Part shown: positions 1-64,000 of the stretch, in pieces
Position numbering within the stretch: position 1 is the stretch's first letter
How the letters are laid out: the number at the start of each line of letters is the position of its first letter
Assembly (NCBI GenBank): GCA_023079485.1
Contig: CM041083.1
Location: forward strand, 154,522,552 to 154,586,551
Origin: Archilochus colubris
Lineage: Eukaryota; Chordata; Aves; Apodiformes; Trochilidae
Length of the DNA: 64,000 nt
Direction of reading: 5' to 3'
Notes under the pieces: model-generated
Told to the model about the DNA's origin: nothing
Database searches by the model: none
Seen by the model: the letters and a program-made list of their open reading frames with translations, nothing else
Program-made: the position numbers and the translations under genes

Positions 1-242
1 GACTCATGGCTCTCTCTTGGGCACACTTGTGACCCCGTAGGAGATGCATGCTGGAGAAGTCTGACCCTGAAGGACTGCAACCCATAGAAGGGACTCATGC
101 TTGGAAGACTTTTACAAAAACTAGATTATGGGAAGGCCTCACTTTGAAGAAGCTTTTGGAGAATTGCCTCCCGTGGGGGACACACTGTGCTGGAGCAGGG
201 GAAGGAGTGGAAGATATAACACGTGATGAGCTGACCATAATC
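1..242 (+). mobile_element. ERV-type LTR, 5' piece (continues to 461-774)
   Basis: This is a GC-richer block with degenerate internal repeats of a 'gaccccgt..ctggagaag' type. I recognise it from memory as part of an avian endogenous-retrovirus LTR. The element resumes at 461 after a CR1 insertion and starts before the window. It is strongly diverged and has no coding capacity. The copy at 30401-31411 is the same family in the opposite orientation. The family assignment rests on remembered sequence and on that second copy; I could not search a library. Confidence 0.7.
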
Positions 243-460
243 ATTAGATATTAGGAAAAAAATTTTGACAGAGAGGGTGATCAGGCATTGGAATGGGCTG
301 CCCAGGGAGGTGGTGGATTCTCCATCCTTGGAGGTTTTTAAGAAGAGAGTGGATGTGGCACTCAGTGCCATGGTCTGGTAACCACAGTGGTAGTGGGTCA
401 AGGGTTGGACTTGATGATCCCAGAGGCCCTTTCCAACCTGGCTGATTCTGTGATTCTGTG
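243..460 (+). mobile_element. CR1 LINE 3' end inserted in the LTR
   Basis: This is the last about 215 bp of a CR1 element. It begins at the 'attagatattagg' motif near the C-terminus of ORF2, continues through the 'ggaatgggctgcccagg' segment, and ends with the 'gatgatcccagaggccc' block and two octamers (gattctgtgattctgtg). LTR sequence resumes directly at 461, so the CR1 is younger than the LTR. About 30 bp of expected LTR sequence seems to be missing at the junction. No clear target duplication is visible. Confidence 0.9.
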
Positions 461-774
461 AGAAAGTAGAAAAAAGATCGGAGTAAATTTAAGCTGGGAA
501 GAAAGGAGGAGTTTGAGGAAGGTGTTTTAATACTTTTTATTATTGTTTTTCTTATTATTCTACTCTGACTGGGAATAAATTTTGTTAATTACAATTTTAA
601 TACATTTTTAAGTCTGATTTTCCTATTAAAGTAATTGCTGAGTGATCTCTCCTTGTACTTACTTCAAATCCTGAAACTTTTTCTTGTATTTTCTGTCCTC
701 TCTCCAGATGAGAAGGGGAGTGGTAGGACAGCTTGAGTGAGCACCTGCTATCCAGCTTGGGTTAATCCACCACA
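461..774 (+). mobile_element. ERV-type LTR, 3' piece
   Basis: This is the continuation of the LTR at 1-242. It holds the 'gggaagaaaggagga' segment, an AATAAA polyadenylation signal in 'gggaataaattttg' (about 572), a T-rich U5-like stretch and a terminal 'ccaccaca' ending in CA at 774, which fits the canonical LTR end. The reverse complement of 30401-30660 aligns with this part, including the terminal segment. Confidence 0.7.
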
Positions 775-1730
775 GTTCACTTATTCACTTCCAGCACCAG
801 TGTTACATAAATATTAGAAACTGCTTCATGCCCAGTAACAGTTAGTTCTTAGTCTTAAATAATATGATTTAATTTCAAAGGTTAAATAATACGGTTTACA
901 TTTTTTCTCTTTTCAGCTGTGCAGAATTTTTCGTACTGACATTCTTATTGCTGTATAAATTGATCAGATAATTGAAGCGAACAAAAATAATTGAGGCTAT
1001 TTGGCTAAAATGGAATAAATAGATTATATCGGTTATCATTCAAATATTTTTTTCTCATCTCTGCCAAAAAAGCCTAAGTTTTAAATTTTTAATATAGGGC
1101 AAAGACATGCTATTTTTTTTTAATTAAATAAAAATGTTCATGAGACAGTAAAAGTGACAGAATCTCAAATGCCACAATAATTCCAGCTTTCTAGTGCCTT
1201 GTTAAGTATGAAAATGTTCTACTTTCAAAATCTCACAAAAAATATAGAACTTTTAAAATGTTTAAATTTTTAGAAAAAATGATTTTTTTTAGAAAATGTA
1301 ATACATTAGGAGCCAGCTCTTCAAATAGAGAAAATTCACATATATTACTGTGAAACAAATTAAATAAACTGGGTTGATAACATGTATCCTCAGATGAACA
1401 ATGTTGCAAGGTGAATCTTTCTGCTGGTCTTTTTTTCCAGTCCAGCATTTTAATAATTTAGACTGAAGATAACTCAGGCTGTTGAGTCCCTTCTGCCACC
1501 TATGTCATTTGATTTTGCATCTCCTTTGTACTGCAGATAAAATTCTGGTACTATACTTGTCTTTTGTCTTCTGCAAACTTTCCACTTCTTCCATCTTTAA
1601 CCCCTGTCTGTTTCAGCTGCAATACTGATGTTTTTCCTAACTGAATTTCACCCGTACTGGTCTGCATTCCCAAAACACAAATACAGGAAAAAGATAAACA
1701 ATCAATTCATGTATTTTTTGTCATTGTTGC

Positions 1731-1798
1731 TTTTTGGGGGTTTTTTTGTTTTTTGTTTTGTTTTGTTGTGGTTTTTTTGTTGTTTGTTTTTTTTTTTA
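1731..1798 (+). repeat. T/G-rich low-complexity tract
   Basis: This is a run of T blocks broken by single or short G blocks, with almost no A or C. It is one of eleven tracts of this type in the window; six are T/G-rich and five A/C-rich on the given strand. It is an irregular expansion rather than a clean microsatellite. Confidence 0.85.
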
Positions 1799-4023
1799 AC
1801 CTAAAGAAGCATAACATCTAGTACAGCTACACTGAATCGTAGCCAGGTAGTAGAGGTAACTTTGAGTAGTAGAGGTAACTTTGGGACAAAATGCATGTAT
1901 GTGAAAGAACTAAAGAAATTACTGTCAGCTGCTAAACAGGTTCATAATTAATCCAGTCAGTTAAGGCATAGAAAGTTGTGTCTTGTACACTTAGAAATTT
2001 AGAAACAGCTCCTTATGTATTTCTGTGAAAAATAATTGGAAGGCAGAGAAACTGAAAAGTAACAGGGGAGATTGAATTCTTTAAAACATATCTGTAATAA
2101 GAGCAGAAATACAGTAAGAATGAAAAAAGAGCTTGAATTAAACAAAAAATAATTAAAAATTCATTTGAATCACAAACTGTATCAGCCATTAATAGAAATA
2201 GGATTAGAAAGGGTGACATGCATGAGAAAACTGAAAGGACAAAGTAAAAAAGAGGATTTGCATTATATCCATTTAGTTGTTACAGAATGTTTGAACTTGG
2301 GTGGAAAGAACAGCTTGCTACAGTACAGATATGGCAGTAACAAAAATAATGTGGTGAGTCTAAAATTCAATAGAATATTAATAGAAGAACAAAAAAGCAA
2401 AATAAAATTTGAGAAATGAAAGAACTGAGGAAGAAGAAATTTACCCACAGCTACAAGTGTGATTGAGGTCTGCAATTTAAGGTATTAAGCGTATCTTCTC
2501 TTCAAACATACTTTTGGTCAGAGGGGAAGAAGAGAATATTTCAGTACTACATGTATATTCAGCAAGAAAACTTTAATAGTTACATATATCATAGAGACAA
2601 AAATAAAAATTTAGTGGGCAATAATATATACATTAAACATTTTTTGAAGCAAGTTTTCAGAATGCATATGTTCAGCCAGCAAACGGAATATTTTTGAGCA
2701 ACCCTGTCACACAAGGTTACCAGGAAGGGCTTTCTGTGACACTGTGAAGTATAATTATACTGACATGGTTAAATTTCCAATTCCTAAATGTTACAAAGTT
2801 TGCAGGTTTGAATCTATGTTGGAAGTAACTGTAGCAAAAGCAAACAGAACAAGCTGAGTAACCCAGCAGCTAATTTGACCTCTACTGAAGGTAAGTATGC
2901 ACAAAATGACTACACCAGTACTGACATTTCCAGTGCCCCTATGACTAAAATCATTTTTACATCAATAGTTCAGCCCAGGTTTCCAAAGAAAACCTGAGGC
3001 ATTTATTTCCAGGGTACAGTTCTGTTCTAACTGGCCTTACATGCAAGACTTTCATTGCTTTAATGAGACTTAGTTCAGGTCTCTTCTTTCTAACATGCAA
3101 TTCTTCACACAGATTTTTCTTTTTTCTTTAATAAATATTATAGTAGCTAATTCTATGCCATGTATACTGTTGCAATCTATTGTACCAAGAATTTCAGTGA
3201 CTAGATAATTTTTCTCTCTGAATAAATTGGACTTTAGGATATAGGTTTAAAGTTTTAAAAATTAATAAATCACTTTAAAACCTTTACCTAAACATGTTAA
3301 AATTTTGTTTTTTTTTTCAGAGGTGAAGTAATTCCAAAGATCATGTATTCAGTCTGAATCAGTTTATCAGGCTCTCTGCTGAAGCTATATTACTCATTGG
3401 AAGACTGACTCCCAGAAACAAGTCATTTTCACTAGTTAGACACATACATGGAAACAGGAAGAGTCTTGCTTTGGGGAAACGCAAATCCTCTGTTGACTGA
3501 GGATGGACTTAAATTACTACTTCTGAATTATCATATAATTTCTAAATACCTTTAATTAGATGAAATGAACCCATCTTGAATGGCACAATGAAAACTACTA
3601 CTTGGTTTTTAGTCACTTCAACTATTCTGGTATTTAATCAGACTCCACTTTCAATCAGCTGCTGACAAATATATTGTGTACTTAAGGAAAACATTAAAAC
3701 AACATAAAAATGAAATTAGAAACCTCAAACACTTCTATATGAACTATGACTGGATACGGAGTAAATAATCAGATCTTTCGTCAGCATGAATGAAAACAAT
3801 CAGCCCACTCAGTACTATCATACCACTGTGTATTATTTGAGGATCCAGGTTCAGAAATAGATCCAGTTCTCTCGTTAATGTAAAGTCTTACAGAGAGATA
3901 ATAATTTTAATAGTAGTAAAATCAAATGTGTGACTCTTGCTTGGTGCTCACTGAAAGTCACTCACATGTGATTTCAATCGTTTTAACAGTCTGCATTTCT
4001 ACAGAAGTACTGGATATTTATTA

Positions 4024-4137
4024 GTAAAAAAACCCAACAAACAAACAAAGAAACCAAACAAACAAAGAACCCAAAACCAAAACAAAAAACCAAACACCTC
4101 CACCCCCCAAAAAAACCCCAAACCAAAACAAAAAGAA
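4024..4137 (-). repeat. A/C-rich low-complexity tract
   Basis: About 110 bp made almost only of A and C (runs of A separated by C or CC, with a few G). It is the complement of the T/G tract type. The minus-strand ORF across it encodes a Phe/Val/Trp/Gly-rich string that only reflects base composition. Confidence 0.85.
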
Positions 4138-4263
4138 CATTTTTGGTGCAGAATTTCGCATAATAAGTTTTTTGGCATTTGAACAAAGAACGGATTTTAA
4201 CATTTAGTGTTTCCTTCCTGAGAAGAAAGTAATATGAATATGGCTTTCTAATCAGATTAGTTT

Positions 4264-4297
4264 TTATTTTTCTTATACTTTTATTTTTCTTATACTT
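4264..4297. repeat. 17-bp tandem duplication
   Basis: The 17-bp unit 'ttatttttcttatactt' occurs twice head to tail with no mismatch, in T-rich DNA. It is a simple local duplication with no other feature attached. Confidence 0.8.
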
Positions 4298-7200
4298 TCT
4301 TTGCAAACCCCCACCTTTCAGACCATCCCCCTACAGATACCCAATGTGAAAGCCTTTAATTCCACATAAACTAGGTGGAATAGAAATCATTGCAGCAGTA
4401 AAGATTTTTTTTTCCAGCCCTTATCTGAGCTCTGTATATATATCAAGAACGCAGTATCCAGTTACTGTTCCCAAAGGAATGAGATGTCTGCAGCAAAGAA
4501 ACCAGGAGATAAGTCACCTGGCAGAAATATGCAGCTGAGTCCCTCCTCAGCAGGCAGGTGAGCAACCTTTGAGTTAATCGGAATTACAAAAATTTTTTCT
4601 GTTGTCACTCCTGCATCACAGACTGATCTTGAAATGGACAGAAAAATTCTGCATTGCTAAAAGACAAAAATCTTCTTGCGTTCTGTGAAGATCACTGATG
4701 TGGATAAAAACTGAAAGGGTTCCTACGTGGCTCATAAACAGAGGAGATATATGAAGACAAAATCAACTAATAATTATTTATGGCAAAGCTATTGAACAGC
4801 CAGAACACACAAAAATGCTGAGCAAGCCCTTTTTTTTGCTTATTTGTTATGAAATCAGGATTGGAAATTGTCAGGCCTTTTTCTTACACAGCACCATGCC
4901 ATTCACCATCTGTTTGCATATGTAACATTTGAAAATAACTATAAAGAATATTGCTATAGCTTTTTTCAACAAACTATTTTTTCTTCTTCTGATTGTATTA
5001 GGATAAAATCTTTTCAGGATTATCTTAGAGAGGACAAGTTTGAAATGTAAACACTGTAAAACTGAGAAACGTGGCCAATAAAGAAGTTCAATACTCTGCA
5101 AGATCAGTGCTTGTTTTTCCATCCCAAAGACAGGGTTTTTTGAGAGCTGTTTTTTGGGGTTTTGCATTTGCTTGGATCCTTTTTGTGTGTGTGTGTGTGC
5201 ATGTGGTTAGAGTATGTTTCCATTTTCAGGTTACTCAGTATCTGTAATTTCATTTGTGTGAATTTCTGTGCTTAATTTATGAAATAATTATTAATTCTGG
5301 CCTGTGGTGTGTACCTTTTACAAAACTATATTTAAATTGTAAATTCACATGCATTATTCCATGTGAAACTAAGCATTTGAAAATTTGCAATCAAAAGAAC
5401 AAACAAAAACCTCCCTGGTATATATAAGGACAAATATTGACAGAATATAGTTACTTTTCTGGAAATATAAATTAAGATGCAATTGCCATCTAAATTATTA
5501 CTTTTAATTAAACCTACTCTAGTAGATGTTAGAATTATAATTTTAGTTAAGTTTTTATGATTTTACAATATTAACTGACAAGTAGCTCCATTATGTTATT
5601 CATTTTTTCCTTAAAAAAACCCCGCTCCGTCTACTTACCATGAATGAAATAATTTTTTGGCATTGTCCTCCTTTACTAGTAAAATGCTATAAGATTTCCA
5701 GCCTAATAACTCTAAGAGCATCTAGTTTTATAATATTTCATAGTATTTTATAATATACACTATTTTGAGACATAATAGATAATCCACTGTGTTCCAGTAA
5801 CAAAAAGTTGGGCTCACTGGCTAATTCTGAGGCTATACATGGATGCACAATTTAATAGTAATGGGAAAACTTTAAAAAGTGAACTTGTTATAACTCATAC
5901 TTAATCTGGAAAACACTTTTGGAACAGAATAACAACTACACCGGAAGGAAGGAATGTATATATTTTAAGGTCAGAAATGCTGTCAAATTTTATCTTCTTC
6001 TGATATATTTGCTTTCTGTAGATAATATGCTTCCAACGTTACTTTGATTTCAAGTTTTTGTCAGGTTGTTTCTTTTTTTTTTTGGTAATCCAAACCTCTT
6101 TATTCATAAGTAATAATGGATGAGATGAGTAGCCAGGAAGTCATCTTCGTAATAGGAAGAAGAGATTATGCAGTGTCTTTGGCATTGGACAGTCTTGCAT
6201 ATGTGGAAAATATGAGCATGGATGTATAATAAATTGAACTATGTTTGAATCACTCCTTTTCAGTGAGCAAAATACTACTTTGGAGAGTGTCTAGAAAGAG
6301 CCATGTATTTTTGCTTCATGACCTATGCTTTTTCATGTCATTGCTAGTTGTGATTTAGAAGGGAAACTGGAAAAACTGAATGCATCCTCAAAAATTGCTC
6401 TTGAAGTATGAAAAACTTGATTCTTTTTATTAAAAAATGCATATTAAACCACAATTTTTCTATAACGAAATAAGAATTGTGATTATATTTTATTATATAT
6501 GTGTCACTCACATATATATATGTTATATAATGTGTCACTCACATTTTAGTAATAATAATGAGTGTAATTTCATAATATAATAACAGGTAAACAGAAGAAG
6601 TTGAGTCTCTTCTGTTTATTATTTTATCCAGAGTTTTTCCTCCCCAAAATTAATCTTCTTTGTACAGGTAATCCTTGTATAGTAGATATAGTAGTAGAGA
6701 AATACACTATAATAAAAACCTGATTTTGCTACCATATCATCATGGAGAGATTCTTCAGTCCTTAGGAAGTCCCTGGCATAATTGAGGACTTAATATAATT
6801 AAGAGTGAGTGAAAAAAAAAATGTTATTATAAGTTTATTCTAATTGGTACATGAATTTCTGAGTTGGTAATTTTATTAGCATTATTATTGTTTTTCAACC
6901 AAGGATACATATATAAAACCATGTATTAATTTCATCTTGAAGACTTCTAGGCACTTACTTCACATATAAAATTTTAGGAACTAAATTAATGTAGAAATAA
7001 CACTTTAAAATTAAACAGCCACTCAAAATCTTATAATCACATAGTAGAACCTCAATTTATGTCATTTAATTGGAAACTAATTTCTACAATATGGGTTTGG
7101 TTTTAATTTTCATAATATGTTTTCAAACTGCCTCTGACACTGTCATCTGGCCTTCATTATACTGTTAATTATTACTCCTTTCAGAAACAGAACATCTAAA

Positions 7201-7724
7201 TTTTTCCTTGGATGAAATAATAACTGCAGAGTAATATAAACTCATATAATATAGATGTGTTTTCTGTTTATCTTCAAGTGATGTGTATCGTTACTTGCTT
7301 TTGAAGCAGAACTGAGAGACAGGCTGATAGGTTACTCAATTAATTGATGTTATGCATGTTTAACCCTTTGCTATGTTGCTTTTCTGTGGTCATGTTGATT
7401 TCAATGTCTTACATATGTTGTAGTCAATGAAATCAAAATAAGTTCTAAATCAAAACAAATCATCCATGCAAAACTTAATCAGGATGACAATATGCTCCTT
7501 GATACCTTGTTTTCATGTATTTCAAGTATTTATTTTAAATGAGGTTAAAGACCTATACTCTATTTACTTGTAAAATTCAACTGAATTACCAGAATACAGA
7601 AGATTACATTATGAGTCTGAGAAACAGAGATACATTTTCTTTGGAAATTCTTGTTTTCAGCAGACTTCAGGAGAAACTTAAGGCTGATTTTTCTAAAGCA
7701 TGACTATCTGGTCTCATTATAGTT

Positions 7725-7825
7725 CTTTTGTTTGTTTGTTTTCTTGTTGGTAGTTTTTTTGTTTGGGGGGGGAGGGTGTTGTTTATTGAGGGGGGGCGGT
7801 GTTTGCTTTTTGATTTTTTTTTTTA
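7725..7825 (+). repeat. T/G-rich tract with two G-runs
   Basis: A T/G tract with two runs of seven or more consecutive G (in 'ggggggggaggg' and 'gggggggcgg') inside TTTG-type blocks. It is the G-richest of the T/G tracts and could form a G-quadruplex. Confidence 0.8.
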
Positions 7826-8587
7826 CATCCTGAATTAAAGAATGGAAAAGAACACACACAAAAGGCTGCATATATTTTTAATGCTAGTACTTTAACTTCT
7901 CTGTTTTGTCAGTTGTACATCTAAAATAGGATCTAAAAGCATAAAATCAGTTCCGTAGACCATGTCTACATAGAGAGATTTCTTGACAAGTAGGAAGAAC
8001 TGAATCTGAAACAGTAAACAAAGCACATAAAACTTTTCCTTGTCTTTGGTCTTTAAATTTAGTATAAGTGAGTTTTTCTTCTTGTGTCTTTCTCTAGGCT
8101 ATTAAAAAGAAATAAATTACTTGTTTGGTAGATTCATTAAACAATTGTTTGTGAATGTTTTAATGCTGGATTCTCCAAGGTACCAATCTATTGTGTGATC
8201 AACACAATCACAAAATCATACTTACATGTCATCAAGATCCTCAATTACAAAAAACACAGGAGTGAAATTATTGCCACTGTAACAGGAAAGAGGGACAATA
8301 TAGAGGATGTAAGATTTGGAGATTGCACTTAGTTGACAGTTGTTCCAAAATTGATATACTAGTCTCATCCTACCTCTTACTCAATACAAATTCAAGCTAT
8401 TTATTTCTATTTAGTGTTTATTGTAATTTCTAAAATATAACTGAGGTTATATCAAAGTGTAATTTCTGAAGTATAACAGGAGAGGATTTAAATTTTCCTT
8501 ACAATTCAGTTGGACATGCATACCACCACTCTCTTTTGACTCTAATTTCCATCCTCTCCCAAAGCAAGTTTTTACACCTTATGCTTC

Positions 8588-8673
8588 TGACTACCTTAAC
8601 AATATAGTAATAAAAAAAAGACTATAGTTATTTGGTGTCTACAAAGTAGAAACGTAAAGTAACATTTTTAGTT
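8588..8673 (+). repeat. Left copy of 86-bp direct repeat flanking CR1
   Basis: These 86 bases recur at 11130-11215 with a single difference (T at 8638, C at 11180). The two copies bracket the young CR1, so this is most simply the target-site duplication of that insertion. The length is far above the few bases usually associated with CR1. Confidence 0.9.
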
Positions 8674-8763
8674 TAGTTTTTAGTACCATTTTTAGTTTAG
8701 TTTTAGTTTAGTTTAGTTTAGTTTAGTTTAGTTTAGTTTTAGTAACATTTTTAGTTTAGTTTA
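8674..8763 (+). repeat. TTTAG-rich filler at the CR1 5' junction
   Basis: About 90 bp lie between the left direct repeat and the first CR1 codons. They consist of 'tttag' units plus further copies of 'agtaacatttttagttta' and a variant with 'agtacc'. That motif is the end of the 86-bp target duplication. The empty-site sequence, read after the right copy, does not contain this filler, so it was probably generated during or after insertion by repeated copying or slippage. Confidence 0.8.
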
Positions 8764-11049
8764 GAGTGTATTGAGGATAATTTCCTGATGCAGCTGGTAA
8801 ATGAGCCTACCAGGGATGGAGCCCCACTTGACCTACTCTTTACAAACAGAGAGGGGCTGGTGAGGGATGTGGTGGTCGGTGGGCGTCTGGGACTTAGTGA
8901 TCACAAAATAATAGAGTTCTCAATAATCAGGGATACAAGGAGGGTTGTCAGTAAAACCTCTACAGTAGACTTCCAGAGGGCAGATTTTGGCCTGTTCAGA
9001 AGACTAGTCCAGAGCATACCCTGGGAAATAGCCCTTGAAAACAAAGGGGTCAAGGAGGGATAGACATTCTTCAAAGAGCAAGTTTTGAAAGCTCAGGAGA
9101 AGGCTGTCCCGGTGTGCCGAAAGGCGAGCCGGCGAGGAAGACGACCACTCTGGCTCAACAGAGAGACTTTGAAGGAAATTAGGATTAAGAAGAGGGCCTA
9201 CCGGTTATGGAAAAAAGGGCTATCTACTCAAGAGGAATTCAGGAATACAGTTAAGTTATGTAGGAAAAAAATTAGAGACACAAAGGCACAACTTGAACTA
9301 AATCTCGCCACCTCTGTGAAGGATAACAAGAAGTCCTTCTACAGATACATCAGTGGCAAAAGGAGGGGCAAGGAAAACATTCATTCTTTAATGGACATGG
9401 ACGGGAATGTAATTGTCAAAGATGAAGAAAAGGCTGAGGTATTTAACACCTTCTTTGCCTCAGTTTTTAACAGTAAAACGGGCTATCCTGAGGACAGCTG
9501 GCTTCTGGAGCCTATAGGAGACAAGAATCTAAGCACCCCTCCTGCAATCCAGAAGGAAACTGTCAGCGATCTACTGAGCTGCTTGGATCCCCACAAGTCT
9601 ATGGGACCAGATGAACTCCATCCAAGGGTGATGAGAGAGTTGGCAGAAGAGCTCACCAAGCCTCTCTCTATCATCTACCAGAAGTCCTGGCTCACTGGGG
9701 ACATCCCTGATGACTGGAAGTTGGCCAATGTCATGCCAATCCACAAGAAGGGCCAGAAGGAAGACCCGGGAAACTACAGGCCTGTCAGCCTGACCTCAGT
9801 GCCTGGCAGGGTTATGGAACAGATCATCCTGGGGGCAATCACACAGCACCTGCAGGATGGACAGGGGATCAGACCCAGCCAGCACAGGTTTAGGAAGGGC
9901 AGGTCCTGTCTGACCAACCTGATCTCCTTTTATGATCAGGTGACCTGCCTGGTGGATGAGGGGAAGGCTGTGGATGTGGTTTATCTGGACTTCAGCAAGG
10001 CCTTCGACACCGTCTCCCACAGCATCCTCCTGAGAAAGCTGGCTGCCCACAGCTTGGACAAGCGTACTCTGCACTGGGTTAAGAATTGGCTGGAGGGCCG
10101 GGCCCAGAGAGTGGTACTGAATGGGGATGCTTCCAGTTGGCGGCCGGTCACCAGCGGTGTCCCCCAGGGATCAGTGCTGGGCCCAGTCCTGTTCAATATC
10201 TTCATTGATGACTTGGATGAGGGGATTGAGTCCATCATCAGCAAGTTTGCTGATGACACCAAGCTGGGGAGAAGTGTTGATCAGCTGGAAGGCAGGAGGA
10301 TTCTGCAGAGGGACCTGGACAAACTGGAGAGATGGGCTGACTCCAATGGGATGAGCTTCAACAAGGCCAAGTGCCGGGTCCTGCACTTTGGCCACAACAA
10401 CCCCATGCAGCACTACAGACTGGGGACAGAGTGGTTGGAGAGCAGCCAGGCAGAAAGGGACCTGGGAGTCTGGATTGACAGGAAGCTGAACATGAGCCAG
10501 CAGTGTGCCCAGGTGGCCAAGAAGGCCAATGGCATCCTGGCATGTATCAGAAACAGCGTCACCAGCAGGTCCAAGGAGGTGATTCTGCCCCTATACTCAG
10601 CCCTGGTAAGGCCACACCTTGAGTACTGTGTTCAGTTCTGGGCCCCTCAGTTCAAGAAGGATATTGAGGTCCTCGAACAGGTCCAAAGGAGGGCAACCAA
10701 GCTGGTGAAGGGACTCGAACACAGATCCTATGAGGAGAGGCTGAGGGAGCTGGGGCTGTTCAGCCTGAAGAAGAGGAGGCTCAGGGGAGACCTCATTGCT
10801 CTCTACAACTACCTGAAAGGAGGATGGAGCCAGGCGGGGGTTGGTCTCTTTTCCCAGGCAACTCTCAGTAAGACAAGAGGGCATGGTCTTAAATTGTGCC
10901 GGGGGAAGTTCAGATTGGATATTAGAAAGAATTTTTTCACAGAAAGGGTGATCAGACATTGGAACGGGCTGCCTGGGGAGGTGGTGGACTCTTCGTCCCT
11001 GGAGACATTTAAAAAGCGACTCGATATGGCACTCAGTGCCATAGTCTAG
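8764..11049 (+). pseudogene. CR1 ORF2 (endonuclease C-term + reverse transcriptase), one nonsense codon
   Basis: One reading frame runs from 8764 to the stop at 11047-11049 and is broken only by TAG at 9061-9063, where family knowledge suggests a Trp codon. The N-terminal part (about 99 codons) carries the SDH motif of the AP-like endonuclease ('LGLSDHKIIEF'). The second part, 654 residues counted from Met at 9085, holds the reverse transcriptase: FSKAFD (motif A) at 303-308, GVPQGS at 358-363 and the catalytic FADD (motif C) at 388-391. The C-terminal region downstream ends in 'LDMALSAIV'. In life the protein nicks DNA and reverse-transcribes CR1 RNA at the target. This copy lacks most of the endonuclease, so it cannot be autonomous even if the stop were read through. 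Shorter antisense ORFs over it are shadows. Confidence 0.93.
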
Positions 11050-11130
11050 TGACTGTGGCGGTAGTTGATCAAGGGTTGGACTCGATGATCTCTGAGGTCC
11101 CTTCCAACCCAGCCTATTCTATGATTCTAT
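8764..11130 (+). mobile_element. Young, 5'-truncated CR1 LINE
   Basis: A CR1 element of about 2.37 kb carries most of ORF2 from the C-terminal part of the endonuclease domain onward, plus a short 3' UTR. It ends in the octamer pair 'attctatgattctat(g)'. The flanking 86-bp copies differ at one base and the frame is open apart from one stop, so it is much younger than the other CR1 pieces in the window. The 5' truncation is typical of target-primed reverse transcription. The start is taken at the first bases that match CR1 coding sequence. Confidence 0.95.
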
Positions 11131-11215
11131 GACTACCTTAACAATATAGTAATAAAAAAAAGACTATAGTTATTTGGTGCCTACAAAGTAGAAACGTAAA
11201 GTAACATTTTTAGTT
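11130..11215 (+). repeat. Right copy of 86-bp direct repeat flanking CR1
   Basis: It matches 8588-8673 with one substitution. It begins at the last base(s) of the CR1 octamer and ends at 'atttttagtt', after which the host sequence continues as 'aaaaaaagg', giving the empty-site order. Confidence 0.9.
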
Positions 11216-11890
11216 AAAAAAAGGATTTTTACAGGGTCATCTATGGAAAGCAAAAAATAATAAATTTTAATAATTGTGTGTTACTTGATTTATATTTTCT
11301 TCTGTTTATATTTGTCTATTATTGTCTAATTCTAAATATACTGTATTTTTATGACATGTGCATACACTAAAGTTAATAATTGAATTTAGATGTTTATTCC
11401 AGATATAAAGTTTCTTAAAAGTGTACATTTTTATAAGATCTTACTTTGTTTCCTGAAGATATATTTGCAAGTTTATTTTGTTTTAATGTTGGAGAAGATA
11501 GACTTTCATAATTAAAAATCTTTTCTTACTATACATGGAACAGTTATATATACACCATTTCCTAAGGTGGTTCAGAACATTGTAAGACCTAAAAGAACCC
11601 TGAACTTAAAGCCAGATCAACAGGAAGTTCAGAGATAAGAAGGAAAAGAACAGTATGAAGCACCTCCATCTCTTACTTCTTAGAAAAAAAGAACTGATAA
11701 GTTCAAAATCAGCTCCGCATCATAGGATTTGCAGTCTTTGAGTAGAAACTGAGATAGTTTAACAAATAGGAAATGCGTTCCAGAATTATAGACAGAGATT
11801 TTGGAATAGTGTGATAACACATGAATTCCAGCTTTGAGGAAAGTATTTCTACCTATTAAAGTTTTATGAAGATGCTTAAAGCCCTGAATA
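11216..11890. other. Unique AT-rich DNA
   Basis: I see no gene, RNA or recognisable repeat in this stretch. The short ORFs have no recognisable domain. Confidence 0.55.
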
Positions 11891-12128
11891 ATGACAGGGG
11901 CAATGGGTGAAAGCTTGAGCATAGGAGGCTCCATATAAATATAAGGGGAAACTTTTTCACTGTGACAGAGCACTGGAACAGGCTACCCAGGGAGGTTGTG
12001 GAGTCTCATTCTCTGGAGACATTCAAGACAACACATTCCTATGTGACCTGCTGTAGGTACACGGGGTTTGTACTGGGTTATCTTTTCAGGTTCTTTCCAA
12101 TCCCTAAGTTAATGTGTGTGATTCTGAT
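11891..12128 (+). mobile_element. CR1 LINE 3' fragment
   Basis: This matches the C-terminal coding and 3' UTR part of a CR1 subfamily: 'actttttcactgtgacagag', 'caggctacccagggaggttg', 'ctggagacattcaag', then a decayed 3' UTR ending near 'gattctgat'. It belongs to a different subfamily from the 8.8-kb copy (the 'tgtgacctgct' type). Confidence 0.8.
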
Positions 12129-13339
12129 AAATCTGCTAGTATGCTTGAACCAATGGGTTATGTAGGGATGAATTTCCCCTCACCCTCCAAAGGTGAGGAA
12201 AGGTTTTAAATCAAAGGCACACTGATGTGGAAGGTTTCGTAGACCTTTCAGTACCAGACTTTATCTTCTGAAACAACTGTCCTGCCCAGTTGTGAATATA
12301 AATTCCAGCTGTTTTGCTGACGTGTTGCGAAAGAAGTTAGTTTGTTCCTGATAGGGGATGAATTGTTAATGTCTATAATTTGGTTTCTACTGCCTATGCT
12401 GCTAAGTTTGGTAAACAATAATCACACTGTTTCCAGACCTCTGACTGGACATTTTAGACTGGAAGTTTTAACAACCAATTTCAGATGAAAATCTATGTAC
12501 GTAAAACAATTTTATTCATTCTTACATTAAATATTTGGGCCCTACAAACATGAACAATAGCTTATTTCTGAACATTTGCTTCATCACTTTGGTCTGAACC
12601 CCAATATGAAAAGTCTCCACAAGATCAACCAAGCAATTAGTTTTGGAAAAAAATTATTCCCATACATTTAAAATATAAGTAAATCTACAAGCATGAATTC
12701 TGTAAATGTATATGTTGTTTAAACATTAGAGCTACAAAGAGATGGAGTCATGTAATTTGAGGAAACTCACAATCCCTCATGCATAGTCCTCTTCATCTTC
12801 AAAAAGAAACAAAACTTCAAATAATGTCTGAAAAAGATGAGAAAAGCATAGACAACAGTATTACACAAATAAATTACTAGCTTAATTGAAAAGTGACTTT
12901 TTTGCCCCCTGTTTACCCCCAGATCAGCTGTGCTGCTTTCAGAAATGAAGCTTTTATACAAAAATGAAGCTGTTGTGCATACAGATGGTTGTGTCTCCTT
13001 GCAGGCACTGACAGCTGTACCCATCCTTGGCAATCATATAAGCACTTTCTACTAATTATGTTTTCAGTGCACTCTGATTATCCTCAGTTCTTTCCACTAG
13101 AAATTTATGGAGGTTAATTTTTCCTTCAGTTTAAAGTATTCATGTTATTTTCAGACTCTGATTGTACATACATACTGCACATACACATACAGATATTGTG
13201 AATATGCACAGTCACAACACAAGGTTACTTCGAACACAACAAATCTGATGTGTCCTATATTAGATAATTTCAATCAAGATTGCTGTGGTGTTTTGGGTTT
13301 TGATGTTAGGTTTGTTTCCTCCTTTGACTTTCAGTGTCT
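12129..13339. other. Unique AT-rich DNA
   Basis: I recognise nothing here. ORFs of 88 and 122 codons overlap this stretch but show no known motif, and the larger one runs into the T/G tract. Confidence 0.55.
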
Positions 13340-13451
13340 TGGTTTCTTGTTTTGTTTGTTTTTTGTTTGGGTTGTGGGAGGTTTTTTTTGTTTGTTTGTT
13401 TGTTTTGGGGGGAAAGACTGTGTTTTGTTTTGTTTGGGAGGGGTTAGTTTT
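13340..13451 (+). repeat. T/G-rich low-complexity tract
   Basis: TTTG blocks and G-runs ('ttttggggggaaag', 'tttgggaggggtt') directly abut the start of a CR1 fragment at 13452. Confidence 0.85.
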
Positions 13452-14177
13452 TTAGGAAGGATTTCTTCACTGTAAGGGTTATCCCTGAGGATTTCCCTGA
13501 GGAAAAGGACTTGAGAGTGCTGGTGGATGAGAAGTTCAACATGAGCTGCCAGTGTACACTTCCAGCCCAGAAAGTTAAACATATCCTTGGCTGCATCAAA
13601 AGAAGTGTGTCCAGCAGGTCAAGGCAAGTGATTCTCCCCCTCTACTCTGTTCTTGACCCACCTGGAGTACTGCATCCATTTCTGGAGTCCTGATTACAAG
13701 AAAGACATGGATGTGCTGCAGCGTATCCAGAGAAGGGCTATGAGGATGATCAGAGGGCTGGAGCAGACCTCTTCATAGGAGAGGTCCTATGAAGACAGAC
13801 TGAGAGAGTTGGGGTTATTCAGTCTGGAGAGGAGAAGCCTCTGAGGAGACCTTTTTGTAGCCTTCCAGTATCTGAACGGGGCTACAAGAAAGTTGGTGAG
13901 GGACTTTTTAGGATATCAGATAGTGATAAGACTAGGGGGAATGGATTAAAACTAGAAGAGGGTAGATTTAGATTAGATATTAGGAAGAAGTTCTTTACCA
14001 TGACGGTGGTGAAATACTGGAGCAGGTTGTCCAGAGAGGTGGTTGAAGCCCCATCCCTGGAAGTTTTTTAAGGCCAGGCTGGATGGGGCTCTGAGCAACC
14101 TGATCTAGAGGGAGGTGTCCCTGGCCATGGCAGGTGATTTGGAATTAGATGATCTTAAAAGTCCCTCCCAACCCTGA
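13452..14177 (+). mobile_element. CR1 LINE fragment with a rearranged 5' edge
   Basis: The body from about 13495 matches the reverse-transcriptase C-terminal region and 3' UTR of CR1 ('gtgctggtggatgagaag', 'ctggagtactgcatccat', 'agattagatattagg', 'atggggctctgagcaacctg'). The first about 30 bp ('tttaggaaggatttcttcac') instead match a later CR1 segment that appears again, in its proper place, near 13978. So the 5' edge is a mosaic. The 3' octamer is absent or decayed. Frameshifts and stops make it non-coding. Confidence 0.88.
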
Positions 14178-14330
14178 AAATTCACTCAGAGGAAAGGGCA
14201 TCAACTCTCTTTCATCAGGAAGGTATTACACATTTATTAATTGCTACACATACCATGAGATATGACGTGGCAAATCAGTTCAACTAAAGGGATACAATTA
14301 GTTCCTCAGCTACTGTAAAATATTCTAAAA

Positions 14331-14335
14331 CATAT
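14331..14335. repeat. Target duplication of solo LTR, left (catat)
   Basis: The five bases 'catat' precede the TG of the LTR and recur exactly at 14923-14927 after its terminal CA. Confidence 0.85.
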
Positions 14336-14922
14336 TGATGTAAACCTTTTCAAAATTTCAAATGTTTCTTGAGCAAATTCTTTCCTGTCACCAATCCTGT
14401 AAGAATGCCTCGTTAGCACCCATTGAGACCTAAAACTGGTCAGACCACCTCCCCGGGAAACCCGTGAATTTCATCAAGTTATGCAAACAAAGACCCCCTC
14501 CTTCCTCTCCCAGTTTTCATTATAAAAACCCAACAAAAAAGAACCAAGCAGAGGCAAGCAATCGGCGAGCAAGCAAGCGACGGACAAGCCACCAGATCAT
14601 CTATCAGCAACCAGCGAGCCATCGGCCTGGACGCAGGAGCTAACTCCAGAAGCAGCCAGGAGCCAACGAGCAACCAGCCCTGAAGGCAAAGCCGAGAACA
14701 GCTCAGCAGCGGCCTGGACTTGGTAACCCGATCTCCTCTCTTTACCTGTTCTCTTATCCTTACTCTACAGTGATATCCTGTTTTATGTTCCCTGAAAATA
14801 AATCCCTATAACTTGTTAAAATCACTAAGTATTATTATTATTTTTTGTAATTCTGCGCGTCTCTGAAGCAGTGGCTGGTTTTCCTCAAACAAAATATTAA
14901 AATAATAGGTCGGATCGCGACA
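14336..14922 (+). mobile_element. Solo LTR of an endogenous retrovirus, 587 bp
   Basis: It starts with TG (tgatgtaaacc) and ends with CA (ggatcgcgaca), flanked by a perfect 5-bp duplication 'catat'. Inside are a TATA box 'ttataaaaa' near 14520, a GC-richer purine-rich R-like stretch at 14545-14700, and the polyadenylation signal AATAAA at 14797-14802. The order fixes the plus-strand sense. No internal viral region accompanies it, so it is a solo LTR left by recombination between the two LTRs of a provirus. The last about 150 bp match the antisense LTR at 20140-20831. A 5-bp duplication fits ERVL- or some ERV1-class integrases. Confidence 0.88.
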
Positions 14923-14927
14923 CATAT
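14923..14927. repeat. Target duplication of solo LTR, right (catat)
   Basis: Exact second copy of the bases at 14331-14335, directly after the LTR terminal CA. Confidence 0.85.
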
Positions 14928-15083
14928 CTTGAAGGATACACAAAGAACAAAGCTAAAATTAAGGTGTATCAACAATGAAAATATCCGTGTTAAAAAATAG
15001 AAATATTTTTATAATTATATGCATATGACCTGAAAAGAAGATGCACCTGTAAAGAGAAAAATAGGTCTTAAATTATTTATAAA

Positions 15084-15212
15084 GTGGAGGGTTGTTTTTT
15101 GTTTGGTTGGTTAGTTGGTTGGTTTTGGTTTTTTATTTTCTGTGTGTGTTGGTTACTTTTTTTCTTGATTGTTTTTTCTTTTTTTTGTGTGCTTGTTGTT
15201 GTTGTTGTTCTT
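15084..15212 (+). repeat. T/G-rich low-complexity tract
   Basis: Includes 'ggttggttagttggttggtt' and (GTT)n segments within a T-rich, A/C-poor stretch. Confidence 0.85.
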
Positions 15213-15552
15213 GTTCTACCTTTCATTTTCTTAATTTATAAGCCAAACACATGCTAATCTGGTTCAAATGTGCTAAGCGTGTCCGCGGTACCACATAAGG
15301 CTGCTTGCCCTGCAAGCATTCAGTCCTTAGGAAACAAGACCATAGATTGATTAAAAAAATATTCTACCATATTCCCAAACACCTGACATCTCCCTTTTCA
15401 GTCTTACCTGAGCATATGAGCTTGGGAACCTAGAAGACTCCTCCTTCCATGTCACCTGTGGCTGGAGGACCTCCCTGAGGGCTCAGGTTTCCTCTGGTCC
15501 CACTTGGTCTCATCATCTGTCCATTACTGAGGATGAGTGTGCATAGATGGTA

Positions 15553-15600
15553 CATTCACATACACACACACATATACATATATGTATACATATACACACT
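15553..15600. repeat. (CA)/(TA) microsatellite-like stretch
   Basis: Alternating purine-pyrimidine sequence of CA and TA dinucleotides ('acacacacatatacatatat'). Confidence 0.8.
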
Positions 15601-16625
15601 CACATGAACATAGTACAAATGTCCTCATCCTGTTCCTCTTTCTGGCTGAGGCCATGGATATTTTCTTTGACTTTGGACACAGTGATGGATATTTTCACAG
15701 TTACATTACTGAAAGACACACTATGTTTAAAGTAAATTACTGATTCAAGGGAAAGAGAATTAAACACAGAAGTTCAGAAGTCTTAGAAAATTCAAATAAA
15801 TTTCTTTTCTTATTCACATTTCTAGAAGTTTTGTTTTGGAAAGCTTATAGCCCTTAAAGAGTTTTTCTGTTTCCCCTGTGAAGAAAACCCCACATGAAAC
15901 TCTTTATTATATTTTTTCATGTAAACACTTTCTCTGACTCTCCAATAGGAAAAGTGATTTGAACAATTGAAATATCCAGCTTATTTACATTTTATTAAAA
16001 GTGCATCACTCCTAAGTTCAATGATCTATTTTTGTTAAGGGTCCCAAGAGAATATAAAACACTTACTGTTGCTTTCTACAGCAATTTTATTTTTCTCTAA
16101 TTAAATGTTCTTCTGTAGAAACACCAGTTGTTTGGGTTTCTGAGCACAGATTGAAAAATCCCTTCACAATCAATTCATTTTGAGCTGAAGGCATAGCAAG
16201 CAAGCTGAGAACAGTTCACTTTGATACTGCTTCCAGAAACTTGACCTACAAACCACAGAAATTTTAACAATAGCAGCCTGGCACCAATCTCACAGCCTTT
16301 TTCTTTCCTTGGGCTTTGATATATCCTGAGAAAGTACACATAAATCTTGTCTCATATCAAAGTGAGTTAAGAAATCAAGGAACTATCATTTCACTGTTTA
16401 GCATCTTTGTATCTGAAGTGTGGGTTTGAATCTATAGACATAAACACTTCACTAAAGCAATTTGATTCTAATTTTTTTAAAACTGGTTGGGACAGTTTGA
16501 AGAAAAGCTGAGATAGAAAATGCTGTCTGAAAGCTGATAGTAAGCAACTATGATTGAAGGTCATGGTTTCATTAATTTGGGAAATACACATGTGTAAAAT
16601 ATAGTGAAGACTTAGGAGAAACTCG

Positions 16626-16742
16626 GGTTTTTTTATCTGCTTTTGGGGTTTTTTTGTTATTTTGCTTTGGTTTTGTTTTTGTTTCTTTTGTTTGTTGTTT
16701 TTTTTTGTTCTTTTGTTTGGTTGTTTTTTGGAGGTTTTTTAG
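16626..16742 (+). repeat. T/G-rich low-complexity tract
   Basis: T-runs broken by G or GG for more than 110 bp. The antisense ORF across it (Lys/Gln/Thr-rich) is a composition artefact. Confidence 0.85.
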
Positions 16743-18719
16743 TGGGAATAGGCATTTTGTTTGTGCAATTTTAGAACTGTTCACTTTTTCTCCCCTCATT
16801 TTTTAAAAATTTATAAATGTGCTAGGTAACAGGAAGTCAATATCAAAAGTTTTCCCCAAAGTTTTCATGTTGATAGTAGAACTACTATGTTGCAGCAAAA
16901 CTAGTTGTCTTGCTCTCCTTTTGATTTCCTTTGCAAGTATAGCATTTACAAAACAAAAGATGGAGAGGATTGTTTCTGTTACACTGTATTTCCTGTCTTT
17001 CTTCATTTCTGCCTTCACATATAACTGAGTAGATAGAAAAACCTGGATCTCAGGAAAATTACCTCCTTTTAGACAGCAGATCTAATACCCATTTTAAGTG
17101 CAATACACATTTCAGGTGTAGAGGATGTTACTTATTAAAGTGCCCAGATCATGCACTCTAAGACACATAGTAGTAGCCACCATTATCAAAACATATAATG
17201 TATATCTACTAAATGTCTAAATATCTACTAAATATGCATTATTTTTAGGTTTTTTAATGTCATGCTACAAAGAACTAATCCACAGGGATTCATTTAGAAA
17301 GAATGTCTGCCTCAGAGCTAAACCATAACCTAGGAAGTCTGGGTTCCTGTACAACTTCTTACACAATAACATATATTCCTCTTTCCCTTGCTTACAATGC
17401 AGGAATCTGGTCTGGAAATTAACATCTGTGTTGTTCAATGCAGTTGCAAGCAGGTGCTGGTAGACATACAATAGGAACCCAGTTTTCCATTAAGTATTAT
17501 TCCTCTATCATAAATGGGTGCAAGTGTCCAAGAGAACATTTGTAAGTATTGTGAGATATTTTGTTGTATGCAGGGAATGGAAGAGTTTTTAAAATTGTAG
17601 AAATATTGTGCTTATTGAGAAAATAGAATACAGCAATGGTTGGCTACACAAAGTTAAAGTATCGTTGTTATGATCCTATTAAGAATACTATGTAAATTCC
17701 TTTGGTTCGAATGTGTTTTCATATTCTTTACAACAAAAAACTGTTTAAATATTCATGTAACATGCTTCAGGAATACAGCACTTCTTTTCTTAGATATTTT
17801 TTCCTTCTTATATTTTTGCTCATTTTCTTTGTCCTAGATAAGAAGCTTTGTTATTAACTACCAAAATGAATGTGCTATTACCTATATTGTGTCAGTTTCT
17901 ATTTTTAATGTTTTTTTATTTTTATTATTTTTTCTATATGGAATGTAAGATAATTTTTATACAGATCATGTGAATGCACCTTAATCAAAGATGACAGTAT
18001 TTAAATGCAACTCTGCTTTTAAGTGATCCAGTGAATACTATATTATGTGGCAGTATCAATACTTGGCATAGAAATAGACAGCTGGTAAAACAATTTTCTG
18101 AGCATAGTTCTTCCCTGTGGAGCTGCAGTTACAAATATTAAGGGTATTGTTATCTTGCCAAATACGGGCTTTATCCAGCAGATTTTTGTTTCACTGTATC
18201 TAATCCATGTTTTTTTATCTTCTAGCAGGTTATATTCAAGTTTGAGGGTCTTGCTTTTTTTCTCCCAATCATATAAGGTTAAGTTTTAGAATAATTCCTG
18301 CAACATCTGTCATGCTTAATTTAACCTTTTTATATAGTTCTTTTTCTGCTACAGAGGGCACTTTTAATTGTACAGTCAAAACTTCTTGTTCCATTCTTTC
18401 TGCTTTTCTTTCTATCTGTGAACAAAGTTGCATGGAAAAAAAGTTTATCATATCAGGTATTTTCCTAAGACTGGAAGAGCCCGTGTTCTAGGTACCTTCC
18501 TACTGCAGACATTTGCAATTGATCCCTCAGGCATCTTTGTTCAAACTCATTCTATTTTTCCCTCCACTTGGCATTGAAAATAAATGAATTGGATATTAGA
18601 CTAAAGTCTTTAGGGTATTAAGTCAAAGCTAAAATCTTTACATTTTTGGCTTCCTGGTGGTTCTCCTATGTGTCTTCATTTTTTAACTTATTATGCATCA
18701 AGACATTTCCATATCATAG

Positions 18720-18775
18720 GAAAACAAAACAAAACAAAGCAAGACATAAAAAACCCAAACAGAAAAAACAAATAA
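18720..18775 (-). repeat. A/C-rich low-complexity tract
   Basis: Blocks of AAAAC and AAACCC type. It is the complement of the T/G tract class. Confidence 0.8.
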
Positions 18776-19575
18776 AGGATTGGTTAAGACAGTAGATCCC
18801 CTCAGGGTCTCTGTCAGACCTGGGTATGTTGACCTGAATTTCTGTCCTAGAATTTTAATCTGGCATCAAAGAGGAAGTTTCCATTTTTTATATATTTTGC
18901 ATTGTCTTATTCTCTATATTCTTACAATGTTGGTAATCGTGGTACTTTTTACTAAAGAATAAATTTCTAGTTCATTATTTGTTTCTGTCTAATAACTGTG
19001 GTTTGTCTTATGACACTTGAAACATCTAATAAATAGACTTTATAAAACTGAACAAAGCAAGGATAACTGGCTTATTGAGCATACATGCTCAAGCATTATT
19101 ACAAGAAAAGTTCTGTTTTTTTCACATTAACATTTTCAATAAAATAGGGTTTTTTTTCTCTTCATTAATGTACTGAATACAAGTAATTGCAATTGAATAA
19201 TTAAATTCTTCTTTTTAGCATTACTAATCCAATAATAGCAATATGGTAGTTCATTGTAGTCAGAAAAAGAAAGCAAGCAAAAAATCTGATTCTACCTTAT
19301 CTATTGTCACTTGATGCCTCATTATCAACACTTACTTCCAGGTATGAAATCTGCTTTCAGGATAGATACAGGTAGACACTAAAGTGTCTGGATTTCTTTA
19401 CAAATACATCTCAGTTCTGCAGTGCATTACAAGAAATTAAGTGAGACTGAAATAAAAAATTAAATGCTTTGTTGAATTAGAGTCATAGTCAGCTAGCTTT
19501 TTTACAGAAATAAAAGCTAGTAAGTATCCCATAGACTCTATTTCATGGTTACAAAGTTGAAAGCATAAGTAAGTT

Positions 19576-20139
19576 AATCATAGAGTAGTTCCAGTTGGAA
19601 AGTACCTTAAAGATCACCTAGTTCCAACTCCCCTGCATTGGAAGGTATACTTTCCACTAGACCCCACTGCTTGAAGCTTCATCCAATCTGGTCTTGAACA
19701 CTTCCAGAGACAGGGAATCCACAACTTCCCTGTGGAAACCTCTTCCAGTGTCTCATCACCCTCATAGTGAAGAATTTCTTCCTGATATCTAATCTAAATC
19801 TACCCCCTTCCAGTTTAAACCCATTATCCTTTGCCCTATCACTACATGCCCTTGTAAAAAGTTGCTCCCCAGCTTTTCTGTAGGCCACCTTCAAGTACTG
19901 GAAGTCTGCCAGAAGGTCTCCCAAGAGACTTCTCTAGGCTGAACAACCCCAGGTCAAGCTGTCTTCATAGGAAAGCTGCTTTAGCCCTCTGAACATCTTT
20001 CTGGCCCTTCTCTGGACTTGCTCCAAGAACTCCATGTCCTTCTTATGATGAGGTCTCCAGAACTGGATGGAGTGATCCAGGTAGTATCTCAGAGACTGCA
20101 GCAGGAAACTCACTTCCCTTTACCTGCTGGCCATGCATC
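19576..20139 (-). mobile_element. CR1 LINE fragment, 3' part (split by an LTR)
   Basis: Antisense CR1: the 3' end is at 19576 ('aatcatagagtagttccag'). The complement of the ORF2 C-terminus and the reverse-transcriptase tail follows to 20139 ('tgaagaatttcttcctgat', 'cttctctggacttgctcc'). It continues after the LTR at 20832. Decayed and non-coding. Confidence 0.88.
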
Positions 20140-20831
20140 TGTTACGATCCAAGTTATTATTTATATTTTGTTTGCGAGGAAAAATCAGCCACTACTTATA
20201 GACAACGCATGAATTTACAAAAATAACAAGGCGTTATGATTTAAGAAAGTTACAAGGGTTTATTTTACACAGGAAAAGCCAGTTTCCAGGTTAGCAAAAA
20301 GCCTTTGCATAAATTAGTCACCTTGAAAATAGAGTCATTAAGGTAAGAGGGAAAAACAAAGAGATTTTGTCACCTTCCGCTGGCCCTGGCCTCAGGCTGG
20401 ATTCGTTTGTGAAGGATCTGTCTTCTTCTGCTGCTTTTCCTTCCTCCGCTGTAGGTGTCTTGTAGCTGAAGCTGAAGTGTCGTGAGAAGGGGGTATCTAG
20501 AAAAAAAGCTGCTTTTTCCTTTTTTCCTAGGGTATTTTATACCACAAAAGAAAGAGGGGTATTGCATAAGTCCATGATACATACAGATTTCCAGACTTTC
20601 CAGAGATGAGTCATCCTTATCTTTTTGTCTTTTGGTGCCCTGCTAATTTCATAGGTTTTGGTCTCCACCATGCACCAGGAGGCGACCTGATAAGCAATCT
20701 TATCTTTTAGGTGTCTGTCAGGCATACACTGAGGTAAACATATATTAATTGCAAGCAGGAAAAAAGAAGAAAATTTAAAAACGTGATTCAAGAGACATAT
20801 TTTGTATTTTCAATTCTACGTGTATACCTCA
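20140..20831 (-). mobile_element. Antisense solo LTR inserted in CR1, 692 bp
   Basis: On the given strand it runs from TG (tgttacgatcc) to CA (tatacctca). The flanks are 'gcatc' (20135-20139) and 'ccatc' (20832-20836), a 5-bp duplication with one change, and joining the flanks restores the CR1 order. In the sense (minus) direction it has a TATA box (complement of 20531-20546) and an AATAAA signal (complement near 20258-20264). Its sense 3' end matches the solo LTR at 14336-14922 for about 150 bp, while the upstream part differs. It is younger than the CR1 it splits. Confidence 0.85.
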
Positions 20832-20922
20832 CCATCTTTTGATAAAGTCCATGATATGGTTGGCTTTCTGAGCTGCAAGAGCACATCTCTGCTTGATGAT
20901 AAGTTTCTAATCAACCAATCAC
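20832..20922 (-). mobile_element. CR1 LINE fragment, 5' part (split by an LTR)
   Basis: Continues the antisense CR1: 'tgatatggttggctttctga' and 'taagtttctaatcaacca' are the complement of the reverse-transcriptase region just upstream of the segment that ends at 20139. Confidence 0.85.
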
Positions 20923-21516
20923 AGATGTATGGTAGACAACATTAAACAGTATTGTGGTATTGTATTATGTATGCAAACAATGACACAAACAGAAGAACAG
21001 TCACACTGCAGACATGCAGATATGCATACAATTTATTTTCACCTAGTCATACATATTCATCCACATTTGAATTTGCAGTATTACATTGCTCAATACTTTA
21101 TTCCATAGTTCTCTCAGATTTTCTCTATTTTCTTGCCAAGTAAAACAGCTGATATCTGAAACTATCATGGCTCTCACATAATTTTGACTGATTTTAGCAA
21201 AAATAGTTCAACTTTTCAAGCAGTGAAATTATTGGAATATAAAAGGTGTTTTCCAATATTAAGTAATTTTTATTTACTTTGAAGTATTTTACTTCTTAGA
21301 TTCGGACTAAAGAGACTTATTTTAGTACAGAAGGTGGGCTACAGGTCAACGTTTAGAGGCCATCCTTTTCTCACAAGACAGCCTGAAATTTCACTGGCAG
21401 AACTGTAGAATACAGGAGAATACTTCTTTGGAAACAAAGATTAGAAACAAAAATTTATTATAAAATGGATTATCTCTATTAATACACTGGTGAAGTGTGA
21501 TTTACTTGAAACTCAT
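20923..21516. other. Unique AT-rich DNA
   Basis: Nothing recognisable between two CR1 fragments. Confidence 0.55.
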
Positions 21517-22862
21517 AGGTGTCTATGGGACCAGATGGGTTCCACCTGAGGTTACTAAAGGAGCTGGCAGAAGTGCTCACCAAGCAAATCTCCATTATTT
21601 ATCAATAGTCCTTGCAAATTTGGGATGTTCCAGTTGTTTGGAAAATGGCAAATGTAACACCCGTCTACAAGAAGGGCCAAAAGGATGATCTGGGGAACTG
21701 TAGATTTGTCAGTTTGACTTCAGTATCAGTAAAGGCTGTGAAGCAGGTCACCTCGAGTAACATCACATGGTTCATACAAGATAATCAGGCCCAGTCAGCA
21801 GGGGATTATGAAAGGTAGGTCCTTTTTGACTACGTTATATCCTTCCGCAACAAGATGACTTACCTAGTGGATAAAGGAAGAGCTGTGAACATTGTCTATC
21901 TGGATTTCAGTAAAGCTTTTAACACTGTCTCTCACAGCATTCTTCTCCAGAAACATAATGGCACTTGGCTTGGATAAATATACTCTACATTAGCTAAAAA
22001 ATCAGATGGATGGTTGGGCTGAAAGAGTAGTAGTAAAGGGAACTAAATCTGGCTGGTGACCAGTCATGAGTGATATTCCCCAGGGTTCAGTGCTGGGGCC
22101 TCTTCTCTTTAATATCTTCATTAATGATTTGGATGAGGGGATTGAGTGTACCCTCAGTAAATTTGCAGATGACACCAAACTAGGTGGCTGTGTCAATCTG
22201 CTGGAAGGTAGGGAAGCCTTACAGTGAGACTCAGACAGGTTAAACCAATGGGCCGAGTTTAATCATATGAAGTTTAACAAGGCCAAATGACAGGTCTTGC
22301 ACCTGGGTCATAAGTTGACAGTCAACTTAATATGAGTCAGAAGTGTGTGCAGATGGCCAAGGAGGCCAATGGCATCCTGGCTTGTATTAGGAGGAACTCA
22401 GTGGCCATCAGGAATAGGGAGGTGATTGTTCCTCTGTACTCAGCTCTGGTGAGGCTGCATCTGAGTGCTGTGTTCAGTTCTGGGCACCTCACTATAAGAG
22501 GGACACAGAAGTGCTGGAGAGTGTCCAGAGAAGCGCAACAAAGCTCATGAAAGGCCTGGAGCACAAATCCTGTGAGGAGTGGCTGAGGGAGCTGGGGGTG
22601 TTTAGTCTGGAGGAGGCTGAGAGGAGACCTTAAAGCTCTCTTCAAGCACCTCAAGGGAGGTTGGAGCAAGGAGGGAAAAAGCCTCTTCTTTTTAAACTGT
22701 GATAAGACCAGAGGAAATGGATGGAAGCTGCACCAGGGGAGGTTTAGGCTGGATGTTAGGAAACGTTTTTTCACTGAGCGGGTTGTCAGGCATTGGAATG
22801 GCCTTCCCAGGACACTGGTGGAGTCACCATCCCTGGAGGCATTTAAAAGGCATTTGGACTTT
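21517..22862 (+). mobile_element. Old CR1 LINE, reverse-transcriptase region, 3' end missing
   Basis: The order follows the ORF2 of the 8.8-kb copy: 'tctatgggaccagatgggtt', 'ctacaagaagggcc', 'ctggatttcagtaaagctt' (motif A region), 'ccccagggttcagtgctggg' (GVPQGS region), 'aaatttgcagatgacacc' (FADD region), and the C-terminal 'aggcattggaatggcc' block. Several stops and frameshifts break it. It ends near 'atttggact' without the 3' UTR and octamers, so the 3' end was lost after insertion. Confidence 0.92.
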
Positions 22863-25800
22863 GTCTTTCTTTAATCTATCTACATTGTCTACTAATTCTT
22901 TCAGGACATTTATTTTTGTGGTATTTTGACTGGCAGGAGAAGTTTTAAAAAAGCACGTTCCATGTAAAAGTCACCCAAGATGCCCGTAAATAGATGTCTT
23001 CCTGGTAAAAGACAAAGTTTAAATATAACTTAATATTCTGTAATACTTATTGAAAAGTTTAATCGAGGTTGTTTTCCTCATTTACGTAGGCAAAAAGCAA
23101 GCAACTTTATTTTCTTCAAGTCTTTAATCTGTTAGGCTGACAACTTTTTCTTCTATTATTGATGAGAGTCCTGGGGTCTTCTGCTTTTGGCTATAAAAAC
23201 AATAAAACAATAATAAATTATGTACTTTCTTAAAAACAACCATGTTTAGTGTATGTTGATTTTATTATTTAATTTACTATATGAATGGAAGAGAAGACTT
23301 TTAAATAGACCTTAAAAACTGTTTATTGGTAACAACTGCTGTATTTCATATCATGGCAAAAGGTTTCTAATTGTATTTTGAAAAATATCAGTATTGGACA
23401 CTGGAACAGGTTGCTCAGGGAAGTTGTTCTGACTTCAGCTCAAGCTGGGAAAATGATGAAAGTTTGATTAATTTGATTAGTTTATTACTGAATTTCTTGA
23501 GAAAGTATGAATCTTTAGTTGGAATATCTGTAAGGTGCAAGTAAAATCTGTACAGAATGCTGAAGTGTAATACTGCAGAAAGTGCTAAACAAACCAATCT
23601 ACAGATCTTGTTAACCTTCCTACTCAAAGGCATAAATTGGGAGATATGACTTTCTTCTTTAGTCAGACTATTCTATGAATTGCTACTTTGTATAAAAGCC
23701 TTTCTACATGAAACATCTTGTTAAAAAAAAATAGCTCCGGTACAAAATAGAAAGCAGTGGCATAAATAAAGTTACATTTGCTTTGTGTATAGAATCTCAG
23801 TCCATTATTGTGCTAAAAATTTTCTACTTAACCTTGCAATTCCTTCTAGAGGTAAAAATTTAAATAATTCTTCTGTAGGAGTTGACTGTTTATTTTTCTT
23901 AACATACATATCTTAGCTATTATTGTTTTTCTGCTCTACAGCTGAAATTCAGTAAAAGAAATTTGGCCTTACATTTCCAGTCATGTGAGTAAGATTCTTC
24001 AGGCTTAAAATGGACACAAAAAGAACAGGTACCACATTATTAAAAAGTAACTAGCATTAACATATAACAACTAAAACATGTTTGAACCACCATCTTCTGT
24101 ATTCATTGCTTTATGTCCTCCTCAGTCGTCATTTTTTGCTCTTTAATTTTAAAAATACAAATATAGATAGGGAATATCTACCTTTTCTTTTTCATTGTTG
24201 TTACTACTAAGAATACAATAGTTTTGTCTTATAAATGCATCCTCAGTATACTACCTCTCTTGATTGCCATCATTTTGTAAGAACTGTGGGTGCTGTATCA
24301 TAGTCTTAAGTAAAATATTTGGATAAGAGAAGACACTACTTCAGAAATTCCATTTTTAATTGTTATTAGTTGAGAGTTATTATTAAGGAAAAAAAAAGTA
24401 TTTGTGATTGTCACTCTGTTAGTAAGACAGCAATTTAGCAATGTTTGGATTATATTCTTAGCATCTATATAACAGTTCTGCATCTGTTAAACAGTTCTGC
24501 AGAATGAAAACGGGAAAATAATTGGTGGTGTGTTATTCTGACAGTAACCATGAAAGCATGGTTGCATCCAGCTTTATTCCTATTTTCCAGTTAATTATGT
24601 TCTCAAAATATGAGACTTTTAGAAACCTCTGAGCAAAACTCCGATCCCAAAAGGCGTGAATATAATAAGACTGGTTTTATTGCAAGAAAACTTACCTGCA
24701 TTCAAATGAATTAAATCATTCAATTACAGCTTTCTCCCATATCATAAGAAACTAAATGCCATTTATAAAATAACCATTCAGCTGGAAAAATACACAGAAG
24801 AGCATTTTCTACAGTGCTGTCATATATTGTAATATGGCTATAATTCTTACTGCTCAGCACTTTAATGACTTTATCCTACATATTTTCCCATACTCATACA
24901 TAATAGCTAAGTACCCTATGGTGAAAATATAAGCTGACTAGCCATGTGCCTGCAGTCTTCTTGCAAACTGAGCAGGTTTTTGATTGGCTCTAGCAGGTTT
25001 GGGGAAATGACCATTTCAGACAGGACACAGTCAAGCAGAAAATAGGCAGATGCTGTAAGTTGCATAATCAGTACAAAGAAAATTCATCTACCATTTATAG
25101 TATATGAAATTAACTGATGGGATACCGACTGATTCAGGCTAATTTCATGACAACCTCTAACCATCTGGCTAGAACACTGTATTTTACAAAGGTCTAATGC
25201 TGACCCACATAAGTTAGTCTAAAAAAACATTTGGTGAGTTTAATAATGGATTACACATCAAAGCAAGAACTCATTACTGTTGCAGGTCATGAAATATTTA
25301 TTTTTAATCTGACAGTTCTACTACTGCTGAACAATAAGAGATTATACTGTGAAGTGGTATATATAATAAATGAATGACTACTTTTCTGCTGTGCTGGTAA
25401 ATGCAAAGCTTTCTGAACATGATGCTTTCATTTGCTGACAGTGTGAAACTGTGGGAAAAATGGAGTCTCTCTTTTCTTCAATGGCTTCTCCGGCACCAGA
25501 TTTTCATTTTCTCCTTGGGCTTATAATTTTGCAGTAATATTCCATATAAGTGATGAATTCAACTGACTTGTTAGTTTCTTTGTATTTAGTTGATTTCACA
25601 AATAGCATCATAGAGCCCAAATTATACTCATGGTGCTTTTGACTGAAAAGTCTTTGTAGAATGCTGCAGAATAAGGAAATTGAGGTGGGAGGCAGAATAA
25701 TTCAGAGAACAATTTGAGTGACAGGAACAAATTTACTGGTGGTGATTTATGACATGTAAAGGATTGATTCTCAGAGCTCAGTTAGAAAATGTACATAAGC

Positions 25801-26068
25801 AAACTGACAGCAAGCTTGATTCAAAGGCAGTGAAGTGATAACCATTCAATTTTTTCATTACAATTTTGTGGAGCAATCATTATAAACAAAGCCACATATT
25901 AAAATGTTGAAATTTGGCAATGGCAAGTGTTTCTCAGACAGCCTATATTATTCCATGAAGACATGTTCTCCATTGTACAGATGTACAGTAACATGTTCAC
26001 ACTGAGTTGCCTTCATTTCATGTTGATTTTTAATTTCTCCTGTTTGACTTAATTGCCTTTATCTAATA
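22863..26068. other. Mostly unique AT-rich DNA
   Basis: No gene seen. The only recognisable item is a CR1 scrap of about 37 bp at 23392-23428 ('ggacactggaacaggttgct'). Confidence 0.55.
23392..23428 (+). mobile_element. Tiny CR1 remnant
   Basis: 'ggacactggaacaggttgct' followed by 'cagggaagttgt' matches the conserved C-terminal coding block of CR1. It could be chance or an old fragment. Confidence 0.45.
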
Positions 26069-26074
26069 GTGAGG
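26069..26074. repeat. Target duplication of compact LTR element, left (gtgagg)
   Basis: Six bases directly before the TG of the left LTR, repeated exactly at 27160-27165. Confidence 0.85.
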
Positions 26075-26303
26075 TGTAGCGGGATGAGCCTTTCTTGCTC
26101 CTGAGGCTCAACGAGCTGCTGGCCTCTCCATTGCCTCACACCAGAGTGAGCTTGGTGAGCTCTCTCTGTGGGTGTGTGTCCCACCTTTATTGGCCACCTG
26201 GTCTTGCTCATGCCTAATAGGGGGCCTGTCCTAATCAGGCACAGGTGGACTCACACCCACTAATTGGCAACTCAAAGCACCTGGTTTATCTTGTTTCTCT
26301 ACA
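26075..26303 (-). repeat. LTR (3' LTR in the sense direction), 229 bp
   Basis: It contains 'caataaagg' (minus strand), a plausible polyadenylation signal. Compared with the other LTR it has about 26 extra bases near 26082-26110, including a gagcct...aggctc inverted repeat, and a 4-bp difference near 26286. Otherwise it differs at only about two or three positions. Confidence 0.85.
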
Positions 26304-26329
26304 TTACCCCCCCCCTTTTTTTTTTTTCC
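26304..26329 (-). promoter_or_regulatory. Polypurine tract of the compact LTR element
   Basis: On the minus strand this reads AGGA-rich, then twelve A and nine G, then TAA directly before the LTR TGTAG. This is the classical position of the plus-strand primer in LTR retrotransposons. Confidence 0.75.
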
Positions 26330-26342
26330 TAAAGCTTTCCCA

Positions 26343-26635
26343 GTTTGCCCTAGCTTACAGGATTTTTACACACACACATTTTTACAACACCGATTACAGG
26401 ATTTTTACACATTTTTACACATATAGCTTACAGGATTTAACCCTAGCTTCGACTGACGCACACTTATAGCTTACGGGATTTAACCCTAGCTCACAAACAT
26501 ACACAGGATTTTTACACATTTTTTTTTTTTTCCGACTGACACAAAGATATATAGCTTACGGGATTTAACCCTAGCTTACAAAGCTACAAACATACACTTA
26601 TAGCTTACGGGATTTAACCCTAGCTTCTCACACTG
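26343..26635 (-). repeat. Internal degenerate tandem repeats of the compact element
   Basis: About four copies of a 'tagcttacgggatttaaccc' type unit alternate with copies of 'acaggatttttacacat'. They fill nearly half of the internal region. No coding function is apparent. Confidence 0.8.
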
Positions 26636-26677
26636 CTGCAGCCTATGCAAACCGTTCAATGTCAGCCCAGACACTTT

Positions 26678-26872
26678 TCACAAAGTCTCTGCTTTTCCGA
26701 CTTGAGTTGTTCTTCTCACTCCTGTATCTGCTCTTCTCTTGGCTTTCCTCTGCTCAGGGGTTTTCAAAGAGAGAATCCTTATCTTGGCTTCCCTCTGCTC
26801 AGGGGTTTCCAATCCAAAGAGCTTGCTGGTCATACCTTTCAGGGAGAGTGTTAGCCCAGGCCCTTTTTTCAA
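26678..26872 (-). CDS. Short basic ORF inside the compact element (64 aa, doubtful)
   Basis: The only ORF on the sense strand lying after the putative primer-binding site. It is Lys/Arg-rich and contains a duplicated 'TPEQR(E/K)AK' motif, reflecting a DNA duplication at 26739-26815 ('ctctgctcaggggttt' occurs twice). I do not recognise it. It may be a relic of a gag start, or an open frame in non-coding sequence. No promoter or start context argues for expression apart from its position behind the LTR. Confidence 0.25.
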   Translation of the reverse strand: MKKGPGLTLSLKGMTSKLFGLETPEQREAKIRILSLKTPEQRKAKRRADTGVRRTTQVGKAETL

Positions 26873-26936
26873 ATCAGGGAGAATGTTCCTGTTGCCAGCT
26901 CCTCACACTGCTGCTTCTTTAGAAGTCTGTATGTTG

Positions 26937-26954
26937 CCCGCATTCTCCACCAAA
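26937..26954 (-). promoter_or_regulatory. Primer-binding-site-like sequence
   Basis: Read on the minus strand, 'tttggtggagaatgcggg' follows the LTR end 'cgctaca'. The TGG start and spacing of two bases are typical of a tRNA primer-binding site. I could not assign a tRNA. Confidence 0.55.
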
Positions 26955-27159
26955 TGTAGCGTGACGAGCTGCTGGCCTCTCCATTGCGTCACACCAGAGT
27001 GAGCTTGGTGAGCTCTCTCTGTGGGTGTGTGTCCCACCTTTATTGGCCACCTGGTCTTGCTCATGCCTAATAGGGGGCCTGTCCTAATCAGGCACAGGTG
27101 GACTCACACCCACTCATTGGCAACTCAAAGCACCTGTTTCTCTATCTTGTTTCTCTACA
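26955..27159 (-). repeat. LTR (5' LTR in the sense direction), 205 bp
   Basis: Direct repeat of 26075-26303, with TG at 26955 and CA at 27158-27159. It lacks the short hairpin-bearing insert of the other copy. Confidence 0.85.
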
Positions 27160-27165
27160 GTGAGG
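27160..27165. repeat. Target duplication of compact LTR element, right (gtgagg)
   Basis: Exact second copy of 26069-26074. Confidence 0.85.
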
Positions 27166-27529
27166 TGACTGAATAGAGTTGAAGAGCAAGGTGGACAGCT
27201 CTGATAGGCACAATGAAAGCATGAGATTAATCAGGTGTTGCAAATTGTGTTACTCAAAACTTGAACTTTCCCATATGTATACACACAGTTTCCTTGCAAA
27301 AATCAGAGCACTGTGAACACCACCTGCTCCACAATGTTCTGTTCGTGGTGCTAAACAAGTGTCACTGCTGATTGGTGTACAGTTGTCCTGGTGGAGAACT
27401 GGTAGTGTGGAAGTGCCCAGCATACAGTTATCCAGTGGAGAGTTGTCCAGCATCAAGCTGTTTGTGATGGAAGCTTGATGGTGTGCAGCTGGAAGTTGTC
27501 TTAGATCCATTCAATGATGACTAGGCAGC
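27166..27529. other. Unassigned DNA upstream of a CR1
   Basis: Contains GC-richer sequence with repeated 'gttgtcc' and 'ccagcat' phrases around 27380-27460. It might be decayed CR1 5' sequence, but I cannot show it. Confidence 0.4.
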
Positions 27530-28635
27530 GCAGGTAAGGTGGAGATGTTGCTCTGTATGTAAAGGAGAAATTAGATTGCATAATCCTTACAGTTAGAGTT
27601 GATGAGGTTGAGAGACTCTGGGTGAGTACTAGGGAGATTGAAACATAAGATGTTGTAGTGGGTAGCCGCTACCAATTGCCCAGGCAGTATGATATAACTG
27701 ATGTCAAGGAGAAATTTCTAGATTGGTAGCCCTTGTCCTTAAGGGAGATTTCAACTTCACAGACATGAACTGGGAATATCATACTGTTGTGATGAGAAGG
27801 TCCAGGAAATCTTGAAGTTTGTAGGGGGAGATAACTTCTTGTCACAAGTACTCAGCAGGTCATTGAGGAAAGATACCTTCTTAGATTTACTGTTTGCAAA
27901 TAGAAGAGTGTGATGTTAGGTAGATATCTTGGCAAAAGTGATCATGAAATGGTTGAGTTTACAATATTGACTGTAATGAAATAAAAAAAAACAAAACAAA
28001 CTACTATTCTGGTTTTCAGGAGATCAAACGACACTATTCAGGGAGCTATTGAGCAGAGTACTCTGGGTATCTCCTTTTCAAGGCTTTGGAGTCCAAAAGT
28101 GCTAGTCAGTCTTTAAGTAACACCTTTTAGGAGCACAGGAGTAGTCAATTCCTCTTGCCATCGTAAGTCAAGCAAGTAGGGCAGAAGGCCATCTTGGACC
28201 TCTTCATGGAGCTCAAGAGGAGCTGTTCCTAACAGCATCCTTCTGGACAAGTTGTCCAGCACTGAAATGACTGAGTTCAGTGTGCAAAGATTAAAGTGTT
28301 GTAGTGAATGAGTTATATCTGGCTGAAGACTGGTCACCAGCAGTGTTCCTCAAGGTTCAGTTCATGTTCAATATATTTATCAACAATCTCCATTCAAGAG
28401 GTGGATGCTGATGATATTAAACTGGAAGTGTGGTTGACTCTTTTGAGGCTTTCCAGAGAGATCGAGATAGTTATGATTAATGGGATGAAATTTAAGTCCA
28501 ACTACAAGATTTTCACACGGGATGGATTAATGCCAGGTACAAGTATAAACTGGGGGAGGAACAGCTGGAGAGCAACCCTGCAGAAAGAGATCTGGGGTTT
28601 CTGGTCTACACACTCAATAGAAGTCAGAAGTATCT
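27530..28635 (+). mobile_element. Very old CR1 LINE, endonuclease and reverse-transcriptase parts
   Basis: Recognisable CR1 ORF2 segments in order: 'gatgttgctctgtatgtaaa', 'gggagatttcaacttcacag' (endonuclease, GDFN region), 'agataacttcttgtcacaag', 'agatttactgtttgcaaata' (LDLLFAN-like region), 'gtgatcatgaaatggttgag' (SDH region), then after a deletion 'tggtcaccagcagtgttcct', 'ttcaatatatttatcaacaa' and 'agaaagagatctggggttt'. Large deletions and many stops. It ends before the C-terminus. Confidence 0.8.
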
Positions 28636-29658
28636 GGTAAGATACAGATGTGAATGTAGGCACTGTGTATGAACAGGACAGTAAAATCTCTCTGAAAAGG
28701 TATTTGCCCAAAACAGCCATCAGCTGGGCCAAAAGAATAAACCTTTTCTTCTTGCAAATTGAAGGCAAAACAATAAATAAAAAAGTTAGCATGTCTGCCA
28801 TTCTTCAGCTTCAGAGACATATTGACTAAAAGAAGGTCAGGATTTCTTTCATTGATCAGAAAGCCAAGAAGTAAACTCCTCCATATATATGTCAACTGCT
28901 GTTGAAGGAAGACTCACATATTAATGGAAAAAACCTGACAATACTAGGGTGCTGCCTTTTGTGTTTCTGTCTGCTTTTTTAGAGACTATCTAATTTTATG
29001 TGATATTTAGGACTCACAACGAAACAATGTTGCCAGAGGGTAACGCTCACTAAAACCAAGTATAAAATAAAACATCTCCCTCTGTCTTCAAATTTTTATG
29101 CAATTAGTTCACATTACATGATTGTCAGAATAAACTACAGTTCTCAGAGATCCCATTCCTAATTTCATCTGACACAGGATCTGATGTCTACTCTTTCATG
29201 ATATTATGCAACTCCAAGGAATCCTCTCTCTGTTTTACATAATATCAGAATATCTAAAATTGTCAGTTTGGAAAACTGACTGAATATTTTTTATTTTAGA
29301 ATTGGTATCTGAAAGTTTCTGCTGACAAAACATCATATATATAATTCTAAGAAAAGTCTGCTTCAGATTTCTTGTTTTGCTCTTCTTCAAAATGAAACTT
29401 TTGTGAAATCTCAAGTATTACTAGATAGTCAGGCCTTGTTAATGTAAGAGTAGTAATACCTTTATATACCGTCCCATACTGTCAGAAAATATCATGTGGT
29501 TAGATGAATGATAATGAAGCCAAAATACATTATTTTTCACTCTAATGTAGATGAATGAATATATGAGTTGAACATAATCCTAAAAATCTATGTCTATAAG
29601 AATTGGAAATCCATATCTAGATTTGATATTCAGATAGAGATCTGTGAGAAGTGCTTTC
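28636..29658. other. Unique AT-rich DNA
   Basis: Nothing recognisable. Two overlapping minus-strand ORFs of 93 and 99 codons have no known motif. Confidence 0.5.
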
Positions 29659-30400
29659 AATCAGGGGTCAATACTAGAACTAATACTGTTTAATATCTTC
29701 ATAAATTAAATAGAGGGATCAAATGTACCATCAGAAAATTTGCTGACAACACTAAGCTGTGTGGTGTGGTTGACATGCCTGAGAGACAAGATACCATCCA
29801 GAGAGATCTAAACAAGATTTAGAAGTGAGCCCATGTGAACTTCACACAGTTCAAAGAGGTGAAGTTCAACAAGGTCCTCAGCCTGGGTCAGGGAAATCCC
29901 TGGTTACAGTAGAGGCTGTGGTATAACGGGATGGAGAGCAACCCTATGGAAAAAAAGCTGAGGGTTGTGGTAGATGTGCTCTTGCAGCTCAAAAGGGAAC
30001 TCTTGTGCTGGGCTTCATCAGAAGGATGGTCAGCAGGTCAAGGAAGGTGATTCTGCTCCTCTGCTCTGATCTTGTGAGACCCCAACTGGAGTACTCTCTG
30101 TGTCCATTTCTGGAGTCCTCAGCACAAGGTGGGCCCAGAGGAGGGTCACAAACATGATCAGAGGGATGGAACATATTTCCTTTGAAGAAAAGAGCCTGGA
30201 GAAGAGAAATCTCTGTGGAGACCTTATTGCAACCTTTCCGTACTTAAGGGAGGATTATAAGAAAGATGGGAGAAAACTTTATCAGTGTCTGTAGTGGTAG
30301 GACAACAGGTAATGGTTGTAAACTGAAGAGGGTGAATTTTATCTAGATATTTGGAGGAAACTTGTTACACTAAGGTTGGTGGGACATGGTGGGAGCCCAA
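29659..30400 (+). mobile_element. CR1 LINE fragment, 5' part (split by an LTR)
   Basis: Reverse-transcriptase region from 'aatactgtttaatatcttca' through 'aaatttgctgacaacactaa' and 'ctgatcttgtgagacccc' to 'ggtggtgggacatgg'-like sequence. Decayed. Its 3' part resumes at 31412 beyond the antisense LTR. Confidence 0.85.
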
Positions 30401-31411
30401 TGTCATGATTTAGGCCCAGCTGGTATCAACCTGGTCTCTGCTTGCTTGCCCTTACCCCCCACTGTGGGACAGGGAGAAGAAAATCCACCCAAAGGCTCTT
30501 TGATAGGGAGGTTTTCATTCCCCAGTCACGGTAAGAGATAGAAATCAAAAAGATTCAACTTGAGAAAGAAAAAGAAAAAATAAAAAAGAGAACTAATTTA
30601 ATTTACAAGGAGAAAGAGAAAACATAACCTGATTTCAATACCACCTGTCCCCCCCCTCCTCCCTCCTTCCTGGGCCCAGATTGCTTCACTCCTGCTTCAC
30701 TCACCAGTGGCACAGGGGGACAAGGAGTGGGAGTTTAGAATCAGTTCACCACACTTCGTTTCTTCTGCTCTCTCTTCTTCAGGGAGAGGACTCCTCACAT
30801 TCTTCCCCCATTCCAATGCAGGTTCCCTCTCACTGGAAACAGTCCTTCATTAGCCCCTTTGACATGAATCCCTCTCACGAGGTTCAGTCCCTCAGGAACA
30901 GACTGCTCCAGTGTGGGCTTCCCACAGAGCCACTATCTGCTTCAGGAGTCACCTCCTGTGGCATGGGGTGCTCCATGGCTGCAGACCCACCTCTGCTCCT
31001 CTATATGATCCCACATACTCTGCTTCTTCACATCTGCCTATCTGTGAAACTTAAGGGGCTACAAATCCATGTTTACCCCACTGTGGTTTTTCAGGGACTG
31101 CTTTACCATGCTTCTTCAGGTACTCCTCCACTGTTCTCCTCCATAGGCTGCAGGGGCACAGCTGCCATCTCACTATGTGCTGCAGGGGAATCTCTGCTTG
31201 GGCACCTTCTCTATCTCTTTCTTCACTGACCCTGGAGTCTTTGCTCTAGCATTTCTCCTATCTCCTCTCCTCTGCAGGTCTTTTTTTTTTTTTTTTTTTA
31301 ACATCTTTATAGTTTTGTTTTCCTTTTCTTGAGTATGTTACTCACAGAGGCACATTCAGCTTCCCATATCTGCTTGGTTTTGGGCAGAGGCAGGGCCAAG
31401 ATTGAAACTCA
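30401..31411 (-). mobile_element. Antisense LTR inserted in CR1 (same family as 1-774)
   Basis: Begins with TG (tgtcatgattta) and ends about 'aactca'. Its complement shares the 'gggaagaagga' segment, the AATTAAATTA stretch and the terminal segment with 461-774. It also carries a pyrimidine-rich stretch of degenerate internal repeats ('ctgctcc', 'ggctgcagggg') and a poly-T run at 31278-31300. The 182-codon plus-strand ORF at 30681-31229 lies entirely within it and has no protein signature. No clean target duplication was found. 'gggagc' occurs at both edges but is not flush with the TG start. Confidence 0.75.
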
Positions 31412-31555
31412 GGGAGCTTCAAAACATCCGAGATCTAAGTTTGGATGGGACTTTGAGCAATTTGATCTAGTTGAAGATGTCCCTGCTCACTTCAGGGAGA
31501 TAAGACTAGATGACCTTTAGGGGCTCCTTCCAAACTAAACTATTCAATAATTATG
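31412..31555 (+). mobile_element. CR1 LINE fragment, 3' part (split by an LTR)
   Basis: 'ggatgggactttgagcaatt', 'agatgtccctgctca' and 'agactagatgacctttaggg' are the 3' UTR of a CR1. It ends in a decayed octamer pair ('attcaataattatg'). Confidence 0.8.
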
Positions 31556-31619
31556 TATTTCCATCCATTTTAGCTTGTGCAACAGAATGATGTCAATAAT
31601 ATGTTTGAGAATACAGTGA

Positions 31620-31791
31620 ATCACAGAATCATCCAAGCTGGAAAGGACCTCTGAGATCATCAAGTCCAACCCTTGATACACTACTCCCATGGTTACCAGA
31701 CCATGGCACTGAATGCCACATCCAGTCTCTTAAAAACTTCCAGGGAAGGGAGAATCCATCACCTCCTGGGGCAGCCCATTCCAATGCCTGA
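31620..31791 (-). mobile_element. CR1 LINE 3' fragment
   Basis: Antisense CR1 3' end: 'tcacagaatcatccaagctg', 'tgagatcatcaagtccaacc', 'gcagcccattccaatgcctg'. It is truncated at the block where a TA-rich microsatellite begins. Confidence 0.9.
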
Positions 31792-31796
31792 ATGTT

Positions 31797-31862
31797 ATAA
31801 TGTATATAATATATATATATATATATATATAACATATATATATGTTATATATAAGATGTTCT
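31797..31862. repeat. (TA)n microsatellite, self-complementary
   Basis: A run of AT dinucleotides with 'ataacatatatatatgttat', able to form a cruciform. It abuts the 5' truncation point of the antisense CR1. Confidence 0.85.
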
Positions 31863-32040
31863 TTCTGTATGTCATATACATAGAAATGTGAGCAGTTATG
31901 ATGTTAAGAGAGATATTTTTTACCACGGATACATACTATCTTGCAATAAAACCTAGATGAAATGTGGCAGAGAGTAGTCAATAAATTTATTAAGAGGTAC
32001 ATACTTTATTGTCTAGCTATTCTTTTACTCTTGAGGATCA

Positions 32041-32455
32041 TAGAATGATTTGGACCCCCATGCTTTTTGAACTCCTTCAGAGAGGAGCTTAGGGGCCCAA
32101 TCCTGCTCCTTTAATTAATCTCTTTTAACAGCCCATTTGGTGAGATTAAGTTTGGGAATTCTCTGCGCAGTACTCTAGGAGTATTACCCAGATTATTACT
32201 CAGGAGGTTTGTATAAAAACACAGCTTTACTTAAAAGTGAGTAAAATTATAAAGCATGTCAGATTACAACTAGCAGAATTAGAAGTGATGGTATTTTCAA
32301 AGCAATGGATTACAAATAGTAGAATTTATCAAAATGATACTTTCAAAGAAATGGATTACAATTTAGCAAAATTTAAGGACACTGTCAGAACAACAGGTTA
32401 CAACTAACAAAACTTAACAAAGCAACGGACTGTAAAAGTTAACAAAGCTGGAGAC
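32041..32455 (-). mobile_element. Possible antisense LTR with internal tandem repeats
   Basis: 'ggacccccatgctttttgaa', 'ggggcccaatcctgctcctt' and 'aggtttgtataaaaacacag' look like an antisense retroviral LTR. From 32262 to 32450 a degenerate unit of about 30-50 bp ('attacaa-tagcagaatt') repeats four to five times. I found no target duplication and cannot name the family. It ends where a CR1 fragment begins. Confidence 0.35.
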
Positions 32456-32464
32456 TATATTACC

Positions 32465-33295
32465 CTTATGTGCTGAGATAAGGTTAGAAACAGGGAGCTG
32501 GTCACCCAAGACGTAGAGAAGGCCAAGATACTCAGTCACTACTTTTCCTCTGTCTCTACCAGCAAGGTCTCTGGTCACACCCTCCATGTTACAGAAGCCA
32601 AAGGAAGGGCCTGGGAAAAGGAAACTACTCCCACTGTTGAAGAGCAGGTTCAAGAACACCTAAAGAATCTGAAGGTGATCTTGTGCAAACTGTATGAAGT
32701 TCAACAAGTCCAAGCGCAAGACTCTGCACCTGGACTGAGCAATCCCATGCAAGAATACAGGTTGGGAGGAGAAAGGATTGTGAGCAGCCCTGAGAAGGAT
32801 TTGGGGATGGTGGTGGACCAGAAGTTTAACATGAGCCATCAATGTGCACTTGCACCTCAGAAAGTTAACCAGGTCTCGGGGTACTGCTCCCATAGAGACA
32901 GGCTAAAGAAGTTGGTGATTTTTCAGGCTGGAGAAAAGGAAGATTGGATGTGACCTTATAGCAACCTTCCAATATCTGAAGGGGCCCTGCAAGAAATCTG
33001 GGGTAGGGCTTTTTACACTGGTGTCTAGTGAGAGGACAAGGGGAAATGATTTAAAACTTGAAGAGGGGAGATTAAGATTAGACATTAGGAAGAAATTCTT
33101 AATTTGAGGGTGGTGAGAACTGGAACAGCTTGCCCAAAGAATTTGTGGCTGCCCCCGCCCTGGAAGTGTTCAAGGCTAGGTTGGATGGGTCCAAGAGCAA
33201 CCTGCTCTAGTGGAAGGTGTCCCTGCCTGTGCAGGAGAGTTGGAATGAGATGATCTTTAAGGTTCCTTCCAACCCTACTCTTCTATGATTCTGTG
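32465..33295 (+). mobile_element. CR1 LINE with internal deletion
   Basis: The 5' portion (32465-32675) matches ORF2 between the endonuclease and reverse transcriptase ('gagctggtcacccaaga', 'gaagagcaggttcaagaaca'). Then a large deletion jumps to 'tatgaagttcaacaagtcca' and the C-terminal region, and the 3' UTR ends in 'ttctatgattctgtgg'. Non-coding. Confidence 0.88.
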
Positions 33296-33908
33296 GTTGA
33301 GACAGAGAGAGAAAGAGAGAGAGAAAGGGTGAGAGAGAGATACTAAGAAGAGACAGGGAAGATATGACCACTCTTGAATCCAGCAATGATCCTGGTAGGA
33401 AGTTGTGGTCCATGTATGGTGGGCACACATCCAGCATTTCTAGTGTGCCTCTTTTATGCCACCTGACCTCACCTTTTTTTTGAGGGGAGGGCTTTGGGGG
33501 GCTATCTTGTGAAGCCAGGTATTTACTTGGGCCTCTCCAGATCGGATGACACAGCAATAACCCTTACTTCTGCACGTCCCCCTCCAGTGGCTTTACCCAG
33601 GGCACACAAAGGTGTCACCCTGCTTCTGCAGGGTGCAGCTTGCCTGCCCCTGTCTCTTATGGAATAAGGACAATGCCCTGCCTGTCAGGATGGCCATCAG
33701 AGTTTCCCTGGCAAGGACAGGGTTCAGCTTATCAAGATAGCCACTAAAGAAGGGAGAGGAGGGCCCTGTTTATCAGGGTCATTATGCAAATGACGGTTTC
33801 ACCTCAAAAAACCAGACTCCAGGTGGCTTATCAAATGAAGCCTCCACATCAACACAATATCTATTTTGTCATGAGACAATTGTTTTGAGACAATTATTCT
33901 TTTCGACA
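33286..33908 (-). mobile_element. Candidate antisense LTR (edges uncertain)
   Basis: The complement of 33700-33900 matches 40129-40335, showing a shared repeat family ('tttgataagccacctgga', 'catttgcataatgaccctga'). In the sense direction it carries a G-rich middle, 'gcataaaag' as a possible TATA box, and a CT-rich tail seen here as (GA)n at 33300-33345. A 5-bp 'ttcta' flanks both sides (33281-33285 and 33909-33913) with TG...CA inside, but the left copy is also the natural CR1 octamer end, so this may be coincidence. Confidence 0.55.
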
Positions 33909-33913
33909 TTCTA

Positions 33914-34296
33914 CATCTCCTTTGTAGTGATAATCTTCCTGATTGAAATTGCCTAACCCTTAAGCTTATTATATGATTCCTCTGTAAGAAAATGAGGAGC
34001 ATTATATTCTGCTATATGCACATGCCCAGAATTATCCTAAGACAAGAATGAGGTAGAAAATTTCCTAAATTGCAACAGCCATTCCTCAGCTCTGAAAGAG
34101 AAGCACATCCAGCTGTAGAGGACAGGTGAACAGCTGGGCTGTGTTCTGCCTTGAGGCCATCACCTAAGGCTCTTTCCTCATTTTTATTCTCAGTTTTCTT
34201 CTCATCAATTCATTTATGGTTGCCAGTGGAAGAAAGTCTTGGCACATAGGCAAAAAAAAGGCTGTGCTGTACTTCTACAAGTCTGGATCCTGAAAA
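33914..34296. other. Unassigned DNA between LTR elements
   Basis: No recognisable feature; moderately AT-rich. Confidence 0.45.
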
Positions 34297-34302
34297 CCAG
34301 GC
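34297..34302. repeat. Target duplication of palindromic element, left (ccaggc)
   Basis: Six bases immediately before TGTAG, repeated exactly at 34947-34952. Confidence 0.85.
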
Positions 34303-34550
34303 TGTAGTGTAACAAGGCAACCAGGTGCCCCTAATTGCCAGGGAGTGGGCATGAGCTTGTGTTAAACCCACCTGTGCCTAATTAGGGCAGGCCCCCACTG
34401 CGCATGAGCAGGACCAGGGGTCCAGTAAAAGGTGAGTCCTGAAGCACAGGCTCAGCTCAGTCCTGAGCACATCTGCAGAGAGGCCAGTTGCTCTTGGAGC
34501 ACTGTATTACCTTCATTGCACCATTAGCGCTCATCACCCATAGGGTGAGG
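34303..34550 (+). repeat. Left arm of the palindrome (LTR-like)
   Basis: LTR-like sequence in plus sense, starting TGTAG and ending just after 'caccca ta' and the 'gggtgagg' stem. It pairs with 34696-34946. The polyadenylation motif is altered to 'cagtaaaagg' here. Confidence 0.8.
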
Positions 34551-34556
34551 TTTGAG

Positions 34557-34620
34557 TGGCGCAGCCAGCTAAGCACATAACTACACAACCTGAGCAATGC
34601 TGGGGGCCACGGGTTCAAGG
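34557..34620 (+). ncRNA. tRNA-like unit 1 (A and B boxes)
   Basis: A-box-like 'tggcgcagccag' at 34557-34568 and B-box-like 'ggttcaagg' at 34612-34620, with tRNA-like spacing. The cloverleaf is poorer than in unit 2. It is followed directly by 'gtgaggctctggtggcgcag', the start of the second unit. Probably not a functional tRNA. Confidence 0.45.
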
Positions 34621-34625
34621 GTGAG

Positions 34626-34698
34626 GCTCTGGTGGCGCAGCTGGCTAAGACACAGTACTGCAGTGCCAAGGCCCTGGGTTTGAGACTCCTCAGAGCCT
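34626..34698 (+). ncRNA. tRNA-like unit 2 (A and B boxes, acceptor stem)
   Basis: 'gctctgg' can pair with 'tcagagc' as an acceptor stem, followed by T8-G9, an A box 'tggcgcagctgg' (34633-34644) and a B box 'ggtttgagact' (34677-34687). After the stem come C and 'tca', where a mature tRNA would have CCA. The D and anticodon stems are weak, so I cannot assign an amino acid. Outside it, 'gggtgaggctctg' and 'cagagcctcaccc' make a 13-bp perfect stem. Confidence 0.5.
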
Positions 34699-34946
34699 CA
34701 CCCTGTGGGCGATGAGCAAAGCTAGTGGCGCAATGAAGGTAATACAGTGCTCCAAGAGCAACCAGCCTCTCTGCAAATGTGCTCAGGACTGAGCTGAACC
34801 TGTGCTTCAGGATTCACCTTTTATTGGCCCCCTGGTCCTGCTCATGCACAGTGGGGGCCCACCCTAATTAGGCACAGGTGGGCTTGACACAAGCTCATGC
34901 CCACTGCCTGGCAGTTAGGGGCACCTGGTTGCTTTGTTACACTACA
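34696..34946 (-). repeat. Right arm of the palindrome (LTR-like)
   Basis: The complement of this arm reads as an LTR of the same family as the left arm, with 'caataaaagg' intact and TGTAGTGTAACAAAG at its outer end. Confidence 0.8.
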
Positions 34947-34952
34947 CCAGGC
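34947..34952. repeat. Target duplication of palindromic element, right (ccaggc)
   Basis: Exact second copy of 34297-34302. Confidence 0.85.
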
Positions 34953-35339
34953 CTCCTTGAAACATCATAAATTCTGCTTATCTGTTTCTTACAATCCAGA
35001 AATATGGAGCTCGACATATGAGCTACAGTGCAGTAATGTGTAGGTTTCTTTTATACATTAACACCAAAGACCTCTAAACTAGCAATTATGGATCCTTTTT
35101 AAAATGCTACTGTCAAAAAAGGTAACCCAGCTTTAAGAAAAATTTTCTTTGAGTTTCTTGCCTGTCATGGTTTGAGTCAGTTTTCATACCATCTCTTGCC
35201 CTGAGAGACTGAATGAACTCAATGAACTTTGGTATATAATGATGGACTAATCTGTATGCATGTGTAGTAGAGGACAAAAAGTAGTAGTGACCTGAGCATG
35301 ACACACATAAGAGACGAAATATCCCAGTCTGAGCATAGA

Positions 35340-36030
35340 TGGAACCAGCTTTCTTTCTAGTGTTTTCAGTTAAGTCTTTTCTAAGTAACTGTGCAAGCTG
35401 AGTCAGTGTCTGCTTCTAAAGTTAGTAACATTCCATGCTTATAGTTACTGCTGGAAAATGTTATGCAAAACCAAGACCACTGGTTAGTTCTGCTAAAGTT
35501 CTTATGATCCAGAAACAAAAAGGAGGAAAGGGGTGACACCTGAGACCGTCCTTCTTGGAGGAGCAGACCAGACAGGTGACCAAAATTGACAATATGAAGT
35601 ATTCCATCCTATATACATCATACTTGGTATAAACTTGAGGAATAAAGAGGATTAACTTTTCTTTGTCTACCTCACATCCTGGGAGGACTCCATGCATTCA
35701 CCTGCCTTCGATCCTGATCTTTGCATTCCTGCATCCCTGTGTTCCTGCATCCAGCTCCCATCTGCTGCTGGCTCCAGGTGCCCAGTCTAGGATTTTCCCA
35801 GGGGCTGCCTTGCAACCTCAGTGTTGATGTGAGCATTTTTGAGATGCAGCAAAATAGTGGGCTTTTTAAATGTATTTGTATGTATTCTATTCTTTTCTTT
35901 TTCGTCATTACTGTTCAATTAAAGCTGTTCAGCTTCACTTCCAAACTGTAAGCCTCTCTCCCTTTTTCTCTTTCCTTTTCTGGGAAGGGAGAGGGGCTAA
36001 TAGAGAGCAGCTGTTGCTCATTTGATTGCT
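35340..36030 (+). mobile_element. ERV-type LTR, plus sense
   Basis: It matches the complement of 49515-50100 over most of its length ('cagttaagtcttttctaagt', 'aaccaagaccactgg', 'aggggtgacacctga', 'catacttggtataaa'). A TATA box is at 35628-35634 and an ATTAAA signal at 35918-35923, in LTR order. The true start may be the TG at 35163 ('tgtcatggtttgag'), but no target duplication confirms either edge. Confidence 0.65.
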
Positions 36031-36232
36031 GACCTAGACTGCAGTATTCAGAATGCTGCAGGAAACAAGTAGGGGTAGAAAAATTTGATTCTCCAAGTTA
36101 AGCATGAGACCACTCAGCTTATAAGATAAGCTTTACATTCCAGCCTTGTTGTCATGACTGCATAAAATGATAAATGAATTATTCAGCTTTTTATTTTGCT
36201 CATGTGAATATTGACATAGAACAAGATAAATT

Positions 36233-36370
36233 ATAGAATCATAGAATGGTTTGGCTTGTAAAGGAACTTAAAGATCATTTAGTTCTGACCCCCCTGTCAT
36301 GGGCAGGGATGCTTTCCACTAGACCAGGTTGCTCAAAGTCCCATCGAACCAATCCTTGAACACTTACAGT
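36233..36370 (-). mobile_element. CR1 LINE 3' fragment
   Basis: 'aatcatagaatggtttggct', 'aaagatcatttagttctgac' and 'ccactagaccaggttgctca' are the complement of a CR1 3' UTR and last codons. Confidence 0.9.
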
Positions 36371-39300
36371 GTGACCAGTTCTCAGTCAGAGAGTAAGAAG
36401 TGAATTTTTCACTATCGTAGAAAATGTAATGTTGAATTCTCATGTTTTGGTGTATCTTCTTAATTAACTTTATACTTACAAAGCTTTTAATTCGTTTATT
36501 ATGTAGGAAGGAGAAAAGTATTTTTATTGATTTTAGTGGATTTTGACAAGTTTTAGGAATAATAATCAAGAAGAAAAAGTAAAAAAAAAATTAAGTATGT
36601 TAACTATTCAAGTATTTGTCTGAGTTCTGTATATAATTCTGTTTTCTCAACTGAAAGATAAAACTAATTTCTAAATTTCTGAACCAATTTAATCTAAAAC
36701 ACAGAAATTCAATATCGTGAAATATTTATTTTATTTTTTTACTCAAATAACAAATTGTGTTTTCAGTTGAGACTACCTTGATTCTGAAGAAAATAGTGAA
36801 CTAGGGAAACTGAGAGTAAATCACTGAGATAAGATATCTTCTATGTCCACATAGAATGTGGATATCTTCTATGGAACCAATATCTTCTATGTCTACATAA
36901 CAAAGGTTTTTGTACTGACTAATAAAGGGCTGTCTGAGAAGATAGCATTAGAAACAGACACATTTTTGAAGAAATATCAAGGGTAATTCAGTAGTTTTTT
37001 AATAAATATCGCTGGTGGTTTAATTTTTCTTACTGGAGATTTTACAGTATTTTGCTTTATCTTTCTTTTATATATTCATTTAGTGTTGACACTTATTTTA
37101 CATGTTTCACTTTCCAGAAGCCATCAACAGCCTGTGGCTGAGAGAGGCTCAATTTTCAGCAAGTGTCCATGGCTCAGAAACATTCTCCTGAGGCAATCCA
37201 ATGTCAATCACCTGCACAAAGACAAACTCATTCCTGTAAACCCCAAAACGTGACACCAGTAGGGCATGTGGAGAGTAAAACAAATAGTAAGGAATCTCCA
37301 GATCTATCATAAAGATATCCACAACCCCCAGATCCTGGAAATTAGCATATCAAGAAAGAAAACTGGTTTCAGGGGATCTTGCCATGTCCTTTCATTCAAG
37401 TCAAAGTGCTTACAGAAATTACTTCTGGTCTGTCTAAAACAGGGTTAATTGCATATTTACACCTCACTAGGTCATTAATTTATTTTTTCTGAAATGCTTC
37501 GATATTGATACAGTGCAGAATACATTAAGCCCTCAGAGTTACTGTAGTCTAATAGCTTTTATTTATTTATCAATAACTCCTGCTACTGCAGTTTTTCAAG
37601 GGGACAGATAATGACCCTGAAAATCTATATTTAACAACTCTATTATCTATTATTTCTATCAAGTGATAAAATAATTCAACTTTTTTTCTATTATATTTGC
37701 TATCAGCTAAAAGAGCTGTTGCAGTTCCATTAAAACCTTATGCTCTGGTTTCCTATCTAGATTAGATTTCCAAAACTTCACAAGCTGGGGAAGAAAATAA
37801 ACAAGAAAACAATGATAAAGTTGTCTTATCACAAAAAAATGATCTTGACTCCTAAAAGAGCTCCTTGTTTAGACTGAGAGCAAAGTCACCAATGATGGAG
37901 AATAACTGAGGGGTTAAGTTCAACTCCCTGTTTAATAGCTAATGTTTGTCTCTCACTCCTGAACTTTTAAATTAATCTTCCATCTGCTGGTTAGGGTCAC
38001 AATAAAGGGTTATATTTTGATTATTTGTTGCTTATTTCTCTTTGATATTATTGATTGATTATTTTCTTTAAGACTAGAGACAATTTTTCCCCCGAATTTC
38101 AGACTGATTTTTGAGTGGTACAAGGAGTTTCTCTGTCTTCCAGGTGGATGGATTTACTAATGCTAATTCCAACCAAAGAATTTAACAAGAGTCAGTTACT
38201 AATTCCAAAACTGAGCAATTCCCTAATAATAGTTTGAAAAGACTTGAGACAATGGCATTTCACAGAACTAGCAAGGAGTGGTGTAACAACTTACAAATGC
38301 AACTTCCCTTTGTTTGAAAATGGAGAAGGTTAACATGCCCGAAGTACAGAATGAGGGCAGTCTTTCTCAAAAGGAAGAAGTTAAGATATGAGTGAACGCC
38401 TGAATTACTAAATAATTGTTAGGTTAATTGGTAAGGTCACACAACATCCTTCACATCTTTTCTTTCAACTTACAAATCAGAGACAATACTGGCAATAAAA
38501 CCAAAGTAGTACTTGAACGTTTAGAAAACAGAAAAGTTTGGGAAGGTTTGAAAATATTCCCTAAAATTGAAAGGACTCTCTGAAGGGTATCATTTTCTTA
38601 TTTGAAAATGATATGTAATCTCAAACCAGCAAATCAAAAGGCTGGTATCCCAGCAGACCATGTTTGATTACTCACCCAGAGTGCAACAAAAAGGTAGGTT
38701 TGGAATTCTTTTGTTTTCAGAGACTAAAGAGACATATTCAGTGAGGAGCTGAGTGCTTCACTTAATGTATTTCAAAATGTCTTGGGAGAAAATCCTATCT
38801 TTTAAAATTTTGGCTCTGAGGGTAAGTTGGAGGAAATAGTACTAATAAGAATGTAAGAGGCTTCGTGTCATATCTATTTGTGTGGGATCTGACATCCCAT
38901 TGTTAGTGGAAATGAAAAGTAGCTGGGTTTTGATCCAGGTTGGTACATGCTTATCAAATGACAGTTTAAAAGATGTGCTTATATTAAAGTACCTCCTTTG
39001 TCTCTTTTGAGCAGTGAAATCTAATCTTACCTGCTTATTCAGAGACTGAGACAGAAGTATTCCCCTGTGAATTAAACTGAAGAGCCTGGGCATTTTGCCA
39101 GAGTACTGGTAGACCTTCTGACTGGAAATGTATATATATCTTTTTATTATATAACTTTAGCTATGAAAAACTTTGCTCTTGCAAGGTTATTAAAGTTATT
39201 TAAGGAATTTTCTTCCTCCCATGTCTGTCCCATACATAAATATCACAAGTTCAGGTGGCTGAGCATGTAGTGATTATAGTACATACTATATGTACTTTTC

Positions 39301-39859
39301 CTTAAAACAGAAGTCATGTACAGAATAAGTAGAAAAGTCCTAATACCCAGATCACTAAGTGTATATTGAGTTATTTCAAAGTAATTTTGACTATTAAACT
39401 TTTACTACAGTGCTTGCTACAGAGAGAATGATAAATTAGTTTTGAGGCACAAAACATGTTTACCAAACAACTAAATGAAATAAATAAAAAAAACCCCTTA
39501 AAATAAAAATAACGTGGTCTTGAGTAATATGAGATATTTATGGAAAATATTTTTAGAGTTCATTTCTACATTTGGAGATAAATTGATTTTTTTTTCATTG
39601 TTTATGCATTCAACTGTTTTAGGTGGAAGTATTTTGCTAAATGAAAAAGAAATAAAGTTTTGTCTAGGTGAGTTTTGAGGTGAGCTCAAAACCATTTGAG
39701 AACTGAAGTTCTGCATACATGATAGTATTTTGGCTAACCTATGAAAATAGAGTGCCAGATTATTGTTTATTACCCAGATTATTTTTAACTATAAGTTTGA
39801 ATTCCATATAGGACCTAAAATATTCAGACAAAAGTGGAATGAGGCTAGAATAAATCCCC
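36371..39859. other. Mostly unique AT-rich DNA
   Basis: No gene or clear repeat. A duplicated phrase 'atcttctatg' with 'ccacata/ctacata' occurs three times near 36834-36898. Old unrecognised repeats are possible. Confidence 0.5.
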
Positions 39860-40124
39860 TAGGAAGACAACCTGAGAGAACCAGGGTTGTTCAATCTAGA
39901 GAAGTCAAGTCTCTACGATGGCCTTGTAGTAGCCTTCCAGTATCTGAAGAGGGATAACAGGAAATCTGAGAGAGGACTTTTTGCAGGGGCATCTACTGAT
40001 AGGACAAAGGGTAATGGTTTTCAATTGAAAGTACGTAGATTTAGATTGAATATTAGGAAGAAATTCTTTACTGTGAGGATGGAAGAGGACATGCTGGGTA
40101 GGGCTTTGAGCAACTTGGTTTTAG
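39860..40124 (+). mobile_element. CR1 LINE 3'-region fragment
   Basis: 'gttgttcaatctagagaagt', 'gtagccttccagtatctgaa', 'agattgaatattaggaagaa' and 'gggctttgagcaacttgg' follow the CR1 C-terminal order. The 3' UTR end is replaced by the repeat at 40129. Confidence 0.88.
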
Positions 40125-40128
40125 AGCC

Positions 40129-40335
40129 CCCTCAAAAGATATTTGTCTCAAAACAGCCACTCTGACAAAATGGACATTGTGTTCAGGTGGAGGCCTCATT
40201 TGATAAGCCACCTGGACTGTTTTGTCAATGAGAAAACCTCATTTGCATAATGACCCTGATAAACAGGACCCTATTCTCACAAGAGCAGCCCCTCCTTCGG
40301 TGGCTATCCCAATAAACTGTTTTCTTGATATTAAC
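40129..40335 (+). mobile_element. Partial LTR copy (same family as 33286-33908)
   Basis: Matches the complement of about 33700-33900: 'tttgtctcaaaacagcc', 'tttgataagccacctgga', 'catttgcataatgaccctga', 'ggtggctatcccaataaact'. It is truncated and abuts the CR1 fragment. Confidence 0.6.
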
Positions 40336-43300
40336 ACAATAGGCCTAGAATAAAGGTAACTCATGTTTGACTAAACAAACAGGACTCACTTTGGGGAAAT
40401 TATCCTGGAAGACTGATGAAAATAGTAAGTTATAACATCATTGTCTCTATCTACATGTAAACAACAAGACAGAGGCACTCTTCACACTGCCTTGTCCCCT
40501 ATTATCTAAAATCTGAACCAAATGAGAATCATACATGATTCTTACTTCCTGATCATGCATCAGGTATATGGGTTTTTTTGTTTTGTTTTTCTGAAGAAAC
40601 AGAGCATTTGGACATGAGGTGGAGATGTGCCTGGATGATGTTTCTGGAACTGCAAAACGCTCCTGGACCAGCCCTCTCCCACTGGCAGCTAATTGCTTCT
40701 TTGTTCTGGTGATTTATGCCTTAGCTACTTCTTACATACACCAGATACAGAGGCTTCAGAAGAGATAGTAAGTGTATAATAGTGATTTAAACAAGTCACT
40801 TTTATAGAAGATTTAAGCTTCAAGTCTACAATGAAAATCAGATTGAACTATAATAAGAATATGTGTATTGTAAATTATTTAGACAGTATTTCTTTCATTC
40901 ACGTTTTATCCCATATTTCCCTTATTCTTATTCCCTTATTCAGAAATATTTCGTTGTATTCTCAAGAAGAGTGACACCAGCTTTCAAAATCTTGAAGTTC
41001 TCAATTAAATACAATTCTATTTTTCTATCCATTCTTAATGATAGAACTGGTAATCAGGATGAAAGCTACGTTTTGAAGACATTTTTGTTGTACTCTGTAT
41101 TTTCACTTTTCAAAGTACTGCAAGGTATGTTTATTATCCAGTAAACTACTGAGTTGAATGCGTATTCTTTTATACATAATTGATCTGCTATATTTGAAGT
41201 ACCTCAATTTAATCTTAATAATGGAGTTCTAACCAGCTTTCAAAAGTTTCAGTCTACATTATTTAAAAGAATTGGCTTGATAGCAGGTGGCTGCAGCAAG
41301 GGATACAGTGATTACATGGGGCTTTTCACAAGACACTCTTGGATATGTAGTTTTAGTCTTTTACTGATGACTGTGATTTTCCCTGGAACATATCAGAACT
41401 GCTGTTAGGTTTTATTCCATACAAAAAATAAGTAGCTATGGTAAAAGAGAAAAATTCTTCTGTGTCCTCCTGGCTTATCTACTTTTTTAGCTTTCCTAAT
41501 GTCATAGCTTCCAATTCCTAGTATTTAAAGACAGCTGATTGGAACAGTATTTCACTGAAAGTTAGTGGAATTTTTTACGTTTTCATTATTATTTGTATTG
41601 CTTTTTAAATTTGATTTACTATTTGGATAACATAGGTTTATTTTATTCATTGAACAAGCCCTTTATTGAACAAACCCTACTTCTGAGGTCTACCCTGTGT
41701 GAAATTCTTTGTGTTCCTTTGAGAAGTTTTCTAAAATACAAACACAAGTAAAAATTGTAAAATACAAGTTTTCTAAAATGAAGTAATGACATTGATATCC
41801 TTCAGAAAACCAGAATACTTACTTAAATTTTGTTCATTTAATTGTAAAAGGCAAGGGAAGAGTCTACAAGGTTTAAATAATACCCATCTTTATAGGGAGA
41901 CTGTTATAATTGTAAGCACACAAAATAAAGTTTATTCTCAAGTCAGGTACTAGGGATTGTATATTCTATTTGTGCTGATAATATATGTTTCCAATGGGGG
42001 GGAAAAAATCCCCTTGTTTAACACTTCTTATATGAGCAGAGTGTATCAGAGAATCATAGAATGGTTTGCATTGGAAAGAACCTCAAAGATCATCTAGTCC
42101 CAACCCCCCTGTGATGGGGAGGGAGACCTCCTACTAGACCGAAATGCTCAAAGGTATAAGACCTTTACAGCAAACCCACCTAAAAAGATACCACTGGAGG
42201 GGGAATGAAAAACAACTTGTAATTTATGTAACGAAAGCATCATGGGAGACACAGATTTGTCATCAATTAGCAAAATTTTTAGCCTGAGAAAAACAAAAAT
42301 GTCATGGCCTTTCATTACAATTGCTGTTTTTAGCAGAAAGGGATATTCATAAGAAATGTGATATAATTTATCCTCCGTATATCTAAAGAAGGTCAGTTTC
42401 TTCCTCAGTTATCACTCATTAAATACTAAATACTATTTAGCCATAGTTCAACATCTTAAACACCTAAATTTTATTAAACATGTAAAATCTTTACAATTCT
42501 TTTGCAAGAAGTATAACATATGCCATTTTTTGTATAGTACAGCATACAACTAAAGAGTTCTGAGGTACAGAAATAAAGAGTGAAAGTGTGTACATAGTAC
42601 ACAAGGAACAGTTCAAAACCATAATTTATACATATTTCTTAGTAATTTCTAAATTTTGGTAAATCCAACTTAAATGCTAGATGTCTTCTTTATCTGGTTT
42701 TCTTTTTTTATTTTTATTTTTAAAAATAATCTAATTAATCATAAAACAAAGCCACAGATACTTGGAAATATATATTTGAAGTCAAGTTGAAGTTAAGTTG
42801 CAATACAAAATTGTTGGATAGTACATAAAGTTGTTTTAATTAATTTCCTTGTATGAACTGAAGTATTAATAACTTATCTAATGTTAGGAAGAGACTGATT
42901 CACAGCTGAAGCTCCTTTCTCCAGTGAAGAAAGTACAGGGATGTATTAAAAAGTGTGAACTAGACCACAAACAAGTTCTTTGTTACGCTTCGGGAGACAG
43001 CCCAGTCAGTAGTCTCCTGACAGTAAGATGGGATCTTTGCCTCAGGACTTCTGCAAAAATCTTTTTTATTATGTGTTCATAACAACGCAGAAAATAATGC
43101 TACTTTTGCATGCTTCTGTATATGGATTACAACATAGATTACACCAATTCTAATCACTGATTTTTTTCTCTCAGAGTCATTTCTGAGGATTTAATTTCTT
43201 TCTTCTATTTGTTAAAAAAAAAAAGGTAAAAAAATGGTTTATGAAAAAATAAGTTTTCATTTTATGCAGCTTGGTTATAGTATATATTTCTGCATGTATA

Positions 43301-46296
43301 GCATATAAAAACAAGATCATATTGTATTTTGTACACTGACAAGATGTCTTAGGTGTGTATAGTGTATATAGATAAGAACTTCCTGCTTAGTATTAATCAA
43401 AAATAAATAAGAGAAAAAATATTCCTGTTTCACATGCATCTGATCTTTACATGGAAGCACATCTCCTCTGAAAGTGTTTCTAAAGCACAGTGATTATAGA
43501 AGGGAACTGTACAAGAAATCATGCTGCTTGATAATTGCTAAAATTATTTCAGACAAGGATCAAATTTATCAACTGAGAAGCAAATACTAATTTTCAGTAA
43601 ACACAGATACCTTTTAATTTTCTCTTCTTTAGTATTAAATAGAATATTTCAATGTATATATGTTTTCCTATTATTTCTTAGTCTATACCTTTAGAATTTT
43701 AAGTGAATGTATTTTAATGGATGCCAATAATTTTGTTGAAGTTCTCAGAGCACCTGCATGTCTCTTTTTTCTTTTTTCTTTTCAATCTGTCATACAGGTA
43801 TGAAGCTGGGAATTTTCTGTATGAATTTTTCAATGTTGACAATGAAATAACAAAATGGTAATCTCATTAATGATCAGAATTACCCAGTGGTCTGTAGTTA
43901 CTGAGATGACACATGCATAAAATATTTGAGAACATGGATGACTGCCTTCAGAGAAAATAGAGATTTGCTAAAATATTACAACACAATGAACGTCTCTGGA
44001 TCTGATAAGAGGGTAAAAGACTTAAAATTTGAGGAAAAAGTCAGGAAATCCTTGAATTAAATTGTTGAGCTTTGAATATGTCATCTTTACCTCCACTTGA
44101 CTTTTAATTTCGGCAAATGTTCAAGTAAATTCTTAGTTATTAATGCAGTGGTGAGCTAGTGGTTATAAGAAGCTTTGAACAGAGTGGTTTAACAAGTCAC
44201 ATAACTGAAAAAAAAAATATTAGGCAAAGTGTAAATGTAAAGGAGATCTTGCAGATAGGAAATAGAAGTAAAATAGCAGTAAGGTATTTGGGTTTTTGGC
44301 TGGTTAAGGACATTCAGTCTTTAATGCAGGTGCCTGAAATAAAGTTCTTTAATCTCTTCTCAGTTTAGGTAAGGTCATGTAGCTTTGTAGAAATGTAGAA
44401 TATTGTGGTGTTATTGTAGAAATGTTGTGAGTAGTATTCAGTTTCAATTCCCTCTCCTCCTTGCACCCTCCCCCACCCCTGATGATTTCCTCCACACATG
44501 AGAACTGTGGCCAAGTGTCTTTTCACAAAAACTGAAAATCTAAAATTAAATAAAAGCTGAAAGGATCTTTCTGAAGAGTAATTTTTAAAGTATTAATTTT
44601 TTCTTTCCAGATTAACACAGTCAAAAGAACTTCCTTCACTCTGTGAAGATCTCTAACTCCCCAGCTGAATTATTGCCCTGAAGAGAGTTCACTGAGCACC
44701 TAGATCAGCTCTATACATTGCCTCATGGATGTCCCTTGTTGCCCCATGTGAGTTTGCTGGTTTGTATTTCTACTGTCTCTGAAACCTCAACACCACAGAA
44801 ATTTTCAAGGGTTAAAAAGATACTAAGATACTTACTTAGAAACTAGAACAGCCATCACTATTTTTCTTGTATGAAATCAACCAAGGATGTCAGAAAAATC
44901 CCTAAGGGAATTCCCTAGCTACACAAATCAAAGAAGCAAAACTAAGATGTTTTCTTGAGTTAAAATACAGGCAGTGCTGCAGTAGGCACTGCTGAAGCTA
45001 TAACAATTTGCAGGAAATAATGCAGTGCATCTTGTAGAAGAAAGAGTAAACAAAAGATACACTCTTCTTAATCTGCACTGAGGATGATTCCTCAGAGATG
45101 TCTTCTGTGCTCCATGGAAGTTTAGTTTAAAATACCTTCAGAATCCTTGGAGCAGTGGCTAGAATTCAGATCTGCTATAGTAAGTGTTGCTTGCTGGAAT
45201 ACAAAGCTACATTGCTTCTCGGTTTGGCTGATTAATGATTTAATTTTTATTTTATGTTAAGAAATTGAATAGCCATCATACTGACTGTTCTTTCTGTGTT
45301 CTTGCCTCAGCTCATAATAATAAATATAAGTTGGAGCTATACCAACCTTATAAAATAACTGAATTTAGGATTTCCTCTTTCCTACTTTTCATATTTACTC
45401 TAGAGTATTCTAAAAATACACAATCTTGTAGTATAATAGACATAAGAAATCATCAAAATTTCATTATTTTCAGTGTCTTTTTCTTATATTCAGTTAAATG
45501 AAATAAAATAAATGTAATAAAATGTTATATGAGAGTACAAAAGAAGTAAAATATGCTTAAGTGTAGTTCTGGGAAACAAAACAATTTTTCATATATTTTA
45601 AAACTAGAGTTTTCTTAGGAAAATGTATTTTAAAAATTATCATGAGGTTGCTTTAAAAGTAGAAAATGTCACACTAATCTCAAAGATTAGAAATGCTATT
45701 TCCTTTAGGAGATTTAGAACCATGTTATATGATGTGGTAGATACATGTACTCATTTAAAACAAATGTAACAGAGGAGGGAGGGTAGAAAAGCAACAGGGG
45801 AATATAACAAGAGAATTTGGGAACCTATGATGTAAATGAAAACAGACTGCTCAAAGTGACTCATTAAAGTTCTCAGGAGAGCCATGAGGCAAGCCACGAG
45901 GCTCAGTATCATGATTCTGTTGTCAAGTTATACAGTCTTTTAGTTGGCTTAAGACATACAACTGGCATCTCTCTTTTTAAGCATTTTAATTTTTCTTTGT
46001 TAAAACTTTTGATTAGTGAACAATTTCGACAATAATATTTTTACGTTTGCTTCTTACTTTGTCTCCTCTAACAAAGCCTGAAGCTGCCAACATAAAAGAT
46101 CCAAGACATGGTCCTAGATAAAATATATTTTGCATGTTCCTTTCTAGGCCTCTTATAAGAAGAAAATCTATCAGCCAGAACACTACATTATCCTTTTCTT
46201 CTTTAATCTAGGCTATGTTTATTCTTGTGTTTCCTGTATCATCCAGAGCAATACATCACACATCTTTAATAATTACATTTGCTTTTGAGTCACCAA
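40336..46296. other. Mostly unique AT-rich DNA
   Basis: No gene recognised. It contains one small CR1 fragment (42050-42150). ORFs of up to 93 codons have no motif. Confidence 0.5.
42050..42150 (-). mobile_element. CR1 LINE 3' fragment
   Basis: 'gaatcatagaatggtttgca', 'aaagatcatctagtcccaac' and 'gacctcctactagacc' are the complement of a CR1 3' UTR, about 100 bp. Confidence 0.88.
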
Positions 46297-46380
46297 GGAG
46301 AGCTTCTTTGGATTCACAGTAGAACAGCATATCTCGGTGGAGAGCTCCTTTGGCTTCACAGTAGAACAGCGTATTTCTGT
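46297..46380 (+). repeat. 42-bp tandem duplication
   Basis: Two head-to-tail units (46297-46338 and 46339-46380) differ at about five positions; both carry 'ttcacagtagaacagc'. A TATA-like 'actataaaaggcag' lies about 130 bp downstream. The block may belong to an unrecognised LTR. Confidence 0.8.
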
Positions 46381-46779
46381 ACAGGGGAGTTTTCCTAAGG
46401 CAGGAAAATGCCAGGGCAGCTGAAAGATCCATCAGGAGCCAGCATGTCTTGCAGGAGATTCTGACAAGGCCTAGGCATTGCTAGGCTTAGGCAACGTGTC
46501 CCACTCCCATAACTATAAAAGGCAGTCTGGGGAGCATGAGGGAGCAGAGGGCACAGAGAGTGAGGCATCAGCCAGGCATTGTTCCTAACCATAGTTCCCC
46601 TGAGTTCAATCAATAGTGCTCATCCTCTCCAGTGGGAGCTCAGCTATAGTATTCACCCAGCAGAAAGCTCCATTCTGTGCTTGTAAGAATAGATGTGCCC
46701 GCACAGACAGAGCTCCCATGAAAACACTCATCTGTCCAGTTTTCAGGCTGCTGGGAGTGCCAAAGCGTTTCAGTGGTAA

Positions 46780-48032
46780 TGGATAGCAGTACTGGAGATA
46801 ACCTTGTGAAGAGTCAAGAGGTGGAACAAACACTCAACTTAGTGGCAGAGTTGTAAGAGTAAAGAGAAAGGTAGAGGACCATGAGGGAGTCTGAGAAAGA
46901 GAGAGACTGGTGGACCCATGCTCTGCCCTCTCTGAGGCAGAAACAGGAGCAGCCACCAGAAAGAAAGAAAACCAAAACCAAAAACCACCCCCCAAAACCC
47001 ACTAAAAAGCAAGCAACCAAACAAAAACAACAGCAACAACAACAACAAAAAAGCAAACAAACAAGGGGATCCTGTATATTCCCCTGCCCAGATGAAAGCA
47101 GTAGCTTAAAGGAAAAAGCAAAGAATAGAGGTAAGTCCAATAGCCTCAACAAATTTGATGATGATGATGCAAAATTGAGAGTGTCAGCTTAGACACCAGA
47201 GGGCTGTGCTAGCATCCAGCATGACCTAGATAGTTAGGAGAACTAGGAAGAGAGAAACCTTATGAGGTTAAACAAGGCCAAGTGTAAGATTCAGCACCTA
47301 AGGAGGTATAACCCCATGCATCAGTACAGGCTAGGGGCTGCCTTGCTAGAAGACATATCTATGGAAAAAGACCTGGGAGTTCTGTTGGACAATATGATGA
47401 CCATGAGCCAGCAACCTGCCCCCGTGGCCAAGAAGACCAATGGCATCCTGGGTGCATCAAGAAAAGCATGTCAAGCAGTTCAAAGGAGGTTATGCTCCCC
47501 ATCTACTCTGGACTGCTGAGGCCCCATCTGGAGTACTGCATCCAATTTTGGGCTCCCCAGATCATGGAGCACAAGGAACTACTGGAGACAGTCCCACACG
47601 AAGCCACTAAGATGACAAGGGGACAGGAGCATCTACCATATGGGGAAAGGCTGAGGGTTTTGAACCTGTTCAGGCTGTAGGAGACTGAGAAGAGATCTCA
47701 TCAGTTCTTACATCTAAAGGGTGGGTTTCAGAATGATGGGACTAGACTGTTTACAGTGGTGTCCAGTGACAGGACAAGGGCTCATGGTCACAAACTGGAA
47801 CACAGGAGGTTCAACAGAAATATAATGAACAACTTACTTACTGTGCATGTAACCGAGCTCTGGAAAAATCTGCCCAGAGAGGTGATGGAGTCTCTGTCTC
47901 TGGAGACATTCAAAACATGCTTGGATATCAACCTGTGAAACTTACTCTAGGGTGAAACTGCTCAGTCAGGGGGGTTGGACTAAATGATCCCCAGAGGTGC
48001 TTCAAAATACCTAACATTCTGTGCTTCTATGT
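46780..48032 (+). mobile_element. CR1 LINE, internally deleted, with 3' end
   Basis: The first about 190 bp ('gaagagtcaagaggtggaac', 'agactggtggacccatgctc') resemble CR1 sequence upstream of ORF2. After an A/C-rich tract and a deletion, the reverse-transcriptase region resumes near 47160 ('gatgatgatgcaaaattgag', 'ttaaacaaggccaagtgtaa') and runs to the 3' UTR, ending 'cattctgtgcttctatg'. Stops and frameshifts are present. Downstream it is of the 'ctggagacattcaaaac' subfamily type. Confidence 0.85.
46964..47064 (-). repeat. A/C-rich tract inside a CR1
   Basis: About 100 bp of A and C blocks, with (CAA)n at 47028-47048, interrupt the CR1 upstream region between 'caccagaaagaaag' and 'aaggggatcctgtatattcc'. 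Confidence 0.85.
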
Positions 48033-49514
48033 AATATATTTTATACTTATGAATTATCTACATGCCCCAGATTTTCAGTTGTTTTAGAAAAGCTCTTAAA
48101 ATAACACCAGACACCATAACTGGAATACAAAGATGTTTGAAATTGCTTTTTTCTTCTTAAAAACATGAAGATAGGAACACTTTACGCAAAGTTCCTTGAA
48201 ATAAAACTTATATTTTCTTATGCACGTATCATGGTCTCAGCCCAAACCTTAGTCACAATATCTTTCTAAAAAATCGGTTTCAAATTCAGATGTCTAAATT
48301 TAGTTATTGGAAGCAGCTGAGGACCAAATAAGAAAACTTAGGGCAAATCAAATTATACTAATTTGTTGCTACATGGGAAGTTGGTTTTAGTGTTGCCTGA
48401 AAAATAGTATTTAACTCACCAAAAGTGCACAAATATTTTAGGATGAGCTGAGCAGTTCTCTTGGTTCTACTGACTGTCTTGCTTAGAAAGGTTATAATGT
48501 GAATGAAGACATCTAACTAATCAGCAGATACTGCAGACAACTTGAACCTAAATCAGAGTTGTTCTCTGGATATTGCTGCTACTTACACTGGAATGTATAA
48601 GTACAAAGTATAGCAATATTTTCCATGATTGCACAGACCAACTATTTACAACAATAAATTATAAAAGCACAATACTGTAAAATGAACATAAAATGCCACT
48701 GTTCTTAGAACTTCACATACACTTAAAGTAATGTATCTTGCTAATCTGAAATCTTTATCTATTGCCAAGTGAACTATAATCTCCTATTTCAATTGAGAAA
48801 ATAATTAAAGAAATTTTGGAAAATGCATTTTTCACCAACACTTTAAAATGCCTGGAAGTGTGAAAACATAAAAATGCATCTATACTGGATTTGTTCTTGA
48901 ATTGGTTATTATTTCTTGATTATTTCCAAGTCATAAAAAGAACCTGTATGAGTGATATCTGAAAATTAGTTTAAAAGAGCATAAAAATATAATTTATTTG
49001 AACTTTCACAAAGTAGCAATATTTGTATATGATATGAACATAAGTTTATAATTCACTCAGATGAATCCCACAAATTAATGTGACAATAACCAATATGTAT
49101 TTTTTGGGTAACTTTCTATTCCATGTGCTATATATCATAAGCAAAATGTTTTTAGATAACTGTCTTTTGGAATTTTCTACAAAATAATTCAAATTCAGTA
49201 CTGCAGTTTTTACCTAGAAATATGTAAATCAAGGTAATAATATCTATAGTCTTGAAAATGTTTTCTAGGTATTAGCAGTTGTTTCTCTGCTTCTCCCCGT
49301 GATTCCTGTTTTTATAAGAAAAACAAAGGCAGTGAGTGTTAGAAACCTTTAATCACTAGCTACTGTGTCTAGTTATTCCTCAGTAGCTAAAATATTTTCT
49401 ATTCTGTCTTAAAAAAAGAAAACTTCAATCTTTAGCGTGGCAGAGATGGAAACATTAATTAAGAGCTATTTGAGGGGATGTTTTTATCATAACTGGTTTT
49501 TAATTATTCTTTTG
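48033..49514. other. Unique AT-rich DNA
   Basis: Nothing recognisable. Confidence 0.5.
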
Positions 49515-50165
49515 GTTGCAAACTAAACTATACAGCTCTAATGAAACAATTACGATTAAAAGGAAAATTATTTCAAGCATACACAAAAGCCATATCGCTT
49601 TCCTTCCTCCTTTCCCCCAGTAATGCTCATGTCACTGCTGAGGCTTCAAGGCAGGCCCTGGAAAAGCCCCAGGTTGTGTTCCTGGAGTCAGTGGCAGATA
49701 GGATCTGGATGCTGGAACACATGGATTCACAGGGATTCAGCATGGATCAGGACTGAAGGCAGATGAACAGATGGAATCCTCCCAGGATGCTGGCCATGGA
49801 AGAGGAAGAAATCAACTCTTTTTATCCTTCAAATTTACACCAAGTATGACACATATGGGATGGAATACTCAGTTTGGCCAATTTATTGTCACCTGTCTGC
49901 TCCACTTCTTCCTGAAGGAGAGGCAAAGGTGTCACCTCTTTACTCCCTTTCTCTGGAGCATAAGATGTTCCTCTGGACCAAGCAGTGGCCTTGGTTCTGC
50001 AGGCCATTCTCTAGTCGAAACCAGAAACACTGAGCATTATCAGTCCTAGAAGCAGACACTAAGAAGCATGCTACTGATTTCAGCAAGTACAGCTACTTAG
50101 AAGAGACTTAACTGAAAGTAATGTTAAAATAAAAATTTAGTTCTACCCTGGTCTAAACCAGGTCA
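49515..50165 (-). mobile_element. ERV-type LTR, antisense (same family as 35340-36030)
   Basis: The complement aligns with 35340-36030 through 'cagttaagtctcttctaagt', 'aaccaaggccactg', 'gaggtgacacct' and 'catacttggtgtaaa'. The right edge is near the palindromic 'ctggtctaaaccag'. The left edge is approximate. No target duplication was found. The two plus-strand ORFs inside are shadows. Confidence 0.65.
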
Positions 50166-53100
50166 GTATGTAAAAGTCAGTACAACTGACTTAAGGAGTA
50201 CAACTTTTATGATTTTTACAGTCAGACAGAAAACAGTATGCAAACATTTTACTACTGTATAGAGGATTTTAACTCCATGTTTTACTTCCTTTTTTCTGGA
50301 ATTCCATGTGACTCAGGTAATTTGACAGTTTAAAGTAAACAAGTGAGTCACTTTTTACTTTTAAATAGCATCCTGATTAAGCAAGACAGTTGTGTTTTTT
50401 AAGATTCCACAAAGTAATGATAATATTTATTCCCCTGTTTTCTGTTTCAGCTTACTGAACCAGGCCATATACTCTGAAATTTTTCCTTTGGAATATGTAG
50501 TAATAACATCAGAAGAAGAACAATCTAAGGACAAAAGGAAAATATATTCAAAGAAAATAATTTTACATCTTTTTTTTTTTCAGCTAAAAAAAAGGGAGGT
50601 ATTTAAGCAAACAAATATGTAACTGTCTGTATATAAAGCAAATTAAATATTATCTCAATCTGATTCTTTTTTATAGAACAAATAAAATTACTAATATGAA
50701 AGTTGCATTTTGCAAAGATTTCTTATGGCATAGTTGTTTTGTTTTGTTTTCATCATCTATAATACAGATAATTATCTTTTGCAAAATAAGAGTGTTACAT
50801 TTAGCATTATTCTACTGATTGCAGACAGCCAAGAGGACTCTTTTCTAAAAATATATATTGGTTAGACAGGAACAGTAGATTTCCTAGAAAGATAATAATA
50901 TATTGCAGTATCAAAAATTATTAAAATATTACTAAAATTAATAAGAGTTTTCATATGGCAGAGAAAATCTGAATATAAAAAATAAATTGGAAAAAAGAAT
51001 ATCATATAGTCTGAGTGCTCTAGATGAAAGTGCACAAAAATATAATTATGTAGAGGCTATTATATTAGGTGTTCATGCTGATCTCAATAGTTATCAAAGA
51101 GTACAGGAGATGGTCTATCCCTAAGACAGTCAGTTAGCCTGAGAGCACAGTTCACAGTTCAATCTGATAAATGTGAATGTGTATTTATGTAAAGATTTAG
51201 CCCTGACATCCTTATAAGAATTGGACATCTGGCATTACAGAAAAAACCAAAAGAGGCCTTTATGGGTTGCATAGAACTATTTGATGCTGCATGTGAAGAT
51301 TTCATCTCCTCACATTTGTGAAAAATATGACCATAAACCCCTATATTGTCTATTATTTCTAATCTTATTTTTTTCAACAAAGATAATTTATAAAAGGAAA
51401 AGGGTTACAACAGTTTCATCTGACATTCATCAGACATCCAGCTCACATGTACCTATTTATACATAACAATTTACCTGCAGTTAAATATTGTCTGGATAAC
51501 TTGAGAAAAGTATGAATATTAAGAAGAAAATAAAGTACAGATGGAGTAACAAGTGAGTTCATATAGAGAGCAAGATTAGAGACAATTAGTTTAGAAGTAG
51601 AGACATGCATATGTTGAATGAGAAGGGCTTACCTGGCCATATATAACTCTGTGTTTTTAAGGAGAGAGATGATATTAATCCTTATATAGTGATTAGGACC
51701 TTATGATAGATTGAAAAGATGGGTTTGGAAGAAGGAAAAAAAAAGATGTATGAGACAGATAAGAGGAAAATAGTTAAAATCTGTTTGGCAAATCAAATTT
51801 TAAAAGACAGAAAAGAACACGAGAACCTGAAATAAAATTTTTTAAAGTAAATAAAAAAATAAATTAAAAAAATGTTTTTGTAAGATAGAAAATATTGTTT
51901 AGGAAAGTGTGTATAAGCACATGAAACACTCTGCCATGCACATAAGATTCATAACTTCCAGGACCAGTTCTTCTCGGAAGATATTTTTTAGGTTTCTTAC
52001 TATTTTTTTTTAAATGTTATATGTACATTAAATAATTAAAAAGTAATAAAATTTGAAAAAAATTGATACTTAATTTGACACTTAATTAGTCAATAATCAA
52101 CAATGTGCTATTCTGCAAACTACTCAACTTCCTAATTTAGTGATAAAGATTAATGTTGGTAAGAAAAATGAGGAAAATCTATTTTTTATTTAATTCAGCT
52201 ATTAATAGTCCTTTATCCATTCTTGTACTATCATTTATTTGGTTTTATTGTTCTTGTAAAATGAAACTAAACATTTGCAAAACTTCTCTTGATTTCTCAG
52301 TTTTTAAAGAGTCATTCCAGCATCAATAGGGAAAGATATTTTATTGTTCACTAGTGTGGAACTTATAATTCAAAATAATTTTTAGTAGATATATCCCAGT
52401 ATTCAAATATTCAAAGCTTATAAGATCACTGTACTAGTGACTTCAGATTTTTTCAATATTTCTTTATGCTTTTTGTAAAATAACATTTTACATTTATACA
52501 TAACATTTACATTTACATTATGCTTTCCATATAGACTACAATATTTTCTAGAGAAGACACATCAAAACAGAACACAATAAATCTTTTCCTCCTCTGACTT
52601 TTATACAAAATTATTGGTAATATAAACTTAATGGTATTTTTGTCTTATTTATTTATTGAAACAGTATCATGTGGTGGATCCATACTTTATTTTTAACCTG
52701 TTGAAAGCCCAGCACCTTTATTTTCAAATATATCTACTTAACCAGATCAATCTTTTTTATATATATTCTTTGCCTTAGCACAGGAATTAAAATATAGATT
52801 TAATTAAGAAAATTGTATCTCTTGCTTTTTGGCCATTTTTTATAATGCTTTCAACTCCTCAAAGATTGATATTATCTACAAATATTTTCTCTCTAACAAC
52901 AGGAGAGCTCTTTGAAAAAATACTGACTAGAACGAAGTCAAAATCATATTTTTTTATATCTATCATTAAAAAAATAAAAGATTTTAATTAGGGTTGCAAT
53001 AATGGTTACATTCATTGTTGGTTTGTTTTCAACTTTCATTCATTTCATCATCTCTTTCAGAGTGTCTTAAAGCTCCTGTTTTCCTACTTTGTTCATGAAG

Positions 53101-56100
53101 TTTCATGGAGGATATGTTGAAAACTCTATTGAATTCAACTTATATAAATTCTACTACTGCCATTAGTCACTTACTTTCTTCCTAAATGAGGAAAATATAT
53201 TTGATTTAATGTGATTTTTTCCAAGATATATTTTAATATAATTGATTATTGACATATTGTTCAATGACTAGTTCTAAAAATATTTTCCTAGGATATAATA
53301 AAAATTTCCTGGAATTTTTTTTCTTTTTTTTTTTTTTTTTCATGCTGTAAATGATTTCTAGATAGCAATAAAGCTGAAAAGAAGTTTTATGTACTTCCAT
53401 TTTAAAAAAGATCAAAATTCAGATGTACTGCTGCAAGCAAAAAAATATTTAAGTGGAATAATTTTAAGGGAAAATTTTAAATTTGCTGGTAGAGGTATAA
53501 TTAACTTTACACATTAGAGAGACAAGCACCTAAATTTAAAAATATTTTGGCCATTTGACTCATGAACAACTGAAGACAAATAAGCTTACTTATTCCTACA
53601 TGTGACCAAAGCACATTGACAATAAAAGTGCTCATGAAATGCAGTGGACAAACATAATCAGCCATTGACCAATTTCTAAAATTAATATTGAGATTCAGTT
53701 AGGATCTATAGAAAAACAGTAACCCAGAAAAAATGACTCTGTCTTGCTAAAATGCCTTAGAATTTACATGTTCAAAACTTTTGTTTCCAGTGCTAAGTTC
53801 CAGCATGTGAATCTGCAGAGGTAACTTGAGAAGTCTAAGCATTAATAATTTGTAACTTATTCTATAGTCTACAGAAGGAAAAACTTGCAGAGTCATACAT
53901 CTGAAATGTAAAAAAATCCAAGAAATGAGTATTAATCATCCTTAGTAAAAATTAAGTAAAAAACAGAAACATATTAAAAGAGCTTTTAAAATTCTACATA
54001 CGGGACAACTGAGAAGGATAGCACTAGGAAATAAGATCAGAGGGTGTTATGCCACTCAGTATATTACAGTAAGAAAATGCCTAAAGGGAGTTTCATCAGT
54101 GGGGAAGGTCCAAATAAAAAGTAATCAATTTGCCTGCATTTTTATGTACATAAAATAATTCTGATGTGTCTCTCTTCTTAACTCCCTGACAGCAGAACAG
54201 AAAAAGAGGGGATAAATGAGACTGTGCAGAATGAGAATGTAGATGCTCGGATGTAATAAGCTCTTATAAAAACAACATATGCAGTCCTGGCATAACAGTT
54301 GTATAAAGATAAAAGAAGGAACTTGGCTCTTTTTGGAGTTATTTGAAGTCACAGAAAGCTTAATGGGATAGGAAAAAAAGTATGTATCATTCTATGTTTC
54401 AAAGGAATATAACAAGTTATTCTCAAAAATACAGCAGTACTTACTTAACGACAGTTTCATCACTCTGAATTCTATTACAGAGTATATTACTCACTTTTAA
54501 GGGATGTCCTAAGAGTACAGATTTTATAACAGTAATTTAATTTACCAGATGATGTCAATTACTTAAGTGGGATATGTAAAGATGAATCATTCAGCAGCTG
54601 TCTATTTGCAACACGGAGCCATAAAAGAAGACTTGAAGCTCTGTTACCTTTTGAAGCTCTGTAATAAAACTAAAACCAAAACAAAATGTGTGCATCAATA
54701 CTATAAACTCGAATTTCTTAAGGAAGGTTTTATATTTATTGTGATCCTACTTTCTATTCTCTAAGAATATACTTTTTTCTTTAACAACACACATTGTAAT
54801 TGTGATGAATTTATTAAACACAATCTAAAAATTATTACAGAGCAAAAAAAAATAATGGTTTTAAAATTGGATCACACTGCTCATACACTAACTGAACATT
54901 TTTTACAGTTTCCCCTTAATATATTTACTTGACTAGAAAAAAATAATCTCTTCCTTTAGAGAAAAATATTAATACTTGCTGTATTTTCAGAAGCAGCAGA
55001 CTTTTTTGGTCACAGAACAGTTTATCTATCATTGGCAATTAATGCATTTCAAATTTTTCAATCGGTTATTTAGAAAGTATTGTATATTGAACCATAGTTA
55101 CTTTAGGAAAGGTGACCATCCATAATCATGAAACTCTTCTACTGATTAGCTTTATTCTTACACAGTCAGACCCAGGTCAGGAACTAATGAGATTGTAGGA
55201 AATATTATAATTATTATTACCAGTAATATTATCTAGTAAAAAATTTACCAGAAATTTTTTTTACATGTTCTGCATCATCATAGAATTAAAATATTGACCT
55301 TTCAAAAGAATAATTATTAGAATAAGTCTATAAAGAAGAAATAAAACCAGTTAATTTCCCCAGAATTTCATCTGGAAACATTAATATCACTCCTTATATA
55401 TTATCTGATTAGTTCAATAAAGACCCAGGTGCTCAGATCACAGGCTGTTATTATATACTAATATCAGAACCATTCTCTTAGAAATAATAATAATATTAAA
55501 CTAACCATAAGAACACTTCGCTGACATCTTGCTATTGTAAAGAAGACTATAGGAAAATTTTCTTTGACTCATTATGGCTTCAGAAATAGAAAAAAATTAT
55601 TCTCTACACTCTTAAAGAACTGCAGCAGAAGTCTGACTTCAATGGGCCAGACCTACTTCTCATGCATAGCTGATTTCCTCTTAAATTTCTGCTCAAAAAA
55701 AATCCCATTATTACTGCAGAAAGGAAAAATTGGCATGCAAAAGTGATACTCTATACAGGAAAAAAGCCATTGTGTATTTACAAAGTTATTTTTTACTATA
55801 AGATAGTAATTATAACACATCTCATTTCAGTACTTGAGTCAGAAGAGATCAGATACCTATCATTTATGTACTACCAGGTATGTCATGCATAATTATTTGT
55901 TCCCACACTGTTCCTTACTGTCTTTTTGTTTAGTTTAAAGGTGGAAAAAAATAATTCAAGAAAAACCCTGAAATACAAAGTGTCAGTAGTTTTCTATCTA
56001 AAGCCACTAAAAATTAATTATTTTAGTAGTATCAAAAGGTAAAACTGAGACCTCTGATAGTATTCAGATGTCCTAGGACCAGTTCCTGGCAGATATCCTG

Positions 56101-57097
56101 ATTTCAGCTGACATACCACCATATACAAGAAGATATAGAGGACCCAGAAACAAATTATACCTTGAAAAAAAAAGACAGGAACAATAGGTGAGATATCTTC
56201 AGTACACATGACTTTGATTCAGAAGAAATATAAATCAACCTGAGCAATCAGATTATCTCCCACCCCTCTCCCCCCCAAAAGAAATCAAAACTTGATTTAT
56301 ATATTGTACAACAGAAACCCTCACCCTATTGTTAGATTTTCCTTAACCATATGTTATAATATTTTTATTTCATGGATGAGTTTGTGTCAAAAATATTTCT
56401 ATTCTCTGATCTGGTTAATGGCAACTTGTTCAGATGTGAATCTCTCTCCAATAATAGCAGGCAAATAAAACCCTTAATAATTTCCAGAAGATAGGCAAAT
56501 CCTAAAGTACAGGGCAACAGCTTTCTTGAATAATAGTACATATTTCTATGACAGACTGCTGGTTGCTTTGTTACAGTAGTTCAATACTAATTTTCTGAGA
56601 CATGACCTTCTAAATGGTAATGGACATGTGCATCAGAATAGACGTATGAGTTCTTTTTTGCTTTGCCCTCTTCTTTCTTCCTGGTAACTGATTTACAATA
56701 TGTTGAGAAATAGAGATCCTCGTTAACACATATGGTTCATCCATAGACATTCTTTATCCAGTCATGCTTCTTCTGAGATCTCAAAATGGACCTGTTCTAA
56801 GTGACATCCCACTTGAAACAGCTGTGCAGTCTTGCCATATTGCTCTTTGTTCTTTTCTCCATCCTTTTCCTGAAGCTGTTGGGGTGGTTTTAGCTGTGGC
56901 ATTTGTAGCAGCTGTCAGAACTGCTCCTTAGTGCAGCAGATGAGTTACAAAATTGCCTGTATCTGTTTTCAGTATGTTCTATAAACCTTTGCAAGCCACT
57001 GCATATTCCAGAAATCTGGATCATCAGTGCAGAACATTGTTTTAATGGAAAAAAAGAACTATAGATTAATTTTCAAAGACAATCAAAATCTCCTCAG
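50166..57097. other. Unique AT-rich DNA
   Basis: The longest repeat-poor stretch. It contains only short homopolymer runs, such as the T-run at 53312-53341. ORFs are at most 76 codons and lack motifs. I cannot exclude conserved non-coding elements. Confidence 0.5.
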
Positions 57098-57160
57098 AGA
57101 AAAAACAGAAAACCACAAGACAAACCAAACAACCCAACAAACAAACAGAAACAAAAAAAC
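57098..57160 (-). repeat. A/C-rich tract abutting a CR1
   Basis: Blocks of A separated by C or CC ('caaacaacccaacaaac') directly upstream of the CR1 start near 57170. Confidence 0.8.
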
Positions 57161-57169
57161 CATCTAATA

Positions 57170-58312
57170 CTATGGCAACAGCAAAAGGACGACTGAAGAA
57201 AACATTGGTCCATTACTTGATGAGGTTATTCATCTCACAAATAGGGATGAAGATGAAGCAGAGGCATTTAATGACTTCTTCACCTCTGTCTTTAAAGCCA
57301 ATGTCAGGGACCCCCAGAGCACTGGATTGGAGGACTGTGGCTGGTAGAGTGATGGACTTTGAACTTGTATGGGATTTGCTGCTTAAACTGGACTCACTGA
57401 AGTCTATGTATCCCAATGGGATTTATTAATGGGAAATGAGAAAGCTGGTTGATGTTATTGTGAGTGTCTCCGTTATTTATCTATGGTTCTTGGAACTTGG
57501 AGTGGTCCCTGCTGACTGGAAGCTAGCACATATTATTCCAGTTTTCAAGAAAGGCAAGAAGGAAGACCTTGGTAATTATAGCCCTGTCAGTTTCACTTCA
57601 GTGCCTGGTAAAGTTTGTGGATTATTCTGGGAGTTATTGAAAACACTTGGAAGACAATGCAGTCATCCAACAAAGCTAACATGGGTTCATGAAGGGAATG
57701 CTATGCCTTACTAACTTAATATCCTCTTATGACAAGGTTACCCATCTAATAGATGAAGGGAGGACATTGGGGACTTAAATGGGCCAGGGGCACTTTAGAT
57801 TTTAGCAAAGTTTTTAATACTGTCTCTTAGAGTATCTTAACAAAATATCCAGCATACAGCTAGACAGATAAACAATATGATGGATAAATAATTGGCTAAA
57901 GGGTCACGTTCAAATAGTGGTAACTATTGTGAACATTAGTGAACTATAGTGAATATTAACTACTCCCCAGGACTCAGTTTTAGGGACAGTTCTCTACAGT
58001 GTTTTTGCAAATGATCGGGACATAAGTTGAGTGCACATGAAGTAATTTTGCTGATGATATTAAGGAAAGAGCCATTGATTCCCTTGAGTATAGTGAGATC
58101 TTTCAGGGAGACTTTGTTATGCTACAGTGCTGGGATATCACCAATTGTATGAAGTTAAACAAGAAGAAATGCTGTATTCTGTATCTTGATCAGTGTAATC
58201 CTGGATTGTTTATAGATGGAGGGACAAGAGACTGGAGCCCAGACCTGCAGAGACTGGGAACCATAAAAGTTCTCATATCATACAAGAGACCTGTCATAGT
58301 GAGACCACTTTA
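57170..58312 (+). mobile_element. Very old CR1 LINE, reverse-transcriptase region
   Basis: Recognisable order: 'acattggtccattacttgat', 'ttcacctctgtctttaaagc', 'gctgactggaagctagcaca', 'cctgtcagtttcacttcagt', 'cttatgacaaggttacccat', 'gattttagcaaagtttttaa' (motif A region), 'ttttgctgatgatattaa' (FADD region), 'gaagttaaacaagaagaaat'. Many stops. It ends before the C-terminus and has no 3' UTR. Confidence 0.85.
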
Positions 58313-60095
58313 AGTTCTGCTAGTGTCATTTTCAAAAGTAGAACTGAAATATTTCATCATGAGACATGACATAAAATTTTGAGGAGCTGTAACACATTTT
58401 ATATCCTGTTTAAAAAATTGCTGTTTTTTTCAAAAAAGTGTCAATTTATACAACAGAAATAGAGCATTTGTTTGTTTTAGAGAGTTTTAGGTTTTTGGGT
58501 TGGTTGGTTGGTTGGTTGGGGCTTTTGTGTGTTTTTTGGTTTTGGGTTTTGGTTTGTGGGGTTTCTTTTTGTTTGTTTGTGTGTGTTGGTTTTTTTTTTT
58601 CTGGAGACTGTATGTAAGAAGACAGTGCTTATATGCACTTTGTAGTTTCAAAAGTACACTGGGTATGCTTTTTCTTGGTGCCTTTTTCAGAGTTCCACAA
58701 AGTACTCCAAAGGTGGTCTCAGCCCTGAAGATGTCATACACTGTGGCTCAGTAGGACAGCAGGTTCTTGCAGCATATTAGAAACTGAAATGTACATGGTA
58801 GACCTACTTCCCAAATCACTGAAATACAAAATGCTAAATGCTGGTTTCTATACAGTGACTTTCTTACTCAAGCGATTATAGTCTTGAATTGGACATTGCA
58901 ATGGTAGAACCTGACCCTTAAATACCAGCATTTTATTTACAAGTATCAGATATCTGCATAACCCTAACAAAAACACAAAGCTTATAATATCCATATATTT
59001 TAAAGAGCTAGTTAATCCCTCCAAATAAAAGCATCTTTTAGATTTGGGCATAGGACTTCTTACATATACTACATTTTTTCCCCCACTCTAACAAAAATTA
59101 ACAGATCATTTCACATATTTTTTCAAAATTATTCATCTAAATGCAGGCATTTTAAAATTCTTCTTTATATTTAGACATATCCATACTTAGCAATGTTCCA
59201 AAATTGGCTAACATGTAATCAGAGATAATAAAATGGGAAAAAAAAAAGTCTTCCTTAAAAAAAAGGGAAAATACCAAGTATCTATCAAAGAACTTTGTAA
59301 AGAAAAGCTGTTCATTTTACAGCAGAATATCATGTCATCACTATCATTTTCACCATTCTGTCCACTGAAAAATCATGAGTTATTTTTAAATCTACCTTTT
59401 TTATTGATTACATGAAAATTGAAAATCCTCTCTAAAAAAACTAAAAAGTGCCAGATTTTTGCTTTGACTTCAGGGCACAACTGTTCCTTTTCTCTTACTA
59501 TTTATACCTGTTATTTTAACTCTAGCTATAATTTTAACTACCATGATGCCGAAACAAGAACATCTTCCATCCTTTTTTTGAGATAGCAGAGGTAGTCCCC
59601 TCATAAAATGGCAGTTATTGCTTCTTCTTACTTTTTATTTCATAAGAAAACTCTCTCATTCTGCTGTTTGCAGGTTGACACAAGGCCACAGCTGAATCAT
59701 CCAGACAGGTTACATGTCACTGCTCAGTTGCAGTTTAAATTCTTTTCCGTTGTAAATACTAAAACAGACATCAACTCTTAAATACTAATTTATACCCAAA
59801 AGGATTCTCTCTTGAGTCAATCATTTTAAAGTAGTATTAAAGGTTCTACAAATATTTATACCAAATATTTTAACACTTTTTATCATTTCATAGTGTAATA
59901 TATCATAACCAGTGAATAAATGACAGGTGTTAACACATAGAAGTAATATTTGTGAATAAATTGCTAAAATTTTTTTTTTCTTAATTACACCATCTGTTAC
60001 AGTCCATTGTAACATTAAAGTTTATTTTTGTTTTGGATCCATGAAACAAAGTCCAACTGTAGAAAAGGTTGGGTGAGGTCAGACTCACACACCAC
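58313..60095. other. Mostly unique AT-rich DNA with a T/G tract
   Basis: No gene recognised. Contains the tract at 58491-58602. Confidence 0.5.
58491..58602 (+). repeat. T/G-rich tract with (GGTT)n
   Basis: Starts with five 'ggtt' units and continues as TTTG/TTTTGG blocks. Confidence 0.85.
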
Positions 60096-60613
60096 CATAG
60101 AATCTTTCAGGCTGAAAAAGACCTTTAAGTTTATTCAGTCTGACCTTTAACCTATCTCTACTAGCTTAGCACCAGTTCACTGCTAAACCATGTTTCTAAG
60201 TACAATATCTATATGATTTTTAAACACATTCAAGGATGTTGATTCAACCTCTGTTTCCCTGGGCAGCCCTTTCCAGTACTCAATAACCCTTTCTGTAAAG
60301 AAATTTTGAAACCTAGACCTTCTGTCGCCTAACTTGAAGCCATTTCCTCTCCTCCTATCACTAGATTCTAAGGAGAAGAGACTGACCTTCCCTTCATTAC
60401 AGCTTCTTTCAGGTAGCTGTAGAAAGTAATAAAGTCTCCCCTCAGCCTCCTCCTTTTCAGACTAAACAGCCTCAGTTATCTCTGTCACTCCTCATAAGGC
60501 TTTTTTTCCAGACCCTTTACCAACCTTGTTGCTCTTCTTTGGACACACTCCAGCACCTCAATGTCTTTCCTGTGTGGAGGTGTCCAAAACTGAACACAGC
60601 ATCTGAGGTGCAA
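60096..60613 (-). mobile_element. CR1 LINE fragment joined to a tRNA-like sequence
   Basis: Antisense CR1 from its 3' end ('atagaatctttcaggctgaa') to the reverse-transcriptase tail ('ctttggacacactccagcac', 'ccaaaactgaacacagcatc'). Its 5' edge, on the minus strand, lies six bases from a tRNA-Gly-like sequence. Decayed and non-coding. Confidence 0.88.
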
Positions 60614-60619
60614 AGTTGT

Positions 60620-60690
60620 GTGCTGCCCAGGGAATCAAACCCAGGTCGCAAAAATGGGAATCTTGGATGATACAATTGCACCAGCAGCAC
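60620..60690 (-). tRNA. tRNA-Gly(CCC)-like pseudogene
   Basis: On the minus strand the 71 bases start GTGCTGC and end GCAGCAC, a perfect 7-bp acceptor stem. Between them are an A box (TGGTGCAATTG), an anticodon arm CAAGATTCCCATTTTTG with CCC in the loop, and a B box GGTTTGATTCC. It follows the vertebrate tRNA-Gly(CCC) sequence as I know it, with about ten changes and one extra base in the T-stem, which makes it probably non-functional. The following 'ACAA' could be discriminator A plus a decayed CCA, hinting at a retrocopy of a mature tRNA. CR1 sequence begins just downstream. Confidence 0.75.
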
Positions 60691-60937
60691 TGATAAGTTT
60701 CCTTGGTTGGGGAATCTAATCTGCAGTTCAGAAAAAATACAGAATTTATTTTCCCTTTGCATTGGTCCTTGACAAATGGCTTAGAGGGTTATCCAGCCTG
60801 CAGGTATATAGAGATCTGAACTGTATAAGGTTTATAAGGTTCCATAATGCACAAGAACATGAAGGCATCCAGCCTCTACATTTCTCTACTTCATTACAGG
60901 TTACCATAAATATGGCAAAAAAACACCACTAGAATGT

Positions 60938-61072
60938 GAACTATAAAAAAACCCACAAAAAAAACCAGCCAAGCAAAAAAACCCCAAAACCAACAAAAAC
61001 CCACAAATCCCAAACAAAACAAAACAATAAAACCAAACAAAACCCCAAACAAAAACAAACTAAAAAAATACC
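60938..61072 (-). repeat. A/C-rich low-complexity tract
   Basis: The longest A/C tract of the window, with A-runs broken by C, CC and CCCC. Confidence 0.85.
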
Positions 61073-62618
61073 AACCAAGTACGTCTATGATTAAAAAGAT
61101 AATATATCTGAAGTTATTATAAATTACTTGAGCTGCCAGTGATATGGTATCAATCAATAGTATGACAGCAGTTATAATAGCAGCAATCAATCATATAGCA
61201 ACAACTAATAACAACAACAACCAAGTAGATATGTATCATTTCAGATTACTACAAGCTTATCATTAATGATGCAACTTAGATTTCAGAAAGCCACTCCTGA
61301 GGGTAGGACAAACTGATCCTGGAAGGCGATCCAGCCATACCAGGGGTGGGAAGCCAAACCAAACTGACCCCAGAAGTGGCACAAAAGAGGAACTAGTAAA
61401 ATAACAAACTTGAATCTCACATGAATGGTGATTCACATGAAAGAATCTGCAGTCAGTCGGGTATCCCTAGTGAAAGTCCAAAATCTCGTAAGAAGTTCCA
61501 GTGGAATTCAGCCTCCCTAGGAAAGAAAAATTATATGCAGCATGGGAAGTTCACAGAGAGAGGAGCTTCATTTTTGCATAAGTATTAAGTCTTTTTTATA
61601 TCACAGAGATATAAGAAAGCATAGGACATTTGCACTTTCAGCAGCCAATAGATGTTATCTTAATTTTTTTACCTGTTAGAGCCAAGAAAGGATAGTGATT
61701 TTTAGTCTTTCAGACCACTTTTATTTTCCCAGACTATTTCAATTTTTTAAATGATAAATTGCCATTACATAATTTTATTTTTTTTTCTTTTACACTTAGT
61801 AGTGATATCCCAGGATGTGTCCCATTTCTAGATGTACCTGGGTATGCCTTTTCAAGAATGTTTCCTGTTTCCAGGCCTACTTCCCAGGTTCACATTTCCC
61901 AAGTATGCAGGCAGTTTTTCTGTCAGTATTTTGCTCAGTAATTTTTTCCTTCTAGCCTTTACAGCTGCTCACTTCAACATCTCCAACCACCAACAAATAT
62001 TCCCTGGACCGTCCAATGGTACCTTTGTGTTAAAACTGACTTTTTCTGAATTGCATGAAAATGAGAAAAGTGAAACAGTAAATTAAGTAGTACAACATTA
62101 ATAACACTTTCTATCCTAATGAAGACTATGGCTCTGTAAAGCTCTGACTGTTTCTGTAATCTTCTAGCTTGAAATACATTTTAAATGATGCAGCAGGGGG
62201 ACATAATAGAAACTTCCTTAAGTTATAAATGCTTCATATAATAGATAAATCATGCTCCAGTGCCATCAACACAATTTAAATGAAAACTGTAATAAACACA
62301 TTGTCATTTCAAAGGTAAGATGTAAAGCGTTTGTAAACATTCAAGGAAGAAAATCAATAAACTAGGTAGATTGGTTCAGGTTGATGCTTAAGAGCTTTTT
62401 TGAAGGGCATCTGAATCTATGCTACATATAAAGACTAAGAGGAATGCAGAATGTTCCAAATTAATTTCCACAATGTGGATAACCAAATTAAAGTAGGGTG
62501 TTAGAGCAAATACCTTTTTTTGTTGTTATGTATATTTTCATATTGTTAGGTAAATACAAACAGAAAAGTGAATTCGAATATGTTGGGTTGTTAGTTTGAA
62601 ACAAAAAAGATAAAGCAG
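61073..62618. other. Unassigned DNA
   Basis: No gene recognised. The stretch 61260-61540 is slightly GC-richer and might be an unknown repeat. Confidence 0.45.
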
Positions 62619-62888
62619 CCCTGAGGAGATAGATCTCAGAATGCTGGTAGACAATATGTTAACCCTGAGCCAGCCAAGTACCCTTGTGGTAGGGCAGTGG
62701 TATCCTGGGATGAATAAAGAGTGTGGCCAGTACATAGAAAGTCATCCTACCCCTGTATTCTTCCATAGTGAGGAATGCAATGTTCAGTTCTGGATGCAAT
62801 CCTGTGTAATGTATTCTAGAAAATCCTGCTTTATCAGGGGCATTGGACTAGATGATTTCCAGAGGCCCCTTCCAATTCATTGATTTGG
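62619..62888 (+). mobile_element. CR1 LINE 3' fragment with deletions
   Basis: 'atgctggtagacaatatgtt', 'ctgagccagc', 'tgttcagttctgga' and the 3' UTR 'cattggactagatgatttcc' with 'gaggccccttccaa'. Internal coding sequence is missing. Confidence 0.8.
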
Positions 62889-63079
62889 GTATTCAATGAA
62901 AATTTATTTTTAAGTTCTGAAAATGTTGTTCACTTGAACAAGAGTTTAGTTTTGTTTTATTAAAATTTAAACAAAATGCACAGAGCTTTCTTTATTACAT
63001 TCTACAACTCTGAAATCAACATCCAATGTTCTCCTTTGATTCACTGTGCATGTCATCTCATCAGGAAGCATTGTGAGGT

Positions 63080-63310
63080 TCACCAGTCAGCATATATCCT
63101 TGGTAAATCCAAGCTGACTATTCCCAAACTCCTTCTTTCCTTCATGTGTTTAGGCATACTCTCAGGAAAAAAAATGCTGCCAAATCTTCCTTGGACTGAG
63201 GTTATGCTGACTGCCTTGTAGTTCCCTGGACCCTTCTTAATCTCTTTTTTAGGATGGTCAGGACGTTTGCCTAATATTATCACTGGACTGACTATTTCCC
63301 AAAAGATCTT
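63080..63310 (-). mobile_element. Old CR1 LINE fragment, central region
   Basis: Antisense match to the segment before reverse-transcriptase motif A: 'atccaagctgactattccca', 'ccttctttccttcatgtgtt', 'ctgactgccttgtagttccc'. Strongly diverged. Confidence 0.65.
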
Positions 63311-64000
63311 ATTCTACCTACTGATGTACTCAGGCTATTTATGAAACAAAGTGCATGTGACCTAAAAAGCATTATGGATTTGATTAAGGCCTTATTGACA
63401 GAAACAGATATTTGAAGGGGTTTTTTAGTTTATTCTATATGCATTTACGTGTCCTTAATATGGTGATTAAATCCTTAGACTATGAAATCAAAAATTACTG
63501 TGCTTGATCAGAAATAGTTTTCCACTCTGGAAATCTTGTTTTTCAGTCATATCCACTAACTATGTTGACAGTGATAGCTGTTTATCAATATTATTTAAGA
63601 ATACACACTTGGGGAAAAGGAGATACATTTAAATATATTTAACAGGATATAAAAATGAGAGACATTTGATTTTTTTAAGACTATTGGCAGAGTAAGTACA
63701 GCGTAAGATTGCATTGTAGTTTAGAAGGCCAGGAACAAGATTGTTTAGTTATGGTACTATAATATTGTTGATTGCACTGCTCTCAGGTTTTTTGCAAACT
63801 GAGCAGCATATAAATTCAGCTTGCAGAAATCTCAGTTAAGAACATTCACTCTTTTGTCACTATAGATTTTTAATACTACAGAAATCTGTATTAAGTTTCT
63901 ATACTACTTATTCTAATTTATTTTTGGACTTACTGAACTATCCTGATGTTATACTCTACAAAACTTTAAGTATGTAAAGTCAAGAAATTAAAAGAAAGCA
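63311..64000. other. Unique AT-rich DNA to the window end
   Basis: Nothing recognisable. Confidence 0.5.

Follow-up and report, generated by a model that had tools for sequence, protein, structure and literature searches.

How a short element with inverted, LTR-derived arms and a tRNA-like core came to be inserted, and whether it is a single accident or one of many, is the question raised by a 644-bp foldback with TG...CA termini (34303-34946) in the window, that is, the whole 64,000-nucleotide stretch of DNA analysed here. The element is best read as one old member of a foldback family that derives from an LTR and is non-autonomous. Its parts are as follows.

34297..34302, no strand: left target-site duplication CCAGGC, an exact match between the flanks.
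34303..34501, plus strand: LTR-derived part of the left arm, the first ~199 bp common to the solo LTRs L115, L116 and L120.
About 34303-34429, plus strand: U3 of the left arm, ending near an AATAAA-like motif and followed by an R/U5-like part; ~80% identical to the LTRs of the element near 26 kb.
34502..34542, minus strand: inner left arm, not in the conventional solo LTR; a tRNA-like origin is only suspected.
34543..34618, plus strand: tRNA-like unit 1, cut just after the B-box position; a similar TTGAG/CAGCC-type unit occurs in some relatives.
34619..34703, plus strand: tRNA-like unit 2, full length, inside a 14-bp perfect inverted repeat (34618-34631 / 34691-34704).
34704..34747, plus strand: inner right arm, not in the conventional solo LTR; contains the A-box-like GTGGCGCAAT.
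34748..34946, minus strand: LTR-derived part of the right arm, inverted; U3 at ~34820-34946.
34947..34952, no strand: right target-site duplication CCAGGC, an exact match between the flanks.

The first-pass annotation had described arms of about 250 bp, more than 90% alike, with TG...CA termini and a perfect 6-bp flanking duplication, around a 145-bp core that had integrated with them as a unit, and this anatomy was confirmed throughout. Gapped alignment of the arms yielded 229/249 identities (92.0%), the differences comprising 18 transitions, 2 transversions and 3 gap columns. The repeat search returned an inverted pair at 34303-34528 / 34721-34946 (226 nt, 92%) and a further pair at 34529-34550 / 34696-34717 (22 nt, 91%), with a spacing of 145 nt between the arms. 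CCAGGC is exact on both outer flanks and differs from the hexamers of the inner junctions, GGGTGA and TCACCC, which indicates that the arms are not two separate LTR insertions. Folded as RNA, the element gave an energy of -538 kcal/mol against a mean of -251 kcal/mol for 20 shuffles. The longest stop-to-stop frame across it, of 118 aa, had no homologue at E<=1, and protein searches with two of its reading frames gave no match.

No primer-binding site (PBS) was recognised in the window copy when the stretch following each arm, with the arm end placed beside the core, was compared with the 3' ends of 28 tRNAs, 247 and 46 of 500 shuffles being equally good. The exact pattern of arm end plus TGG had no match genome-wide, a result of little weight because the arm end used is not the conventional LTR end. 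A polypurine tract (PPT) before U3 is likewise absent from this copy, host sequence directly abutting both U3 ends. An LTR end at CCCACA beside the core was considered and dropped, since the conventional LTR is 323-324 bp long and the arms have only its first ~199 bp. A lone 20-nt match to the U3 tip (95%) at 56559-56578 has no similarity beyond and is probably due to chance.

For the core, two A-box/B-box pairs in tandem tRNA-like units had been proposed. The A boxes were recovered, at 11/12 and 12/12 of the consensus, but the B boxes are degenerate (8/11 each) and no pair in the core exceeded the joint threshold, which six pairs elsewhere in the window did; the A box alone is frequent, at 218 places with a match of at least 11/12. 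The tandem arrangement stands for this copy, as a repeat of 32 nt (81%) at an offset of 76 bp, but is atypical of the family, most annotated copies having one unit. Two tandem units, the first truncated immediately past the B-box position, are found in the window copy (L001) and L002, while L003 has two units in opposite orientation and L039 also has two. The A box matched at 10-12/12 in every one of the 38 units read (a single insertion accounts for three duplicates among them); the B box of relatives, scored against a looser pattern, matched at 8-10/11.

Unit 2 resembles a tRNA beyond dinucleotide shuffles (0/200 as good), with unit 1 weaker (1/200). When 12,782 pieces of the window were scored against three sequences taken to be human tRNAs, it ranked first for each; under a covariance model built from 14 sequences taken as tRNAs it ranked third in the window (14.1 bits, E 0.052). 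Neither ARAGORN nor Rfam called a tRNA in the window core, which in this respect is unlike a functional tRNA gene. As a control, such tRNA sequences mutated by 5% averaged a score of 131 against their source and were detected by ARAGORN in 184/200 cases, whereas unit 2 scored at most 42 against them and was missed. Divergence of this order is far too great for the core to be a tRNA copy made at the time when the arms were identical.

A relative, L118, may resemble an early form of the family: a complete LTR of ~319 bp is followed by tandem tRNA-like units, one of them partial, and then by inverted LTR sequence, in which the stretch examined ends. Its first unit was compared with what we take to be the sequence of the intron-containing tRNA-Ile(UAU) gene, and was identical at 66/82 positions, part of the intron included (score 93, against 26 ± 4 for 500 shuffles); its third unit scored 69. 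Against the same sequence window unit 2 scored 46 (0/500 shuffles as good), unit 1 29 (11/500), the inner right arm 23 (28/500) and the inner left arm 17 (102/500, not significant), so that a likeness to tRNA-Ile(UAU) appears secure for unit 2 and L118 only. ARAGORN, with introns permitted, called no tRNA in L118. A mature primer tRNA would carry no intron, and the intron-like segment of L118 thus argues against such a molecule as the source of the core.

The window's own 1.10-Gb assembly was searched for relatives. The whole 644-bp element yielded 4,312 candidates, of which 40 were scored; the core motif was found at 437 places and the 23-nt arm tip at 1,629, ordinary solo LTRs included, each at up to 2 mismatches, and the reversed pattern of either gave 0. 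Short exact patterns had no match in viral and prokaryote contigs, as is to be expected of bird DNA. The element is multicopy, and these hundreds of core-bearing places agree with one of the possibilities raised by the first-pass annotation, a foldback family that is non-autonomous and contains pol III-type boxes. A total of 92 unit-bearing loci, less 15 that lay at the same place or had duplicated flanks, left 77 for annotation; the sample is non-random, for L001-L042 were those scoring highest against the window copy, L043-L072 were the 30 exact matches to the core that came first, and L073-L092 were hand-picked. Both tips were present in 57, the left only in 10, the right only in 8 and neither in 2.

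Annotation of the copies gave the inverted layout together with 6-bp duplications that differ from place to place. Among the 57 two-tipped loci these duplications were exact in 40, with one mismatch in 10, two mismatches in 2 and three or more in 5; L068 and L069 have a common duplication and may be one insertion. A 6-bp target duplication marks ERVK-like insertion, and the ascription of the window copy to that type holds for the family. A second set of 14/77 loci, with U3 less than 84% identical to the reference (mostly ~76%), has the inverted layout too, with both tips in 7/14, and is presumably older than the main set. Eight copies with one tip or none were checked and had no clean duplication of their own except in the cluster of L018. 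That cluster comprises L010, L018, L038, L039 and L040 on a 32-Mb contig (C32), which have common flanks and, where readable, the duplication TGGGTG, and was treated as a single foldback insertion that has been duplicated repeatedly together with its flanking DNA. An LTR of the 26-kb type abuts the L040 copy; L040 was considered as a chimera with such an LTR, a notion dropped because its flanks are common to the other four. Foldback copies without the left U3 were seen at L006/L007 and L019, with no duplication found for L006 and L019; the flank of L006/L007 is RNase H-like as judged by eye.

Shorter members were found through the arm tip. Among the matches listed (100 exact tips of the 1,629 places, on one contig), all 23 of 23 neighbouring pairs less than 10 kb apart were inverted, spanning 111-564 bp. 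Twenty of these pairs, of 111-461 bp, were read and had duplications that were exact in 14, with one mismatch in 5 and two mismatches in 1; no unit was present in 16/20, and U3 lengths were unequal within many. L093-L096, of 111 bp each, have different flanks and one common junction inside U3 at a CCTAATTAGG-like stretch; they could be a lineage of tiny elements or mark a recurrent switch point. The family is a many-copy one. In its typical member a tRNA-derived core is flanked by a pair of U3 ends that face outward and belong to one ERVK-like LTR family; many shorter members are without the core.

Eight tip places without an exact partner (L113-L120, with L118 described above) were read. Three of them, L115, L116 and L120, proved to be solo LTRs, 323-324 bp long and flanked by exact 6-bp duplications, and L113 resembles a further one, with flanks ACAAAA / ACAAAG. 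L114 and L117 are inverted, with an exact duplication in L117 only, and L119, flagged as inverted from a weak partial match, looks in sequence like a shortened solo LTR. The LTR origin of the arms, as originally claimed, is borne out: they correspond to the first ~199 bp of the 323-324-bp LTR, while their inner ~43 bp are foreign to it. Solo LTRs and foldbacks with the same U3 indicate that inverted and conventional forms of one LTR coexist, and no two-LTR provirus with the foldback-family U3 was seen among the copies read.

The window also contains a compact, protein-less LTR element of 1,085 bp on the minus strand (26075-27159), with direct LTRs, TG...CA ends and the duplication GTGAGG. Local alignment of its LTRs gave 190 identities, 3 mismatches and 3 gaps, the 5' LTR being ~27 bp shorter through a difference near the U5 end. 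It has a PPT-like A12G9 and a tRNA-Ala-like PBS (2/500 shuffles as good). Elsewhere in the window, a LINE frame open for 661 codons (9064-11049, plus strand) encodes a reverse-transcriptase domain that we take to be of CR1 type; among the 120 matches listed, its closest proteins were from storks, swallows, cranes and ducks, with one from a turtle, which marks the window as avian. A tRNA-like head at 60619-60690 on the minus strand (30.4 bits under the covariance model of tRNAs) is directly followed by 60202-60612, which is similar to other LINE-like copies in the window; the two together presumably resemble the tRNA-head/CR1-tail SINE of zebra finch.

Differences between the left and right arms of a copy bear on how the second end is made. 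In 30 two-armed copies of the main set these numbered 88/3,722 in U3 and 219/3,424 further inward, the spans scored as inner being part LTR and part inner arm. Divergence was lower in U3 in 23/30 copies, higher in 5 and tied in 2 (Wilcoxon p 4e-5). The inner arm is also more variable between copies than U3, and after scaling by between-copy divergence the gradient was weaker, with U3 lower in 20/29 copies (p 0.014). The ratio of within- to between-copy divergence in 30-bp bins from tip to core was 0.27, 0.35, 0.37, 0.55, 0.38, 0.38, 0.66 and 0.77. Seven of the 30 copies have no differences in the 127 tip positions, which indicates that some insertions are recent; the old window copy has no tip-inward difference (10/127 in U3, 9/115 inward). 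Fresh tips together with older inner differences are expected if at each insertion one end copies the other or both are copied from one template. Letters fixed by arm side amounted to one column in ten copies, giving no clear left- or right-arm lineage.

The inner junctions differ between insertions. Nine independent insertions among L001-L042 have the left U3 joined, at or just past AATAAAAGG, to the start of the unit, through eight different junctions; those of L008 and L042 lie at the common AAGGTGAG. Derivation of the short left arms from one subfamily deletion was rejected because the junctions differ. Three junctions contain fillers that carry inverted unit starts of 16, 11 and 9 nt (equalled in 0, 1 and 4 of 1,000 shuffles); of the other six, four have a filler without significant inverted sequence and two have none. 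Losses of R/U5 in 50 two-tipped main-set elements affected the left side in 12, the right in 2 and both in 1, an excess on the left that may be an effect of choosing L001-L042 by score to the window copy.

Taken together, copy number, inversion, 6-bp duplications, the tip-inward gradient, the varied junctions and the solo LTRs with the same U3 suggest, with a probability of roughly 0.6, that these elements are foldback products of reverse transcription, each with U3 at both ends, which an ERVK-type integrase inserted and which form a family. The copies would be cDNAs made by the reverse transcriptase of a helper retrovirus from an RNA that could start either in the LTR (pol II) or in the tRNA-like unit (pol III). 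A strand reading inward from a U3 end would fold back or switch template at short complementary stretches, candidates being the GGTGAGG repeat of the acceptor stem, AAGGTGAG at the U3/R border and the CCTAATTAGG-like stretch in U3, and would then copy outward to a second U3 end; the helper integrase would insert the resulting linear, two-U3-ended DNA and leave the 6-bp duplications. Since neither a PBS nor a PPT can be recognised in the window copy, a helper template or the opposite arm is the probable source of the U3 ends. Counted against the foldback reading are the four 111-bp copies with one junction, as in a DNA-moving family; the six of nine junctions without significant inverted filler; the missing gradient of the window copy, its reversal in five of 30 copies and its weakening on scaling; and the absence of one or both tips from 20/77 elements.

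A bolder form of this reading is tentative. It would make the family a self-perpetuating hairpin retroelement that uses a retroviral integrase, has given up direct LTRs, PBS and PPT, and in every cycle restores the second end through foldback copying that often starts from the palindromic acceptor stem derived from a tRNA, so that any strand with one U3 could become integrable two-ended DNA, down to 111 bp. Both strands of window unit 2 terminate in the same CAGAGCCTCACC.

That the U3 tips serve instead as terminal inverted repeats, and that an integrase or transposase moves the hairpin as DNA with no RNA stage, as in MITEs, we regard as unlikely. The uniformly inverted exact-tip pairs of 111-564 bp and the one junction common to the four 111-bp copies would suit such movement, but DNA transposition does not re-copy one end from the other, so that the lowest left-right differences would not be expected at the tips. 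The U3, moreover, belongs to an LTR family with normally ordered solo LTRs, and is similar to the LTRs of a conventional element in which stretches like a PBS and a PPT are present.

A pol III variant, with an RNA running from the A/B boxes of the tRNA-like unit to the first T run of the arm and U3 added during reverse transcription, seems improbable. The A box is retained in every unit read, and the TTTT that comes first after the core, at 34819 and complementary to an AATAAAA motif, sits at the U3/R border, the very border joined to the unit start at the nine left junctions. Loci selected by the unit alone, however, lose R/U5 on either side, which weakens a model of pol III only and left side only, and the lack of a unit in 16/20 short members means that the unit is dispensable for some insertions.

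A one-off hairpin of aberrant strong-stop synthesis, read through into the primer tRNA, was the other possibility raised by the first-pass annotation. Such a product would account for the foldback anatomy and the two U3 ends, but is very improbable given the hundreds of core-bearing places, a unit far too diverged, the intron-like segment of L118 and post-arm stretches that match none of the 28 tRNA 3' ends compared; as a mechanism, a hairpin-type step of reverse transcription nevertheless stays the best candidate. An assembly artefact, an inversion or a pair of independent LTR insertions would explain the inverted arms and nothing more, and can be dismissed on the single outer duplication, the inner duplications that were looked for with none matching, the 8% divergence of the arms and the identical layout at dozens of places with different duplications.

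Compared with known systems, the family resembles insertions by ERVK-like integrases in its TG...CA ends and 6-bp duplications, features that it shares with the 26075-27159 element along with a related U3 (~80%); unlike that element, with its direct LTRs, PBS and PPT-like tract, and unlike conventional LTR retrotransposons and TRIMs, it has inverted LTRs and, in the window copy, neither a PBS nor a PPT that could be recognised. Its ends are U3 tips with 6-bp duplications, not the LINE-type tail and duplications of a tRNA-derived SINE. DIRS insertions are not known to leave a target duplication, whereas the bird family does, and no tyrosine recombinase gene was present in the copies seen. Inverted LTRs, as found in the window copy and its relatives, are otherwise described for DIRS-1-type elements, which have ORFs and a tyrosine recombinase and whose proposed replication rebuilds lost LTR ends from complementary sequence (PMC5633606). 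The Helenus/TRIMp3 elements are short, protein-less LTR elements with a tRNA-like sequence, mostly not a functional tRNA, that are likely mobilised by an autonomous LTR element and form families in several fishes (Kojima 2024, PMC10886601). The bird family is likewise short, protein-less and LTR-bearing with a tRNA-like sequence; Helenus is described with two LTRs enclosing that sequence, a PBS, a PPT and 4-bp duplications in animals (PMC10886601), whereas here the LTR parts are inverted, the unit lies between arms, no PBS or PPT was found and the duplications are of 6 bp. The main text of that paper has no instance of bird, inverted, palindrom, foldback or hairpin. Cassandra of plants, with a 5S rRNA gene inside its LTRs (PMC10886601), is comparable as a non-autonomous, LTR-derived element with a captured pol III gene sequence. 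The family departs from the tested defining features of TRIM, Helenus/TRIMp3, DIRS and SINE and works most like a non-autonomous ERV derivative. No published inverted-LTR element with a tRNA core was found among the titles and beginnings of abstracts listed, and the family may be named in Repbase or Dfam.

The usual view of retroviral integrases is that they join one U3 and one U5 end of a cDNA with direct repeats, and inverted LTRs that still appear to integrate retrovirally do not, to our knowledge, count among the standard mobile elements. Such families may be misfiled by repeat finders designed for direct LTRs or for transposons with short terminal inverted repeats. The elements add an inverted, avian case to the LTR elements with captured pol III genes, a class named only recently, and offer a natural record of template-switch junctions from reverse transcription in the germ line. 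If insertions with two U3 ends are numerous, foldback cDNAs would be shown to arise regularly from an endogenous retrovirus, to be inherited and to be able to become a lineage.
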